Shown here one piece after another: positions 1 to 64,000 of a DNA stretch of 64,000 nt (the first letter of the stretch is position 1; each line of letters begins with the position of its first letter). The DNA is from Desulfobacterales bacterium (lineage in GTDB: Bacteria; Desulfobacterota; Desulfobacteria; Desulfobacterales; JAHDSC01), in NCBI GenBank assembly GCA_016931455.1, contig JAFGES010000060.1, positions 1 to 64,000 on the forward strand. The letters are read 5' to 3'. A model generated the notes under the pieces. The model was not told the origin of the DNA, did not search any database, and worked only from the letters and a program-made list of their open reading frames with translations. The position numbers and the translations under genes were made by a program.

Positions 1-62
1 ATAACTGATAACTGATAACTGATAACTGATAACTGATAACAAATCCCCAATAACAAATAACA
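1..62. repeat. Degenerate heptanucleotide (GATAACN) array 1
   Basis: The first 62 bases are a strict 7-base array: a partial unit, then GATAACT four times, GATAACA, AATCCCC, AATAACA and AATAACA, all in register. It runs almost into the start codon at 72, and the window edge cuts it on the left. The same unit family recurs at 22227-22359, 23476-23496 and 24011-24073, and inside a gene at 13997-14024. It is not a CRISPR array, because the units are contiguous and have no spacers. Confidence 0.9.
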
Positions 63-71
63 ACCCCTCCC

Positions 72-1142
72 ATGCCCCAATACAAAACAACAAAACAAGA
101 TCTGATCCAGTCCCCCCAAAAATGGCTCATCACCGGCGTAGCCGGGTTCATCGGATCAAATCTTCTGGAAACTCTTTTAAAACTGAATCAAACGGTAGTC
201 GGGTTGGATAATTTTTCAACCGGATACCGGCATAACCTCGAAGAGGTTCGTTCCATTGTTTCGCAGAATCAATGGGATAATTTTACCTTCATCGAAGGTG
301 ATATCAGGAATCTCGAAACCTGCCGTCAGGCATGCCAAGATACTGACTATGTCCTTCACCAGGCCGCTTTGGGTTCTGTCCCACGTTCTATAGATGATCC
401 GATCAATACGAATGAAAATAATGTGACCGGCTTTTTGAACATGCTCTCGACTGCAAGAGATGCCGGCGTAAAGCGCTTTGTGTATGCCGCATCCAGTTCA
501 ACCTACGGGGATCATCCTGACCTTCCCAAAATGGAAGATAAAATCGGTAAACCTCTTTCTCCTTATGCCGTCACAAAATATGTCAACGAGCTTTACGCCG
601 ATGTATTCGCTCAGGTTTATGGTGTGCAAAGCATCGGCCTGAGGTATTTCAATGTGTTTGGGCGCCGTCAGGACCCGAATGGTGCCTATGCCGCCGTGAT
701 CCCATTGTGGTTTGCCGGAATGATAAATGGAGAAAAGGTCTTTATCAACGGAGATGGTAAAACCAGCCGGGATTTCTGCTATATCGACAACTGCGTTCAG
801 GCCAATATACTTGCGGCCTATACGAAGAATCCGGAAGCTGTAAATCAGGTTTATAATGTGGCCTGCGGGGATCAGACAAGTTTGAATGAACTGTTTACAA
901 TTATTCGAAATCTGGTCGCAACTGAATATCCCGAAGCAAAAGTATTAAAACCGATTTATCGTGATTTCCGCAAGGGAGATGTTCGCTATTCTCTGGCTGA
1001 TATAAAAAAGGCCCGAAGACTATTGGGTTATAATCCTGAGCATTCCGTCAGAAACGGGCTGGGTTTGACGGCATCGTGGTATATCAGAAAAAAGATAACA
1101 GCGCTCCCTATGTCACGCTCGGCGGGCGCGAGAATTTACTGA
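72..1142 (+). CDS. wbpP: UDP-N-acetylglucosamine 4-epimerase, WbpP/TviC type
   Basis: Short-chain dehydrogenase/reductase that interconverts UDP-GlcNAc and UDP-GalNAc (or their uronates), feeding GalNAc-type sugars into the surface polysaccharide. The Rossmann motif [12 protein letters not shown] lies near residues 22-33. The catalytic Ser-Tyr-Lys set is in SSSTYG and [11 protein letters not shown], and [16 protein letters not shown] is typical of the WbpP group. The length (356 residues) is close to the family norm of about 340. The tail after ASWYIRKK looks unusual for the family and the reading frame stays open past the stop for another 50 codons, so the C-terminus may be altered. No strong ribosome site precedes the ATG, which lies next to the heptamer array. 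Confidence 0.88.
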
Positions 1143-1987
1143 GTTATTGAGATATTTAAGGACGTCCCTCAATTTTCACGTATTAAAGAAACTCTTCATT
1201 TGCTCGGCGATAAAGACTCACTGGCTGCCTTGCTGGAATCTCATGCAGTCCGGGAAAAAGGTAAAAGACCTGAAGGAATAAGTCCTGAGGAAGCTTTTTA
1301 AGAAAATAATCCAAACAAGCATCAGTGTATACCCCCAACAATCAATATATAGCCAGTCCGGAAAAATTCTGCAAATCCTCGGGAAAAAAGAAATAAAACA
1401 AGTCGACATTTGTCAGTCGAGAACAGCCATCTGTAATCTGATATTGGGCTGTATAAGAGACAGGACACATTCAGCCGTCCCCCTCTGCACCATGGAATCC
1501 AAATAAACAAACCAATAGGTAGTTGTTTTTCCTGGTCATAAAAAAATCCGCGCTAATCCGCGGCAAAAAAAACCGTACTCAAGCAAAGCGGGTGAAAGGA
1601 AAAAAATGAAACGCGTAATATCAACCCTGCCCCCCCTCCCCATTTTTTTACGGCCGCTAAATTTTAAACAAAAGGATCTATACACGTTATGCACGAACGT
1701 CCCCTAAGTGTTGGAATCTGCTGGGGTATCAGCAAAAATGGTCGGTATCCGATGGCCTTAAAAAACCAACTTACGGCTACGTAGACAAACTGGGAACTTG
1801 AAGGTTCTAAAGATTGGCAATATTCTGGGTGTGGGCGGTGTGCTTGATCCTGAGTTTGCATACGCCCTTGCAAAAATTGAGGCTCTTTAATACAGCGAAA
1901 TAAAATCAGCGGTTCTACCAACTTATACGATAAAGCGGAGTAGCAAATCAATTTTTTGAGGGGATTTAAAAAACGAGCTACGATTCA
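1143..1987. other. 845-base degenerate intergenic region
   Basis: No convincing gene. Immediately after the wbpP stop the same frame stays open to about 1301 (ending EGISPEEAF), with no start codon. Another open piece at about 1798-1890 contains GNILGVGGVLDPEFAYALAK. Both read like remnants of lost genes that I cannot name. A C/T-rich tract lies near 1627-1650. Bases 1450-1463 match 14 bases of the Tn5 mosaic end. The region could be decayed mobile DNA or an assembly seam. Confidence 0.5.
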
Positions 1988-3373
1988 GTGCCGCAGCGAC
2001 AACATGAAATGATCGAATTGTCAAAGAACAAAAGAAAAAGTATGCAAAAACCTAACTGGACACTACTGGCTCCCCAACCCAATTTTTTGGGCAGGATACA
2101 GGATTTTTTTAGTCAAACGTACAAGAGTAAAATCGTGCGGAATGTGGCTATAGTTGCTTCGGGCACTGCTGGGGCGCAGATCATTGGCATAATTTTTACG
2201 CCCATTATCACCCGTTTGTACGGGCCGGAAGCTTTCGGCCTACTGGGCATTTTCATAGCAATTACTGCAATTGTCACTCCTATAGCCGCCCTTACATATC
2301 CCATTGCCATAGTCCTGCCCAAGAAAGACAGCGATGCCAAAGGTATTGCCCGGCTTTCAATTTACATCGCCCTTGGCATTGCGGCGCTGGTATCTGTAGT
2401 GCTCGCGGTAGCTGGTGGGCGGTTAGTCGAACTTTTTGATATACAGGAAATAAGCTCATTTATTCTGCTAATTCCATTGGTCATTGTTTTTGCAGCTTGT
2501 TTCCAGATAAACCAGCAGTGGCTGATTCGTAAGGAACAGTTTAATATCACAGCGCGGGTAGCAGTGTTTAAAACGCTTCTAATCAACAGTGCCAATATGA
2601 GCATAGGGTTGTTCAAGCCCTTTGCCGCAGTACTTATTGTGATTTACACATTAGGCTATGCCATCCATGCGGGCATGTTGTTTCTGGGCATAAAAAAAAA
2701 TAGAGTGGCTGATTCACAAAAGAAAGAAAACGAAATCAAACCATCTCCTTTGGTTTTAGCAAAAAAACATTATGATTTTCTATTTTATCGGGCTCCACAA
2801 ACACTATTAAACGCTTTCTCCCAGAGTATCCCTGTTCTGCTACTGGCTGGCTTTTGGGACCCGGCTGCCGTCGGATTCTATGCTATCGGAAGCAAAATAT
2901 TAACCCTACCTACTTCCCTCGTAAGCAAATCTGTAGGTAGCGTATTATACCCAAAATTCGCAGAAGCAAAAAAGAGAGGGGATAATCTCAAATCATTGAT
3001 AACTAAATCATGTTTATGGTTGCTCGCCATCGGTATTGTACCTTATGGTTTAGTTATAGTTTTTGGTCCATGGCTTTTTGGATTTGTTTTTGGTGATGAA
3101 TGGTATAGAGCTGGCGAATACGCAAGATGGTTGTCTTTATCGTCATTATCTGCTTTTTCGACTAGGCCTTGTATTGAAGCAATACCTGTAATTAAGATTC
3201 AAGGTTTTTTTCTATTAATAGAAATATTGACAACAACATTTACAGTATTATCTTTCGCAATTGGCCACTATTTACTAAAAAATGATATAGGAGGCATCGC
3301 ATTGTTTTCGATAACATTTTCTTGTAGATATATATTGATTTATGTTTGCGTATTTTATAAATTAAGAAGCTGA
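1988..3373 (+). CDS. Wzx-like polysaccharide flippase (MOP superfamily)
   Basis: Predicted inner-membrane flippase that moves undecaprenyl-linked oligosaccharide repeat units to the periplasm. It has about twelve hydrophobic segments starting near residue 50, with the typical first helices (GTAGAQIIGIIFTPIITRLY) and the family-like stretch LYGPEAFGLLGIF. The length of 461 residues is usual for Wzx/RfbX proteins. The start is uncertain: GTG at 1988 gives the longest form, while ATG at 2009 or 2042 would remove a poorly conserved basic N-terminus. The second half is visibly more A+T-rich than the first. The gene stands alone between two degenerate regions, and its substrate cannot be deduced. 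Confidence 0.85.
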   Translation: MPQRQHEMIELSKNKRKSMQKPNWTLLAPQPNFLGRIQDFFSQTYKSKIVRNVAIVASGTAGAQIIGIIFTPIITRLYGPEAFGLLGIFIAITAIVTPIAALTYPIAIVLPKKDSDAKGIARLSIYIALGIAALVSVVLAVAGGRLVELFDIQEISSFILLIPLVIVFAACFQINQQWLIRKEQFNITARVAVFKTLLINSANMSIGLFKPFAAVLIVIYTLGYAIHAGMLFLGIKKNRVADSQKKENEIKPSPLVLAKKHYDFLFYRAPQTLLNAFSQSIPVLLLAGFWDPAAVGFYAIGSKILTLPTSLVSKSVGSVLYPKFAEAKKRGDNLKSLITKSCLWLLAIGIVPYGLVIVFGPWLFGFVFGDEWYRAGEYARWLSLSSLSAFSTRPCIEAIPVIKIQGFFLLIEILTTTFTVLSFAIGHYLLKNDIGGIALFSITFSCRYILIYVCVFYKLRS

Positions 3374-3378
3374 TGATG

Positions 3379-3713
3379 TCACTCCAGCCCTTTCAAGGTA
3401 GTTCTAATGAATAAAAAATATTGGGGGTGACCAGGTTTACCGGTAAGCAAAAGTTCATTGCATATTTTAAAAAGAATTTTTCCATATCGCCTCCCTCCAT
3501 CAGTTAGTAGCGTCATGTCTTCCGTTTGAACGACAAGTTCTGTCAGCATCTCGATTGCTTTTTCAAAATTAGTTCGGGTAGATTGTCGTACATTTTTTAG
3601 TTGCCTGTGCTCAAAATTTCTTTATTTATTTTAAGCCATATGCGGTACCTATTCAACTGAACCAAGTGCATAGCGAATGGACAGCCATCTTTGTTGGTAC
3701 CCAATATTTTCAT
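3379..3713 (-). pseudogene. Remnant of an insertion-sequence transposase (frameshifted)
   Basis: Two overlapping minus-strand reading frames look like successive parts of one broken protein. The first, 3713 to 3597, encodes MKILGTNKDGCPFAMHLVQ and continues NRYRIWLKINKEILSTGN. The second, 3621 to 3379, continues in another frame with FEHRQLKNVRQSTRTNFEKA and then TLLTDGGRRYGKILFKICNE. This resembles DDE transposases of an IS1-like group from memory; a translated search is needed to name the family. No start codon or terminal repeats are visible. The rest of the gap, 3714-3951, holds more minus-strand open scraps (for example 41 codons starting MKPLLKGLEANLRG) and nothing convincing. Confidence 0.45.
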
Positions 3714-3951
3714 GGGACATTGGAGTCTGCAAATCTCAGTATTCGTGACTGATTTCTGATTCAGAACTTTGCGTCTTTCAACGCATGGACTGTGAGGTAA
3801 AAAAAGTCACACGAGTTCTTTTGAGAGAGTAAACGGGTTTCAATACCACGCAAATTGGCTTCTAAACCTTTTAATAGCGGCTTCATGGGGGGGCAATAGA
3901 CATGGTCCTCCAAATTCTTTATAACCAGAACTCGTTGAATTGAGCAAATAA

Positions 3952-5211
3952 ATGAAATATTTTATTAAATCAAATTTTCCCCCTATTTATCACTTTGTAA
4001 TCTATATTCGTTATCTTATAAACCGTTATTTTGTAAAAAGACGTATTTCTTCATATGCGATCTGCAAAATAGATCAATTTGGTAACAAAAATTTAAAACT
4101 CGACCCAGTGGACAGTGGCATTTGTTTTTTTGGATACTATAACCTTACCCCCTCAAACAGCAATAACGATGTTCTTTTTTTAAAAGTACAACAGGAAAAC
4201 ATAAGGGGGAGTTTCCTGGAACCCGCCTCTATTATGTTGCGTAAAAGATCTGGTCAAGTGGCTAAGCTTGGGCAAACCAGAACATGGAACTGGCAGCAGG
4301 GATGCATGCTGCAGTGGTATCCGGGCAAGGATAATCACATACTTTTTAACGATTATGATCAAGAACAAGATAAGTACATTTCTAAAGTCATTAACAGATC
4401 AGGACAATTAAAAAAAACTTACCCCATTCCGGTAAATAGTGTTAGCAGATGCGGAAAATTTGCTTTGAGCCTTAATTATGATCGGCTGGCCAGGATGCGG
4501 CCTGATTATGGGTACTTCAATAAGAAGAATAATGATTTGCCTGTAGACGATCATGAGGATGGAATATGGTATCTGGATCTATCATCCAGACAAACAAAGC
4601 TCCTTATTACCCTTGAACAACTGAAATCATTATCCTACTCGACTACAATGGAGAACGCCACTCATAAGGTAAATCACATTGACATTAATCCCGGTGGTAC
4701 CCGGTTTATGTTTTTGCATAGATGGATAGGACCCCAGGGCAGGTTTATGAGGCTAATTACGGCCAATCAGGACGGATCAGGTCTGTTCATCCTGAATGGC
4801 GATATCATGACGTCTCATTGCTGCTGGTTAAGTGATAAAGAAATATTATCCTTTTGTGAATATAATGGAAAAAGAGGTTATTTTAAATTTGAAGATCAAA
4901 CAAAAAAAGCAATCTTGATTTCTGAAAAATTTCCGATTGTCGATGGTCACCCTTCGATATCTCCTGACAGCAAATGGATAATCACAGATACATATCCTGA
5001 TAAAGCAAGATTTTCTTCATTGTATTTGTACAATTTTCAAGACGATATTATTTTAGAGTTAGGCCGATTTTTTCAACCACTCCAATATAAAGGCGAAAAA
5101 AGAACTGATCTCCACCCTAAGTGGTCGAATTTTAGTGAAAAAATTTATTTCGAATCTTCTCATACGGGCAAAAGAACCTTTTATGAATTTAAATTAAACG
5201 AAATGCTATGA
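3952..5211 (+). CDS. Uncharacterised protein, probable beta-propeller, in glycan locus
   Basis: I do not recognise a named family. The 419 residues have a hydrophobic N-terminal stretch (about 8-28) that may be a membrane anchor. After it come repeated modules of the kind seen in TolB-like or oligogalacturonate-lyase-like six-bladed propellers, such as HIDINPGGTRFMFLHRW, DGHPSISPDSKWIITDTYPD and LHPKWSNFSEKIYFES. Conserved-looking histidines and aspartates occur in these blades. It sits between the flippase-like and glycosyltransferase genes, so a role in polysaccharide handling is inferred from position only. Its A+T content is high compared with the housekeeping half of the window. Confidence 0.6.
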   Translation: MKYFIKSNFPPIYHFVIYIRYLINRYFVKRRISSYAICKIDQFGNKNLKLDPVDSGICFFGYYNLTPSNSNNDVLFLKVQQENIRGSFLEPASIMLRKRSGQVAKLGQTRTWNWQQGCMLQWYPGKDNHILFNDYDQEQDKYISKVINRSGQLKKTYPIPVNSVSRCGKFALSLNYDRLARMRPDYGYFNKKNNDLPVDDHEDGIWYLDLSSRQTKLLITLEQLKSLSYSTTMENATHKVNHIDINPGGTRFMFLHRWIGPQGRFMRLITANQDGSGLFILNGDIMTSHCCWLSDKEILSFCEYNGKRGYFKFEDQTKKAILISEKFPIVDGHPSISPDSKWIITDTYPDKARFSSLYLYNFQDDIILELGRFFQPLQYKGEKRTDLHPKWSNFSEKIYFESSHTGKRTFYEFKLNEML

Positions 5212-5402
5212 AAATTTTTTTATTGTCACTATTGTACAACAGAAAATAAAACGCGACACCAGCTGAAAATGAAAAAGAACCCAATAATGGCTTGGTCCGA
5301 CCCCGTATACAGACCTCAGAATTTATACCTGAATATGCTGAAATAAAATTTCCCTAAACTTGCAGTAATGCATAGCAAATATACAATTCTAACCCACGTA
5401 TT

Positions 5403-5714
5403 TTGCTGGCAAAATCCAAACGTAGATTTATGATTGCGGTGGATGACCGGTTGCCAATGTCAGGCATTCGATATGTTCCGGGATTTAATTATCTGTTTAA
5501 TTATCTCGATTATGCTGATGCATTTCGAAAACGTAAAGACTACAGAGATATTTTGAATAGAGCTTTTCAATACCTTGCGAGCGAACAGGTGACACCTTGG
5601 ATAGATCTTCAAAAATTAAAAACTGAACATATGAGTTATAAAGCAAACCATGAAAATGCTTTTTTAGTTTTGATTGGATTAGCCCTAAATCTTGAAAAAG
5701 AAAATGAAAAATGA
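5403..5714 (+). CDS. Short protein, likely C-terminal fragment of a larger glycan-locus enzyme
   Basis: A 103-residue reading frame with a weak TTG start; the first ATG is at 5430. The content (SGIRYVPGFNYLFNYLDYAD, then PWIDLQKLKTEHM and NHENAFLVLIGLALNLE) looks like the end of a longer enzyme, tentatively an asparagine-synthetase-like C-terminus, rather than a complete protein. No matching N-terminal half is readable upstream in 5212-5402. It overlaps the next gene by four bases (ATGA at 5711-5714), so the two may be translationally coupled. Whether it is functional is unknown. Confidence 0.4.
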   Translation: MLAKSKRRFMIAVDDRLPMSGIRYVPGFNYLFNYLDYADAFRKRKDYRDILNRAFQYLASEQVTPWIDLQKLKTEHMSYKANHENAFLVLIGLALNLEKENEK

Positions 5715-6850
5715 AAAATAAAGATTGTATGTATTTACCAAATAAAATTACATACATTGCTGGAAGTGCTTATCCTTCGAATGCAGCTAATAGTGTACAA
5801 GTCGTGCGTCAATCCAATGGAATGGCGCTGGCAGGAATGGAGGTACTCGTATTAGCCCAGCATAATCGTCAGCGCGGATTAGATCTCGACCGTATCGTTT
5901 CGGACTTCGGTGTAAGGCAAGGTGTCTGTTTGAGATTAATGCCTTCCGCGAGGTGGTTGCCACGCATCTGCGTATCTCTCATTTACCCTTTATGGGTGGG
6001 ATTGAGAACTCCTGCTACGACCACATTGGTATACGGTAGGCATGTTCTCGGCCTTTTTTTTGCGAGTCTAATACGACGTCCCAGAACCTTGATTTTCGAG
6101 TGTCATGGTCTACCTAACCGCCTAGAGTCCTTCTTTCTGCGGTTGCTTTGCAGGTTTGGTCGATTGAGTCGTGTCGTAGCTATTTCCGACGCATTGAAGA
6201 AAATTCTCATCGACCACTATAAATATTTTGCAGACGTCGAGATAATTGTTGCACATGATGCATGTGATCCCGCGCCAAGCATTGAGGCAGGGGTTATGCC
6301 GCTTTCTTTGGGTTACGTTGGCAGCTTATTAAATGGTCGAGGGCTGGATTTGATTGTACGCTTGGCTGAACGACTCCCGAAAATCCCTTTCCATATCATA
6401 GGAGGGGATGAGACCGAGTTAGCACAATGCGCTGGATTGGCAATTCCCTCGAACGTGGTGTGCCACGGGCGGGTCGCCCCTGCACGACTTGGTGATTTTT
6501 ACAGACTCTTCTCGGTCGCACTCGCACCTTATGCACGCACGGTTAGGGTGCCGCATGGCGCCGATACGGCATCGTTTATGTCCCCCATGAAAATTTTTGA
6601 ATACATGGGCTGGGGCAAGACCATCGTGGCAAGCGACTTGCCCGTCCTCCGCGAAGTTTTAGAGGCTGGGGTTAATGCTCTGTTGGTAGCGCCAGAGGAT
6701 GTTGATGCATGGGAAATGGCAATCGTCAGTTTGGAGGACTCAGATTTTCGTAAAAAATTGGGACGATGTGCACGTGATATGGCGTTGCATATGCACACTT
6801 GGTCAGCGCGTGCGCAACGCATACTAAGTCCTTTTATCCGGGGAGCCTAA
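5711..6850 (+). CDS. GT4-family glycosyltransferase
   Basis: Predicted cytoplasmic retaining glycosyltransferase (GT-B fold, group 1) that adds a sugar to the lipid-linked repeat unit. The N-terminal domain begins ITYIAGSAYPSNAANSVQV. The C-terminal nucleotide-sugar domain begins near LGYVGSLLNGRGLDLIVRLA and contains the donor-site region SPMKIFEYMGWGKTIVASD, with the family glutamate in KIFEYM. The 379-residue length is usual. Its base composition is clearly more G+C-rich than the genes on either side, which suggests separate acquisition. The start overlaps the preceding fragment in an ATGA; an internal ATG seven codons in (MYLPNK) is an alternative. Confidence 0.85.
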   Translation: MKNKDCMYLPNKITYIAGSAYPSNAANSVQVVRQSNGMALAGMEVLVLAQHNRQRGLDLDRIVSDFGVRQGVCLRLMPSARWLPRICVSLIYPLWVGLRTPATTTLVYGRHVLGLFFASLIRRPRTLIFECHGLPNRLESFFLRLLCRFGRLSRVVAISDALKKILIDHYKYFADVEIIVAHDACDPAPSIEAGVMPLSLGYVGSLLNGRGLDLIVRLAERLPKIPFHIIGGDETELAQCAGLAIPSNVVCHGRVAPARLGDFYRLFSVALAPYARTVRVPHGADTASFMSPMKIFEYMGWGKTIVASDLPVLREVLEAGVNALLVAPEDVDAWEMAIVSLEDSDFRKKLGRCARDMALHMHTWSARAQRILSPFIRGA

Positions 6851-7039
6851 GTCGAATGGGTATTTCGGCGAGTAATACATCAAACGATTCATAGATAAGG
6901 ATCAAAAAAGGATTGCCCTCGGTGCGAAATCCTAAAGCTCCTTCCGAGATAGCAGCAATAAGCAAAACGGGTGATGAAAAGAATTCTTCATAATCTCTGC
7001 TGAAGGACTAAATGATAGTACTTTATCGTAAGGATAACA

Positions 7040-8197
7040 ATGTTACGAGTAAGATTAAACACTACAATACTATTTTTAATATTTATTCTCTGTTCTTTAG
7101 TGATGCTCTATATTCGTCAATCTATTGGTTATAAGACTCCTGATGAACTCAATTTTTATTTCAACAATTATATTTCATGCATGTCTAATATTGGTTTTGG
7201 TTTTATAAGTACAAATGATGCTCTATCATTAAAATATTATATTAGCTCGTTAATATTTCAATTTTTTATCCAGTTTGGGGAAATATATCTATATCTATTT
7301 AATATTTTTGTTGTATCGATAACTTTTTATATATCATACAATGCATTTGTTATTAAATATAAGATCATACATTGGGCTATCTGGTCGTCATTATTTTTTT
7401 TACCTAATATTTTGTTTTTTACAAATTCATTATTGCGCGATGTTTATATTTTTGTTTTGGTTGTTTTATTTTTAATAGTGTATAAAAATAATGAATCGCT
7501 AAGTCTAAAATTGTTAATTATTCTGGTGTTGATTTTTTTATTACGCCCAGAATTGGCAGTAATAATATGCATTTCATATTTTATAACAAGTTTAAATAAA
7601 AATTCACATAAAAATATCGCTGTTGCTGGTTTTCTTTTTCTATCATTTTTATTTATGCTTTTTTTATATATGAAAACAGACTATTATCAAAATAAAATTT
7701 TTAAAAATATACTATTAAATAACAATATAGGTGTTTGGGGTTTTGACCCCGAAAATATTAACTTACCATTATTATTATTATCAAATGCTGCTTTGTTCTT
7801 TTTTCCAATAACTAATAATTTTTTCTTAACTTCAAGGTTTGGCAATCTACTACTCATTACAGCATTTATTAATTTTTATTTTATATTTATCATATTTTTT
7901 CGCTATGGTTTTTCATATAACACCACTGATAAAACTAAGAATTTTATTGCTTTATGTCTAGTTTTATCAATTCCCATATTTGCTAATGAAACAGATTCAT
8001 TATCTGCAGCAAGACATGTTATATACTACCTTCCTTTTTTGTTTATGTATTTTGGTTTATGCAAGTTTCGATTGAGTAAAAAGAGGGGTACTACTGGGGG
8101 CTCGGATCGCTTTTTGAGCCTGAGCGAAAGTCGCGCTTCAAGCTTCAATTCTGGAGCTCTGCAAAAACGGTGTTCAGGTCTTCATCCAATGTCATAA
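7040..8197 (+). CDS. Wzy-like polysaccharide polymerase, C-terminus replaced by foreign sequence
   Basis: Very A+T-rich gene for a polytopic membrane protein with about ten hydrophobic segments from residue 10 to 345, as in EpsG/Wzy-type polymerases that join repeat units in the periplasm. RDVYIFVLVVLFLIVYKN and LLRPELAVIICISYF suit that group, in which loop Arg residues are functionally important. The SD-like AAGGA lies eight bases before ATG. From about base 8085 the composition changes abruptly and the last 35-40 residues (TTGGSDRFLSLSESRASSF and onward) are hydrophilic and unlike the rest. I infer that the original 3-prime end was lost at a recombination junction. Confidence 0.7.
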   Translation: MLRVRLNTTILFLIFILCSLVMLYIRQSIGYKTPDELNFYFNNYISCMSNIGFGFISTNDALSLKYYISSLIFQFFIQFGEIYLYLFNIFVVSITFYISYNAFVIKYKIIHWAIWSSLFFLPNILFFTNSLLRDVYIFVLVVLFLIVYKNNESLSLKLLIILVLIFLLRPELAVIICISYFITSLNKNSHKNIAVAGFLFLSFLFMLFLYMKTDYYQNKIFKNILLNNNIGVWGFDPENINLPLLLLSNAALFFFPITNNFFLTSRFGNLLLITAFINFYFIFIIFFRYGFSYNTTDKTKNFIALCLVLSIPIFANETDSLSAARHVIYYLPFLFMYFGLCKFRLSKKRGTTGGSDRFLSLSESRASSFNSGALQKRCSGLHPMS

Positions 8198-8388
8198 AGT
8201 TAACGGTAAGGTTTAAGATTCATATAATGCTCACGCTTGTTGAGTTTATGCTTCCGTTTGAATTTTCGGCTTAGTCGAATTGGTTCGGTATCACTCCTGA
8301 AAAGGGCATGAATTTCTTGGATTTCTGAAAGCAGCGTCCATGCCAATTTTACTTTGTTTTTCAAGTTTTTCTGACACTTTTTCTTCTT
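8145..8388 (-). pseudogene. Minus-strand remnant of unknown mobile or accessory gene
   Basis: On the minus strand a frame of 62 codons without a start runs from 8388 to 8200. It encodes LAWTLLSEIQEIHALFRSD and ends KRKHKLNKREHYMNLKPYR. Five bases later an ATG at 8195 opens 16 more codons (MTLDEDLNTVFAELQN). The basic, coherent C-terminal piece looks like a decayed transposase or accessory protein, but I cannot assign a family. It overlaps the odd 3-prime end of the polymerase-like gene. The remainder of the gap to 8554 is A+T-rich and shows no gene. Confidence 0.35.
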
Positions 8389-8554
8389 TCATATGTGGGA
8401 AGATGAGCCAAAATTGGCCATGAATATAACATAATGCATTTAATTTAATAGCTTTTATTGTAGTTTCTGCTTAACTTTATAACATTGAATATATATTGAA
8501 AAATCCAATTAACATAACCGAGCATCGGATTTTATAGAGTAAAGAATCTTTAAA

Positions 8555-9688
8555 ATGAAAATATTAGTGAATGCGGCAACGGCTATAGTTGGTGGGGGGG
8601 TACAGGTCGCTACCAGTTTTATAGCCGACGTTTTAAAAAATCCCCATGGCCATGAGTTTTACTTCGCTGTTTCTGAACTTATCGCTATTAATTTAAAAGC
8701 TATTGTTGGAAGAGTTCCAGAAAACATGGAGGTGATAAACATTAGCCCTGCCCGTATGTGGAAAGGGAAAATATCTCGTAAAAGATTGTTGCGCATTGAA
8801 AGTGATTTTGTACCTGATGTAGTTTATTCCATCGCCTCTCCATCATATGTTAAGTTTAGAAGAAGTTTGGAGGTTGCTAGATTTACTGACCCTTGGGTAA
8901 CACATCCAAACAAGTTAGCGACATCTCAATTGTCAAATTATAGAAAGCTATATGCGAAGCTTTTAGCATACTATAAGGTTTGGGCATTGCGAAATGTCAA
9001 GTTTTTCAATACTCAAACGACGACGGCATCTATCGGTTTGGCTCGTAGATTAAAGCTCAATTCTGATAAAATCAGCGTAATACCCAATTGTCACAACCAA
9101 TTGTTTCATAATACGGAAATTTTTAATAACAGAGTAAAAAGTAAAATCGTGGTTTTTGTATTAGGCTTTCCTTATCCACATAAAAATTTGCTTATTGTTC
9201 CACAGGTGGCTGAAGTGCTTTTGAAGCTCGCCAAGGATTTTCAATTTATCATGACCATGCCGGAAAATTCTCCAGAGACAAGTAAAATTTTTGAAAAAGC
9301 AAAAGAACTCAATGTGGATAGGTTTATAAAAAATATTGGGCGTTTGACATTGGATGAATGCAAAAATGAATATTTGAAATGCAGCGTTGTTTTTTTGCCG
9401 ACACTGTTAGAAACATTTTCGGTGACCTATCTTGAAGCAATGGCTATGAAACGTCCTATTGTAACCACCGATCTTGATTTTGCACATGATGTTTGTAAAG
9501 AAGCCGCAGAGTATTTTGAACCACTTAATGCAGTTTCAGCAGCTAATGCCATTTTAAAAGTTACAAATGATATGGATCACTATCAAGATTTGGTGCGAAA
9601 AGGCGCTGAAAGGTTAAAACAATTTCCAAGTCCTGAAGAAAAATTTCGGGCGCACCTCACTTGGCTTGAAAAGATTGTTGATGTATAA
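8555..9688 (+). CDS. GT4-family glycosyltransferase
   Basis: Predicted GT-B glycosyltransferase of 377 residues. The N-terminus MKILVNAATAIVGGGVQVAT has the glycine-rich acceptor-domain start of group 1 enzymes. The C-terminal half contains the EX7E donor motif in LLETFSVTYLEAMAMKRPIV and a typical preceding segment, VFVLGFPYPHKNLLIVPQVA. It is expected to act at the inner face of the cytoplasmic membrane in repeat-unit assembly. Acceptor and donor sugars cannot be read from sequence. No strong ribosome site is seen before the ATG. It is moderately A+T-rich and 75 bases upstream of the CapA-like gene. Confidence 0.87.
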   Translation: MKILVNAATAIVGGGVQVATSFIADVLKNPHGHEFYFAVSELIAINLKAIVGRVPENMEVINISPARMWKGKISRKRLLRIESDFVPDVVYSIASPSYVKFRRSLEVARFTDPWVTHPNKLATSQLSNYRKLYAKLLAYYKVWALRNVKFFNTQTTTASIGLARRLKLNSDKISVIPNCHNQLFHNTEIFNNRVKSKIVVFVLGFPYPHKNLLIVPQVAEVLLKLAKDFQFIMTMPENSPETSKIFEKAKELNVDRFIKNIGRLTLDECKNEYLKCSVVFLPTLLETFSVTYLEAMAMKRPIVTTDLDFAHDVCKEAAEYFEPLNAVSAANAILKVTNDMDHYQDLVRKGAERLKQFPSPEEKFRAHLTWLEKIVDV

Positions 9689-9762
9689 AAATGTAAATTA
9701 TACCAGTGAGGTCCGGTAATATTCAAAGGTCTCAAATTGTAGTTGGCTTAGGAGATTGAATA

Positions 9763-10830
9763 GTGGTAAAAAACATTGAAAATTCCATTAAGATTGCATT
9801 TGTTGGAGATGTGTTTTTGGGAGATCAGCCTGGTAAAATAGGAACTGATCTTTTTGAGCTTTTGTCCCAATGCGATCATGTTATTGCCAATTTAGAAACG
9901 CCTCTTTGCATGCCTTCCCCAATTGATTTTTCCAAGATACTACTGCGAAGCGAACCGGGAACGGAAAATGTGTTGCGCGAGTGGGGCATAACGGCAGTTA
10001 CGCTTGCCAATAACCATATTTTTGATCACGGTGAGAATGGATTTAAAGCTACCCGTGCGGCTCTGAATACACTGCAAATCCCGTTTGCAGGTGCAGGAAT
10101 GAATCGATCAGAGGCAGCTTGCCCTCTAACTTTTGAGATCGGAGCATTTCGTATAGCGATCATCGCTTGTACGGAACCCGGTACACAAGCCCAAATCGCT
10201 ACGTCCAATACACCCGGCTGTCATCATTTGACTTTTCCTGATATTGCAGCACAGATTCAGTCTATCAAACAGGAAGGTCATATAGTCATAGTTGTCCCTC
10301 ATTGGGGATACTGTGACTATGAATATCCCTCTCAAGAAGTGGTTGAAAATGGGGAGAAACTTTTGGCTGCTGGTGCTGATCTTGTCATAGGTCACCATAG
10401 CCATGTGGTGCAGGGCATGAACCAGCGAAGCAGTGGTCAAGTTATTGCTTACAGCTTGGGTAATTTCTATTTCGGCGATTATAATTTTCGAGGCCGTAAA
10501 GTATCGACTAATGGTGAGAGTAATAGGGGGTTATGTCTTATTGTGGAATTTTCTGCTAACACATTGCCTGAAGTCCAAAAGATTTACACCTGTCAAAAAG
10601 CCAATCAAATAGACTTGGATGCTAATATCGACAAAAGAGAAAATGAATTTCAGCAACGATGTGTTCCGCTATATGATTTGTCAAACTACCCAACCTACTG
10701 GCCAAAGGTTGTCCGAAAAAGACTTTATCGACGTTTGACCCATTGGCTGAATCCATTCAATTGGCATGAAATGAAATGGGCTACGATTAATGCCCTATGG
10801 ATCATGATAAAACAGCAGCTATTGCGGTAA
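9763..10830 (+). CDS. CapA/PgsA-family metallophosphatase-like capsule protein
   Basis: Member of the PGA_cap (CapA) group of calcineurin-like phosphoesterases, known from poly-gamma-glutamate capsule synthesis but widespread in polysaccharide loci where its reaction is not settled. Metal-ligand motifs are visible in order: FVGDVFLGD, ANLETPL, LANNHIFDHG, VVPHWGYCDYEYP and VIGHHSHVVQG. The 355-residue protein lacks an obvious signal peptide, although many relatives are anchored outside. The start is GTG, chosen for the AGGAG ten bases upstream. The basic, aromatic C-terminus (RKRLYRRLTHWLNPF) may bind membrane or polymer. Confidence 0.85.
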   Translation: MVKNIENSIKIAFVGDVFLGDQPGKIGTDLFELLSQCDHVIANLETPLCMPSPIDFSKILLRSEPGTENVLREWGITAVTLANNHIFDHGENGFKATRAALNTLQIPFAGAGMNRSEAACPLTFEIGAFRIAIIACTEPGTQAQIATSNTPGCHHLTFPDIAAQIQSIKQEGHIVIVVPHWGYCDYEYPSQEVVENGEKLLAAGADLVIGHHSHVVQGMNQRSSGQVIAYSLGNFYFGDYNFRGRKVSTNGESNRGLCLIVEFSANTLPEVQKIYTCQKANQIDLDANIDKRENEFQQRCVPLYDLSNYPTYWPKVVRKRLYRRLTHWLNPFNWHEMKWATINALWIMIKQQLLR

Positions 10831-10952
10831 ATTATTGGCTGAATATATATAGAGCAGAAAGGCAGGTTCAAAGTAGTTGACACTTTAAGCCTGATTAAGC
10901 AGTGCTTTTATAGCAGATTTGAGATAAAAGTCTCATGTTCTCGGAGGTAAGC

Positions 10953-12407
10953 ATGGTTGAAGATTATCTAAGAAATATTAGAAAATATTATTATAATATG
11001 CCTCAAAAGAGTAAATATGTCATTGGGTCTATTTATGCAAGATTGCCTAATACGTTGAAGTTAGGCCGGTCTTACATCAAATTTCAAAAATTACTTTGTG
11101 AATCAAGAAATTGGACAAAACAGCAAATAGCTGATTACCAGCTAAGAAATCTAAAAAAGACATTGAATGCCGCCTATAATTATGTCCCATATTATAAGAA
11201 AAAATTCAATGAATATGGTGTGAATCCTGATAAGTTGAAATCTATTGATGATATTAAATATTTCCCCACCTTAACAAAAAAAGACATAAAAAATAATTAT
11301 AACGATCTGATATCTAATAATATACCTAAGAGTAGACATTTAGTGACTACTACTGGGGGAAGTACTTCTGAGCCAATTCGTTTTCTTCAGGAAAAAGGGG
11401 TAACAAGAAGTAAAGAAAGAGCTTTCATATTTGATGGCTGGTCGCGCGTTGGTTATTCTCCGAGAGCGAAAGCCGTTCAATTGAAAGGTCGTTCGGTAGG
11501 TAACCCCGATAAAAAAATATTTTGGGAATACGAACCAATCCAGAACTTTCTCGAGATGGATAGCAATTATCTAACTGAAGAAAATATTCCTCTTTATTTA
11601 GATGCCATCAAAAAATTTTATCCTAAATTTATTATTGGCTATCCATCTTCAATTTATTTAATTGCAAAATATATCAGGGCTCTAAAAGATGAATTTATAC
11701 CTATCCAGGCTGTTTTTCTTGCATCAGAGAATGTTTATCCATGGCAAAGGCAGCTTTTTCAGGAAGTTTTTGGATGCAGGATCTTCAGCCACTACGGTCA
11801 TTCTGAAATGGTTTTATTGGGAATGGAATGTGAAGATACGCATGACCTTCATTTTTTTCCTGAATATGGTTTTCTGGAAGTTTTAGATTCGAGAATGAAT
11901 CCTGTTACAGATGTTGGTAAATATGGAGAGTTGGTAGGTACAAGCTTCCATAATTACGTTATGCCGTTGATTCGTTATAAAACCCAGGACTTAGGAATTA
12001 TAGGTGGTAGGGACTGCCCTTGTGGCAGAAAATATCCAATAATTAAAGATGTTGAAGGCCGTTTACAAGAGTTTATTGTAACGGCAGATAACAGGCTGAT
12101 TTCTGTTTGTGTTATGGGCGCTGCACATTTTGATGTTTTGGATTATGTGTATGAAACACAGTATTATCAAGATACCCCAGGCAAGCTTATTTTTAACGTA
12201 GTACCGAAATCTGGATTTAATGCAGAACATAAGATTTTGATATCTAAAAGTATAAAAGAAAAAGTAGGATCTGATATTGATGTAGAAGTTAAAGAAGTAG
12301 AAAACATAGTTCGAACCAAAAGCGGAAAGCATCTTATGATTGATCAGAAAATATCTTTAAATATACTAGAAGGTTCTCAAAATCTTGTGTTAAAAGAAAA
12401 TTCATGA
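10953..12407 (+). CDS. PaaK/CapK-like adenylate-forming enzyme
   Basis: Protein of 484 residues in the phenylacetate-CoA ligase/CapK branch of the adenylate-forming superfamily. The phosphate-binding loop TTTGGSTSEPIRF lies near residues 133-145; later motifs are SHYGHSEMVLLGMEC and GELVGTSFHNYVMPLIRYKT. A Cys-rich CPCGRKYP segment is typical of this branch. CapK relatives lie in capsule loci and probably activate a carboxylate that decorates the polymer; the substrate here is unknown. I chose ATG at 10953 because GGAGG lies six bases upstream; the in-frame ATG at 10935 has no such site. It stands between the CapA-like and dehydrogenase-fusion genes. Confidence 0.82.
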   Translation: MVEDYLRNIRKYYYNMPQKSKYVIGSIYARLPNTLKLGRSYIKFQKLLCESRNWTKQQIADYQLRNLKKTLNAAYNYVPYYKKKFNEYGVNPDKLKSIDDIKYFPTLTKKDIKNNYNDLISNNIPKSRHLVTTTGGSTSEPIRFLQEKGVTRSKERAFIFDGWSRVGYSPRAKAVQLKGRSVGNPDKKIFWEYEPIQNFLEMDSNYLTEENIPLYLDAIKKFYPKFIIGYPSSIYLIAKYIRALKDEFIPIQAVFLASENVYPWQRQLFQEVFGCRIFSHYGHSEMVLLGMECEDTHDLHFFPEYGFLEVLDSRMNPVTDVGKYGELVGTSFHNYVMPLIRYKTQDLGIIGGRDCPCGRKYPIIKDVEGRLQEFIVTADNRLISVCVMGAAHFDVLDYVYETQYYQDTPGKLIFNVVPKSGFNAEHKILISKSIKEKVGSDIDVEVKEVENIVRTKSGKHLMIDQKISLNILEGSQNLVLKENS

Positions 12408-12495
12408 AATTTTATATCGGTTTAAATTATGGTAAATTGAATTACTAATTTTTTAAGATTAGACAGGATTTGCCATCTATTCAGGAAAATGATTA

Positions 12496-14691
12496 ATGCA
12501 ACAGATCATTCAGAACCTTCGAAACGGTGAGACCCGCATTTTAGCAATGCCTATGCCTGAATGTGGCCGAACCATGGTGTTAATAAAGACTCACTGTACG
12601 CTCATCTCCGCTGGCACCGAACGTATGCTGGTAGAGTTTTCCAAAGGTGGGCTGATCGCCAAAGCCAAGGCTCAGCCTGAAAAAGTCAAACAGGTTTTGG
12701 ATAAAATCAAAACCGATGGTTTGATGCCAACTCTTGAAACGGTTTTCAAGCGATTGGACGAGCCAATGCCGTTGGGGTACTGCAATGTCGGTGAAGTGAT
12801 AGAAGTCGGCGCTAGAGTCAGCGACTTTAAGATTGGGGATCGGGTGGCCAGCAATGGGCCGCATGCCGAGATTGTCTGTGTGTCAAAAAATTTATGTGCC
12901 AAAGTTCCTGCAACCGTGAGTGACGAACAAGCAGCTTTTACAGTTCTGGGAAGCATTGGCCTGCAGGGCGTTCGTCTTGCTCAACCTGCCCTGGGAGAAA
13001 AGTTTGTTGTCGTGGGAGCCGGCTTGGTTGGTCTGGTGGTTGTTCAATTGCTGCGAGCCAGTGGATGCGAAGTGCTGGCGATTGACGTTAACGAGCAGCG
13101 TCTTGAAATGGCAAAAAGCTATGGTGCGAAAGCTTGTAATTCCGGTTCCGGTGATCCGGTAGCAGTTGCCGGCCCCTGGACTCAAGGGATGGGCGTGGAT
13201 GGCGTCATTATCACTGCCAGCGCCAAAACCGATGAAATTGTTCATCAAGCAGCTGAAATGTGCCGTAAGCGCGGACGCATTATCCTGATAGGTGTAGTCG
13301 GTCTGAACCTAAGACGGAGTGATTTTTACGAGAAAGAATTGACCTTTCAGGTTTCCTGCTCATATGGTCCGGGGAGATATGATGATGCCTATGAACAGAA
13401 GGGCCAGGATTATCCCATCGGCTTTGTCCGCTGGACCGAGCAGCGCAACTTTCAGGCTGTACTGGGTGCTATGGCAGGCGGGCAGTTAAATGTTTCAAGC
13501 CTGATTACCGATCGCTTTCCTTTAGTTGAGGCAGCAGCAGCTTACGAGAAAATCTCAAACGATCCATCTGCGTTAGGAATAATTTTAGAATATCCGGAGT
13601 CTGTTGATAAAACTCGAACAATATCATATGTCCCTAATAAATCAAAACCTGCAGGCAAATGCGTAGCAGCTATGATCGGTGCGGGTAATTTCGCCAAAAT
13701 GACCATGGGACCGGCACTGGCAAAGACCAACACACGGCTAAAATATGTTTCCGCCCGTACAAATGCTGCCGGTGCTTCCCATCTTGCAAAAAAATACGAG
13801 TTTGAAAAAGCCACAACCGACCTGGATCAAATCTGGAAAGATCCCGAGGTCAACACCGTGTTTATCACCACCAGCCATAATGCTCACGCAGGCCTCGTAT
13901 GCGCGTCCCTTGAAGCCGGTAAACACACTTTTGTGGAAAAACCCCTTTGTCTAACCCCAGAGGAATTAAAAAAGATTATTTTGACTTACAGATCCCTGAT
14001 AACGGATAACGGATCACAGATAACTAAAAAAACAACTCCATTACTGATGGTCGGTTTCAATCGTCGCTTCAGCCCCCATGTGAGGAAGATCAAAGAGCTT
14101 CTTTCAAGTCGCGGGGAACCTTTGGCAATGCATTTTGCCTGCAACGCAGGGATTATTCCGCCGAATGTATGGGTACATGATCCTGAAGTCGGCGGGGGAC
14201 GGATTGTTGGCGAAGCCTGCCATTTTATCGATTTATTATCGTATATTGCAGGTAGTCGAATCGTATCGGTCTCAGCTGCTCAAATGGGAAAAGGAGTGGC
14301 AATCCAAGAAGATAAAATGGCTATTGTGCTTTCCTTTAAGGATGGTTCTATCGGCACGGTGAATTATTTTGGAAACGGCTCCAAAAGCTACCCAAAGGAG
14401 ACTCTGGAGGTCTATTCCGAAGGCCGAATCCTGCGGTTGGATAACTTCCGGAAATTGGAGGGGTTTGGGTTCAAGGGATTTCGTAAGTTCAAAACGCGAG
14501 CCATGGACAAGGGACATCATGCAGAATTTCAATCCTTTGTTGACCGGGTCGCAGAAGGTGGTCAGCCGCTTATTTCAATGGATGAAATGATCAATGTAAC
14601 TCTCGCCGGTTTTGCTGCCGTCACATCTGCCTGTGAGTCAAGAATGATTAACCTCTCAAAGGAATATGAAGGCCTAATATCTGCCGACTAA
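12496..14691 (+). CDS. Bi-domain dehydrogenase: zinc-type MDR fused to Gfo/Idh/MocA oxidoreductase
   Basis: A 731-residue fusion. Residues 1-365 form a medium-chain (threonine/alcohol dehydrogenase-like) domain with the nucleotide motif VVGAGLVGLVVVQLL. Residues 390-731 form a Gfo/Idh/MocA domain starting AAMIGAGNFAKMTMGPAL, with the catalytic-type EKP in TFVEKPLCLTPEE. Such fusions recur in exopolysaccharide loci beside heparinase-like genes and are thought to make or modify a sugar, but the reaction is not established to my knowledge. The second domain carries an extra hydrophilic segment near residues 498-512, encoded by heptamer repeats at 13997-14024. The frame stays open through it. AGGA precedes the ATG at suitable distance. 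Confidence 0.9.
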   Translation: MQQIIQNLRNGETRILAMPMPECGRTMVLIKTHCTLISAGTERMLVEFSKGGLIAKAKAQPEKVKQVLDKIKTDGLMPTLETVFKRLDEPMPLGYCNVGEVIEVGARVSDFKIGDRVASNGPHAEIVCVSKNLCAKVPATVSDEQAAFTVLGSIGLQGVRLAQPALGEKFVVVGAGLVGLVVVQLLRASGCEVLAIDVNEQRLEMAKSYGAKACNSGSGDPVAVAGPWTQGMGVDGVIITASAKTDEIVHQAAEMCRKRGRIILIGVVGLNLRRSDFYEKELTFQVSCSYGPGRYDDAYEQKGQDYPIGFVRWTEQRNFQAVLGAMAGGQLNVSSLITDRFPLVEAAAAYEKISNDPSALGIILEYPESVDKTRTISYVPNKSKPAGKCVAAMIGAGNFAKMTMGPALAKTNTRLKYVSARTNAAGASHLAKKYEFEKATTDLDQIWKDPEVNTVFITTSHNAHAGLVCASLEAGKHTFVEKPLCLTPEELKKIILTYRSLITDNGSQITKKTTPLLMVGFNRRFSPHVRKIKELLSSRGEPLAMHFACNAGIIPPNVWVHDPEVGGGRIVGEACHFIDLLSYIAGSRIVSVSAAQMGKGVAIQEDKMAIVLSFKDGSIGTVNYFGNGSKSYPKETLEVYSEGRILRLDNFRKLEGFGFKGFRKFKTRAMDKGHHAEFQSFVDRVAEGGQPLISMDEMINVTLAGFAAVTSACESRMINLSKEYEGLISAD
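13997..14024 (+). repeat. Four heptamer units inside a coding sequence
   Basis: TGATAAC, GGATAAC, GGATCAC and AGATAAC follow one another without gaps inside the dehydrogenase-fusion gene. The chosen frame translates them as LITDNGSQIT, avoiding the TGA and TAA that other frames would read. The preceding GATCCC matches variants in the intergenic arrays. This supports transfer or expansion of the same element into the gene. Confidence 0.85.
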
Positions 14692-14754
14692 TACACAAAA
14701 ACCCCAAATTAAGCCTTTTTCTTTTGATGAAAAATCTTCAATAAGCTTACTGTC

Positions 14755-15846
14755 ATGCCAAAATTACTCACTATTTCAGCAGCCGGTTTTGCTGTATCTC
14801 TGGTCTGCTGCGGAACTCTGATTCCGATCGCCTATCGGTTTCAATTATTGGATCGCCCTAATGAGCGTTCAAGCCATACCAAGGTAACGCCGCGCGTAGG
14901 AGGGCTTGGCTTACTTGCTGGGGCACTGGTGTTTTTGTATAGCCCTTTATCTTCCGGCCAAATGCCATCAGCATTATTTTGGGCATTGAGCTGTGCAGGG
15001 GCTTTGTTGGTAATTGGTTTGCTGGATGATAAACTGGATTTATCACAGGCGTTACGGTTTGTTATCCATTTCGGGGTAACGATCGTACTGGTATGGAAGC
15101 TCAGGATTGCTCCGGAAAACTGGGGTTTGCCTTGGGAAACCTGGATGATGCCGCGATGGTTCACGGGTGGTTTTACAGTGTTGTACATCATGGCGTTCAT
15201 TAATTTTTTTAATTTTATGGATGGTATTAATGGCATTGCCGGTGCCCAGACCCTGTTTGGGGCTTTAGGGATGGCTGTGTTGCTTGGCATGGGTGGGCTT
15301 TTCGATGGCTTAGCAGTTTCACTTTGTATGGCGCTGGCCGGTGCAGCCCTGGGTTTCCTTTTTTGGAATTACCCTAGGGCCAGGACATTTATGGGCGATT
15401 GCGGTTCAACCGTGCTGGGATTTGTCTTGGCATCGATGAGCTGTTATGGAGCATCGCGGACGGATGTGCCATTTGTAGCGTTTATGCTGCCGCTTTGGCC
15501 GTTTTTTTACGATGCCACGTTTACGGTCCTCAAACGCGCTATTCGGGGTGAGAAAATATGGGAGGCTCATCGGGAGCATCATTATCAGTTATTGATCCGT
15601 AGCGGCTGGAGTCATACCGTTGTTACGGCCCTGTATGCGTTGCAGTTTATTACTTGTTCGATATTGGGTTTCTGGTATGCACAAACGGGTTCTGAAATTT
15701 TACGACTATTCCAGTTATCGATTCTTCTGAGTATATATGCAGGATATTCTTTATTGGTACATAAAAAAATTGCCAAGAACCAAGGGGACCTGGAAAAAAT
15801 ATACCCTGACAGATGCCGGCAGATTTCTATAGGGATAAATAGTTGA
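14755..15846 (+). CDS. WecA/TagO-family undecaprenyl-phosphate sugar-1-phosphate transferase
   Basis: Polytopic membrane enzyme that transfers a (probably N-acetylhexosamine) 1-phosphate from a UDP-sugar onto undecaprenyl phosphate, starting synthesis of the repeat unit. About ten transmembrane segments are evident. Family signatures are DRPNERSSHTKVTPRVGGLG, LLDDKLDL (aspartate pair), NFFNFMDGINGIAG and RTFMGDCGSTVLGF, followed by the cytosolic EAHREHHYQLLIRSGWSH histidine loop. The 363-residue length is normal. It lies 63 bases after the dehydrogenase fusion. No good ribosome site is seen, but the ATG start matches the family. Confidence 0.92.
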   Translation: MPKLLTISAAGFAVSLVCCGTLIPIAYRFQLLDRPNERSSHTKVTPRVGGLGLLAGALVFLYSPLSSGQMPSALFWALSCAGALLVIGLLDDKLDLSQALRFVIHFGVTIVLVWKLRIAPENWGLPWETWMMPRWFTGGFTVLYIMAFINFFNFMDGINGIAGAQTLFGALGMAVLLGMGGLFDGLAVSLCMALAGAALGFLFWNYPRARTFMGDCGSTVLGFVLASMSCYGASRTDVPFVAFMLPLWPFFYDATFTVLKRAIRGEKIWEAHREHHYQLLIRSGWSHTVVTALYALQFITCSILGFWYAQTGSEILRLFQLSILLSIYAGYSLLVHKKIAKNQGDLEKIYPDRCRQISIGINS

Positions 15847-15928
15847 AATCCTGGCGAAGAAAATGATATGCAGGCTATTGATGTTGATTTTGAAAGTTGG
15901 TCAAAAATAAAAATGTGGAAGGGATCCA

Positions 15929-17923
15929 TTGGTTTTTATTACAAAACACAATCTAAGCAGAAAAGAGTTTTTTGTAAAATTTATTCAGACCGCTCAACAT
16001 CTTAACCTCCAGCAAATTGTTTACAGATCATATTACGTAATCCGCAAAAAAATATGGGGAATGCAAAAAAAGAAGGCCTTGTTTCCCAATTACAGTATTG
16101 CAGAAATAAAACCCCTTTTTTCTCGCATTCCTTATAAAGATGAGCCTGAATTAGCCCATAAGATCATTAGAGGAGAGAAAATATCTCAAAAAAAATTTTC
16201 TTTTTTAAATATCGAAAAAATATATTCCAGAAAAATCCACTGGAATGATCCCAATGTCAGTCAGTTGTGGCGTTATAATCTTCACTATTTTAATTATGTA
16301 TTGGAGTTAATCATTTGGGGCAAATGCACGGGAAACGATGATAATGCCTGGAAAGCATTTGTATCTATTGCCAATTCCTGGATAGACGAAAATATGGTGA
16401 TAACAGGCGACGGGTGGCACCCGTACACGATTTCTTTGAGAATTGTAAATTGGATTCATGCATTAACGCATTGGAAAACATATCTTTCAACTGATCCAAA
16501 TTTTAGTGACAGAATTTACCGCAGTCTGTATGGGCAAGTAAAAATATTAGCGTCTTATCTGGAAAAGGATGTCCGCGGCAATCATCTGCTCAAAAATGTT
16601 AAAGCCTTGATATGGGCCGGGAAGGTATTCAATGGAAAAGAGCCGGAAAGGTGGTTTCTAACCGGTCTAAACATATTGCACAGAGAATTAGCTGAACAAA
16701 TTTTTCAAGATGGAGGTCATTTTGAAAGATCGCCCGGATATCATTTGGATGTTTTAAGAGATATATTGGAAATCTCAATCTGGCTCAAACGAAACAACAA
16801 TAGAAACGTGCCCCCATGGTTGGAAAAAAAATTGAAAAGTATGCTGGATTTTTTATGTGGAATACTTCCACCGAGCAACGTCCTACCTATGTTAAAAGAT
16901 ACAAGTTTAGATGGTTTCGCGGATCCGGAAGATATTTTAACTGCGGGTGCGTTATATTTCAATTCGAATGATTATTTGACGAGCAAGCGTTTGGGCCTTT
17001 ATCCCTCCATGTTATTTGGAGAAAGCCGTCTAAATCGATACGATTATTCTGAAAACCACCCCAGTAAAAAAAAATCTCGGTATTTCGGAGATAGCGGGTT
17101 TTGTGTTTTCAGGGATGATAGTCAAAAAGATTTTCTGATTTTGGACGCCGGTTCTCCCTGCCCGGACTATCTGCCGGCACACGCCCATGCGGATATGTTA
17201 TCTTATGAGCTAACGGCCAATGGTCACCAAATAATCGTTGATTCGGGTGTTTACGAATACACGGCCGGCAAGTGGCGAGACTATTTTCGTTCTACAAGAG
17301 CCCATAACACGGTTGAAATTGATGGCCAAAATCAGTCGGATGTATGGTCAAGCTTTCGGGTTGGCAATAGGGCCGAAATTGGACCTGTTTCATGGAATGA
17401 ATCAGATAAGTATATTTTTTTCCGGGCAGAACATGATGGATATACGAGGCGCCCGTCGCGATCGATTCATTGCCGCACGGTTGTTTGGGTTAAGGGAAAA
17501 TTCTGGATTATTCTTGATGAAATTTTCGGCAAACGTCCGGTCTCTGCCATAAATTATATTCATTTTGCACCGGAGGTGTCTTTGTGCTTTGATGAAAAAA
17601 ATAATTGGCGCATACATGCGGGGGAAAACCCGTTATGGTTATCAGCTTTTGGATACCAAAACAGTAAAATTACCAAGGGCAGCAAACAACCTTCATATCA
17701 AGGGTGGTGTTCAACAAAATTCGGCAAATTAACACCAAACAACGTGTTATCTCTTCATACCAAAGCTTGTCCCTACTTTTGTTTTGGCTATGGAATTTCA
17801 AAAAAACACCCTTTAACAATTCATTTTGAAAAAGGGGGGTATGAGAAGTCGAATATTGTGGTTCATTGCCATCAAGAAACATATCGTATTGATATAAAAG
17901 CGAAAGAAATATCGAAATTATGA
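15929..17923 (+). CDS. Heparinase II/III-like polysaccharide lyase family protein
   Basis: A 664-residue protein of the heparinase II/III (alginate-lyase-like) group. The N-terminal alpha-toroid region includes LWRYNLHYFNYVLELIIWG, and GDGWHPYTISLRIVNW supplies conserved His/Arg residues. The C-terminal beta-sandwich contains PAHAHADMLSYEL and FRSTRAHNTVEIDGQNQSD, both typical. No signal peptide is seen, which is common for relatives in exopolysaccharide loci that may act on the polymer or its precursors during assembly. The start is TTG, chosen because GGAAGGG precedes it by about six bases. The stop codon overlaps the next ATG (17920-17923). Confidence 0.85.
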   Translation: MVFITKHNLSRKEFFVKFIQTAQHLNLQQIVYRSYYVIRKKIWGMQKKKALFPNYSIAEIKPLFSRIPYKDEPELAHKIIRGEKISQKKFSFLNIEKIYSRKIHWNDPNVSQLWRYNLHYFNYVLELIIWGKCTGNDDNAWKAFVSIANSWIDENMVITGDGWHPYTISLRIVNWIHALTHWKTYLSTDPNFSDRIYRSLYGQVKILASYLEKDVRGNHLLKNVKALIWAGKVFNGKEPERWFLTGLNILHRELAEQIFQDGGHFERSPGYHLDVLRDILEISIWLKRNNNRNVPPWLEKKLKSMLDFLCGILPPSNVLPMLKDTSLDGFADPEDILTAGALYFNSNDYLTSKRLGLYPSMLFGESRLNRYDYSENHPSKKKSRYFGDSGFCVFRDDSQKDFLILDAGSPCPDYLPAHAHADMLSYELTANGHQIIVDSGVYEYTAGKWRDYFRSTRAHNTVEIDGQNQSDVWSSFRVGNRAEIGPVSWNESDKYIFFRAEHDGYTRRPSRSIHCRTVVWVKGKFWIILDEIFGKRPVSAINYIHFAPEVSLCFDEKNNWRIHAGENPLWLSAFGYQNSKITKGSKQPSYQGWCSTKFGKLTPNNVLSLHTKACPYFCFGYGISKKHPLTIHFEKGGYEKSNIVVHCHQETYRIDIKAKEISKL

Positions 17924-19164
17924 AAATATCTTGGTTCTCACATTATTTCATTCCTGAAATAGGCGCGCCTTCCTCCAGACTCTATGATCTTTCCAAATCC
18001 TGGATTAAGCAAGATAACGAGGTTCATGTCAGCACTTGTTTTCCCAACCATCCCAAGGGAAAGCTGTATCCCGGTTATCACTTATGTCGTTATCTGCGTG
18101 AAACAATAAACGGTATTCATGTCCACCGCCATTGGACATACATTACGCCGAATAAGGGTATCATAAAAAAAACGATGGGACATTTATCGTTTCTTTTGTC
18201 TTCGGCTATATGGAATAAAAAATTTTACCAGGACGCAGATGTTATCATCGGTACATCACCCACCCCTTTTGCAGCTATGAGCGCTTCAATAGCCGCAAAA
18301 CATTTTGGAAAACCTTTTGTGATGGAGGTTAGGGATTTATGGCCGGCAATTTTTGTGGAGCTTGGTGTGCTGAAAAATCCTTTGTTAATTAAGATGTTGG
18401 AACGGTTTGAAAACTATTTATACCAACAGGCAAGCCGAATCATTACCGTAACTGATTCTTTTAGAGAGTCCATCATATCAAAAGGGATATCCCCTTCAAA
18501 AGTTACAACGATAACCAATGGCGCGGATACTGATTACTGGCAAAAAAATAAAGTAACAGCGGCGGAAGAATTTAAACGTCAGTTAGGGTTGGAAGGGAAA
18601 TTTATCGTTCTTTACATTGGTGCACACGGCATCTCCCATGCTTTGTCTAAAATATTAGCAAGTGCATCCCTGCTGAAAAAAGAACGAAACATTCATTTTC
18701 TATTTGTTGGAGACGGTGCTGAAAAAGAAATGCTTTTAACAAAGGCTAAAGAAGAAAACATTCAAAATGTAACCTTTCTTGAACCCACAAATAAAGAAGG
18801 TGTCAGAAAATTTTATGCAATAGCAGATGTCTGTCTTGTTCCTCTTCGCGACATCCCCCTTTTTGAGACATTTATCCCATCAAAAATGTTTGAAATTATG
18901 GCGATGGAATGCCCTATCGTAGCAAGTTTAAAGGGCGAAGCCGCAAATATTCTTCGGCGCTCGGGCAGTGCTATTGTTGTTTCCCCTGAAGATAGCCATG
19001 AAATACGAGATGCGATAGTATTTCTTTTTAACAATAAAGAAAAAAGAATGGAAATGGGGAAAAAAGGCAGACAATTTGTATCGAGATATTACTCACGTAA
19101 CAGTTTGGCAAATTCTTACCTGCAAACTTTAAAAGAAACAGCCCGTGAATACCACTCTAAATAA
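17920..19164 (+). CDS. GT4-family glycosyltransferase, WbuB/WcaI-like
   Basis: Predicted GT-B glycosyltransferase of 414 residues. MKISWFSHYFIPEIGAPSSR with the following CFPNHPKGKLYPGY is characteristic of the WbuB/WcaI-like branch, which often transfers fucose or N-acetylfucosamine derivatives. MEVRDLWPAIFVELG follows, and the donor region is PLFETFIPSKMFEIMAMECP. Fucose transfer would agree with gmd and fcl just downstream, but this is inference. The ATG overlaps the heparinase-like stop in an ATGA, so translation is probably coupled, and the 3-prime end overlaps the next gene by 20 bases. Confidence 0.87.
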   Translation: MKISWFSHYFIPEIGAPSSRLYDLSKSWIKQDNEVHVSTCFPNHPKGKLYPGYHLCRYLRETINGIHVHRHWTYITPNKGIIKKTMGHLSFLLSSAIWNKKFYQDADVIIGTSPTPFAAMSASIAAKHFGKPFVMEVRDLWPAIFVELGVLKNPLLIKMLERFENYLYQQASRIITVTDSFRESIISKGISPSKVTTITNGADTDYWQKNKVTAAEEFKRQLGLEGKFIVLYIGAHGISHALSKILASASLLKKERNIHFLFVGDGAEKEMLLTKAKEENIQNVTFLEPTNKEGVRKFYAIADVCLVPLRDIPLFETFIPSKMFEIMAMECPIVASLKGEAANILRRSGSAIVVSPEDSHEIRDAIVFLFNNKEKRMEMGKKGRQFVSRYYSRNSLANSYLQTLKETAREYHSK

Positions 19165-20041
19165 AAAAAAAGAAGTCTTAGTTATTGGTGCCTGCGGTTT
19201 TACAGGTTCTTATGTTGTCCCGGAACTGCTGAAAAAAGGTTACCGTGTGCGTTGTATGGTACGAGATACCACAGATAGGAGTGTTCTCAAGGGATATAAT
19301 GTGTCTTGGGTCAAAGGAGACTTGGAGGATATCCCTTCTATGGTAAATGCTCTGCAAGGTGTAGATGCTTTAATCAATATTGCTTCTTTAGGTTTCGGTC
19401 ATGCACCGTTTATTGTAAAAGCCGCACAGATCGCCGGGGTTCATCGGACAATATTTTTCAGTACAACCGCTATTTTTACCACTTTAAATGCACCGAGTAA
19501 AATAAAACGACTTGCGGCAGAAGAAACAATTTGCAAAAGTGGACTTGCATATACTATTTTAAGGCCAACCATGATCTATGGTAGTTCACGTGACCGCAAT
19601 ATGTGTAGACTTATTCGGTTCTTAAAAAAATGGTCCGCAATACCTGTCGTCGGTAGCGGTCATTGTCTGCAACAGCCGGTATATGTAAAAGACCTGGCCT
19701 TAGCGGTCAAGAACACACTTGTATCTGATAAAACAATTAAAAAATGTTACAATGTGTCAGGTGGTATCGCCCTGGAATTTAATGAAATTATCGATTGTAT
19801 CGGTGCCCTGATAAAGAAAAATATCAAAAAAATTCATTTGCCTCTTGCTCCTATTATCGCAGGTCTGAATTTAATAGAACAATGTGGCCTCCATCCGCCG
19901 ATAAAATCCGAACAGATTCTTAGGCTCAATGAAGACAAGGCATTTGATTACGAGGCTGCAAGACAAGATTTCGGTTATTCACCAAGGGAGTTTAAAGAGG
20001 GTATCGGTTTTGAACTTCAAGAAATGGGGCTAATTTGCTAA
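19145..20041 (+). CDS. Atypical SDR NAD(P)-dependent sugar epimerase/dehydratase
   Basis: A 298-residue Rossmann protein with a GACGFTGSYVVPELL nucleotide-binding loop, acidic GDLED after the third strand, and ILRPTMIYG, typical of atypical or extended short-chain dehydrogenases acting on nucleotide sugars. A clear Tyr-x3-Lys pair is not obvious, so the usual catalytic mechanism is doubtful. It might be a reductase, an epimerase or a regulator of the NmrA kind. The GTG start lies inside the preceding glycosyltransferase gene, which suggests coupled translation. The product sugar cannot be predicted. Confidence 0.75.
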   Translation: MNTTLNKKKEVLVIGACGFTGSYVVPELLKKGYRVRCMVRDTTDRSVLKGYNVSWVKGDLEDIPSMVNALQGVDALINIASLGFGHAPFIVKAAQIAGVHRTIFFSTTAIFTTLNAPSKIKRLAAEETICKSGLAYTILRPTMIYGSSRDRNMCRLIRFLKKWSAIPVVGSGHCLQQPVYVKDLALAVKNTLVSDKTIKKCYNVSGGIALEFNEIIDCIGALIKKNIKKIHLPLAPIIAGLNLIEQCGLHPPIKSEQILRLNEDKAFDYEAARQDFGYSPREFKEGIGFELQEMGLIC

Positions 20042-20108
20042 AGTTTTAAGAAAACCGAGGCGCTTTGCTTCCTTTTCGTGAATTTAACCGGGTCAGAGGT
20101 TTGTTATC

Positions 20109-21233
20109 ATGTCCAAAAAAGTTGCACTAATTACCGGAATAACCGGCCAAGATGGTTCGTACCTGGCCGAATTTTTATTAAATAAAGGCTACATCGTTCA
20201 CGGAGTAAAGCGGCGGGCGTCGCTGTTCAATACGGATCGCATCGATCATCTTTATCAAGATCCGCATGTTGAAAATCGAAACTTCGTCCTCCATTACGGC
20301 GACCTGACCGATTCGACCAATCTCATCCGCATTATTCAACAGGTCCAACCGGATGAAATCTACAATTTGGCGGCTCAAAGCCATGTGCAAGTTTCCTTTG
20401 AAACCCCGGAATATACTGCAAACGCCGATGATCTGGGCACCTTAAGGCTCCTTGAGGCGATTCGCATCTTGGGTTTGGAAAAAAAGACTCGTTTTTACCA
20501 AGCTTCCACTTCCGAGTTGTATGGAAAGGTCCAGGAGATTCCACAAAAGGAAACCACGCCGTTTTATCCTCGCTCTCCTTATGCGGTCGCGAAGTTGTAT
20601 GCCTACTGGATTACGGTGAACTATCGCGAGGCTTATGGTATGTATGCCTGTAACGGCACTCTTTTTAATCATGAATCCCCCGTTCGCGGCGAGACCTTTG
20701 TAACCCGAAAAATTACCCGCGCCCTGGCTCGTATCAGCCTGGGTCTGCAGGATTGTCTCTATCTTGGAAATATCGATGCCAAGCGTGACTGGGGTCACGC
20801 CCGTGATTACGTTGAAATGATGTGGCTTATCTTGCAGCAGGATGAACCCGACGATTTTGTAATTGCTACGGGAATGCAGTATTCAGTACGTGATTTTGTC
20901 GAAGCTGCGGGTAAGGAATTTGGTGTTTTTCTACGCTGGGAAGGACAAGGCACTGGCGAAATCGGAATTATTGATAAAGTGGACTCAAAACTCAATACTA
21001 CGCACTTAACTGCCGGGCGGGTTATCGTGCGAATCGATCCGCGTTATTATCGTCCCACGGAGGTTGAAACTCTCCTCGGTGATCCCACCAAGGCTCGCGA
21101 AAAGCTTGGATGGGAACCAAAGATAAGCTTTGAGGAATTAGTGGCGGAAATGGTTTGCTCAGACCTTGAGGAAGCTAAGCGGGACGAACTGTGCCGCCGT
21201 AATGGGTTTAAAACATTTGATTACAACGAGTAG
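20109..21233 (+). CDS. gmd: GDP-mannose 4,6-dehydratase
   Basis: Converts GDP-D-mannose to GDP-4-keto-6-deoxy-D-mannose, the first step to GDP-L-fucose, in the cytoplasm with bound NADP. Diagnostic features are [60 protein letters not shown], the active-site STSELYG and [10 protein letters not shown], and [20 protein letters not shown]. The 374-residue length is standard. AGAGG lies upstream of the ATG. The gene immediately precedes the GDP-fucose synthase gene, forming the expected pair. Confidence 0.97.
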
Positions 21234-21252
21234 GGGAGAAATTTCCCGTATC

Positions 21253-22227
21253 ATGGAAAAAAACGCTAAAATTTATGTTGCCGGTCATCAGGGGCTGGTA
21301 GGTTCGGCGATTATGCGGCGCTTGAAAAAAGAAGGTTATAATAATTTGATTACCCGAACGCGTGCAGAGTTGGATTTAACCCAACAGGCTGCGGTTCATG
21401 CTTTTTTTGAGCAGGAAAAGCCCAACTATGTTTTTCTGGCAGCAGCCAAGGTCGGGGGAATTTATGCCAATAATACCTATCCGGCTGAATTTATTTATCA
21501 AAACCTGATGATTCAGAATAATATCATTCACTCTGCGTATTTGACAGAAGTCAATCGCTTGCTCTTTCTGGGGTCCTCCTGCATTTATCCAAAGTTTGCG
21601 CCTCAACCGATGAAAGAGGAGCATCTTTTGACCGGCACTTTGGAAACCACCAACGAAGCCTATGCCGTTGCCAAGATTGCCGGCATCAAAATGTGCGAGG
21701 CTTACAATCGCCAATACCATACTCGTTTTTTTTCGATTATGCCGACGAACCTCTATGGCCCGAACGATAATTTCGATCTGGAAAATTCCCATGTCCTTCC
21801 AGCTCTGATACGCAAATTCCACGAAGCTAAAATTTTTGATAAGGACAAGGTGGAAATCTGGGGAACCGGCACCCCCATGCGCGAATTTCTGCATGTCGAT
21901 GATATGGCAAGTGCCTGCGTGTTTTTGATGAACCTGCCGGATAAAATATTGATAGACAATCTGACCCCGCCAGCCTCACCGTCTTTTTTAAATATCGGAA
22001 CCGGAAAGGACGTCACTATCCGTGAGTTAGCGGAAACAATTAAAGAGGTTGTCAACTTTCAAGGCATGCTTTGCTTTGACTCTTCAAAGCCCGACGGTAC
22101 GCCCCGCAAACTTTTGGACGTTCAGCGCCTTCGCAACCTCGGTTGGCAGGCCTGCATCGACCTTAGAGAGGGCATCGAGTCGACTTACCAATGGTTTTTG
22201 GAGAATTACGGAAAAAATTGTTATTAG
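21253..22227 (+). CDS. fcl: GDP-L-fucose synthase
   Basis: Epimerises and reduces GDP-4-keto-6-deoxymannose to GDP-L-fucose with NADPH. Motifs are [53 protein letters not shown] (catalytic Ser and Cys), [15 protein letters not shown] (Tyr/Lys) and [12 protein letters not shown] longer frame begins inside gmd at 21166, but ATG at 21253 gives the normal N-terminus ([11 protein letters not shown]) and follows a GGGGAG. The stop codon TAG shares its last base with the start of the heptamer array at 22227. Confidence 0.96.
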
Positions 22228-22359
22228 TTATTGGTTATTAGATAATGGTTATTGGTTAACGGATAACTATTCCCTGATAACAAATAACTGATCCCTAATA
22301 CCCGATAACAGATAACAAGTAACCAAAGACTAATTCCTGATAACAGATAACAGATAACA
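22227..22359. repeat. Degenerate heptanucleotide array 2 (19 units)
   Basis: Nineteen consecutive 7-base units in perfect register fill most of the fcl-wecB gap. The first five are of inverted type (GTTATTG, GTTATTA, GATAATG, GTTATTG, GTTAACG). The remainder are GATAACA/AATAACT/GATCCCT types, ending with three identical GATAACA. The array begins on the last base of the fcl stop codon and ends 16 bases before the wecB start, leaving room only for the ribosome site. Confidence 0.92.
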
Positions 22360-22375
22360 TCAAAAGGATTACATC

Positions 22376-23476
22376 TTGAAAATAATAAATGTTGTCGGTG
22401 CCCGCCCCAACTTCATGAAGATAGCCCCGATTATTGAGGCGATGAATCAATATCCGGATAAAATCGAACATCTTTTGGTTCATACGGGTCAACATTATGA
22501 TGCGCAAATGAGTAAAGCTTTTTTCGATGACTTGGGTATTCCAAAGCCGGACATCGACTTAGGGGTAGGTTCCGGCACCCATGCGGAGCAAACCGCACGT
22601 ATTATGGTTGAATTTGAAAAGGTCTGCCTAAAAGAAAAACCGGATTTAGTGATCGTCGTAGGAGATGTAAATTCTACCATGGCCTGCACGATCACCGCCA
22701 AAAAGCTGAATATAAAGGTAGCCCATGTTGAAGCGGGTCTACGCTCAAGAGACATGACCATGCCTGAAGAAATCAATCGGCTCTGTACCGATGTACTTTG
22801 CGATTACCTTTTTACAACCGATCATTTTGCCAATGAAAATTTGAAAGCTGAAGGCGTGCCCGAAGAAAAAATTTTCTTTGTCGGCAACGTGATGATCGAT
22901 ACGTTGCTGAAACACAAAGAAATGGCAAAGACATTGAGTCTAATGAATCACTGGGACCTTACACCTAAAAGATATGCGACGATGACCCTGCACCGTCCTT
23001 CAAATGTGGATGATAGGGTAACACTTCAGGGTATATTGGAAGCATTAACGGAAATTTCTAGAAAAATTCCTATTCTGTTTCCGATCCATCCGCGTACACG
23101 CAATAGAGTTAAAGATTTCGGTTTGGAGCACTACTTTTCAAATGGAAAAAAAGTTAAGGGTATTTGGACCACCGAGCCACTTGGATATTTGGAATTTTTA
23201 CATCTTAACATGAATGCGAAAATGGTGCTGACGGATAGTGGCGGACTTCAGGAAGAGACAACGGTTTTGGGCATACCATGTATCACGCTTCGAGAAAACA
23301 CCGAGCGACCGATTACCTGTGAAGTCGGAACGAATGCCATTGTTGGAAACAATAAGGATAAAATTCTTTTTGCAGCCCAAAAGGTTTTACAAAGTGATAA
23401 CTATCAAGCAAAAATTCCGGAAAAATGGGATGGAAAGGCTGCGGAGAGGATTGTTGCGGTGATTGCTGGTTTTTAG
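22376..23476 (+). CDS. wecB: UDP-N-acetylglucosamine 2-epimerase (non-hydrolysing)
   Basis: Interconverts UDP-GlcNAc and UDP-ManNAc, giving the precursor for ManNAc or ManNAcA residues. Family motifs are GARPNFMKIAPI, HTGQHYDAQMS, VVGDVNSTMACTI, HVEAGLRSRDMTMPEEINR, TLHRPSNVD and LTDSGGLQEETTVLGIPCIT. The 366-residue length is normal. It starts with TTG; AAGGA eight bases upstream and the conserved N-terminus MKIINVVGARPNF support this start. With the UDP-sugar dehydrogenase at 27908 it could form a ManNAcA branch. Confidence 0.95.
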   Translation: MKIINVVGARPNFMKIAPIIEAMNQYPDKIEHLLVHTGQHYDAQMSKAFFDDLGIPKPDIDLGVGSGTHAEQTARIMVEFEKVCLKEKPDLVIVVGDVNSTMACTITAKKLNIKVAHVEAGLRSRDMTMPEEINRLCTDVLCDYLFTTDHFANENLKAEGVPEEKIFFVGNVMIDTLLKHKEMAKTLSLMNHWDLTPKRYATMTLHRPSNVDDRVTLQGILEALTEISRKIPILFPIHPRTRNRVKDFGLEHYFSNGKKVKGIWTTEPLGYLEFLHLNMNAKMVLTDSGGLQEETTVLGIPCITLRENTERPITCEVGTNAIVGNNKDKILFAAQKVLQSDNYQAKIPEKWDGKAAERIVAVIAGF

Positions 23477-23496
23477 TTATTTGTTATTTGTTACTG
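23476..23496. repeat. Short inverted-type heptamer array
   Basis: GTTATTT, GTTATTT and GTTACTG follow directly from the last base of the wecB stop codon. They are reverse-complement forms of the GATAACN unit found in the other arrays. Confidence 0.75.
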
Positions 23497-23611
23497 GTTG
23501 GGCTTTGCTATAGATTTTAAATTAACCATAGATGAGTCAGCCTAAGGGTTTGCATATTATTCGTCCACATCAAGATGGCTATTTTAAAAATCAGAAAGGG
23601 AGGTCTTTGTC

Positions 23612-23806
23612 ATGAATACCAAAGAGGAACTAATAAGCGAGATCGAGAAAACGCCTGAACCGTTTCTCTCTGAGATTCTCGATTTTGTTCGCTTTTTGAA
23701 ATCAAGATCAAGCCGAAAAAAGTTGGATATCGCCGTAATGAGTGAATCGTCTTTAGCAAAAGACTGGCTGAAACCGGAGGAGGATGATGCATGGCAAAGT
23801 TTGTAA
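23612..23806 (+). CDS. DUF2281-like antitoxin
   Basis: Small acidic protein of 64 residues. KEELISEIEKTPEPFLSEIL followed by DFVRFLKSR is the typical N-terminal helix-turn-helix-like start of DUF2281 proteins, which usually precede a MazF/PemK-type endoribonuclease toxin. A good ribosome site (GGGAGG) precedes the ATG. The stop overlaps the start of the toxin remnant at 23791, the normal arrangement for such pairs. Since the toxin gene is broken, this antitoxin is probably an orphan, perhaps still acting as a repressor or neutralising a related toxin elsewhere. Confidence 0.75.
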   Translation: MNTKEELISEIEKTPEPFLSEILDFVRFLKSRSSRKKLDIAVMSESSLAKDWLKPEEDDAWQSL

Positions 23807-23946
23807 AGGGTGATTAGGAGAGCAATATAAGGCCTAATAGACTTTTTACCGCAGATCATCAAATCATTTTATACCGCATCGGTAGCATAAATAAAAATAA
23901 GCTTGACCAAACAATTAACAAAATTATTGAAATCATAAATGAATAA
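23791..23946 (+). pseudogene. MazF/PemK-like toxin gene with internal deletion
   Basis: ATG at 23791 overlaps the antitoxin gene and encodes MAKFVKGD, the usual start of PemK/MazF partners of DUF2281 proteins, then meets TAG at 23815. In the same frame the sequence continues IRPNRLFTADHQIILYRIGS and ends INKIIEIINE before TAA at 23944-23946, which looks like the C-terminus of the same toxin family. About 60-70 central codons appear deleted. The identification rests on remembered family sequence and needs a translated search. Confidence 0.72.
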
Positions 23947-24010
23947 CATTGCGCGAACATGCGCATGTCAGGGACGCCCAATGACAGCGCGCCCCTTACA
24001 CGCTGCGTTG

Positions 24011-24073
24011 ATTAACGTTTAACGGATCTCTGATAACAAGTAACAAATAACTGATTACTGATCTCTGATAATT
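24011..24073. repeat. Degenerate heptanucleotide array 3 (nine units)
   Basis: Units in register are ATTAACG, TTTAACG, GATCTCT, GATAACA, AGTAACA, AATAACT, GATTACT, GATCTCT and GATAATT. They lie between the broken toxin gene and the HepT-like gene. The rest of the gap 23947-24160 shows no gene. Confidence 0.85.
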
Positions 24074-24160
24074 GTATGATTATGATGTCGAAAATAGTGG
24101 AATTTAACTACTATAAAAACCAAATGCAAACCGGCTTTTTAAAAAAGCTGATGAAAGGAC

Positions 24161-24598
24161 ATGGCATTGGTTGATATAGATCTAATCATGACAAAAGCAG
24201 CTTCAGTGGAAAAATGTTTAAACCGAATTGCGTATAAATCCAGGGTCGATCTAGACACTTTTTTGGATGATTTAGACAGACAGGAAATTATATTATTCAA
24301 TATACAGATGGCGATTCAAAATTGTATTGATATTGCCTCCCATATTATTAGTGACGAAGGATTAGGCATCCCGGGCAGCACCAATGATATGTTTTATCTT
24401 TTGGAAGAAAATGGATACCTGAGCAGAGATTTGACGGAAAAAATGGTCAAAGCTGTTGGGTTTAACAACCTCATGCTTCATGAGCATGAAAAAGTTGAAA
24501 TGGATCAAGTTTTTACAATAGCAAGAAAGAATATAAGTGATTTAAATGATTATCTGAAGTCCATATTTTCAAAGATTGGATGGATAAAAGAGGTATAA
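24161..24598 (+). CDS. HepT-like HEPN-domain protein with altered catalytic motif
   Basis: A 145-residue all-helical protein of the DUF86/HepT (YutE) group. HepT toxins are HEPN ribonucleases whose R-x4-H-x-Y motif is inactivated by MntA AMPylation of the Tyr. Here the corresponding stretch reads GFNNLMLHEHEKV, so the Arg is Asn and the Tyr is His while the central His remains. IDIASHIISDEGLGIPGS and the following helix fit the family. No MntA-type nucleotidyltransferase is encoded next to it. I infer a non-catalytic or degenerate orphan. The ribosome site GAAAGGA precedes the ATG. Confidence 0.8.
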   Translation: MALVDIDLIMTKAASVEKCLNRIAYKSRVDLDTFLDDLDRQEIILFNIQMAIQNCIDIASHIISDEGLGIPGSTNDMFYLLEENGYLSRDLTEKMVKAVGFNNLMLHEHEKVEMDQVFTIARKNISDLNDYLKSIFSKIGWIKEV

Positions 24599-24620
24599 TT
24601 TTTTCTTGATAAGGCCCTGA

Positions 24621-25673
<1,053 letters not shown>

Positions 25674-25836
25674 TTATCCCCCCACTGACTTCCCGGTTCC
25701 CTCAATATTTTGCTAATTTGCTGACTCAAGTTTATAGCTAAGCTACCGATGTAACATTTAAACTTATTCCGAATGCTCAAAAGCTGCGGAAATTAATCAT
25801 TGGTGACTTTTGGAACTGTAATTTTTTAGGTGAAAA

Positions 25837-27834
25837 ATGGCAAAATTTATTCATGATAGACGTGCCGGAAATTTTAAAAGATTTGTTTTTAATCATCGAA
25901 CCCTCGCTATCCTTCTAATTAAAATTGCGATAATTTCAAGTGCTTTTCTTTTCGCTTTTTTGTTGCGTTTTGATTTTAGAATGCCGGATCATTACCGGAG
26001 CATATTCCTAAAGTTGCTTCCTGCGCTTGTCGCCATCAAGCTGACGGCTTTTCTAACCATGAAAATGAATCGAAGCTGGTGGCGCTATAGTTCAATGAAC
26101 GATGTTTTAGATATCTTAAAGGCCAATATTGTCGCTTCATTCGGATTTTTTCTTTTTACAGCCGTTTTCCATTATTTTGAGATGATACCCCGTTCGGTTT
26201 TGCTTATTGACGGAGTTTTATGTTTTCTGATATCTTGTGGTTTTAGATTTGCAACTCGAATTTTTTGTGAAAATTATTTCAATAAACCTTCATTCAATTC
26301 GCGGGAGTTGACGCGAACCCTAATTGTCGGTGCGGGCAACGCCGGCCAAATGATTATCAGGGAAATCCGTCAAAATCCATCCCTGAAAAAATTAGTGATC
26401 GGTTTTATCGATGATGATCCTCTCAAGGCAAAGAAACAATTTCAGGGCATCCCGGTTCTCGGTACGCAAGAAGACATTGCTGAAATTTGCCGAAAGCAAG
26501 CCATTCAGGAAGTTATTATCGCCATTCCGACCGCTTCCGGAAATGATTTACGCACTATCATCGAACGTTGTCAATATGCGGGCATAAAATTTAAGACCGT
26601 TCCGAGTGTAGGTGATCTCATTGACGGCAAAATTTCAGCTTCGCAAATTAAAGAAGTCGATGTTCAGGACCTTTTGGGACGAAAACCGGTTCGGCTGGAT
26701 ATTGAAAGCATAAAAAATTATTTACAAGGTAAAAAGATTCTCATCACGGGTGCTGCGGGCAGTATCGGCAGTGAAATCTGTCGGCAAGTATCACGTTTTA
26801 ACCCTCATCAAATGGTTATCTTTGACAATGCGGAAACTCCATTATTTTATATTGAACGAGAACTATCGGAACGTTTTCCGGATATGAACTTGACCCCCAT
26901 CATTGGTGATATTCGGGACCGCGCTCGGGTTGAAAGAATCTTTGAGGAATTTAGACCGGAAGTCGTTTTCCACGCAGCAGCTTACAAACATGTACCGATG
27001 ATGGAGTACAATCCGGCTGCGGCGGCAAACAATAATGTTCGCGGAACCCGGATCGTCGCAGATGCCGCCCATTCATTCGGCACCGGCAATTTCGTCATGG
27101 TATCCACCGATAAAGCCGTTAATCCGACAAATATTATGGGAACCACTAAGCGAGCAGCGGAACTTTATGTTCAAAATCTATCTCGATACAGCCGCACACA
27201 ATTTGTAACCGTGCGATTTGGTAACGTGTTAGGCAGTGCAGGAAGCGTGATTCCCATCTTTAAGGCACAGATTAAAAAAGGCGGACCCGTCAAAGTCACG
27301 CATCCCGACATCACTCGTTTTTTCATGACCATTCCCGAAGCCACTCAATTGGTACTACAGGCGGGAAGTATGGGAAAAGGAGGAGAAATTTTTCTCTTGG
27401 ATATGGGAGATGCAGTTAAAATTGTCCACTTGGCCGAAGAATTGATCCGCTTATCCGGTTTTCAACCCTATAAAGATATTAATATCGTCTTTACAGGGCT
27501 GCGGCCGGGAGAAAAACTTTATGAAGAACTCTTACTCGCCGGCGAAGGTGTAAGGCCTACAAGCCATGAAAAAATCAAGGTGGCCCAGGCAACTTATCGC
27601 GATTGGTATACGTTGAACCAACAACTGGAAGATCTCTATCAGTCATCAAGGGCAATTGATATTGAGGCGGTTATTGCCAAGCTCAAGGAAATCGTTCCTG
27701 AATATCAACATAGTGTGGTTAAAAACTGGAAACTTGTCCAAAAACAAAAAACAAAACTTTACGTTATACCAAAGTCACAAAAAACATCGGAATCTATTGT
27801 AAACCCAATTCCTGCCGCGCAAGCTGCTAATTGA
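25837..27834 (+). CDS. Membrane nucleotide-sugar 4,6-dehydratase, WbpM/PglF/CapD type
   Basis: A 665-residue protein with four N-terminal transmembrane helices (about residues 25-130), a first Rossmann-like domain starting TLIVGAGNAGQMIIREI, and a catalytic SDR domain starting ILITGAAGSIGSEICRQV. The active-site region VSTDKAVNPTNIMGTTKRAAE has Met in place of the usual Tyr, as in WbpM and PglF, with Lys in TKR. Relatives make UDP-4-keto-6-deoxy-GlcNAc, the precursor of QuiNAc, FucNAc or bacillosamine. It probably supplies a 6-deoxyamino sugar here. The start is supported by AGGTG seven bases before the ATG. Confidence 0.92.
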   Translation: MAKFIHDRRAGNFKRFVFNHRTLAILLIKIAIISSAFLFAFLLRFDFRMPDHYRSIFLKLLPALVAIKLTAFLTMKMNRSWWRYSSMNDVLDILKANIVASFGFFLFTAVFHYFEMIPRSVLLIDGVLCFLISCGFRFATRIFCENYFNKPSFNSRELTRTLIVGAGNAGQMIIREIRQNPSLKKLVIGFIDDDPLKAKKQFQGIPVLGTQEDIAEICRKQAIQEVIIAIPTASGNDLRTIIERCQYAGIKFKTVPSVGDLIDGKISASQIKEVDVQDLLGRKPVRLDIESIKNYLQGKKILITGAAGSIGSEICRQVSRFNPHQMVIFDNAETPLFYIERELSERFPDMNLTPIIGDIRDRARVERIFEEFRPEVVFHAAAYKHVPMMEYNPAAAANNNVRGTRIVADAAHSFGTGNFVMVSTDKAVNPTNIMGTTKRAAELYVQNLSRYSRTQFVTVRFGNVLGSAGSVIPIFKAQIKKGGPVKVTHPDITRFFMTIPEATQLVLQAGSMGKGGEIFLLDMGDAVKIVHLAEELIRLSGFQPYKDINIVFTGLRPGEKLYEELLLAGEGVRPTSHEKIKVAQATYRDWYTLNQQLEDLYQSSRAIDIEAVIAKLKEIVPEYQHSVVKNWKLVQKQKTKLYVIPKSQKTSESIVNPIPAAQAAN

Positions 27835-27907
27835 ATAAAAACGATTCCCGCTTTCGCAGGGATTGATTAAAAATCAAAATACAAGAAAGAAAATAAAAGG
27901 AGAAATG

Positions 27908-29602
27908 ATGTCCAACCAGGAGGCTCAATCTAAACTCAATCAAAATTCTAATTGTTCGGAACCTGCATTTTCCATCAGCCCCTCGGGCGAAGCTTTTCCA
28001 CTGCCGCAGGAAAAAGATTACGATGAAGAATTCAAAAAAGTTCAAAGACTTGTCAAGGAACAGCGCCTGAAAGGCCGTGAAATCGTCATGGTCATGGGTG
28101 TTGGGTTTGTCGGAGCGGTTATGGCCGGTGTGGTTGCAGATTCGGTGGATCGCGAGACCGGCGAACCGACCAAATTTGTCATCGGCATGCAGCGGCCCTC
28201 GACCCGATCCTATTGGAAGATCCCATACTTAAACCGTGGAGTCGCACCGGTGGAAGCCGAAGACCCGGAAGTGGCCCCCATGATCCGCCGCTGTGTTGAG
28301 GAAAAAAAAACCCTCATCGCCACTTTTACCTATGATGTCCTCGCGCTTGCCGATGTGGTGGTTGTGGATGTTCAATGCGATTATAACAAAACATCCTTTG
28401 GTAATGTCAGACAGGGCCGGGCGGATATCGCCGCACTGGAAGAAAGCCTGAAAATCATCGGTGAAAAAATCAATCCGGAATGCCTGGTTTTAATCGAAAC
28501 TACCGTACCGCCGGGAACTACCGAATATGTTGCCTATCCGATTATCAAGAAGGCGTTTGAAGAGCGGGGTCTTTCAAATACCGAACCGCTGTTGGCGCAT
28601 TCTTTTGAACGGGTCATGCCGGGCCGCAACTATGTAGCCTCTATCCGGGATTTCTGGAGGGTTTGCAGCGGCATTAACCAAACGGCCCGTGAGCGTGTCA
28701 AAACCTTTCTTTCCGATGTGCTCAATATCGATCAATACCCGCTGACCGTGCTCGACCGGCCGATTGAAAGTGAAACCTGCAAAATCGTGGAAAACGCTTA
28801 TCGAGCGACCATCTTGGCTTTTCTGCACGAATGGAGTCTGTTTGCCGAAAACAACGGAGTGGATTTGATCAAGGTAACCGAAGCCATTAAGATCCGCCCG
28901 ACGCATTCCAATATTATTTTCCCGGGACCCGGTATCGGCGGCTACTGCCTTCCCAAAGACGGCGGGTTAGGCGTCTGGGCTTATAATACACTGATGGGAT
29001 TTGAAGATGATATTTTCAAAATTACGCCGCTGGCCATTGACATCAATGATACGCGTGCTCTGCGAGTTGCCCAGCTGGTACGTGATGCATTGCGCAATAT
29101 GGGTAAAATTGTAGCCGCTTCAAAAATAGCTGTCTTGGGTGCTTCCTACCGTGAAGATGTGGGCGATACCCGCTACAGCGGATCGGAGGTCATTGTTCGG
29201 AAACTGACGGAAATGGGCGGCGATGTACTGGTCAATGATCCTTACGTACAGCACTGGTGGGAACTTGAAAAACAGGATACCTACCCCACACCGGGCCATT
29301 CCATGGCACGGTTTTTTAGAAATCAGGAAAGACTCAACGAATTGCAGGTTCAACAGGATCTGTCCGAGTCGTTAAAAGGTGCTGACGCAGTCGTTTTGGC
29401 AGTCAGACATCAGGTTTACCGTGAACTGAATCCGGACAAGGTTGTTGAAATGATAGGCCGCCCGGCTGCCATCATCGATTGTTTCGGAATGCTGGACGAT
29501 CAAAAAATCCGTCGCTATTTTGAACTGGGCTGCGAGGTAAAAGGCCTGGGCCGCGGGCATGTTAAACGCATCAAGGATGAAGTGAAGCGGATTAAACCAT
29601 AA
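27908..29602 (+). CDS. UDP-sugar 6-dehydrogenase with N-terminal extension
   Basis: Cytoplasmic enzyme that oxidises the C6 of a UDP-sugar in two NAD-dependent steps to the uronate. The NAD-binding loop VMVMGVGFVGAVMAGVVAD lies near residue 62, after a roughly 55-residue extension not usual in UDP-glucose or UDP-ManNAc dehydrogenases (about 430 residues). Further motifs are IETTVPPGTTEYVAYPIIK, SFERVMPGRNYVASIRDFWR, ETCKIVENAYRATILAF, and GPGIGGYCLPKDGG with the catalytic Cys. The choice between UDP-Glc, ManNAc and GalNAc is open. Of two adjacent ATGs (27905, 27908), the second is better spaced from AAAAGGAG. Confidence 0.88.
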   Translation: MSNQEAQSKLNQNSNCSEPAFSISPSGEAFPLPQEKDYDEEFKKVQRLVKEQRLKGREIVMVMGVGFVGAVMAGVVADSVDRETGEPTKFVIGMQRPSTRSYWKIPYLNRGVAPVEAEDPEVAPMIRRCVEEKKTLIATFTYDVLALADVVVVDVQCDYNKTSFGNVRQGRADIAALEESLKIIGEKINPECLVLIETTVPPGTTEYVAYPIIKKAFEERGLSNTEPLLAHSFERVMPGRNYVASIRDFWRVCSGINQTARERVKTFLSDVLNIDQYPLTVLDRPIESETCKIVENAYRATILAFLHEWSLFAENNGVDLIKVTEAIKIRPTHSNIIFPGPGIGGYCLPKDGGLGVWAYNTLMGFEDDIFKITPLAIDINDTRALRVAQLVRDALRNMGKIVAASKIAVLGASYREDVGDTRYSGSEVIVRKLTEMGGDVLVNDPYVQHWWELEKQDTYPTPGHSMARFFRNQERLNELQVQQDLSESLKGADAVVLAVRHQVYRELNPDKVVEMIGRPAAIIDCFGMLDDQKIRRYFELGCEVKGLGRGHVKRIKDEVKRIKP

Positions 29603-29649
29603 AAATTCTCGAAACGAACCTTATTTCGGTTATAAACTAGACAGGCACC

Positions 29650-29687
29650 CTGGGCGAAAACCCTATCTTAAAGATAGGTTCGCCCAG
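29650..29687. terminator. Large hairpin between convergent transcription units
   Basis: CTGGGCGAA (29650-29658) pairs with TTCGCCCAG (29679-29687), and CCTATCTT (29662-29669) pairs with AAGATAGG (29671-29678), with a three-base bulge between the two stems. It lies between the + strand polysaccharide genes and the minus-strand nusB/hydrolase unit. No long T-run follows, so it may be a symmetrical barrier or an mRNA-end stabiliser rather than a classical intrinsic terminator. Confidence 0.6.
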
Positions 29688-29751
29688 GTCGCTAATGCGG
29701 CTGGTGTCGGAAACAACCTCAATAATTATTGATGGGAACTTGATTTTCCGA

Positions 29752-30378
29752 TTACATTTGTCCGACAAACGGATTGAAACGTTTTTCCGTGCCGATAGTC
29801 GTCTCCGGCCCATGTCCCGTGAAAACCCGCACGTCATCGCCTAAGACAAAAAGCTTTTTCCGTATCGCCTTTATCAGGGTATTATAATCCCCTCCCGGTA
29901 AATCGGTACGCCCGATAGAACCGGCAAAAAGCGTATCACCGACAAATACATATCCATCGGTAAAAAGCGAAATTCCTCCGGGGCTATGCCCGGGCGTATG
30001 GATTACTTTTAAGGTAATATTGCCGAATGAAATGACGGCACCATCTTCTAAAGCCTGATCCGGTGGAGGTGAATTATCGGCTGAAAGTCCCCAAGCAGCA
30101 GCGCTGGCTGAAATTTGCTTCAGTAGTGGTGCATCCAGCGGGTGAATCAGAATGGGTGCACCGGTTGCATCCTTCATGGCTCTATTTCCGCCCACATGAT
30201 CAAAATGACCATGCGTATTGATGATATACTTTAATGTAAGTTTTGATTCAGCAAGAGACAAAAGAATTCGATCGGCTTCATCGCCGGGATCGATTACCAC
30301 GGCTTCCTTGGTTTTTTTACATCCTAAAATAAAACAGTTGGCCATAATCGGACCCACTGTCAATGATTTGATAATCAA
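29752..30378 (-). CDS. Metallo-beta-lactamase-fold hydrolase (GloB/YcbL-like)
   Basis: A 208-residue hydrolase of the glyoxalase II-like branch. The zinc motif is INTHGHFDHVGGN, followed by HTPGHSPGGISLF, VGDTLFAGSIGRTDLPGG and the final His in VFTGHGPETTIG. Relatives hydrolyse thioesters such as S-lactoylglutathione or act as general hydrolases; the true substrate is not known. It begins 14 bases after nusB ends and probably closes the riboflavin-nusB transcript. Confidence 0.9.
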   Translation of the reverse strand: MIIKSLTVGPIMANCFILGCKKTKEAVVIDPGDEADRILLSLAESKLTLKYIINTHGHFDHVGGNRAMKDATGAPILIHPLDAPLLKQISASAAAWGLSADNSPPPDQALEDGAVISFGNITLKVIHTPGHSPGGISLFTDGYVFVGDTLFAGSIGRTDLPGGDYNTLIKAIRKKLFVLGDDVRVFTGHGPETTIGTEKRFNPFVGQM

Positions 30379-30392
30379 TATTTCCTCCTATA

Positions 30393-30857
30393 TTAATCCA
30401 AGACCTGATCTTTTTGATCATTTTGAATAAATTTTTTTATATCCACATCCTCTTGCTCACTTGCAATCCGAATACTGTCTAAGACGCCGTTGATAAAGGC
30501 TCCGGATTCTTCCGTACCGAATTTCTTGCCCATATCAATCGCTTCGTTGATCGATACCTTTGATGGAATATCCTGACAGCAAAGCATCTCATAGACGGCA
30601 ATTCTTAGAATATTTCTGTCGACACAAGACATACGACTAATTTTCCAGTTACTGGAAAAGCGTTCGATGATCGTGTCAAGTTCCAAGCGTTTATTCATCA
30701 CGCCTATTACCAATTTGAAAAAGAATGGAAGAATCTTTTTTGAAGGGGTAAAATTATTGCAGAAGAGTTCTAGAACATCCTTTGACACATTTTTGCTTAA
30801 ATCCATATAAAAGAGAGCTTGCATGGCAAGTTCTCTTGACCTACGCCGAGTTCCCAT
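30393..30857 (-). CDS. nusB: Transcription antitermination factor NusB
   Basis: RNA-binding protein that, with NusE (S10) and other Nus factors, promotes antitermination on rRNA operons. The 154 residues are all-helical and begin TRRRSRELAMQALFYMD, the arginine-rich N-terminus typical of the family. RNILRIAVYEMLCCQDIPSK and INEAIDMGKKFGTEESGAFI are the other signatures. The gene follows ribH with a two-base gap, an arrangement (ribH-nusB) common in many bacteria. Confidence 0.95.
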   Translation of the reverse strand: MGTRRRSRELAMQALFYMDLSKNVSKDVLELFCNNFTPSKKILPFFFKLVIGVMNKRLELDTIIERFSSNWKISRMSCVDRNILRIAVYEMLCCQDIPSKVSINEAIDMGKKFGTEESGAFINGVLDSIRIASEQEDVDIKKFIQNDQKDQVLD

Positions 30858-30859
30858 GA

Positions 30860-31333
30860 TTATGTCTGATCAACAATCTCAATTAAATTTGCCATTTCCA
30901 CGGCAGCCATTGCTGCGCTCCAGCCTTTATTGCCGGCCTTTGTTCCGGCCCGCTCGATAGCCTGCTCAATCGTATCGGATGTTATAATCCCAAAAATAAC
31001 CGGAACTTCCGATTCCAAACCGATCATTGCGATTCCCTTCGATACTTCCGCGCTCACATAATCGAAATGGGGCGTCGCACCGCGTATGACCGCGCCCAGA
31101 CAGATCACCGCATGGTATTTGCCTTTTTTTGCCAGTTTTTTGGCTATCAGGGGTATTTCAAAGGCGCCGGGCACTTTAACGATTTCAATGTCAGCCTCCT
31201 TTGTTCCGGAACGAATCAAGGCATCCAGAGCCCCTCCGACAAGCTTATCGGTTATAAAATCGTTAAAACGAGCGGCAACAAGGGCAAACCGTTTACCTTC
31301 GGCAACAAGTTTGCCTTCAAAAATTTTCGGCAT
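30860..31333 (-). CDS. ribH: 6,7-dimethyl-8-ribityllumazine synthase
   Basis: Condenses 5-amino-6-ribitylaminouracil with dihydroxybutanone phosphate, the penultimate riboflavin step, usually as a 60-subunit shell or a pentamer. The 157 residues include [50 protein letters not shown] (catalytic His) and [23 protein letters not shown] at 31333 is preferred because GGGAGG precedes it by about eight bases; a start at 31348 would lie before that site. Confidence 0.96.
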
Positions 31334-31421
31334 CGATATACCTCCCAAAAAGTCCGATTACATATGGTAAAATAAAAAGTTTCAAGTTCAAGGCACATAA
31401 ATCTTAATGAATGAGAATGAC

Positions 31422-32636
31422 TTATGGTTTCTCAACAATATTGAGTTTATGCCCCATTTTCAGTTCTTTGCATCTAAGATAACATTGGTTGAATTCATTC
31501 GGTTCAATTTGAATCGGAACCTGCTCAACAATACTGAGATCATAACCTTCGAGCCCAATGATTTTTTTGGGATTGTTGGTCAAAAGCCGCATTTTCTTGA
31601 TTCCGAGATCAACCAGGATCTGAGCACCGATACCATAGTCCCGCAGATCAGGCTTGAATCCAAGTTTCACATTTGCTTCAACCGTATCAAAGCCTTGATC
31701 TTGCAAGGCATAGGCTTTCAATTTATTAACCAGCCCGATTCCTCGGCCTTCCTGCCGAATATAAAGCAGTACGCCGCTGCCTTCCTCTTGCATCATGACC
31801 ATCGCCTTATGTAACTGATCACCGCAATCACAGCGCAAGGACCCGAAAATATCACCGGTTAGACATTCTGAATGGACACGAACCAGAACGGGTTTATTTG
31901 AATCGATTTCACCCTTTACCATGGCGATATGTAGAAAATCATCCACATCATTTTCATAGACGATTGCCTTGAATTCTCCTGCAAAACTGGTTGGTATGAC
32001 TGTTTCTGCAGCTCTGCGCACAAAAGATTCATTCCGCATGCGATATTTGATCAGGTCTGCGATCGTACAGATACCGATTCCATGTTTTTCACTAAATTTT
32101 TCAAGACTCGGCATTCGTGCCATTGTTCCGTCTTCATCCATGACTTCGCAAATCACCCCGGCCGGCTTTAAACCGGCCAGCCGTGCCAAATCTACAGAAC
32201 CCTCCGTCTGACCGGAACGTACGATAACGCCTCCATCTTTGGCTCTCAATGGAAATATATGTCCCGGCCTAACCAGATCCGATGGTTGGGCATCATCGGC
32301 TACGGCCGCAAGAATTGTGGTCGCACGGTCTCCACACGAAATCCCTGTTGTCACGCCGCATCTCGCTTCAATCGAAACGGTAAAACCGGTTTGAAATTGC
32401 GATGTATTATTATCAACCATCGGTGGAAGTCCCAGTGCATCGACTTTTTCTCCCGTGAGTGACAGGCAGATAAGCCCCCTTCCATACATCGCCATAAAGT
32501 TTATGGCTTCAGGCGTCACTTTCTCAGCCGCCATGGTCAAATCACCCTCATTTTCACGATCTTCGTCATCAACAAGGATAATCATCCGTCCGGCTCTAAT
32601 CTCTTCTATTGCCTTTTCAACTGTAATTAATGGCAT
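31422..32636 (-). CDS. ribBA: Bifunctional 3,4-dihydroxy-2-butanone-4-phosphate synthase / GTP cyclohydrolase II
   Basis: Makes both riboflavin precursors. The RibB domain (residues 1-200) has [24 protein letters not shown]-like helix and [12 protein letters not shown]. The RibA domain (about 205-404) has [20 protein letters not shown], with the three zinc Cys, followed by [11 protein letters not shown] and [11 protein letters not shown]. The 404-residue length is standard for the fusion. It lies 59 bases after ribE and 88 bases before ribH. No FMN riboswitch is recognisable upstream of any rib gene here. Confidence 0.97.
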
Positions 32637-32695
32637 TTCTTTTTTGTAATCTCCTATTTTTAAAAATTTTCAGCTATCCGCCGAAAGTCTGCGGA

Positions 32696-33361
32696 TTAAA
32701 GAAAACCGGTTTTTGTTAGAAATTGCATATCGATCGAGGATGTTCCGGTTTCTTTTTCTAAATCATTATCTAATCGCCCCTGAATAAAGCGTTCAACATA
32801 TTTTCCAATCATGTCGGTTTCAATGTTGACAGGGTCACCCATTTTTTTAAACCCTATAGTCGTCAGCTTGGCTGTATGGGGAATAATGCTGACCTCAAAA
32901 CTCTCACGGCTGCAATCATTAATGGTCAAACTAATACCATCCACAGCCACCGAGCCTTTTTTGATCATATAGCGTGAAAGTGATGGATTTAAACCGATGG
33001 TCACAATCATCGCATTACCTGTAGTCTTTCTATGTTTAAGAACACCGATGCCGTCTATATGGCCTGAAACAAGATGGCCGTCCAAGCGATCGGAAAGCCG
33101 CAGGGCACGCTCAAGATTGACACGTTCTCCAATTTTTGCCCGGCCGATAGTTGTCTTTTCAAGCGTCTCGGGCGATACATCAACTTCAAAACAGGGTCCG
33201 TCAATGGCAACTGCGGTCAAACAGGCGCCGCTGACGGCAATACTGTCTCCCAATCGGGTTTGGTCAAGCTTAAAATCAGCCTCTAGGGTTAAATGTTTGC
33301 CAAAACCGGACGACTGAATCCGCCTAATCGTACCCAGCCCTTCAATGATTCCTGTAAACAT
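32696..33361 (-). CDS. ribE: Riboflavin synthase alpha chain
   Basis: Dismutates two lumazine molecules to riboflavin. The two tandem lumazine-binding barrels are visible: MFTGIIEGLGTIRRI with GACLTAV in the first, and GHIDGIGVLKHRK with SVAVDGISLTIND in the second. The 221 residues match the family. ATG at 33361 follows GAGGGG by about seven bases and the gene overlaps the end of ribD by 20 bases, so translation is probably coupled. Confidence 0.96.
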   Translation of the reverse strand: MFTGIIEGLGTIRRIQSSGFGKHLTLEADFKLDQTRLGDSIAVSGACLTAVAIDGPCFEVDVSPETLEKTTIGRAKIGERVNLERALRLSDRLDGHLVSGHIDGIGVLKHRKTTGNAMIVTIGLNPSLSRYMIKKGSVAVDGISLTINDCSRESFEVSIIPHTAKLTTIGFKKMGDPVNIETDMIGKYVERFIQGRLDNDLEKETGTSSIDMQFLTKTGFL

Positions 33362-34484
33362 CAATATACCCCTCGATCATAACATCATCACCCAATCGCC
33401 GAACCTTGATATCTTTAACCGGGATCGACCGATTCATGGTTGCCGCCCCGGGACCCGTGCAGATCGGAACACCATCATTTCCCCCTAGAATTTTGGGCGC
33501 ATAAAAAAATATAATTTTATCTACAATTCCTGATCTGAGAGCAGATGCAATGACCCGCCCACCGCCTTCGATCAGCAAGCTGGTAATATTTAAAGCACCT
33601 AATCGATCCATTAGAAAATTCAGATCGATTAATCCCCCTTCAACAGGTACCGTCATCACCTTCGCACCTGTTTTTTCAATTCTATCTTTTTTATCTTTCG
33701 AGATTGAATCGCCTGTAAAAATAAACGTATCAGAATCGGAATCAAGCTGCAACACCTTGGCATCTTCTGCTATTGAAAGATGGGTGTCTAAAATAATACG
33801 GGTCGGATCATGTCTCTTCATATGTTCCAAGCGGGTCGTCAAACTCGGATTATCTCTATTGACCGTATCGATACCGACCATAATGGCATCGGCAGCATGA
33901 CGGAGCCGATGCACACACCTTCTTGAATCTTCACCGGAAACCCATTTGGAATCCCCTGTTCGGGTTGCGATTTGACCGTCTAAGGTAGCAGCACATTTAA
34001 TGATAACAAATGGACGTTTCGTTCGTATATATTTAACAAAGGCTTCATTAAGCCTTTTTGCCTCAGTTTCACAAACACCTGCTGTAATGCTTATGCCGTG
34101 CCGATGTAAATAATCGAGTCCCCCCCCTTCAACATCAGGGTTTGGGTCCTTCATAGCGATCACAACACGTTTGATACCGGCTTCAAGAATTTTTTCGGTG
34201 CAAGGAGGTGTCCGTCCGGTATGATTACAAGGTTCAAGTGTAACATAAAGGGTCGAATTTTCGGTAGCGCTCCCGGCATCATTTATAGCATTGACTTCAG
34301 CATGAGCCTTTCCCGCAGCCTGGTGATATCCTTTTCCCACAATCTTGCCGTCTTTTACGACAACAGCACCCACCATCGGGTTGGGGGAAGTAAAACCCCG
34401 CCCCTTCCGAGCAAGGTTTAATGCTGTTTTCATATAACGGATGTCTTCCGTATCCGACTCTTTGCTTTTCAGGCTTTTCTTCAT
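33342..34484 (-). CDS. ribD: Bifunctional pyrimidine deaminase/reductase
   Basis: Deaminates and then reduces the GTP-derived pyrimidine in riboflavin synthesis. The deaminase domain (residues 18-165) has the zinc motif HAEVNAINDAG and TLEPCNHTGRTPPCTE. The reductase domain has IKCAATLDGQIATRTGDSKW and LLIEGGGRVIASALRSG. The 380-residue length is normal. It directly follows nrdR (three-base gap), as in many bacteria. Confidence 0.96.
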   Translation of the reverse strand: MKKSLKSKESDTEDIRYMKTALNLARKGRGFTSPNPMVGAVVVKDGKIVGKGYHQAAGKAHAEVNAINDAGSATENSTLYVTLEPCNHTGRTPPCTEKILEAGIKRVVIAMKDPNPDVEGGGLDYLHRHGISITAGVCETEAKRLNEAFVKYIRTKRPFVIIKCAATLDGQIATRTGDSKWVSGEDSRRCVHRLRHAADAIMVGIDTVNRDNPSLTTRLEHMKRHDPTRIILDTHLSIAEDAKVLQLDSDSDTFIFTGDSISKDKKDRIEKTGAKVMTVPVEGGLIDLNFLMDRLGALNITSLLIEGGGRVIASALRSGIVDKIIFFYAPKILGGNDGVPICTGPGAATMNRSIPVKDIKVRRLGDDVMIEGYIDVYRNH

Positions 34485-34487
34485 TTC

Positions 34488-34955
34488 CTATTGGGTTTGC
34501 TGCTCATTACTTAAAAGTCTTTTCAATTCTGAGACAAAATCGTTGACGTCTTTGAATTCTCTGTAGACCGATGCAAATCTAACATAGGCCACATCATCTA
34601 ATTTGTGGAGTTTTTTCATGATCTTTTCACCGACGATATGGGATGGAATCTCCTTTTCGCCGGTTTCTCTGAGGTCACGTTCAAGTTCATCGAGAAACTC
34701 CTCAATCATATTCATACTGATATCTCGCTTTTCACAGGCCTTCTGAATACCCGTACGCACCTTTTCACGACTAAAATTTTCCCGACGCCCATCCTTTTTG
34801 ACAATCATAATCGGGATTTCTTCAATGTGCTCATATGTCGTAAAGCGTCGCCGACAAGCAATACATTCCCTGCGTCTGCGAATGACATCACCATCTTTGT
34901 TCAGCCTTGAATCGATGACTTTGTTTTCCAGTTCTCCACAAAATGGGCATTTCAT
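34488..34955 (-). CDS. nrdR: Transcriptional repressor NrdR
   Basis: Nucleotide-sensing repressor of ribonucleotide reductase genes. The N-terminal zinc ribbon has CPFCG and [12 protein letters not shown], with the basic [11 protein letters not shown] between. The ATP-cone follows ([20 protein letters not shown]), and [17 protein letters not shown] is the usual C-terminal signature. The 155 residues agree with the family. Its targets are not within this window. Confidence 0.96.
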
Positions 34956-34965
34956 AAATTTTTCC

Positions 34966-35430
34966 CTACGAGCCGGTATTGATCTTTATTGTTTCAATTC
35001 CCGCTTCTTTCAACAGGTCGGCCGATAATGAATCCGCATATCCGGTCGCATAAATGATCTTTTCTATGCCCGCATTAATGATCATTTTAGTACAAATGGA
35101 ACAAGGAAGATTGGTGCAAAAAAGAGTTGCCCCCTTTATTGAAACACCATGTAATGCGGCTTGAATAATGGCATTTTGCTCTGCATGAATACCCCGGCAA
35201 AGCTCATGTCGTTCTCCTGAGGATATTTTTAATTTCTCTCGAAGGCAGCCTCTATCAATGCAGTGTTCAATACCGCTCGGGGCTCCATTGTAGCCGGTCG
35301 ACAAAATCCGTTTATCTTTTACGATCACAGCGCCTACGGCTCGTCTGAGGCAGGTGGATCGCTTTGCAACCAGCTTTGTAATATCCATGAAATAGGTTTC
35401 CCATGTCGGCCGTTCACCTTTTACAGGCAT
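34966..35430 (-). CDS. dCMP deaminase (ComEB-like)
   Basis: Zinc-dependent deaminase that supplies dUMP for thymidylate synthesis. Residues include [20 protein letters not shown], the zinc motif [13 protein letters not shown], and [19 protein letters not shown]. The 154-residue product starts at ATG 35430, just one base after the glyA stop; a longer frame runs back into glyA but is not needed. It lies between glyA and nrdR, which fits a nucleotide and one-carbon grouping. Confidence 0.92.
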
Positions 35431-35431
35431 T

Positions 35432-36697
35432 TTATGATGTGACCCCTTTATCCCAATTTTGATAGAGCGGAAATGCATCACAGAGCTGCCTCACCTTTTT
35501 TCGGACGCCGGCAATCACTTTATCTTCTTGATGATTTTTCAAGGTGTCAACAATCAACCGGGCTATAGTCACCATCTCCGCTTCTCCCATGCCTCTGGTG
35601 GTAACAGCGGGTGTGCCGATCCGAATACCACTGGTTACAAAGGGACTGCGTGTTTCAAAGGGTATCGAATTTTTATTGACCGTGATACCCGCCTGTCCCA
35701 AAACAGCTTGGGCCTCTTTACCGGTGATGTCGAGATTCGTTAAGTCGACAAGCATCATATGGTTATCCGTACCATCGGAGACAAGTTTCAAACCTTCCTT
35801 CATCAAATGCGCTGCAAGGGTTTTGGCATTTTTGACGATATTTAGCTGATATATTTTAAAAGACGGATCAAGGGCTTCTTTGAAGGCCACCGCCTTAGCA
35901 GCAATAACATGCATTAGGGGGCCGCCTTGTATGCCGGGAAATATTTCTTTATTCAACGGCTTATCGTAGTCTTTGGAGGAAATAATCAGTCCCCCGCGCG
36001 GTCCTCTCAGAGTCTTGTGCGTTGTGGAGGTGATTACATCTGCAAAAGAAATCGGAGAAGGATGCACACCGGCCGCCACTAATCCGGCAATATGAGCCAT
36101 ATCAACCATTAAATAAGCATCAACGAGTTTCGCAACGCGTGCAAAGGCTTCAAAATCCAGTGTTCTGGGGTATGCGCTGGCCCCTGCGACAATCAATTTC
36201 GGACGATGCTTTTCAGCGATACGCGCCAGTTCTTCATAGTCAATGGTTCCGGTATCGCGGGCTACACCGTAATGTATAAATTTAAACAGTTTCCCTGAAA
36301 AGCTGACCGGGCTTCCATGGGTCAGATGTCCTCCGTGGGACAAATCCATTCCAAGCACCGTATCCCCAGGATTTAAAAGTGCAAAATATACCGCCATGTT
36401 GGCCTGTGATCCGGAGTGCGGCTGAACATTTGCATAGGTTGCGCCAAACAATTCTTTTGCTCTTTCAATAGCTGTTTTTTCGGCAATATCGACATATTCG
36501 CACCCTCCATAATAGCGCTTTCCCGGATAACCTTCAGCATATTTATTCGTCAGCACACTTCCCTGCGCAGCCATAACAGCCGGGCTTGCTATATTTTCCG
36601 AAGCGATCAGCTCTAAAGTATTTTTTTGCCTTTCAAGCTCGTTTTTAATAACCTCGGCAATTTCAGGATCTATCTTCTCAATGAGATTCGTCTCCAC
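35432..36697 (-). CDS. glyA: Serine hydroxymethyltransferase
   Basis: PLP enzyme that transfers the serine beta-carbon to tetrahydrofolate, giving glycine and methylene-THF. Motifs are [58 protein letters not shown] and the PLP-lysine site [18 protein letters not shown]. The 421-residue length is standard. It is followed closely by dCMP deaminase and preceded by rpiB. Confidence 0.97.
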
Positions 36698-36752
36698 AAT
36701 TTCTTCCCCTTTAGAAATTTTTTTCTTTTATTCAATTTTAAAAGTTGATCGA

Positions 36753-37244
36753 TCATAATGTTTTTTTAAAGCTTGAACCACATATTCCGATATTATTAAT
36801 CCCATCGAATTTTTCAATTCGTAGCTGATGCCGCTCCCCATCAAATGGTGTTTCAAGCCAAAGTTTTACTATTTCCATAGCAAGTGCCTCACCGATAATA
36901 CGCCCCCCCATAACCAATATATTGGAGTTGTTATGCCGCCTGCTCATAATTGTGGAAAAAAGATCATTACATAGCGCCGCTCGAACATGAGGAAAGCGGT
37001 TTGAAACCATGGACATCCCGATGCCCGTGCCGCAAAGAAGTATTCCGCGTTTAAATTTTCCGATGGAGACGGCATGAGCAACCTTGATTCCGAAATCCGG
37101 ATAGTCGACCGAATCTTGAGCATAGGTACCCGCATCCTCAATCTCGATGCCGGTTTCGATAATATGTTCCTTAATCTTTTCTTTCAACGGATAACCTGCA
37201 TGATCACTTCCAATAATAATCGGCGTCTTGTTCTCAGACATCAT
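36753..37244 (-). CDS. rpiB: Ribose-5-phosphate isomerase B
   Basis: Interconverts ribose 5-phosphate and ribulose 5-phosphate. The 163-residue product has IIIGSDHAGYPLKEKIKEHI, the active-site GILLCGTGIGMSMVSNR and VRAALCNDLFSTIMSRRHNN, followed by GGRIIGEALAMEIVKLWLE. Two ATGs are adjacent (37244 and 37241) after AAGGTG; the second is slightly better spaced. It is the first gene after the fabF terminator and may start the glyA-nrdR-rib unit. Confidence 0.95.
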   Translation of the reverse strand: MMSENKTPIIIGSDHAGYPLKEKIKEHIIETGIEIEDAGTYAQDSVDYPDFGIKVAHAVSIGKFKRGILLCGTGIGMSMVSNRFPHVRAALCNDLFSTIMSRRHNNSNILVMGGRIIGEALAMEIVKLWLETPFDGERHQLRIEKFDGINNIGICGSSFKKTL

Positions 37245-37416
37245 TACACCTTATCTAAAAATTTATATCGTATTTGCAGCTTTCATTCAAATTGACCTCT
37301 TTTCCGATGAATCAACAAACGAGAGCGTCTTTACAGCTCAGTCCAATGCATAACGCCTTTATTTAAATAAATATTTATGTAACCGCAAGAAAAAAATTAT
37401 TTTTATTGTCAACAAG

Positions 37417-37449
37417 AAAAAAATTATAAGGATTTTATGAAATTCTTAT
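37417..37449 (-). terminator. Intrinsic terminator downstream of fabF
   Basis: Read on the minus strand, ATAAG (from 37449) with inner ATTT/AAAT pairing folds back on CTTAT (to 37426), then a run of seven T follows (complement of A at 37417-37423). It lies between fabF and rpiB and would end the rpmF-fabF transcript. Confidence 0.6.
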
Positions 37450-37452
37450 CCG

Positions 37453-37523
37453 AGGAGGTGATCTAAGAGTGGTCAAGAAAAATCGGAGCAATCCATCCAA
37501 CCGACCCGCTCCCTAAATGGGAG
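37453..37523 (+). other. Extended Shine-Dalgarno-like 11-mer, 15-codon frame and hairpin
   Basis: The 373-base fabF-rpiB gap holds AGGAGGTGATC at 37453-37463, a perfect complement to the 3-prime tail of 16S rRNA. On the + strand it precedes a GTG at 37469 and 15 codons (VVKKNRSNPSNRPAP, TAA at 37514). CTCCC/GGGAG (37509-37523) forms a small hairpin over the stop. Read on the minus strand, the same bases are GATCACCTCCT just before the fabF terminator. Which strand matters is unknown. The remaining gap holds nothing else recognisable. Confidence 0.4.
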
Positions 37524-37617
37524 GGGTCTACGAAGGATGCAACATAACTAAGTTAAAACCAATATCATTCAGATAATGGAATCAGCCGACAACAAGGCCT
37601 AAATCTAAACCCAGTCA

Positions 37618-38859
37618 TCAGCTATGATATTTTCGAAGAATCAACGAAGCATTTGTTCCGCCGAAACCAAAGGAATTGGTCATGGCAACTTCTATATTCT
37701 TTTTGCGAGCCACATTCGGAACATAATCAAGATCGCATTCTTTGTCCGGATTTTCAAAATTTATCGTCGGAGGAATAATGCCTTCATGAATTGTAAGTGC
37801 AGTGAAAACAGTCTCAATCCCGCCGGCACCTCCCAGTAAATGACCTGTCATGGATTTGGTTGAACTCATGGGTATTGAATATGCTTTATCCTTAAATACC
37901 GACTTAACCGCCATTGTTTCATAGATATCGTTCAGTTGGGTTGAAGTGCCGTGTGCATTGATATATTCAACCTTATCGTATGAAATGCCGGCATCTTTAA
38001 TCGCTGAAAGCATGCATCTCGCAGCACCTTCACCATTGGGTGAGGGCGCAGTCATATGATATCCATCCCCACTCATTCCAGATCCACATATTTCGGCATA
38101 AATATGAGCCCCTCTTTCCAGCGCTTTTTCAAGGGGTTCAAGTATCAATATGCCGCTTCCTTCGCTCACGACAAAACCATCCCGGTCACGTTCGAATGGA
38201 CGTGATGCTTTTTCAGGATCGTCGTTGCGGGTTGATAAAGCTTTCATAGCGTTAAATCCGGCAATACAAGTAACAGTGACAACAGACTCCACTCCGCCGG
38301 TTATCATCGCATCGGCTTCACCCCTTCTGATAATATTAAACGCATCTCCGATTGCATGTGCACCCGATGCACAGGCCGTTGAAACCGAAGCATTCGGGCC
38401 CTTCACTCCGAAGTGTATGGATATCATTCCCGGAGCCATATTGCCGATCAACATCGGAATAAAAAATGGGCTGACTCGCTTTGGACCTTTACTATCAACG
38501 ATCCTAGTAGTTTGTTCTAAAACTGCTAGACCCCCAAGGCCACATCCGGTAATAACACCCACTCTGTTTTCATTCGTGCCGTCAATCACCAGGCCGGAAT
38601 CTTCCAGAGCCATCCGGGTAGCAGCAACGGCATAAGCAATAAAGGGTTCCGTCCGTTTAGCTTCTTTTCGAGGCAGAAAATCTTCAGCATGAAAGTTTTT
38701 CACTTCTCCGGCAATTTTTGTTTCAAACTTAGAAGCATCGAATTTTGTAATCTCGCCTATACCGGATTTACCGGCACACAAGCCGCTCCACGTTTCATTA
38801 ACACCGATACCCAGAGGCGTTATAAGCCCCAAACCAGTAATAACTACGCGCCTATCCAA
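37618..38859 (-). CDS. fabF: Beta-ketoacyl-ACP synthase II
   Basis: Elongating condensing enzyme of type II fatty-acid synthesis. The 413 residues contain RVVITGLGLITPLG at the start, the nucleophile in SVSTACASGAHAIGDA, the His residues in INAHGTSTQLND and MTGHLLGGAGG, and NSFGFGGTNASLIL at the end. The gene follows acpP by 227 bases that include a long inverted repeat, so its expression may be set separately from ACP. Confidence 0.97.
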   Translation of the reverse strand: MDRRVVITGLGLITPLGIGVNETWSGLCAGKSGIGEITKFDASKFETKIAGEVKNFHAEDFLPRKEAKRTEPFIAYAVAATRMALEDSGLVIDGTNENRVGVITGCGLGGLAVLEQTTRIVDSKGPKRVSPFFIPMLIGNMAPGMISIHFGVKGPNASVSTACASGAHAIGDAFNIIRRGEADAMITGGVESVVTVTCIAGFNAMKALSTRNDDPEKASRPFERDRDGFVVSEGSGILILEPLEKALERGAHIYAEICGSGMSGDGYHMTAPSPNGEGAARCMLSAIKDAGISYDKVEYINAHGTSTQLNDIYETMAVKSVFKDKAYSIPMSSTKSMTGHLLGGAGGIETVFTALTIHEGIIPPTINFENPDKECDLDYVPNVARKKNIEVAMTNSFGFGGTNASLILRKYHS

Positions 38860-38979
38860 AAAAAAACCTCCTTATCAAACGTCAACCTTTAAATTTTTCT
38901 TGTGCCGACGACCCCATCGGGTTTAATTTTTTGCAAATAAACACTTAAAATATTTATGCCTGCTCATTATGGAAAAAGA

Positions 38980-39043
38980 CAATGCCTGTTCCCTAAAGTA
39001 CTGATTATGGAACCTTCAGAAAGGACCTTGAGGAAACAGGCAT
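38980..39043 (-). terminator. Inverted repeat between acpP and fabF, possible attenuator
   Basis: AATGCCTGTT (38980-38989) and AACAGGCATT (39034-39043) are perfect ten-base inverted repeats that can enclose a 44-base loop with further pairing. On the transcribed minus strand the stem is followed by GTCTTTTTCC, a weak U-run. It could end part of the transcripts after acpP, which would favour ACP over FabF, or stabilise the acpP mRNA. Confidence 0.5.
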
Positions 39044-39086
39044 TAAAAAAAATGAAGATTTTTCCTAAAGCCTAACCGGGAAGTTC

Positions 39087-39317
39087 TTATGAATTTGCCT
39101 TGATGTAATCAAGGACATCTTTGAAGCATACCATTTTTTCCGCATCTTCATCAGATATATCAATATCGAATTCTTCCTCCACTGCCATGATCAGCTCAAC
39201 CAGATCCAATGAATCGGCACCTAAATCATCCACAAATGCTGCTTCAGGTACAACCTCATCCACATCAACACTCAGTTTTTCCGCAATTATTTTTTTTACT
39301 TTATCTTCAACTGACAT
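39087..39317 (-). CDS. acpP: Acyl carrier protein
   Basis: Small acidic carrier of growing acyl chains. The phosphopantetheine site is [20 protein letters not shown], with Ser near residue 36, and the 76 residues form the usual four-helix sequence. A good ribosome site (AAAAGGAG) precedes the ATG. It lies between fabG and fabF. Confidence 0.97.
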
Positions 39318-39332
39318 TACATTTTCTCCTTT

Positions 39333-40097
39333 TCAAATATACATCCCACCGCTTACATGAATTACCTGACCCGTTATATATGCCGCACCTTCAGAAGCCA
39401 AGAAAGCAACAACCGCTGCAATGTCTTCAGGTTTTCCGGCACGCCCCATTGGAATTTGCGCCAGCATTGCATCTTGAGCCTTCTTTGGAAGCATTGCCGT
39501 CATGTCGGTTTCGACAAAACCCGGCGCTACCGCATTGACTGTAATGCCTCGCGAAGCGAGCTCTTTTGCAGCAGTTTTAGTAAGCCCTATTATTCCGGCT
39601 TTTGAAGCCACATAATTTGCCTGCCCCGGATTACCGGTAACGCCGACAATCGAGGCCATGTTAATTATACGGCCAAAACGCTGTTGCATCATTTTCTTTG
39701 CCGCAATTTTAGTGCAGGTAAATGCTCCTTTCAAATTTATGTTGATAACACTATCCCAATCACTTTCATTCATACGGACTAAAAGGCCGTCTTTGGTTAT
39801 ACCTGCGTTATTTACAAGTACATCAATCCGCCCGGTTTCATCGATTATCTTCTTAAAAAAACTTGAGACTTCACTTTCCGAGGCGACATTAACACTCATG
39901 CTTTTTGCCGTCCCTCCCATCTCAGCGACACTTTTTCCCGTCTCGGCCGCTGCCGCCATCTCAGCATCCGGATCGGTTGGAGAAAAATAATTAAAATAGA
40001 TATGTGTACCCGGCCCGGCAAATGAAAGACAAATGGAGCGTCCAATGCCTCTTGAGCCGCCTGTAATTACCACCACACGTTTAACCTGATCCGACAT
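39333..40097 (-). CDS. fabG: 3-oxoacyl-ACP reductase
   Basis: NADPH-dependent SDR that reduces 3-ketoacyl-ACP. The 254 residues have VVITGGSRGIGRSICLSF, NNAGITKDGLLVRM, the catalytic Ser in INMASIVG, YVASKAGIIGLTK (Tyr-x3-Lys) and VAPGFVETDM. An extra segment near residues 30-45 (FNYFSPTDPDAEMAAAAE) is slightly long for FabG. It starts two bases after the acyl-CoA dehydrogenase gene ends. Confidence 0.94.
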   Translation of the reverse strand: MSDQVKRVVVITGGSRGIGRSICLSFAGPGTHIYFNYFSPTDPDAEMAAAAETGKSVAEMGGTAKSMSVNVASESEVSSFFKKIIDETGRIDVLVNNAGITKDGLLVRMNESDWDSVININLKGAFTCTKIAAKKMMQQRFGRIINMASIVGVTGNPGQANYVASKAGIIGLTKTAAKELASRGITVNAVAPGFVETDMTAMLPKKAQDAMLAQIPMGRAGKPEDIAAVVAFLASEGAAYITGQVIHVSGGMYI

Positions 40098-40099
40098 AA

Positions 40100-41767
40100 T
40101 TACCTCTCAAACAATATGTCAGCGATCCTATCCATGTCATCAATGACATTTTGATAGCTGTCAATTAGTTTATTATAAGAAATTTTTTCTATAAAATCAG
40201 AGCGAACCTGCTGGTCGGATATTCCGGTACCCATCAAAATTTTAAGCGCATTATGGGCAACAAGTTGAGCGACTTCGTCGGCAAAAATTCTTGACATGAC
40301 TCTAATTTTTTCAGCCTCGGGACGATTCGCCTTTACCAGAGCCGATGCCTTACGCGCCATGCTTGCCCCAACTTCTACGTACGTCATCATATCAGCCAAG
40401 GCAAACATAACATACTGCTTGCGTGTCAGCCGATTATCGTGGGCAAATGTTATCACATGGTTCAACGCATTTGCGGCAAGCCCATAAAATCGGCAACCCG
40501 CATCGCTTAAAACGGCATCCATTTGCTCCATCTCAGCGCAAATGGCGCCGTAAAAGTCTCCCTTTGTCTTCCGTGTCTTTTTCCAACGAAATGTACTAAT
40601 GATATTCTGAAGGACCTCGCTGGTACCTTCATATATACAGGTGATTTTTACATCCCTTTTTATCTTTTCCACTTGGTATTCGGATATATATCCATAACCG
40701 CCAAGTGCCTGCATTGCATCATCGGCAGCTTTATTCGCAGATTCAGTGGTAAATAACTTGGAAACGGCGCCTTCGACCTGTAAATCCTCATCCCCGGCGT
40801 CTAAACGGGTAGCAACTTCTTCCATATGAGCTGCCGCCGCTTCAAGCCGCACAGCATTCGGCACAACCAGCTTATGGGTGTAGCCCTGCTTTTCTGAAAG
40901 CGGAGATCCAAACTGAATTCTTTCTTTGGCATAGGGAATAACAATATCAAGTGCAGACTTTCCTGCGCCTAAGGCCATAGCAGCGACCATCAATCGGGTA
41001 TATCCAAAAACCTCGTTAGCCTGTTTCAGGCCTTTTCCAGGCGTACCACCAATCAAGTTTTCAACGGGTATAAAAGCATCGGTGAATGTAAGCGGCGATG
41101 TATTTGACGCCCGAATACCGTGTTTTTCTTCGCCGGTTCCCTGAATAAACCCTTCCGTGCCCTTTTCGACAACAAAAAATGTCGGGCCTTCAGGCGTAAC
41201 GGCAAGCAAAGTGATAAAATCCGCGTATCCCCCGGTGGATATAAATTGCTTAGAACCATTGACCTTATAGCCGATAATTTCACCGGTCTCATTTAAGACA
41301 GGATCGGCCTTTGTCTGGAGAGCGGCCAGGTTACTTCCCGCACCCGGTTCCGTCACCGCGTAGGCAACCAATGTATCACCCTCTGCGATACGCCCAAGCC
41401 ATTTCGCTTTTTGTTCCTCGGTACCCCCTACGATTAAGGGATCTGCACCCAATTGAATTGCAAAAAAAGCCGTCGCAACCCCTAAACATATTTGGGCCAT
41501 TTCATAGGTTATTGCACAACAGTCCCGTGCCCCTCCTTCCATGCCGCCATAAGCTTCAGGGATAAAAAGAAGTTGTAGGCCGATATCCGGACCGAGCATT
41601 TTACGAATCTCTTCTTCAGGAAAAAATTCATTTTGATCAAATTCAAGGATTTTCTCCTTGGTCAAGAGCCGTTTTTTCAGTTGCCTTACTGTATCTATAA
41701 CCATCTGCCTTGATTCGGGATCCAATCCTTTCAAAGCAGTACCCGTTTCAGTTACAAATAATGCCAT
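40100..41767 (-). CDS. Acyl-CoA dehydrogenase inside the fab operon
   Basis: Flavoprotein of 555 residues. The N-terminal helices carry LLFIPEAYGGMEGGARDCCA. The beta-domain has VAYAVTEPGAGSNLAALQTKA and GYKVNGSKQFISTGGYADFI. The C-terminal domain has the expected catalytic Glu in ITCIYEGTSEVLQNIIS. About 150 further C-terminal residues form an extra helical domain, as in long-type acyl-CoA dehydrogenases. Its place between rpmF and fabG, where plsX, fabH and fabD normally sit, suggests a link to fatty-acid synthesis or turnover. Whether it works as an enoyl reductase, on ACP substrates, or in degradation is unknown. Confidence 0.9.
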   Translation of the reverse strand: MALFVTETGTALKGLDPESRQMVIDTVRQLKKRLLTKEKILEFDQNEFFPEEEIRKMLGPDIGLQLLFIPEAYGGMEGGARDCCAITYEMAQICLGVATAFFAIQLGADPLIVGGTEEQKAKWLGRIAEGDTLVAYAVTEPGAGSNLAALQTKADPVLNETGEIIGYKVNGSKQFISTGGYADFITLLAVTPEGPTFFVVEKGTEGFIQGTGEEKHGIRASNTSPLTFTDAFIPVENLIGGTPGKGLKQANEVFGYTRLMVAAMALGAGKSALDIVIPYAKERIQFGSPLSEKQGYTHKLVVPNAVRLEAAAAHMEEVATRLDAGDEDLQVEGAVSKLFTTESANKAADDAMQALGGYGYISEYQVEKIKRDVKITCIYEGTSEVLQNIISTFRWKKTRKTKGDFYGAICAEMEQMDAVLSDAGCRFYGLAANALNHVITFAHDNRLTRKQYVMFALADMMTYVEVGASMARKASALVKANRPEAEKIRVMSRIFADEVAQLVAHNALKILMGTGISDQQVRSDFIEKISYNKLIDSYQNVIDDMDRIADILFER

Positions 41768-41773
41768 TGACCT

Positions 41774-41956
41774 TTATTCCTCTTCAGTTTCAATTACCGT
41801 ACGCCCTTTGTAAGTTCCGCAGTTGGGGCATACATGATGCGGAAGCTTGGCCTCACCACACTGAGGACAGGTCGATACATTCGGACCTGTAATTTTTTGG
41901 TGAGTACGCCTTTTGTCCCGCTTTGACTTAGATGTTTTATGTTTTGGGACAGCCAT
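41774..41956 (-). CDS. rpmF: 50S ribosomal protein L32
   Basis: Sixty-residue basic ribosomal protein. It begins [20 protein letters not shown] and carries a zinc ribbon, [20 protein letters not shown]. It is the first gene of the unit containing fab genes, as in many bacteria. GGAG is present ahead of the ATG. Confidence 0.97.
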
Positions 41957-42360
41957 TAGTAATCTCCTAACATTTCGATTTATTTAATAAATATTTATAA
42001 ATCACTACCTATACGGACAATTATGATTCTAGTAATTTAAATGCAATCGATTGTCAAGCCTTTTTATAAATATTTTTAATTTTGAACTCTTGTGCTCTTA
42101 CCACTGACGTGCTATGAAAGCTCCTCGTACCAAACTTAGAATAATAATCAAATTAATTATTTGATATTATATATAAATAATTCTATTTAAAATTTTTACA
42201 CTGCATCTAATTTTAAAAAAAGGTGCTATTTTTAAATTGTTTCTCAGACAATGCAATGATATGATAATTTTTTAAAATATTTTATACGATGTTTACTAAC
42301 TACTATTACTAATCATTCAAAACAATAATTAGCAATACATTAAAAATCAGGTTAAACAAT
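41957..42360. promoter_or_regulatory. A+T-rich divergent region between rpmF and gltX
   Basis: No gene is evident. The palindrome CAATCGATTG lies at 42044-42053. On the minus strand TTGACA (42057-42052) is a perfect -35 element; the best -10 candidates are TACTAG with 17-base spacing and TAGAAT with 20-base spacing, so the rpmF promoter is only tentative. The gltX side is over 80 percent A+T by eye with many TATAAT-like strings and no unique choice. Confidence 0.35.
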
Positions 42361-43764
42361 ATGAATACAATCATAACGCGTTTTCCACCGAGCCCAACGG
42401 GTTATCTCCATGTCGGCGGCGCACGGACGGCCCTTTTTAACTGGCTTTATGCTCGCCACATGAAAGGCAAGTTTATTCTTAGAATTGAAGATACGGATGT
42501 CGAACGTTCAACGCAGGAGTCTGTCGATGCCATTTTTGAAGCTCTTGAATGGCTCGGTATTGACTGGGATGAAGGACCTTATTTTCAAACCAAAAGATTT
42601 GATATTTATAAAACCTACATCCAAAAACTGCTTGATTCAGGACACGCTTATTATTGCACCTGCTCTCGTGAAAAAATTGAAGAAATGAGAAAAAAGGCCA
42701 TGGCTGTCGGTGGAAAACCGAAATATGACGGTACATGTCGCGACAAAGGACTTTCACAAAGCGATAATGCCGTTATTCGATTTAAAGCCCCGCTTACCGG
42801 GGCTACCGTCATCGAAGATATTATAAAAGGCAATATTGTCTTTCAAAATTCAGAACTGGACGATTTTATCATTCAGAGGAGTAACGGCACGCCGACTTAT
42901 AATTTGGCAGTCGTCATTGACGATATTACCATGGGCATCAATACAATTATAAGAGGTGATGACCATGTTAACAACACCCCCAAACAAATTTTACTCTTTA
43001 AAGCACTGGGCAGCCCTCTCCCGGTGTTCGGACATGTTCCCATGGTCCTGGGAAGTGATCGGTCCCGCTTAAGCAAGCGCCATGGTGCAATGTCCGTTAC
43101 AGCCTATAGAGATATGGGATACCTTCCGGATGCATTTATAAATTTTCTTGTCAGATTGGGATGGTCCTATGGGGATCAAGAATTTTTTACGAGAGAAGAA
43201 CTCATCGAAAAATTCACGCTTGAACACATCGGACGATCTGCGGGAGTATTTAATCAGGAAAAACTTTTAGCCCTTAATGCGGATCATATAAAGGTAACCC
43301 CGCCGACCAAGCTCGCTGAGTATCTTATACCATTTTTAAAACAAAAAGGGTATGAAACCAATGATGTTTCATATCTGCAAAAGGTTGTTAAAACGCTTCA
43401 CACAAGAAGTAAAACCCTTCAGGAAATGGCGGAAGGTGCTGTTTTTTATCTTCAGGATAAAATCGACTATGAAGAAAAAGCAGCTCAAAAATTTCTCATT
43501 CCATCCGCCCTTGGCACTCTCAATCTACTGATCGATGAATTGATGCAACTCGATCATTTCACTGAGAAAGGGCTTGAAAATATATTTTTAAAGATAATGG
43601 AAATCACCCAACTCAAACTCGGTAAAATAGCCCAACCGGTTAGGGTGGCACTAACGGGAAAAACAGTCAGCCCCGGCATATTTGAAATCATTGAAGTACT
43701 TGGGAAAGAGCCGACCGTTAGACGTTTAAAAGATGCAGTCCGATTTATATCAGCCAAGTCATGA
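42361..43764 (+). CDS. gltX: Glutamyl-tRNA synthetase
   Basis: Class I synthetase that charges tRNA-Glu. The ATP-binding HIGH-type motif is in PPSPTGYLHVGGARTALFNW and the KMSKS-type loop is SRLSKRHGAMSV. An insertion CTCSREKIEEMRKKAM and DDITMGINTIIRGDDHVNNTP are typical. The 467 residues are normal. Because glnS is also present, this enzyme is probably discriminating and does not need to mischarge tRNA-Gln. Confidence 0.97.
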   Translation: MNTIITRFPPSPTGYLHVGGARTALFNWLYARHMKGKFILRIEDTDVERSTQESVDAIFEALEWLGIDWDEGPYFQTKRFDIYKTYIQKLLDSGHAYYCTCSREKIEEMRKKAMAVGGKPKYDGTCRDKGLSQSDNAVIRFKAPLTGATVIEDIIKGNIVFQNSELDDFIIQRSNGTPTYNLAVVIDDITMGINTIIRGDDHVNNTPKQILLFKALGSPLPVFGHVPMVLGSDRSRLSKRHGAMSVTAYRDMGYLPDAFINFLVRLGWSYGDQEFFTREELIEKFTLEHIGRSAGVFNQEKLLALNADHIKVTPPTKLAEYLIPFLKQKGYETNDVSYLQKVVKTLHTRSKTLQEMAEGAVFYLQDKIDYEEKAAQKFLIPSALGTLNLLIDELMQLDHFTEKGLENIFLKIMEITQLKLGKIAQPVRVALTGKTVSPGIFEIIEVLGKEPTVRRLKDAVRFISAKS

Positions 43765-43865
43765 TCAAATCGTAAAAAATGAAAATTAGATTTTTTACGA
43801 CGTCACTATTGACGCTATTGAATAGAAGAAGATAGGGGCAAAAAGGGCGAAAAATGGAATTTTTA

Positions 43866-43894
43866 TTGACTCATTTTGTGCTTTCATGTAATAG
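43866..43894 (+). promoter_or_regulatory. Likely promoter of the tRNA-Gln gene
   Basis: TTGACT at 43866-43871 is a good -35 element. The best -10 is TGTAAT (43887-43892, 15-base spacing) or TAATAG (43889-43894, 17-base spacing). Transcription would start about ten bases before the mature tRNA. Confidence 0.45.
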
Positions 43895-43910
43895 AAATCA
43901 ACAAAATAAT

Positions 43911-43984
43911 TGGGAGGTCGTTCAGCGGTAGGACTGCGGACTCTGACTCCGCCAACCAAGGTTCGAATCCTTGCCTCCCAGCCA
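43911..43984 (+). tRNA. tRNA-Gln (anticodon CUG)
   Basis: The acceptor arms TGGGAGG and CCTCCCA pair perfectly and the CCA end is encoded. The anticodon stem GCGGA/TCCGC encloses the loop CTCTGAC, giving anticodon CTG for Gln codon CAG. The T-arm has the usual GTTCGAAT. The T at position 1 pairing with A is consistent with bacterial tRNA-Gln. It lies between gltX and glnS. Confidence 0.93.
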
Positions 43985-43995
43985 TGAAATATCAA

Positions 43996-44035
43996 AGGCT
44001 TAATCCGTTTTTTTTAGATTAAGCCTCTTTATTTT
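43996..44035 (+). terminator. Intrinsic terminator after tRNA-Gln
   Basis: AGGCTTAATC (43996-44005) pairs with GATTAAGCCT (44017-44026), and CTTTATTTT follows. It ends the tRNA transcript and, being symmetrical, may also act on the convergent glnS transcript. Confidence 0.8.
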
Positions 44036-44059
44036 GACCTCAAGATGTTGTAATGTAAT

Positions 44060-45757
44060 TTAGTTTTCCGATTTCCGTACGATTTTAGCCCAGGAATCAC
44101 GCAATGTGACTGTTCGATTGAACACAAGTTTCCCTTCGGATGAATCAATGGGATCAACATAAAAATAGCCGAGCCGTTCAAACTGGTAACGGCTGCCGAG
44201 CGCAATATTTTTAAGACTGGGTTCAACCTTGCATGAGGTTAAGGTCTGCAAGGCGTTTGGATTCAAATAAGATTTAAAATCAAGTCCTTGCTTTTCATCG
44301 AGGGGATTTGCGGTAACGAAAAGTCGCTCATAGAGACGAACTTGGGCATCAAGCGAGTGGTCGGCGGAAACCCAATGCAATGTTCCCTTGACCTTTCGCC
44401 CGTCCGGCGACCAGCCTCCTTTGGTTCGAGGGTCATAGGAACAGTGCAGTTCAACCACTTGACCGGTTTTTTCATCCTTAACCACTTTTTCACATTTTAT
44501 ATAATATCCATATCGCAACCTTACTTCTCGACCTGGGGCCAGGCGAAAAAATTTTTTCGGTGGAGCTTCACAAAAATCTTCCTCTTCGATGTAAAGTACA
44601 CGTGAAAATGGAATCTTCCGAGACCCCATATTGGGATCTTCAGGATTGTTTATCGCTTCCAACTCTTCAACTTGGTTTTCCGGGTAGTTGTCGATTACAA
44701 CCTTCAGCGGGCGTAGGACCGCCATTGCCCGAGGCGCGCGCTTATTCAAATCTTCACGAATGCAGTGTTCGAGCAGCGCTACATCGACAATGCTATCCCT
44801 TTTGGCCACGCCGATTCGTTCACAAAAATTTCGAATGGACTCCGGCGTGTAGCCCCGCCTTCGGAAACCTGAAATAGTGGGCATCCGTGGATCATCCCAT
44901 CCGCTCACATGCCCTTCCTTTACTAATTCCAATAGCTTTCGTTTACTCATTACCGTATAACTGAGATTGAGGCGTGCAAACTCAATTTGCTGAGGATGGT
45001 ACAAATTCAATTCATTTAGGAACCAGTCATAAAGGGGGCGATGATCTTCAAATTCCAGGGTACAAATCGAATGCGTAATTTTTTCAATGGAATCCGAAAT
45101 ACAGTGGGCAAAGTCGTACATGGGATAAATACACCATTTATCACCTGTTCGATGATGGGTTGCCTGCAATATGCGATACATAACCGGATCCCGCATATTT
45201 AAATTAGCCGATACCATATCGATCTTTGCTCGAAGAACGCGAGAACCATCTTTGAATTCCCCTGCCCGCATGCGCTGAAATAGGTCAAAATTTTCTTCAA
45301 CCGAACGTCCTCGATAGGGACTGTCCTTGCCCGGCTGGGTCAAGGTGCCGCGGTATTCTCGGATTTCTTCGGCACTTAAGTCGTCTACATACGCTTTTCC
45401 TTTTTTAATCAGCTGCACGGCGCACTCGTATAGTTTCTCGAAGTAATCGGATGCATAGTACAGCCGATCTTCCCAATCGAATCCAAGCCACCTGACATCT
45501 GATTTTATCGATTCGATATATTCAATCTCCTCCTTGCTTGGATTGGTATCGTCGAAGCGCAGATTACAATGGCTCCCGTACTCAGCGGCAAGTCCGAAAT
45601 TAAGACAGATGGATTTTGCATGTCCGATATGCAGGTACCCATTGGGTTCCGGTGGAAAACGGGTTACAACTCGGCCATTATACTTATTTGTCTTAATATC
45701 TTCTTCAATAATCGTTCGAATAAAATTCGAAGGGGGTGTAGACTCTTTTGCAAACAT
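44060..45757 (-). CDS. glnS: Glutaminyl-tRNA synthetase
   Basis: Class I synthetase that directly charges tRNA-Gln. Motifs are [30 protein letters not shown] (HIGH motif), [14 protein letters not shown], the KMSKS-type [11 protein letters not shown] and [19 protein letters not shown]. The two C-terminal beta-barrels follow (for example [15 protein letters not shown]). ATG at 45757 yields the normal MFAKES start; ten extra codons upstream are not conserved-looking. The 565 residues match GlnRS. It converges on the adjacent tRNA-Gln gene. Confidence 0.95.
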
Positions 45758-45942
45758 ATACCTGAACCTTTCGACAAATACTCTCAATGTAAGTTGACTT
45801 TAACCGCTGATTATTTTTTTTAACATAAATTTTTAAGAGAAGTAAACACGCTTTTTCATCTTTTATTATAAAGATACGGATTATATGTTTGATACGTTCG
45901 AATGAATAATAAGGTAATTCCAATGAAGGCGGGAAAGTTGGA

Positions 45943-48285
45943 TTAGGGTCGCACGGCCCGTACAGCACCCAGTTGTCGGCAGTCTTTTTGATCTTTGTTC
46001 CAAGATGTTTCTTTTTGGGAGGACACAACATCAACAACCTTACTCCAACCATCTGAATAGCAAGCGTAATTTTCAGATGTCCAGTACCACACCGGCTCTT
46101 TTGATTCTACCGATGGGAAAAAAGGCTTACGTTTATAAATTTTCTCTAGTTCACCGACAGTAGGCAAACGCCAGTCATTATATCCGCCGGTTCGTAAACT
46201 TTTTACGTATTGAAGAGCGAATTCATAGTCTATTAATCTTTTAAGTTCAAGATTTGAATCCAACATACACCACACCAAACCCGTTCGCGTGTCAGTAATC
46301 GTGCCGTCTTTTTTTTCAACAAATATTCCACCGGCTGACTTGAGTAGGGCCCTTAATCTTTCTTTTTCCTTTGCTTTTCTGTCTAGATCCTCAAGATTTT
46401 GTATTTTGGCCAATTCGCTATTCAATTTTTTTTTCAAAGATGTATTCGGATAGGCTTTCAAATAGTCTAAATAAATCTGTTTTGCAGCCTCATAATGATT
46501 GCCTTTATGTTCTGCTTTTAACATCAAATTAGCAAGTATCTTTTGTTCGTATAGTTTTTTTTGAAATGAAGCCTGCAGGCTCTTTATTTCTTCCGCATGT
46601 TGACTGGAATCATAAATTTTAATAAAATTATCGCAAAGTTGGGCACAAATTTTCCATTTTTCCTGTTTTCCATAAAAAAATATTTTCTCCTTTAAAAAAA
46701 TATAATATTCTTCCTGCATATCCGCAATGAATTGATTAACTTTATCTCGGTATTTTCCCTTTGGGTGATTATTGAGATATTCCATATAAACTGCAATTTT
46801 TTCTCCACTATCGAAGTCAATGGCCGTATTTAATTTTTCATAATCTCTATCATCGGATCGAACCGATATGTCCTCCATTTTACTGCTAATTTTAGCTTTA
46901 TAAATACCATTTGGATATTTTTCTAAATACTGTTTACAAACAGCTGTCGCTTCTGTGTAATTATTCGCTGTACACAATATGTCAGCTCTATGAAGAAGTG
47001 ATTTATAATCCCTTTCCTCAATTATATTTTGAATTTCAATTATCATTTTTTCCGCCTTTAAGGCATAGCTGCCTTCACTATAGGAATCTGAAAACTTTTT
47101 TATTATACTTATCTTTTCTTCTAGTACGTTCTGATTATCGACTTCTACCAAAAGGCGTTGATATTCTTTTTTTTCATGTTGAGATTTAACTGCCCACACA
47201 ATTGTAGCTGTAATGACAACCGTAATGATAACGGTTGCGAAAATTGCAGTAGTCGGCAATCTGAAATGCTTTTTCGTTTTTTCCGTTTCTATGTTCCATT
47301 TTTTTTCACGGCAATATTCTTTAATATATTGACAGGCCTCATCACGATCCATTCCGAATTTAACAGCTGCTTTAACAAGGGCTTCAAAGTATTCCGTACG
47401 AATCTTACCATCCATTCCCGCAACTTCAATATCCGAATTGAGTTCATCCAGATGTGAACGGGCTATGCTTATATTATAGGCATTACGACTCTCTTGTGTC
47501 TTGAAAACCGCTATACACTGTCCAACTAAAATACCACTTGCAGTGACAACGGCATCCTTTTTTATAATTTTAAGAAGTTCCGTCTCTTTTTCTTTTGTTC
47601 GTTTTTGAATGGCTTCGAGACTGGAGCTATTGGAGAGTCCCAAAAAATCATAAAGTGATGATTTGCCGACAATTTTTAGGTTCGCATGAATAACCTTTTC
47701 AATGGATTTATCAAGTTGATGGAATTGGGTAGAATCTACCTTGTAATTTTTTTTGATCGGACAAGTGATTCGTTTGCGAATCTCATCTTCGCTCATTGTA
47801 TGAAGCTTGGCCAATTTCGCAATTTCTTCCTCGGCAATGAAACCTTTACTCATGCGGATTTCGATCTGCTTGTCGATTCGGCTGTATTTTTCTTTTAGCT
47901 TAGCATTAATTCGGTCTCGAATCTTTTTTTCAGAAACAGAATGTAACTTAGCCAGCTTGAAGACCTCCTCATCCGTGATGAAACCTTTACTCATGCGGAT
48001 TTCAAGATGTCTATCGATTTGTAAATATTTTTGTTTGACTTTATTTTGAAATTGTATCTTTGCTTGGCGGGCTTCATTTGGGCGTAGGCTTGGATCAAGC
48101 ATGACTCTCCGGATTTCCGGAATCAAATCAATATAATGCTTAGCCAAAACAGCCTTTGTGGGATGATTGCGATAGCGACTCCATTCGGCTTGCTTTTTCT
48201 TAATTGCCTCCTCTATTTTTTTTTGATCCGACTCTGGTGGATTAACCGAAAGTTCCAGAACCTGATAGAAGTTTTCTCTTTCCAT
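45943..48285 (-). CDS. Large membrane protein with J-like domains, tandem repeat and DUF1566/Lcl C-terminus
   Basis: I do not know a named family for the whole 780 residues. Visible in order: a J-like helical domain (about 1-70) beginning NFYQVLELSVNPPESD, without HPD; two 47-residue-spaced repeats (about 90-126 and 137-173), each with EIRMSKGFI and LAKLH; a second J-like domain (about 208-275) with LYDFLGLSNSSSLEAI and KDAVVTASG; a transmembrane helix (about 346-366); a helical, TPR- or coiled-coil-like stretch; and a C-terminal DUF1566 (Lcl) domain with TDTRTGLVWCML, GGYNDWRLPTVGELEKIY and YWTSENY. It follows the Hsp70 gene by 45 bases, so it is probably that chaperone's membrane-bound partner, with the C-terminal domain outside the membrane. 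Confidence 0.75.
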   Translation of the reverse strand: MERENFYQVLELSVNPPESDQKKIEEAIKKKQAEWSRYRNHPTKAVLAKHYIDLIPEIRRVMLDPSLRPNEARQAKIQFQNKVKQKYLQIDRHLEIRMSKGFITDEEVFKLAKLHSVSEKKIRDRINAKLKEKYSRIDKQIEIRMSKGFIAEEEIAKLAKLHTMSEDEIRKRITCPIKKNYKVDSTQFHQLDKSIEKVIHANLKIVGKSSLYDFLGLSNSSSLEAIQKRTKEKETELLKIIKKDAVVTASGILVGQCIAVFKTQESRNAYNISIARSHLDELNSDIEVAGMDGKIRTEYFEALVKAAVKFGMDRDEACQYIKEYCREKKWNIETEKTKKHFRLPTTAIFATVIITVVITATIVWAVKSQHEKKEYQRLLVEVDNQNVLEEKISIIKKFSDSYSEGSYALKAEKMIIEIQNIIEERDYKSLLHRADILCTANNYTEATAVCKQYLEKYPNGIYKAKISSKMEDISVRSDDRDYEKLNTAIDFDSGEKIAVYMEYLNNHPKGKYRDKVNQFIADMQEEYYIFLKEKIFFYGKQEKWKICAQLCDNFIKIYDSSQHAEEIKSLQASFQKKLYEQKILANLMLKAEHKGNHYEAAKQIYLDYLKAYPNTSLKKKLNSELAKIQNLEDLDRKAKEKERLRALLKSAGGIFVEKKDGTITDTRTGLVWCMLDSNLELKRLIDYEFALQYVKSLRTGGYNDWRLPTVGELEKIYKRKPFFPSVESKEPVWYWTSENYACYSDGWSKVVDVVSSQKETSWNKDQKDCRQLGAVRAVRP
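47837..48003 (-). repeat. Internal duplication within the J-like protein gene
   Basis: A 26-base stretch at 47837-47862 recurs unchanged at 47978-48003, exactly 141 bases (47 codons) away. It encodes the EIRMSKGFI core of two protein repeats. The flanking codons have diverged, which suggests either selection on this motif or gene conversion. Confidence 0.85.
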
Positions 48286-48330
48286 AATCTAATTTTATCC
48301 TAATACTCTCAATCATACTCCTTTCATACT

Positions 48331-49995
48331 TTAATGGATAACAAGGCTTTGACTTCGAGTTTTTGCTTCTTCAAATTCTTCACCCTGAATAAAAGATTTT
48401 GTTTCGATGGCAACTGCAACAGTACGTAACTCACTGGTCTCAACAGCATTAATTTGCAGGCGACCCTCCGGATTCATTTTAAAAGAGATTTCAATCGGCA
48501 AATCAACCGGCAAACCTGTAGGCAAATTTAGTATAGCCGTTCCTATTTCGATTGAATTTTCAGCCTGAACAGTTTCTGCACTGGATTCATTTTCCATTAT
48601 ACGAATCAATACTGTTTTCTGGTCGGGAATCGCTGTATAAAAATGTTTTTTGGCATCCACCGGTAAAGCCGTATTTCTCAGTATAAGGTTGAAAACGAGT
48701 TCTTCATTATGTTGGTTGCGTACCACAACGCCAAAGCTCTTGCTTGCCACATCTTTAATTTTAACCATGGAACGCTCTAAATAAGGAAGTGTGTAACCCG
48801 TATCATCAGCCATTTGCTGGACGACTTCTTTGACGATATCTTCAGGTGTCGACTCAAGATCGTCATAAATTTGATCAAGGCTTTTACTTGTTCTTTTTGC
48901 AATTCGTTTGATCAGTCCATCGTTGAGGGAAAGTTTCCAACCATAAATTGCAGCACCTTTTGCTACCGCTTCATCAGGGTCAAACATCTTCGGCTCTATG
49001 GAAAACTCCTCTTTAATACGATCAACAACTTGAGGCATCCGTGTAGAGCCACCGACTAAGATAATTTCATCAAAACGCTTATATCCCTTTTTCGCGGCTT
49101 CTTTCAAGATTTCATGGGTCAAAGCAATGGTTCTCTCGATTAAATCGCGTGTAATTTCTTCAAACTTTTCCCGTTTTAATTCAACCTTAACCCTTTCCCC
49201 GCCATGGGTTATGGAAATAGGAGTTTTTTCTCTCTGACTCATTATTTTTTTTGACTTCTCAGCAGAAAGCTGAAGATCTTGACAGGTATCAGGATCTTCA
49301 AGAATGTCCTCTTCTATTCCGGTCTTATTTTTAAATTCCTCTACCAAATTCGTTACAATGCGGTCATCCCAGTCTTTACCGCCTAGATTATGATCGCCCC
49401 CCGCACAAATTACCTCAATGGAATCCGGTTGAATATCAATCATCGTTATATCAAAGGTGCCGCCTCCAAGATCATAAACCAGAACAACCCGACTTTCGGA
49501 AAACTCGGTAGTGCCGTATGCAATGGCCGCTGCAGTAGGTTCATTAATAATTTGACGAACATTAAAGCCTGCAATTTCACCGGCCTTCCGGGTTGCCTCA
49601 CGCTCATTAATGCCGAAATAAGCAGGGCAGGTGATGACGATATCTGAGATTTTTTCACCCAACTTATACTCCGCATCCTGTACAAGCTTTCGTATAATAT
49701 AACTTGAAATCTCCTCTGCCCGATAAGCTTTGGAATTATATTCAAAAGCGAAATTGGGATCACCCATTGACCGTTTCACAAAACTGACAACTTCGCATGG
49801 GTATAATTTAGCACTTTCCTTGGCGACATCACCGACAACAATACTTTTCCCATCAAAAAAAACAACTGAGGGTGTTACTCGTTGATTTTCCGCGTTGGGT
49901 ACAACAACCGCTTTACCATATTCATCGACATATGCAATCGATGAATATGTGGTTCCTAAATCAATTCCAAAAATCCTCTTCATCTGCTCACCCAT
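48331..49995 (-). CDS. Non-canonical Hsp70 (DnaK-like) chaperone
   Basis: ATP-dependent chaperone of 554 residues. The nucleotide-binding domain is complete: IFGIDLGTTYSSIAYV (phosphate 1), VLVYDLGGGTFDITMI (phosphate 2), IINEPTAAAIAYG (connect) and ILVGGSTRMPQVVDRI (adenosine). A roughly 50-residue insert rich in Asp/Glu follows near residue 355, and the usual DVxPLSLGIET linker is replaced by DVASKSFGVVVRN. The substrate-binding beta-domain is present but there is no room for the C-terminal helical lid (DnaK is about 640 residues). GAGGAG precedes the ATG. It sits 13 bases after the GrpE-like gene and before the J-like protein, so it is an accessory Hsp70 system, not the housekeeping DnaK. 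Confidence 0.92.
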   Translation of the reverse strand: MGEQMKRIFGIDLGTTYSSIAYVDEYGKAVVVPNAENQRVTPSVVFFDGKSIVVGDVAKESAKLYPCEVVSFVKRSMGDPNFAFEYNSKAYRAEEISSYIIRKLVQDAEYKLGEKISDIVITCPAYFGINEREATRKAGEIAGFNVRQIINEPTAAAIAYGTTEFSESRVVLVYDLGGGTFDITMIDIQPDSIEVICAGGDHNLGGKDWDDRIVTNLVEEFKNKTGIEEDILEDPDTCQDLQLSAEKSKKIMSQREKTPISITHGGERVKVELKREKFEEITRDLIERTIALTHEILKEAAKKGYKRFDEIILVGGSTRMPQVVDRIKEEFSIEPKMFDPDEAVAKGAAIYGWKLSLNDGLIKRIAKRTSKSLDQIYDDLESTPEDIVKEVVQQMADDTGYTLPYLERSMVKIKDVASKSFGVVVRNQHNEELVFNLILRNTALPVDAKKHFYTAIPDQKTVLIRIMENESSAETVQAENSIEIGTAILNLPTGLPVDLPIEISFKMNPEGRLQINAVETSELRTVAVAIETKSFIQGEEFEEAKTRSQSLVIH

Positions 49996-50008
49996 GGGAT
50001 CTCCTCAT

Positions 50009-50725
50009 TTATACTTCAATTGGGGCTAATATATAGGAATAAACCGCCACCATTTCAGGCCGAATCACTTTTCCATCCCATTCGTAACCCGGACGCAAAC
50101 TTTCAGCAACGGTTTTGTCTTTGGACTTATCTGCAGTTTCAATCGTTTTCATCACCCTTTGGCAACCCGGATCGAACGTAGCTTTGTTGCAAGTAAATGG
50201 TTTAACGCCTTGCCAGTAAAATAAATCTTCTAAATCCGAAGGTATATTTTCAAATACTTTGAGCAACTTTTCCAGATCGATTGCAGAGGCCTCTTTAGAA
50301 CGATAATGCTCCACCAACTTTCTTATATCATCAATAATTTTTATCACATCCATAATAAAGGATTTCAGGTATTTTTTGACGATATCTTTTTTATACTCCT
50401 GAAGCTCTTGATGGAGCTGATCAATTATTTTATCTTTATGGGCATCATATTTTAATTTGCTCTGAAATTCCCGTTGAAGGCTGCTCAGCTGTTCTTGAAT
50501 TTGCTCCATTTTTAAGATTATCGGTTTCGTGACCTCCTTCGTAGAAGCCGCTAAGCCTTCTTTTGTTTCTATTTCTTGTAACCTTTCGTCCGGATTCAAT
50601 ATGGCATCATCTCCCTGTATATTAGTGCTCACGCCGGATTCAGACGTTATAGGATCGGATTTAATCTTGGCAAGCTCCTTAATCGGAATACCAAAGTTAA
50701 ATTCTTCGTCTTCCATTTCATCCAT
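50009..50725 (-). CDS. GrpE-like nucleotide exchange factor
   Basis: A 238-residue protein with a disordered acidic N-terminus (1-70), a long coiled coil (about 75-120, MEQIQEQLSSLQREFQSKLK and onward), a helical bundle, and a C-terminal beta wing with ATFDPGCQRVM and LRPGYEWDGKVIRPEMVAVY, which match the GrpE signature pattern. It is divergent from housekeeping GrpE. It presumably releases ADP from the adjacent Hsp70. The gene overlaps nothing, but lies only 13 bases from the Hsp70 gene. Confidence 0.82.
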   Translation of the reverse strand: MDEMEDEEFNFGIPIKELAKIKSDPITSESGVSTNIQGDDAILNPDERLQEIETKEGLAASTKEVTKPIILKMEQIQEQLSSLQREFQSKLKYDAHKDKIIDQLHQELQEYKKDIVKKYLKSFIMDVIKIIDDIRKLVEHYRSKEASAIDLEKLLKVFENIPSDLEDLFYWQGVKPFTCNKATFDPGCQRVMKTIETADKSKDKTVAESLRPGYEWDGKVIRPEMVAVYSYILAPIEV

Positions 50726-50956
50726 TTAAAAGATTACTCCATATCTAAGGTTCTGACTTTACAATTGCTTCATAACTTTGGTATCGACATTTTTAACAAA
50801 TACTTTAATGCTTGTATCTCGCACAATAAAGGCGAATCTTAGCATAAGTTTTAATACGAAAGATTTTTCAAATTTTGAAGTGAATTTTTATGGAGAAATA
50901 AGCGGTATCGGCTGCAATTTATAATTGAATATTGTGTTGGTTGTATGTTGGGATGT

Positions 50957-52291
50957 TTAAAAAAGCGATTTTATATTAGTAACCAAAAAAACAGCGTTTG
51001 ATCGGCTTCCTGGTTTTTCTGTGTAATCATTGAGCGTTAACATAGCAAAAAGGCTTTGGATATCATTTATAACATTATTTTCTTCAAATATAAACTTTTG
51101 GCTGTCATGGCTTGAATCAAAATTTTTTTTTATCTCCTGAACCATTTTATGGAATGGCGAAGGTTCCAGAATTTGCTGTGCCTTATTAAGAATACTCGCA
51201 ATAAATATTTTGAAGCTCTTTAAGAGAAATATGCGACCATCTTCAAAACCTTTAAAAGATTCCAACGCTTCTAAAACTTTATGAATATTTGTTTCAATAG
51301 GAGTATTGGGGTGAAAATTTTCGAGCAACTTTTTTTGTTGGGGAGATAGCTCCGATTTACATCCATTAATGAGGGCAAATGCCCATCTCTTAACTTCTAT
51401 TTCATGATATTTTTTAATCTGATCTCTTGATAAAGGTATCGGTTTCGAACTCCATTCATCAATAACGGTAAACGTCCATCTCCCGGCCTCATTTAAAAAA
51501 TGTCTGTAAATGACGCCCGTGACCGCATAATATTGTTTAATTATCTCGGAATAACCGTTTTCTACTTCTTTATTGACGAAATCAATTTCTTCGTTTTTTT
51601 CAATAAGGCCATATGAAATCAAAGAATATAATACCTTATATACGGTAAAATCATCATAGCCGCTTTCATTCATTAATTGTCTAACAGTCCGTTTACCATC
51701 AACAAGCGTCAAAATCCGCCATTCATCTGCATTGAATTTAATTTCTTTTTTATCTTGATTGCTTTGAGAAATTTTAAATATCAATCTGTCATTGGTAATT
51801 TGCTTGGATATAAGCGACATTTCATCAACACGTCTTGTTGCTTCCAAAACGATGTTCATAATGTTTAAGGGAGTAACCACCATACCATTTAAATTAAGCT
51901 TGGCATCTTTATACTCAAAGCTCCCTTTTTCCCATAAAAACAGATCAAATATAATATCTTCAGCCTGTTTATAAATAATTTCTTTTAATCTTTCTTTAGA
52001 AATATAGCCCTGAACAACCATAATTTCACCTAATGCCAGCTTTTTCTCTTTCGCTAAAGCCAAGCAGGTGTTTAGTTGTTCAGAGGAAATTATCCCCTTG
52101 TTTCGTAAAAGATAACCGAGCCGAGCCTCTTTTTTAGATCCGGTGGCATATATTACGGCGCCATGCTTCATGAAAATTTTAACCTCATTTTCATCCCTGA
52201 TAAGTCGCAACACACCTGTCTTTTTGTCATTGCATAATAGCTGTAAAATGCTTGCGAGAAAAGAGGTCTCGAAATTACCTTTAAGATGCAT
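50957..52291 (-). CDS. PATAN (DUF4388) domain protein with winged helix
   Basis: A 444-residue cytoplasmic protein. Residues 1-140 are a DUF4388/PATAN domain (LKGNFETSFLASILQLLCND, IFMKHGAVIYATG, LGEIMVVQGYISKERL). Residues about 185-235 look like a winged helix (WRILTLVDGKRTVRQLMNES, then SLISYGLIE). The C-terminal 200 residues are helical and unrecognised. PATAN proteins act in signalling, for example with response regulators in cyanobacteria. Its place 231 bases ahead of the GrpE-like gene suggests control of, or coupling to, the Hsp70 module. This is inference. Confidence 0.8.
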   Translation of the reverse strand: MHLKGNFETSFLASILQLLCNDKKTGVLRLIRDENEVKIFMKHGAVIYATGSKKEARLGYLLRNKGIISSEQLNTCLALAKEKKLALGEIMVVQGYISKERLKEIIYKQAEDIIFDLFLWEKGSFEYKDAKLNLNGMVVTPLNIMNIVLEATRRVDEMSLISKQITNDRLIFKISQSNQDKKEIKFNADEWRILTLVDGKRTVRQLMNESGYDDFTVYKVLYSLISYGLIEKNEEIDFVNKEVENGYSEIIKQYYAVTGVIYRHFLNEAGRWTFTVIDEWSSKPIPLSRDQIKKYHEIEVKRWAFALINGCKSELSPQQKKLLENFHPNTPIETNIHKVLEALESFKGFEDGRIFLLKSFKIFIASILNKAQQILEPSPFHKMVQEIKKNFDSSHDSQKFIFEENNVINDIQSLFAMLTLNDYTEKPGSRSNAVFLVTNIKSLF

Positions 52292-52355
52292 GTATCTAAG
52301 GCCTTTAATTCTCCTTTATCCAATTATGGACTTATAATGTACAATAAAAAATCCT

Positions 52356-53207
52356 CTAAAACACGATTCCCGCATATCCAACGAAGCTTTCGCCGGGACT
52401 TTTATCATAGCTGTTGGAATAGGCGATCAATTCCGCACTTTCAGCCCCTATCTGAATACCGGCGGCAATAGCTGTCGCTGCAGCACCGGCACAGCACGCA
52501 TTTTGTGATGTTGAAGCTTCACGGACAACTTCATCCGGGTCCATAGAAAGCATGGCCTCAATAACTCTTCGGTCATTTTCATTCCGAACCCATTCGGCCG
52601 CCGAGGGGCCGATTCCTTTGGGAATAAAACCATAGTTTAATCCATAATGGGTTAAATCCGTAGATCCAATAATTTTTACCTGCAGTCCTAGTTCAACGGC
52701 AATTGCCACAGCAGTCTTTCCAATTTCGAATGAATTTCTCGTGGGAGGTACTCCAATGGGCACAATTTTTACTTTTGGAAAAAAATATTTTATAAAGGGG
52801 ATCTGAATTTCAATAGTATTATCCTGAGTAAAATCCTCCATTGTTTCCAGCTTAAAACTAAATTTACGGGCAATTTCACTTGCAAGTTCGTCTTCGATAT
52901 AAATTTCACCAAAAGGAGTCTCCCATGCCCCCTTTGTCATAATATAGCTTGGCGAACTTGAATGAAGATGCATTCCGAATATTAAAAAAACATCAGGATG
53001 ATTATCAGCCTTTAAAAAATTGATCACATTACAAGCAATACTGCCTGAAAAATACCACCCCGCATGGGGTACAATACCACCAACCAATTTTTTCCGTGAA
53101 GGTATTTTAATATTCGGATCTCGAAGAAAATTTTTAATTTCTTTCTCACATCCTGAAGCACTTGCAGGATACCAACTTCCTGCAAACATTGCTTTTCTCA
53201 CAGCCAT
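52356..53207 (-). CDS. MEMO1-family protein (AmmeMemoRadiSam system protein B)
   Basis: A 283-residue protein of the MEMO family, related in fold to extradiol dioxygenases. It begins MAVRKAMFAGSWYP, then has the metal-ligand-like GGIVPHAGWYFSGSIACN and FGMHLHSSSPSYI. It ends with the ESFVGYAGIVF strand. The family is widespread beside radical SAM and AMMECR1 genes, but neither is present here. Its reaction is not known with certainty. ATG at 53207 is chosen because AAAGGAG lies nine bases upstream; a TTG seven codons earlier precedes the site. The PATAN gene starts 64 bases further on. Confidence 0.9.
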   Translation of the reverse strand: MAVRKAMFAGSWYPASASGCEKEIKNFLRDPNIKIPSRKKLVGGIVPHAGWYFSGSIACNVINFLKADNHPDVFLIFGMHLHSSSPSYIMTKGAWETPFGEIYIEDELASEIARKFSFKLETMEDFTQDNTIEIQIPFIKYFFPKVKIVPIGVPPTRNSFEIGKTAVAIAVELGLQVKIIGSTDLTHYGLNYGFIPKGIGPSAAEWVRNENDRRVIEAMLSMDPDEVVREASTSQNACCAGAAATAIAAGIQIGAESAELIAYSNSYDKSPGESFVGYAGIVF

Positions 53208-53536
53208 GGCTCCAAACTCCTTTCCCAATCATTAAAGTGTCGGATTAAATTCAATCATCCCGGTGCACATCTTTAGCTTTATAACAATTAGATCCTAATA
53301 CTCGATCGGTAGGCAATTGTGAGAGAAGCTCTAATCAGAATCCAACTTTTTACCATAGACCATAAATAGTAATCGGCCGAACTTCAAAAAAGCTAAAGCC
53401 GCACAATTTTTGAATGTTTAATTATGTGAAAGTTTCTTGAAAATGTATAATGCCTAATCTATGACCGTTGATAGGAGATTGTGTTGAGTGAAATATGACT
53501 TTTTCAAAAAGACATAAGGAACGAAGATATCAAATA
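53208..53536. other. 329-base gap without gene
   Basis: Between the MEMO gene and the zinc-ribbon gene I see no conserved frame. It should hold the promoter of the MEMO-Hsp70 unit and the 3-prime end of the AOR unit. A weak hairpin (GACTTTTTC/AAAAAGAC-type) lies near 53495-53511. Confidence 0.4.
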
Positions 53537-53737
53537 TTATTTTTTATCAGGGCAGATAGCCCTTAACATGTCTTTACCTATTTTTTTCCGGCGGCATACC
53601 GGACATATCAATATTTCGTCTTCAGGTAAACCTGTTTTCTCTATTACATAATCAAACACCTTTTGGGTAACATGACGCTTTCCGCAGATGGGACAAAACA
53701 ACGACTTGGAATTATTTGACTGTAACGATTTTTTCAT
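53537..53737 (-). CDS. Small zinc-ribbon protein duplicating the end of the HoxU-like subunit
   Basis: A 66-residue protein with two Cys pairs, LFCPICGKRHVTQ and ICPVCRRKKIGKDMLRAIC, probably a zinc ribbon. It aligns along nearly its whole length with the last 60 residues of the upstream HoxU-like protein (KCPICGEQHITNQ, then ICPRCRREKMGQEMLRGIC), including the KTGL spacer. It overlaps that gene by 26 bases. I infer a duplicated module that may dock to or mature the oxidoreductase. I know no named family for it. Confidence 0.75.
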   Translation of the reverse strand: MKKSLQSNNSKSLFCPICGKRHVTQKVFDYVIEKTGLPEDEILICPVCRRKKIGKDMLRAICPDKK

Positions 53738-54482
53738 GGCAGATCCCCCTTAACATCTCTTGCCCCATTTTTTCACGACGGCATCTAGGGCAGATCGATA
53801 ATTCAGTTTCAGACAGACCCGTTTTTTGCATTTCATATAACAGCATTTGATTGGTAATATGTTGTTCGCCGCAAATCGGGCATTTTAAAAGTTCAAATTG
53901 ATGATACCATAATGCGCGTTTGCCGTTGCTATCTATCATTCGAATAGCGCCTGTCGGGCAAATAGCGACACAAGAACCACAACCGATACAATCTTCGTTG
54001 GCATCTTTATATGGAGTTTGAACCACTTTATCGGCGCCACGCCCGGCTGTATAAATCGCTGCAGTTCCCTGCTTATGGCAGAGTCGATAACATAATCCGC
54101 ATAACACACACCTTTTATTCTGAACATTTAAAGTATCAAATTCCGGCTCTATTTTTTCATTGATAATTTCCTCTAATATTTCTTTTGCCTCAGGTGCTCT
54201 AGCGATAAGGAGCTTGGCAGTCATTCTGCGACTTTTTTTTACCATTTCAGATTCCGTATAAAATCTTTCAATGGAACGAATCGGATACTCACAAGCAGCG
54301 ACTAATTTTGATTCATTTTTTTTTCTAACTTCAACCACGCAAAGTCTGCAGCCGGCAAATCCAGGAAAATCAGGATGATAGCAAAGGGTAGGTATATAAA
54401 TATTATTTTTTTTGCAAGTATCTAATAATTTTGTATTTTTTGCAACTTTAAATTTTTTGTCGTTGATGAAAATTTCGACCAT
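53712..54482 (-). CDS. HoxU/NuoG-N-like iron-sulfur subunit with zinc-ribbon extension
   Basis: A 256-residue diaphorase subunit. The N-terminal [2Fe-2S] domain has Cys 34, 45, 48 and 64 (PTLCYHPDFPGFAGCRLCVV). A first [4Fe-4S] motif is RCVLCGLCYRLCHKQG and a second is DCIGCGSCVAICPTGAI. Instead of ending there, as short HoxU proteins do, the chain continues with about 60 residues bearing two extra CxxC pairs. It passes electrons between the NuoF-like subunit and partner proteins. It lies 17 bases after the NuoF-like gene. Confidence 0.9.
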   Translation of the reverse strand: MVEIFINDKKFKVAKNTKLLDTCKKNNIYIPTLCYHPDFPGFAGCRLCVVEVRKKNESKLVAACEYPIRSIERFYTESEMVKKSRRMTAKLLIARAPEAKEILEEIINEKIEPEFDTLNVQNKRCVLCGLCYRLCHKQGTAAIYTAGRGADKVVQTPYKDANEDCIGCGSCVAICPTGAIRMIDSNGKRALWYHQFELLKCPICGEQHITNQMLLYEMQKTGLSETELSICPRCRREKMGQEMLRGICHEKIVTVK

Positions 54483-54499
54483 TTCAAATCTCCATTAAT

Positions 54500-56260
54500 T
54501 TACCATCTTATTGCGTTAAAAGTACAGGCTGATCGGCATTCGCCACATCGAATACAATTTTCTTCGATGATTTTATAACAACCGTCATCTAAAATCTTGA
54601 TGGCATCCACTGGACATGCTTTGAAACAGAGTCCGCATTTTGTACATTTTACAATATTTATTTCAAATTTAGTCAATACCTTACATACGCCGGCAACACA
54701 GTACTTATTTTTGATGTGATCGATATATTCGTCTTCAAAATATCTAAGCGTGCTCAACAAAGGATTGGGTGCGCTTCGGCCCAATCCACACAAAGAGCTA
54801 GAGGCAATATATTCACCAAGTTCCTTTAACTTTCTTAAATCTTCAAGGCTCCCCCTTCCTTGAGTAATGCCTTCAAGGATTCTGTAAACTTGAACCAGTC
54901 CTTCTCGGCATGGAGCACACTTTCCGCAAGACTCCTCCATTAAAAATTTAGTAAAATATCTTGCTACCTCAACCATACAATCACAATCATCCATCACGAT
55001 CATTCCGCCCGAACCCATGATCGATCCTACGGCTTTCAGCGAATCAAAATCAACGGGCAAATCAAGGTATTCGCTCGGTATACATCCCCCTGAAGGACCT
55101 CCGGTTTGAACGGCTTTGAAAGGTCTATTTTTTACAATTCCACCGCCTATTTCAAAAATAATTTCTCTTAAAGTCGTTCCCATTTCAACTTCAATCAAAC
55201 CTGCATTTCTCACCTTTCCAACTAAGGAAAAAACTTTGGTCCCGGGTGAATCCACGGTCCCCATCTTTTTATAATTTTTTGCACCGTTTAAAATAATATA
55301 GGGAACATTGGCATAAGTTTCGACATTATTTAAAAGTGTAGGTTTACCCCAAAGGCCTTGTTCGGAAGCATGAATATGTTTTTCATGTGGTTCACCGATT
55401 TTTCCTTCAATAGACCGCATCAGTGCGGAAGACTCTCCGCAGACAAAGGCCCCGGCTCCGCGTTTGATTTTGATATCAAACTGGAATCCGGACCCAAAAA
55501 TATTTTCTCCTAATAGTCCCTTTTTACGAGCATCATGGATTCCTTTTTGTAAGTTTCGAACAGCGATAGGGTATTCATCACGCACATAAATAAATCCTTC
55601 ATTAGAACCCACAGCAAAAGCGGCGATGGTCATACCTTCTAAAACAACATGAGGGGTCCCTTCCATAAGACTTCTATCCATAAAAGCACCGGGATCACCT
55701 TCATCGCCATTGCAAATTATGTATTTTGGAGTTTCAAAAGCGTTAAATACATCTTCCCATTTCCGACCGGCAGGAAAACCACCACCACCTCGTCCACGGA
55801 GTCCGGATTTCAAAATTTCATCCACAATATTTTCAGGCTGAAGCGTCAAAGCCTTTTTTAAGCCTGCATACCCGCCCATTGCAATATAGTCGTCTATACT
55901 CTTCGGGTTTATCAGACCATTTGTTCGCAAAATAATTTTTGTTTGTTTTTTATAAAATGGGACTTGATCGGTCCTGATATAGCGTTTCTTGGTTTCGGAA
56001 TCAGTGTATAAAAGCCGTTCGACCAACTCATTCTTTTGGGTCTTTTCAAGAATTTCAAACACATCGGAGGATTTTACTTTTTGATAAAAAATATCTCCGG
56101 GTTTAACCTGAAGAATAGGTCCATTTGCACATAGCCCTTGGCAGCCTGTAAATTTTATATCAAACCAATCGGCTTTTAATTCTAAAAATTTATCATAGAC
56201 CTGTCGACTCTCATAGCCCCGGCAACCGACATCTCCACAAAGCAAAAATAGGGTTTTCAT
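54500..56260 (-). CDS. NuoF/HoxF-like NADH-binding flavoprotein subunit
   Basis: A 586-residue protein with three parts. There is a thioredoxin-like [2Fe-2S] domain (about 1-95; LLCGDVGCRGYESRQ and GCQGLCANGPI). The NuoF core has SGLRGRGGGGFPAGRKWEDV for NADH, CNGDEGDPGAFMDRS for FMN and ESCGKCAPCREGLVQ for a [4Fe-4S] cluster. The C-terminal double ferredoxin has CTKCGLCFKACPVDAI and CIRCGECRSACTFNAI. This layout is that of bifurcating hydrogenase HydB/HndC-type and related diaphorases. With NuoE- and HoxU-like neighbours it forms an NADH:acceptor module for the aldehyde oxidoreductase. The N-terminus overlaps the NuoE-like gene by four bases. Confidence 0.94.
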   Translation of the reverse strand: MKTLFLLCGDVGCRGYESRQVYDKFLELKADWFDIKFTGCQGLCANGPILQVKPGDIFYQKVKSSDVFEILEKTQKNELVERLLYTDSETKKRYIRTDQVPFYKKQTKIILRTNGLINPKSIDDYIAMGGYAGLKKALTLQPENIVDEILKSGLRGRGGGGFPAGRKWEDVFNAFETPKYIICNGDEGDPGAFMDRSLMEGTPHVVLEGMTIAAFAVGSNEGFIYVRDEYPIAVRNLQKGIHDARKKGLLGENIFGSGFQFDIKIKRGAGAFVCGESSALMRSIEGKIGEPHEKHIHASEQGLWGKPTLLNNVETYANVPYIILNGAKNYKKMGTVDSPGTKVFSLVGKVRNAGLIEVEMGTTLREIIFEIGGGIVKNRPFKAVQTGGPSGGCIPSEYLDLPVDFDSLKAVGSIMGSGGMIVMDDCDCMVEVARYFTKFLMEESCGKCAPCREGLVQVYRILEGITQGRGSLEDLRKLKELGEYIASSSLCGLGRSAPNPLLSTLRYFEDEYIDHIKNKYCVAGVCKVLTKFEINIVKCTKCGLCFKACPVDAIKILDDGCYKIIEENCIRCGECRSACTFNAIRW

Positions 56261-56697
56261 TTCTTTCCCCGCAGCATATCAATAATGTTTCTGATTTTTT
56301 TTCGGGTTAGATTTCCATAGATCTTTTCATTGATAGAGACAACCGGTGCCATTGCGCATGCGCCCAGGCAGTTGACCTGTTCTAAAGTAAACATTTGATC
56401 GCTTGTGGTTTCACCGTTTCTGATGCCTAAATAGCTGTTAATCTCATCCACTATATTCTCGGAAGATTTCAGATGGCAAGCAGTTCCATCGCAGACTTTT
56501 ATTAAATATTTTCCTCTCTCTTTAAGTGAAAAGGTTTTATAAAATGTTGCAATTGCATACGTATACGAATAGGCAATGCCTAAATTTCGGCTGATTTCTT
56601 TTAAATTTTCTCTCGATATATACCCTTGAAGACTTTGAATATCCTGCAAGGCCTGAATAACTTCTTCGGATGAGTTATCGTTGTTCCTGTCCAACAT
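56257..56697 (-). CDS. NuoE/HoxE-like [2Fe-2S] subunit
   Basis: A 146-residue thioredoxin-fold protein. The cluster ligands are VCDGTACHLKSS (C-x4-C) and QVNCLGACAMAPVV (C-x3-C). The N-terminal helical part has VIQALQDIQSLQGYISRENL, typical of NuoE. It probably carries electrons beside the NuoF flavin. The gene begins 100 bases after the aldehyde oxidoreductase gene ends, across a strong hairpin. Confidence 0.95.
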   Translation of the reverse strand: MLDRNNDNSSEEVIQALQDIQSLQGYISRENLKEISRNLGIAYSYTYAIATFYKTFSLKERGKYLIKVCDGTACHLKSSENIVDEINSYLGIRNGETTSDQMFTLEQVNCLGACAMAPVVSINEKIYGNLTRKKIRNIIDMLRGKK

Positions 56698-56751
56698 ATC
56701 TAAAATATAGCTCCATATGATGATATCGCTGAAATTTGATTATATTAAAAG

Positions 56752-56784
56752 TTATAAGGGCAGATGTAGAACCTGCCCTTATAA
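56752..56784 (-). terminator. Perfect 12-bp hairpin between the AOR and NuoE-like genes
   Basis: TTATAAGGGCAG (56752-56763) and CTGCCCTTATAA (56773-56784) form a perfect 12-base-pair stem with a nine-base loop. On the transcribed strand CTTTTAATATA follows, so it could stop a share of transcripts after AOR or protect the AOR mRNA end. Confidence 0.7.
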
Positions 56785-56797
56785 AATTATCATAAAA

Positions 56798-58618
56798 TCA
56801 TTCAATAAACTTCACTTTATCTAAACCCAAATCTTCTATCTTTTCTTGAGTCGGTACACCGTTTTCATCCCACCCTCTGGTCTTGTAATAAGCCGGCAGC
56901 ATCTCAAACAGCCGATTTACGTGGCCTTTTGCCGGTCCGGCGGGAATTGGATCGTTTAATAGTCTTGGAGGCAAGGTATCGTCATCTTTAGAAAAGCCAG
57001 CTTTAATGTTAAATAAGCGTTCCAAATTGTATATTCTATCTCCACATTCAAGTATTTTTTCAGCTGTATAATCGACACCGGTAAGGGCGGCAAGCTGAGC
57101 GGCGATTTCTTCTCCACCGAGTCCGAAAGTCGTAAATAAACACACACCGGAAGAATCGATCGCTGCCGTCAAATCTTGGAAAATCTTAAGCCAAACGTCT
57201 TTGCCTTCGATGGCCTGCGGATCGAGTTTTTCCGGAACCCCCAATATTTCCGGTGAGATCAAATACCCACGGACATGGCATCCCCCACGATTAGAGGTCG
57301 CATATTCGAGGCCCATTCCCTGAACCCCGCGAGGATCATAGGCAGGAAGTTCCTGTTTTTTAACAGACATGGACAATTCCGGATGCCCATAAGATTCCGC
57401 AAGACGATAAGAGCCCTCGGCTAACAGGTCACCGATTCCTTCTCTAAAGGCGGTCATTTCAGTTAATTTTACCACTGCATCGGCATTACCGAAGTTTAAA
57501 TCCATTCCAGCTGTTTCCCGCGTGATAACTCCTTTTTCATAAAGTTCCATTGCGCAGCCGATGGTAGATCCCATCGAAATGGTATCAATTCCATTTTCAT
57601 TGCAAATATAGTTAGCTTTTGTAATCGCATCCAAATTATCCACACCACATTGAGCTCCGAAAGCCCAAGCGGTTTCATATTCAGGTCCCTCTCCGAACCC
57701 TGCATAGCGTTTGTCTTTTACTTGTGTAACTCTGCCGCACGCAATGGTACAGCCAAAGCAGGCCTTCTTTTTTATCAGTTGATTTTCATATAATGCTTCA
57801 CCGCTTGTTTTTTCAGCCCCTTCAAAAAAAGACTCCTGAAAGTTACGCGTTGGAAGTGCGCCGCTTTGATTAATAATGTTGACAAGAATTGCTGTTCCAA
57901 GTTTCGGCAACCCTTCTGATGCAACGGGATGTTCGGCAAGTTTTTTACGAACATCTAAAGCAACCTCCCTTACTTTTTCAGCATCCGCCGGCACAACGCC
58001 TCCGCTTCCGAGGACGACAACCGCTTTCAAATTTTTGGAGCCCATTACCGCTCCAACGCCTGATCTGCCTGCAGCCCGGTCTTTATCGCAGATTACACAA
58101 GCGATTTTAGCAAGATTTTCCCCGGCAGGACCAATACAGGCCACTTTTGCCGTCGAAGCGGTTTCACCCATTAAAATATCAGTAGTTTCCCCGGTCAGTT
58201 TGCCCCATACGTGAGATGCGTCTCGAAGAACTGCATTTCCATCTTCAATATATAAATAAACCGGTTTCTGTGATTTCCCTTCGAAAATTATCATATCGAA
58301 ACCTGAATATTTTAATTCCGGACCGAACATGCCACCCGAATTTGAGGCGGCAATCGTATCCGTTAAAGCGCCTTTGGTCACAACTTCATATCGACCGGTC
58401 GATGCTCCCAGGGCACCGGTCATAGGACCTGTGGCAAAAATAAGCTTGTTATCCGGACTTAAAGGTTCTACTTTCGGATTAACTTCTTCAACGAAATAAC
58501 GGCTTCCCAGCCCCCTGCCGCCGATATAATCTTTAGCCCACTGCTCATTAAGTTTTTCTATTTTCACCGTTTCTTTGGTAAGATCAACGCGTAATATTTT
58601 TCCCATCCATCCATACAT
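56798..58618 (-). CDS. Tungsten-type aldehyde:ferredoxin oxidoreductase
   Basis: A 606-residue AOR-family enzyme that interconverts aldehydes and carboxylic acids using a bis-pterin tungsten centre and a [4Fe-4S] cluster. It begins [14 protein letters not shown], with [12 protein letters not shown] and [15 protein letters not shown] in the pterin-binding domain. Cluster ligands are [14 protein letters not shown] (C-x2-C-x3-C) with a later Cys in SSGVCLFT. Catalytic-site surroundings [15 protein letters not shown] and [20 protein letters not shown] are typical. The benzoyl-CoA reductase BamB belongs to the same superfamily but usually has other partners. It follows the ferredoxin gene by three bases. 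Confidence 0.95.
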
Positions 58619-58621
58619 GAC

Positions 58622-59098
58622 TTAGGCCTCCTTTTTGAAGACTTGCTCAAATTTTTCCGACATTACTTTCTTACGTGCCAAGGTTTCCAAATCTGCTCTG
58701 ATCCACTGGATTGCATCCGTTGGACAGAACACGGCACATTCAGGCGTACCTTCACAAACATCACATTTAATAACGGATTTGGTTTCTCGATCATAGGAAA
58801 TGTTACCAAAAGGGCAAGCAGAAACACACATTCTGCAACCGATACATTTCTGGGCATCATATTCAACAACACCCGTATCCGAGTTTTTAGTCAGCGCTTT
58901 TACGACACAAACAGCGGCACAGGCAGGATCTTCACACTGCAGGCACGTTAACGGAACAGAAAATTTCATCGGTGAAGTCAATACTTCAATTCTTGATTTT
59001 GATGGTCGAAACGCCCCTTCATGTTTCAGTGAACATGCAAGCCGACAGGAATGGCAATTGATGCAAAATTCGGGCTGCAAAAGTAGCACCTTATTCAT
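58622..59098 (-). CDS. Four-cluster ferredoxin subunit for AOR
   Basis: A 158-residue polyferredoxin of the HycB/DmsB type. Four Cys groups are visible: FCINCHSCRLAC, LTCLQCEDPACAAVC, KCIGCRMCVSACP and KCDVCEGTPECAVFCP, sixteen Cys for four [4Fe-4S] clusters. It resembles the small subunit of the bacterial AOR complexes (AorA-like). It probably carries electrons between AOR and the NuoEFG-like module. A strong AGGAGG precedes its ATG. Confidence 0.93.
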   Translation of the reverse strand: MNKVLLLQPEFCINCHSCRLACSLKHEGAFRPSKSRIEVLTSPMKFSVPLTCLQCEDPACAAVCVVKALTKNSDTGVVEYDAQKCIGCRMCVSACPFGNISYDRETKSVIKCDVCEGTPECAVFCPTDAIQWIRADLETLARKKVMSEKFEQVFKKEA

Positions 59099-59199
59099 GT
59101 TGTTACCTCCTATATATTATTATTTTATGCCGAAAAAATTACCCATTCAAAAACGATTACCTTTCAAATTTTGTATCTGCTTCCAATGAATCAAAACAA

Positions 59200-59895
59200 T
59201 TACAAGAGCGGAGAGAGTTTAATTTTCGAAAATGAAAAATCAGATAATTCAACAACTAATAATTGATTGATCAAAGCCGGTTCACCCCAAAGATTTTTTA
59301 AAATTTCATCGGCCATAAGGCTGCCGATACAAAAAACGATTTGAGGGGATATTGAAATAAAATTCTTTGCGTTTTCCATTCCACGGTAAATATCGTTCAA
59401 TCGAATACTTTCCCGGGTAATGGTGGTAATCTGCCCATAATCTTCTTGAACTCCACCATGTACGAGAAACGTATCACTAAGTAATAACTTTTCCAATGCA
59501 AAGCGACTTTCATAATTATCTAGGCAATCTGCAATGCCATCAAACTGATATTGAGTAAGGATTTTATAAAAATTTTTTGCCTGTATCGATATATTTAGCG
59601 GGATGATGGTGGTGAGTCCATGAATAGAGGATAACTTCCGACACGCAGCTTCGACTTTATATTGATTTAGATTATCAATAGTATAGAGAATCTGTCGGTT
59701 TAAATCGGGTTTATCAATCTTTTTTTTATCAATAATGATGAGTTTGCCGATGCCTGCGCGAACTAAAATTTCGGCAACAACACAACCAAGCCCTCCCATA
59801 CCCGCTACAAGAATGGAACTTTCAGATAAAATACTTTGCTTTTTTTCTTTCCAAAATGCGACATTTCTTGAGAAAATGTCGTCAAAAATCTTCAC
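59200..59895 (-). CDS. E1-like adenylyltransferase (MoeB/ThiF/HesA family)
   Basis: A 231-residue activating enzyme for a small sulfur carrier. The nucleotide loop is ILVAGMGGLGCVVAEILVRA, followed by IIIDKKKIDKPDLNRQILY and IADCLDNYESRFALEKL. The two CxxC pairs that hold zinc in MoeB are absent. It adenylates the C-terminal glycine of the preceding MoaD-like protein, with which it overlaps by four bases, and so most likely serves tungstopterin synthesis for AOR. Confidence 0.88.
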   Translation of the reverse strand: MKIFDDIFSRNVAFWKEKKQSILSESSILVAGMGGLGCVVAEILVRAGIGKLIIIDKKKIDKPDLNRQILYTIDNLNQYKVEAACRKLSSIHGLTTIIPLNISIQAKNFYKILTQYQFDGIADCLDNYESRFALEKLLLSDTFLVHGGVQEDYGQITTITRESIRLNDIYRGMENAKNFISISPQIVFCIGSLMADEILKNLWGEPALINQLLVVELSDFSFSKIKLSPLL

Positions 59896-60170
59896 CCCCC
59901 ACCCCCTGGTGGAAAAAGAGAAACAATGTCATTTGCGTGAACTAAAGTTTTTGTGCTTTTCAGATGAAGAATATTTTTACCATTTACCAGTATCATCGTT
60001 CCGGGTATGAGTTTTCCATCTCTGTCAAAAAGTTTATGAAGAAATTTTTTCGAAATTTTTTCTTCACATTTTTCCAGCAGCTGCAAAACATCAATCTCAT
60101 TTGAACTCATTTTTAATTGGCGGGTTTTTAATTCAACGCGTAAGGTGGTATAGAAGTCGACGGTTATCAT
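59892..60170 (-). CDS. MoaD/ThiS-like sulfur carrier
   Basis: A 92-residue ubiquitin-like carrier. It ends DIVSLFPPGGGG, the C-terminal Gly-Gly needed for adenylation and thiocarboxylation. ATG at 60170 (MITVDFYTTL) is preferred over the TTG three codons upstream. With the E1-like enzyme it probably inserts dithiolene sulfur into the pterin cofactor of AOR. It appears to be the first gene of the AOR unit. Confidence 0.88.
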   Translation of the reverse strand: MITVDFYTTLRVELKTRQLKMSSNEIDVLQLLEKCEEKISKKFLHKLFDRDGKLIPGTMILVNGKNILHLKSTKTLVHANDIVSLFPPGGGG

Positions 60171-60343
60171 TTTTTCCAAGCATTAAAAAAAGTAAAAAGA
60201 CAATCAACTTTCAATTGCTTATGATCGTAGCACCTCATTGATAAAAGGAACCATAAGTTTTTTTATTTAGATTATATTTGATTCGATGTCAAACGCTAAT
60301 ATACTAATTTTGATGAGAATTTATTTGAAAATCATCATTTTTT

Positions 60344-61528
60344 TCAGGCTTCATCCGCCATTTCCAACTTGCCGCAAGATCTGCGATCAATTATTTGGCA
60401 GCTTTTTAAAAGAAAACCTGCGACTAGAGCAATCAAACCACTGATGATAAATAAATTAAATGAACCCAAACGCTCATAAAAATAACCATTAAAGAAAAAT
60501 CCGACCATCATACCAAGCCCGTAAGTTAGAGCATTATTGATTGCCTGCCCCAATGTTTTGGCCTCTTTCGGTGTTAAATGGTCCATATAGAGGATGGCGG
60601 CCATATGAAAAGTTCCATAAGTGACGGCATGAAAAAATTGTGAAAACAGGATGGCCATCGGAGATCTAACAAAATAGAGAATAAACCATCTCAATGATGC
60701 TACGATAAACGAAAAAATCAAAACATTTTCCAAAGCAAATCGCTTAAATATGGCGTCGGATCTCAGCATAACCAGAATTTCGGCAATAGATGCCAATGCC
60801 CAAGCAAATCCAATGAATGTATTTCCATAACCTAAATTTTCAAGATGGATCGAAAAGAATCCATAATAAGTTCCATGACTCACCAGCATTAAAAAAGCAC
60901 AAAACAAAAAAACAAGGACGCGTTTTTCAAAAAAAAATTTTGCTTTTGGAATAAAAGTTTTTCTTTCTTTAGGATCAATGCCAGGAATTTTAAAAGACAG
61001 AATGGCTTGAAGGCAAGATCCAATGAAAATAAACGCAAGGATTATCTCAACGGAAGAAAGGTCTATTATTTTACCAACCACGATCACAGTCAGAATAAAA
61101 CTGATGGAACCCCATGCTCGAATTCTGCCGTAACTTTTCTTTTTATTTCCCAATAAATCCATAGTAAATGCTTCCAGGAAGGAAATGATCGGGGCGTAAA
61201 ACACTGCATAAAAAAAAGTAATGATCAGCATCAGTTCAAAATCGATCGTATAAAGATAAAGCACCCAAATCGTTGTGCTGATAATGCTGCAAAATATGTA
61301 TATCGATCTTCTCATCTGAAAGCGATCTGCCAAAATCCCCCAGATTAAAGGAAAAAGAACCATTGCAAATGATCTTAGAGAAGAGAGAATGCCGATTTGA
61401 AAACCACTAAAACCAAGATGGTAGCAATATAAATTAAAATAGGGCAAAAAAATACCTAGTGCCCCAAAGTATAAAAAGTACTGGGAGCTGATTACAAATC
61501 TAAATGAGAATTTATGCTCTTTATCCAT
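60344..61528 (-). CDS. MFS transporter (LacY/HcaT-like branch)
   Basis: A 394-residue permease with twelve predicted transmembrane segments. Signs of the MFS_1-like group are FGALGIFLPYFNLYCYHLGF, ILSSLRSFAMVLFPLIWGIL with ADRFQMRRS after it, and YGRIRAWGSISFILTVIVVG in the middle. Relatives carry 3-phenylpropionate or sugars. Next to AOR it might import an aromatic or carboxylic acid, but this is only a guess. A 164-base gap separates it from the MoaD-like gene. Confidence 0.88.
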   Translation of the reverse strand: MDKEHKFSFRFVISSQYFLYFGALGIFLPYFNLYCYHLGFSGFQIGILSSLRSFAMVLFPLIWGILADRFQMRRSIYIFCSIISTTIWVLYLYTIDFELMLIITFFYAVFYAPIISFLEAFTMDLLGNKKKSYGRIRAWGSISFILTVIVVGKIIDLSSVEIILAFIFIGSCLQAILSFKIPGIDPKERKTFIPKAKFFFEKRVLVFLFCAFLMLVSHGTYYGFFSIHLENLGYGNTFIGFAWALASIAEILVMLRSDAIFKRFALENVLIFSFIVASLRWFILYFVRSPMAILFSQFFHAVTYGTFHMAAILYMDHLTPKEAKTLGQAINNALTYGLGMMVGFFFNGYFYERLGSFNLFIISGLIALVAGFLLKSCQIIDRRSCGKLEMADEA

Positions 61529-61669
61529 TGCCGTTTATTAAGGCATCCGTATACAAAACGCAATTCTTAATTCAGGATGTTTTTATTCTGTCATATATAA
61601 ATAAAAATTATATCAAATACTTAAAAGTTGAAAACCTCTTTCCTGAAACCTTTTTTCTCATAAAACAGC

Positions 61670-61698
61670 TTGACTGAAATTCTCTTACCGGCTATAAA
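61670..61698 (+). promoter_or_regulatory. Sigma-70-type promoter of the riboswitch transcript
   Basis: TTGACT (61670-61675), a 17-base spacer and TATAAA (61693-61698) form a strong promoter. Transcription should start near 61705, just ahead of the fluoride aptamer. The rest of the gap back to 61529 shows no feature apart from space for the MFS promoter. Confidence 0.8.
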
Positions 61699-61711
61699 AT
61701 ACAATTTATTT

Positions 61712-61764
61712 GGCAATGAAGTCTGCCATGAACTGTCCTTTTGAAGGACTGATGACTTCTACCT
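61712..61764 (+). promoter_or_regulatory. Fluoride riboswitch aptamer (crcB motif)
   Basis: The sequence has the conserved order of the fluoride aptamer: GGCAATGAAGTC, TGCCATGAAC, a GTCC/GGAC stem, CTGATGACTTCTACC. GAAGTC pairs with GACTTC, and GGCA with TGCC, leaving the known pseudoknot loops. It precedes a switchable terminator and an antiporter gene, and associated antiporters are known members of the fluoride-resistance set. Confidence 0.93.
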
Positions 61765-61775
61765 TGAAACATTTA

Positions 61776-61826
61776 GGGGTAGAAGCGCATATATCTACCC
61801 CACCTGACCGAAAGGTGGGTTTTTTT
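61776..61826 (+). terminator. Riboswitch expression platform: antiterminator and terminator
   Basis: GGGGTAGA (61776-61783) pairs with TCTACCCC (61794-61801). CCCACCT (61799-61805) pairs with AGGTGGG (61813-61819) ahead of seven T. The stems share 61799-61801, so they exclude each other. TCTACC at the end of the aptamer (61758-61763) can also pair with GGTAGA. Fluoride binding should free GGGGTAGA to form the antiterminator and let transcription continue. Confidence 0.85.
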
Positions 61827-61832
61827 ATTTAG

Positions 61833-61876
61833 ATGCCCTGAGAGTTCGCCACCTATCAGGGTATTTTTATTTTTTC
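61833..61876 (+). terminator. Second terminator-like hairpin before the antiporter
   Basis: ATGCCCTGA (61833-61841) pairs with TCAGGGTAT (61856-61864), and TTTTATTTTTT follows, ending close to the GGAGG of the antiporter gene. It lies after the riboswitch terminator and may be a backup terminator or hide the ribosome site. Confidence 0.7.
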
Positions 61877-61887
61877 GGAGGCTTTTT

Positions 61888-63372
61888 ATGGCAATAAGCA
61901 TCGCATTGATTATTCTTCTGGGATTGTTCGGTGGTTACCTATTTTCTCTGTTGAAACTGCCGGGCCTGGTGGGGATGCTGCTCATGGGCGTACTCACCGG
62001 GCCTTATATCCTGAATCTCATATCCCCGGAGATGATGACCGTGTCCGGGGATTTTCGAAAAATCGCTCTTATCGTAATCCTGCTTCGCGCCGGCTTTGAA
62101 TTGCGCCGTGATACCCTCAATCGAGTCGGAAGGGCTGCATTAATCATGAGCGCCGTACCGGCGGTTTTCGAGATTGTCGGTGTTATGCTGGTGGCACCCC
62201 GCCTACTGGGTATGACCTATCTGGAGGCCGCCCTCCTCGGCGCCATTCTCGGAGCTGTTTCTCCAGCGGTGGTTGTACCCCTAATGATTGATTTCATGGA
62301 CCGTAGCCGCGGTACGAAAAAAGGCATCCCCACTCTTATCCTGGGAGCTTCATCCCTGGATGATGTCTTTGTCATTGTACTTTTTACGGTCTTTTTGGGC
62401 ATGATCGGAGTCGCGGAAGTCAATCCCTGGGCAAAACTTGCCGAAATTCCCCTTAGCATTATACTGGGGATCGGAGCAGGTTTAATTCCCGGCTACCTTC
62501 TCTACCGCCTCTTCACCAGATTCGATTGGCGTCCGCCAAAGCGGACAATCATGGTTGTGGGGACAGCCATCTTGCTGACTTGGGTGGAACAAACTCTGGA
62601 ACATCGTGTTCCCATTGCAAGTTTGCTGGGTGTCATGGCTATCGGATTCGTCATCCTTGAAAAATCAGAGGCCATCGCCCATATTATTTCACAAAAACTC
62701 AAGAAGCTCTGGGTTTTTGCCGAGCTCCTTCTTTTTGTTCTCGTGGGGGCCCAGGTGAATATCCAGGTTGCCTGGAAGGCGGGACTGGCGGGTATCGTAG
62801 TTATTGCTACGGGCCTTCTGTTCAGAAGCATAGGAACCTATATCTCCCTGTTCGGCACTGACTTTACCGTAAAAGAAAAACTCTTTTGCGTAGTGGCCTA
62901 TATACCCAAGGCCACGGTCCAGGCCGCCATCGGTGCCGTGCCCCTATCCGCCGGGGTGGCTTCAGGTGAAGTCATTCTGGCCGTGGCCGTGCTCTCCATC
63001 CTGCTAACTGCTCCTATCGGCGCCGTGGGCATCATGGTCTTGGGCGAAAGGATACTGGATCAAGGGGAACGTTCTCCCTATCTGTTTAAGGAACTCAGGG
63101 AAAATATGGGGCTTCCTCGGGTGGGCGAACGAATCAGAAGCAAGAAATTCGATACCATCTGGAAGGTAATCGAAGAGAAAGAGACATGGATCGAGCTCCC
63201 GCATACAGCCGGTATAGTGAAACAGGATACTCAACTCGTGCCTGCTATCTTTCTGCGGTACTGGATGGAGGATACGAGCCATGGGCCCGGTACCGGAAAG
63301 ACCCTTTCTTATCGTTACAGCCGGATGGACCACCCCTTTGATCGTGACTGGGAAATCCTTTACGATTGGTAA
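61888..63372 (+). CDS. CPA-family cation/proton antiporter with soluble C-terminus
   Basis: A 494-residue Na+/H+-antiporter-like protein with about twelve transmembrane segments in residues 1-395 (for example LLMGVLTGPYILNLI and the unwound-helix region AILGAVSPAVVVPLM). LGASSLDDVFVIVLF contains the paired Asp residues of the CPA ion site. The last 100 residues are soluble (RSKKFDTIWKVIEEKETWIE and onward) and not usual for the family. Control by a fluoride riboswitch suggests a role in fluoride or associated proton/cation homeostasis. GGAGG precedes the ATG by nine bases. Confidence 0.9.
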   Translation: MAISIALIILLGLFGGYLFSLLKLPGLVGMLLMGVLTGPYILNLISPEMMTVSGDFRKIALIVILLRAGFELRRDTLNRVGRAALIMSAVPAVFEIVGVMLVAPRLLGMTYLEAALLGAILGAVSPAVVVPLMIDFMDRSRGTKKGIPTLILGASSLDDVFVIVLFTVFLGMIGVAEVNPWAKLAEIPLSIILGIGAGLIPGYLLYRLFTRFDWRPPKRTIMVVGTAILLTWVEQTLEHRVPIASLLGVMAIGFVILEKSEAIAHIISQKLKKLWVFAELLLFVLVGAQVNIQVAWKAGLAGIVVIATGLLFRSIGTYISLFGTDFTVKEKLFCVVAYIPKATVQAAIGAVPLSAGVASGEVILAVAVLSILLTAPIGAVGIMVLGERILDQGERSPYLFKELRENMGLPRVGERIRSKKFDTIWKVIEEKETWIELPHTAGIVKQDTQLVPAIFLRYWMEDTSHGPGTGKTLSYRYSRMDHPFDRDWEILYDW

Positions 63373-63455
63373 GAACGGAATGAAGCATCATTCATGGTTT
63401 GTACGTCAGATGGCATACACCGCAATATTCATGGTGCCAATTGTTCATCCTTTAT

Positions 63456-63692
63456 TTACTTTTTTTTAAGCCAAGATTTAACATCCTCTTTACTAGGGAT
63501 CTTACCTACCGATTTCACCTCGCCGTCAACTACCACCGCAGGTGTGCCGAACACGCCATAACCGGCGATCTTCATTAAATCGGTGACTTTTTCGATGTGA
63601 GCGGCTACGCCGGCTTCAGCCACCGCATCAATGACTACTTTTTCCGTCTGCTTACATTTAGGGCAGCCGGGACCCAAGACTTTGATTTCCAT
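63456..63692 (-). CDS. Thioredoxin-fold redox-active disulfide protein
   Basis: A 78-residue small thioredoxin-like protein with LGPGCPKCKQTEKVVIDA near the N-terminus and a cis-proline segment GTPAVVVDGEVKSVG. It belongs to the redox-active disulfide protein 2 group, often next to permeases of metal or arsenic resistance. Here it follows the permease fragment on the minus strand. GGAG is present before the ATG. Confidence 0.92.
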   Translation of the reverse strand: MEIKVLGPGCPKCKQTEKVVIDAVAEAGVAAHIEKVTDLMKIAGYGVFGTPAVVVDGEVKSVGKIPSKEDVKSWLKKK

Positions 63693-63782
63693 TATGACAC
63701 TCCTTTATTTGTTTTCCCATTCTTGTCCAGATGACGCCATTCTATTTCTAGAAAATTCATCATTGATTCTCCCATTGGTCGT

Positions 63783-64000
63783 TCAGGCGAACAGAGCACC
63801 GTAAAGTATCCCCGCAATGGCCGACAGGATCACGATGATGCCGCAAAAGGTCGCCGTCTTCTTCACGCCCATGACACTGCCGATCACCAGCATATTGGGA
63901 AGCGACAGTGCCGGTCCGGCTAAAAGGAGCGCCAGTGCCGGTCCCTTGCCCATGCCGGCCCCCAGAAGCCCCTGCAGAATGGGCACTTCGGTCAGAGTCG
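63783..64000 (-). CDS. Permease, C-terminal part only (window edge)
   Basis: The final 72 residues or so of a membrane protein whose N-terminus lies beyond the window. LLGAGMGKGPALALLLAGPALS, a GSVMGVKKT turn and a last helix are like YraQ/ArsP/SO_0444-type permeases (DUF318). The reading frame is open through base 64000 (TLTEVPILQG precedes), so this is truncated by the window and not by mutation. Substrate is unknown; the neighbouring disulfide protein is a usual companion. Confidence 0.8.
   Translation of the reverse strand, partial: TLTEVPILQGLLGAGMGKGPALALLLAGPALSLPNMLVIGSVMGVKKTATFCGIIVILSAIAGILYGALFA

Follow-up and report, generated by a model that had tools for sequence, protein, structure and literature searches.

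A conserved operon of a lid-less Hsp70, a divergent GrpE and a membrane J-like protein as a candidate private chaperone switch

To our knowledge, Hsp70 and J proteins are viewed as a promiscuous network, in which the aspartate of the J-domain HPD motif and Arg167 of Hsp70 are near-universal. Dedicated arrangements exist as well, such as HscA/HscB, a chaperone pair dedicated to IscU, and J-like proteins of the Pam16 type dock or inhibit Hsp70. The contact between D35 and R167 is critical for the interaction of J proteins with Hsp70, and the R167A variant of DnaK is rescued by DnaJ D35N (PMC13012618). CsdK1 and CsdK2 of Myxococcus xanthus are examples of Hsp70s that have each specialised on one client (PMC10313047). 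GAP1-N2-type GTPase-centric loci, some of which follow an HSP70/GrpE/DnaJ-FNIII theme, have been predicted to be conflict systems (Kaur et al. 2020, eLife, PMC7159879), and the C-type-lectin-like fold of the Lcl_C/DUF1566 domain has also been described (PMC11162425).

In this article, an operon is analysed within a 64,000-nucleotide stretch of DNA from a Desulfobacterales bacterium (contig JAFGES010000060.1), referred to as the window. The operon may encode an inner-membrane-tethered, receptor-coupled private Hsp70 switch that reads the envelope, a reading to which we assign a probability of roughly 0.5.

Organization and conservation of the operon

An earlier note on this DNA had described four genes on one strand, and all four minus-strand open reading frames are found (Table 1). 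The encoded proteins match their family profiles above the curated cut-offs, with 107 bits for DUF4388 (PATAN), 71.5 bits for GrpE (PF01025, cut-off 25.8), 359 bits for HSP70 (PF00012) and 54.8 bits for Lcl_C. The GrpE domain occupies residues 72-228 of 238 and matches the profile of coiled coil plus beta wing, and PAS-GrpE fusions are carried by relatives.

Table 1. Genes and protein features of the operon (positions in the window)
Feature	Position	Strand	Basis or detail
J-Lcl membrane protein gene	45943-48285	minus	ORF, 780 aa
Lcl_C/DUF1566 C-type-lectin-like domain, predicted outside cytoplasm	45994-46305	minus	54.8 bits
Single transmembrane segment, residues 348-366	47188-47244	minus	hydropathy, seen in all J-Lcl orthologues covering the region
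J-like domain 2, residues 206-276, without HPD, C-terminal end R..YD/N	47458-47670	minus	
J-like domain 1, residues 1-72, NHPTK in place of HPD	48070-48285	minus	
hsp70 (lid-less Hsp70)	48331-49995	minus	ORF, 554 aa
Hsp70 substrate-binding beta domain, without lid	48334-48750	minus	alignment
Hsp70 insertion, about 50 residues, ATPase domain/linker boundary	48769-48927	minus	alignment
Hsp70 Gln148 codon (DnaK Arg167, contact of J-domain HPD aspartate)	49552-49554	minus	alignment
grpE (divergent GrpE)	50009-50725	minus	ORF, 238 aa
PATAN (DUF4388) gene	50957-52291	minus	ORF, 444 aa

The conserved unit consists of three genes, grpE, hsp70 and J-Lcl, and PATAN is not part of this core. The trio recurs across about 16 families within one bacterial order, clustered at 17-19 loci whose flanks and other genes are unrelated, and the gene order is conserved far beyond chance. 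Hsp70 relatives without their neighbours, which the earlier note had named as grounds for refutation, occur only in a mild form: one genome carries grpE-hsp70 and lacks J-Lcl (G038), and another carries hsp70-J-Lcl and lacks a dedicated grpE (G053). The distance matrices of the three core proteins are correlated (r 0.67-0.72), a level that shared descent alone could produce. The operon is single-copy and, within the window, is surrounded by housekeeping genes. When all neighbours across the loci were clustered in search of a further conserved partner, only PATAN recurred, in 5 loci, and no conserved client or output gene and no recurrent effector or mobile gene was found beside the operon. A scan for promoters and terminators returned no more sites than shuffled sequences, and a search for dsrA as a taxonomic marker found no true dsrA. 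The proposal of a dedicated membrane chaperone system in the earlier note is well supported for Hsp70, GrpE and the J-like protein by gene order kept across many families, and only partly for PATAN as a fourth member: of about 17 genomes, 3 have PATAN directly next to the operon, and 2 others have it at a distance of up to about 1 kb.

The Hsp70 and its J-like partner

The Hsp70 family is monophyletic and well separated from other Hsp70s, with members of 65-78% identity in 16 of the 58 genomes of the order. Alignment to DnaK demonstrates that the ATPase residues, among them K70, E171, T199 and D201, are intact in all 19 orthologues, every one of which lacks the helical lid, as had been claimed for the window protein. 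The beta domain keeps its hydrophobic peptide pocket (F426, Q433, V436, I438, I472). The position equivalent to DnaK R167 is occupied by Gln in 19/19 orthologues and by Arg in the DnaK of the same genome, which encodes a separate canonical DnaK/DnaJ/GrpE set. A feature missing from the earlier description is the conserved pre-linker insertion, which measures 48-59 residues in every family member as compared with 9 in DnaK. The single-sequence AlphaFold prediction of this Hsp70 is weak (pLDDT 38).

The case for homology of the J-like domains is indirect. In the window J-Lcl protein, PF00226 gives no match at E below 1, and no DnaJ match was obtained for the J-like region against Pfam, NCBIfam and PADLOC. 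A bridging actinobacterial homologue, P0002, matches both the DnaJ profile (PF00226, 35.2 bits, cut-off 27.8) and J-like domain 1 of the window (E=5e-7), which supports the J-like domains as J homologues; hhalign scores exceed those of all 200 shuffles. In the single-sequence AlphaFold model of the J-like part, the helix order fits the J fold at a weak pLDDT of 56, and Foldseek and VIA fold searches for this part place J domains only among weak matches. The HPD motif is missing from 18/18 J-like 1 domains, in keeping with the earlier description of HPD-less domains. The J loop can be aligned in two ways, and hence the absence of HPD is the sole claim made here; reading HPT as HPD with one substitution is possible, whereas a gap-free alignment instead sets W-S-R-x under HPD. 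The J-like domain is found only where the lid-less Hsp70 family occurs, and a search of plasmids with the cytoplasmic part of J-Lcl returned no match.

The operon shares with DnaK/DnaJ/GrpE the three activities by homology, the ATP-site residues and the peptide pocket, but differs in its lid loss, linker insertion, Gln167, absence of HPD and membrane-bound J protein. Gln at the R167 position in 19/19 Hsp70s, together with HPD missing from 18/18 J-like domains, suggests that the two proteins form a private pair. Alternatively, the J-like domains may not be functional J domains and may merely dock or inhibit the Hsp70 in the manner of Pam16, with canonical DnaJ driving the cycle; the uniform absence of HPD, the Gln167 of the Hsp70 and the canonical DnaJ encoded in the genome all fit this unlikely alternative, although the loss of Arg167 should weaken the action of DnaJ on the lid-less Hsp70 (PMC13012618).

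A cousin cluster on the Rhodococcus pseudokoreensis plasmid NZ_CP070617.1 (lid-less Hsp70/J-TPR-TM/GrpE/FtsK) resembles the operon in its lid-less Hsp70, adjacent GrpE and J protein with TPR and transmembrane parts, but differs in its retained Arg167, HPN loop, lack of the pre-linker insertion and of Lcl, and linked FtsK. Since this cousin combines Arg167 with an HPN loop, the changes at Arg167 and at HPD are not strictly coupled. A Streptomyces plasmid locus considered as another cousin was rejected, its Hsp70 being an ordinary DnaK with a lid.

The membrane protein and the PATAN protein

The J-Lcl protein is a single-pass protein composed of J-like domain 1, helical repeats, J-like domain 2, a helical domain, the transmembrane segment, a TPR-like region and Lcl_C, and its orthologues share this architecture; the earlier account of a protein combining J-like domains, a membrane segment and DUF1566 holds. 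Net positive charge precedes the transmembrane segment and predicts an N-terminus inside the cell. Lcl of Legionella pneumophila carries the same type of DUF1566/Lcl_C domain, but it is a secreted collagen-like adhesin without chaperone parts (PMC11162425).

PATAN lies upstream of the operon only in the closest genomes. In addition to what was first described, the window PATAN protein contains a tandem MshE-N-like c-di-GMP motif at residues 57-109 (NF053729, 44.1 bits, cut-off 38), along with a weak winged-helix match, and the motif exceeds its cut-off in 4/5 PATAN neighbours. An independent link of PATAN to the module is provided by fusions: in genomes without the lid-less Hsp70 family, the TM-TPR-Lcl half is joined to DUF4388 in 13 of 14 proteins. 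No genome carries both PATAN-TM-TPR-Lcl and J-Lcl (hypergeometric P about 0.008), and no recurrent neighbours of the PATAN-TM-TPR-Lcl genes were found. The role of PATAN as a fourth subunit is thus partly supported, and in lineages retaining it PATAN probably adds a c-di-GMP input. The CsdK1/CsdK2 PilZ-DnaK chaperones likewise tie a specialised Hsp70 to c-di-GMP, but in them the c-di-GMP domain is fused to the Hsp70 and a membrane J protein is absent (PMC10313047).

The distribution of the receptor half also bears on another reading, an inner-membrane assembly chaperone that serves a single client or envelope structure in the style of HscA/HscB-IscU, in which J-Lcl would be a scaffold and Lcl a structural or glycan-binding part. 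A dedicated Hsp70 with its own GrpE and J partner, the single-client precedent of CsdK1/2 and the retained peptide pocket are consistent with such a role, which is nonetheless improbable: no client gene is conserved beside the operon, and a receptor half that can carry PATAN where the J domains would otherwise stand speaks more for sensing than for scaffolding.

Relationship to GAP1-N2 systems and proposed mechanism

A genome contig search with the single Hsp70 retrieved Bifidobacterium criceti, which became the key outgroup. In this species and in one genome of the bacterial order that carries the operon (G007:C499), the Hsp70/GrpE/J core lies within GAP1-N2 loci, beside Hsp70-vWA, double-GTPase and GAP1-N2 genes. 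The GrpE proteins are homologous (hhalign E 8e-19 against the B. criceti GrpE), the Hsp70s are sisters in the tree and share the insertion and lid loss, the J-like cytoplasmic regions match (E 3e-7; E 6e-69 against the G007:C499 protein), and the order grpE, hsp70, J-like is the same. The operon differs in lacking the GTPase, GAP1, Hsp70-vWA, zinc ribbon and FNIII components, and in joining its J-like protein to TM-TPR-Lcl; no GAP1-N2 protein (PF20013) was found in the window genome, and no double-GTPase gene matched among the neighbours of the locus. The system is not without precedent, because its core is common to the HSP70 branch of GAP1-N2 systems (PMC7159879), and the label of an undescribed system in the earlier note was too strong. 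As judged from sequence, the operon is a membrane-tethered, GTPase-free variant of the predicted GAP1-N2 system, and the module may derive from the Hsp70/GrpE/J core of those systems or share a common ancestor with it. A slimmed GAP1-N2 conflict system (anti-phage or contact-dependent), with the Hsp70/J switch as threshold and the Lcl membrane protein as sensor or effector, would agree with these loci, with the prediction of Kaur et al. and with the transposition genes near the Rhodococcus plasmid cousin, but it is the least probable of the alternatives given the genome without GAP1-N2, PADLOC models matching no better than chance, the single-copy setting among housekeeping genes without recurrent effector or mobile genes, and a conflict role for GAP1-N2 systems that is itself predicted.

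The operon looks like a dedicated switch rather than a general protein-folding machine. In the preferred reading of a private envelope-reading switch, the J-like domains are predicted to lie on the cytoplasmic side and TPR-Lcl outside, where the latter would detect a ligand in the envelope or at the surface. From there the signal would be relayed inward to the J-like domains, and these would recruit and gate the lid-less Hsp70. Rewiring of the interface between the two, at residue 167 of the Hsp70 and at the HPD site of its partner, may prevent cross-talk with DnaK/DnaJ, and GrpE would reset the Hsp70 cycle, with a PAS sensor added in some relatives. Lid loss would make client binding brief, which suits assembly, holding or switching of one partner and not bulk refolding. 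A more specific version is tentative: a transmembrane receptor might signal through its private Hsp70, its lectin-like sensor on the outside using the degenerate J domains to gate the ATPase cycle. The interface would be insulated from DnaK/DnaJ by the joint loss of Arg167 and of the aspartate in HPD, and in sister lineages a PATAN output would serve the same receptor instead.

Through the operon, the GAP1-N2 systems, for which a conflict role is predicted, are connected with a receptor that faces the envelope, and its three-gene form offers a simple setting for testing the role of the GAP1-N2 Hsp70 core without GTPases and effectors. A natural Hsp70/J pair lacking Arg167 and HPD in every family member examined would show how cells build an insulated Hsp70 circuit, and would supply an orthogonal pair for experiments.

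Composition and conservation of the operon

As the earlier note had proposed, four minus-strand open reading frames follow one another in the order PATAN, GrpE, Hsp70 and J-Lcl, each with a Pfam match, and are separated by 231, 13 and 45 bases, respectively. The PATAN protein also carries an MshE-like c-di-GMP motif (NCBIfam, 44.1 bits; cut-off 38). Since a canonical DnaK (contig G000:C106) and several canonical J proteins are encoded in the same genome, the operon represents an accessory chaperone set. The canonical GrpE match adjoining this DnaK (G000:C106:14219-14821) contains one in-frame TGA, and two adjacent divergent Hsp70-like proteins of another class (609 and >866 aa; L003, L004) are encoded on G000:C82.

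Genes of the operon in the window
Gene	Position	Strand	Pfam match over cut-off
PATAN	50957-52291	minus	DUF4388
GrpE	50009-50725	minus	GrpE
Hsp70	48331-49995	minus	HSP70
J-Lcl	45943-48285	minus	Lcl_C

The operon Hsp70, with a sequence identity of 65-78%, is shared by 16 of 58 genomes from the order, mostly one for each family, all other Hsp70s reaching about 50% or lower over the matched part. A search of a 247-genome phylum sample (E < 1e-150) revealed none outside the order and two additional carriers within it (G093, G189). The J-like 1 profile matches 6 of 297 phylum genomes, all from the order; five possess the operon Hsp70, the sixth (G326) lying outside the Hsp70 search set. Among the compared genomes, which are mostly drafts with several loci ending at contig borders, the genes common to the loci are grpE, hsp70 and J-Lcl (17-19 loci) and, less often, PATAN (5 loci); no further neighbour is found in more than 3 loci, antisense shadow ORFs excepted. 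The conserved unit is the trio of grpE, hsp70 and J-Lcl. Occurrence of hsp70 without its neighbours, named in advance as counter-evidence, is seen only in mild form: G038, a draft of 1,020 contigs, has grpE-hsp70 but no J-Lcl (no J start within 521 bases downstream), and G053 has hsp70 and J-Lcl, its sole GrpE being of canonical type.

The lid-less Hsp70 and its putative J-like partner

The operon Hsp70 family is monophyletic (99/99), lacks the helical lid in 19/19 members, as first noticed in the window, and is marked by an insertion of 48-59 residues immediately ahead of the linker. Alignment to E. coli DnaK indicates that the main beta-domain pocket residues are retained and that the ATP-site residues examined are nearly all invariant, except N13, mostly Tyr. 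DnaK position 167 is Gln in 19/19; Arg167 is kept in the canonical DnaK of the window genome and in the remaining lid-bearing Hsp70s of DnaK type used for comparison. Four Hsp70-like matches lie in a row on a single strand at G007:C25:1129-10121.

Residues 1-345 of J-Lcl comprise two J-like domains with helical repeats between them, followed by a single TM segment (348-366), a TPR-like region and Lcl_C, with more positive charge before than after the TM segment in most orthologues. The Lcl_C domain resembles C-type lectins, and the Lcl protein of Legionella is a binder of glycosaminoglycans (PMC11162425). The J assignment is based on collinear hhalign alignments of both domains to DnaJ, whose scores exceed those of all 200 column shuffles; on weak PDB profile matches headed by J domains; on a bridging Rhodococcus protein, encoded beside a lid-less Hsp70 and GrpE, which matches DnaJ over the cut-off and the window J-like domain at E=5e-7; and on a predicted helix order that fits a J domain, the structure model being weak. 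HPD is missing from J-like 1 in 18/18, in agreement with the original observation, and NHPxK is invariant there; whether this motif may descend from HPD depends on the alignment chosen.

In DnaK/DnaJ, HPD residue D35 binds R167, and the D35N variant of DnaJ rescues DnaK R167A, which is otherwise dead (PMC13012618). The equivalent contact is altered on both sides in every operon genome where both are readable, and a B. criceti relative combines Ala167 with no HPD. A Rhodococcus cousin retains Arg167 with an HPN loop, so the coupling of the two changes is not strict. From these sequences we infer that the operon Hsp70 and J-like protein form a private pair.

Relation to predicted GAP1-N2 conflict systems

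The B. criceti locus L037 encodes, in order, NERD/FtsK, double-GTPase, GrpE, Hsp70, Hsp70-vWA, J-like/zinc ribbon/FNIII, GTPase and GAP1-N2. Locus L054 (G007:C499:12000-23978) carries an operon-family Hsp70, then Hsp70-vWA, J-like/zinc ribbon/FNIII, a sub-threshold double-GTPase match and GAP1-N2; contig C956 of G007, with an operon-family GrpE and the start of an Hsp70, probably continues it. Both loci correspond to the HSP70/GrpE/DnaJ-FNIII theme of Kaur et al. 2020 (PMC7159879). Their J-like regions match the operon family profile (E 6e-69 for G007:C499, 3e-7 for B. criceti), as does the B. criceti GrpE its operon counterpart (E 8e-19). GAP1-N2 is otherwise rare in the order (2/58 genomes), and a search of the window genome revealed none. 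Hence the Hsp70/GrpE/J core is common to GAP1-N2 loci and the receptor part of the operon is new. A related cluster of lid-less Hsp70, J-TPR-TM, GrpE and FtsK-like genes resides on Rhodococcus pseudokoreensis plasmid NZ_CP070617.1 (L115:8007-13995), with TniB/TniQ-type transposition genes a few kilobases away.

Receptor exchange and a possible signalling role

The TM-TPR-Lcl half is also found in about 14 genomes without the operon Hsp70, where DUF4388 (PATAN) replaces the J-like domains in 13 of 14 proteins; the two forms occur together in none of the sampled genomes (P about 0.008, phylogeny being ignored in this as in the other co-occurrence and matrix-correlation figures). Most PATAN-TM-TPR-Lcl proteins (L055-L067, L070) bear an additional N-terminal domain of unknown kind ahead of PATAN. 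A tRNA-Gln gene and glutaminyl-tRNA synthetase lie beside the operon (window 43911-45787), and the synthetase likewise adjoins a PATAN-TM-TPR-Lcl gene in G046 (L061). The GrpE of G012 has an N-terminal PAS domain by Pfam, and those of G007, G032 and G022 have an N-terminal extension resembling it (L048:3659-4741 for the Pfam match, and L047, L049 and L052); PAS-GrpE is a possible candidate for a sensor-controlled nucleotide exchange factor.

Together, the receptor swap and the PAS domain on GrpE point to a signalling role; rivals to the mechanism set out next are a reduced conflict system, an envelope assembly chaperone and a docking-only J protein. Beyond the parts, order, conservation, residue changes and homologies established for the operon, signalling might proceed as follows: a ligand on the outside of the cell would engage J-Lcl, the signal would cross the membrane via its TM segment, the J-like domains would gate the operon Hsp70, whose client binding would be brief, and GrpE would reset the cycle, with c-di-GMP as a putative input to the system.
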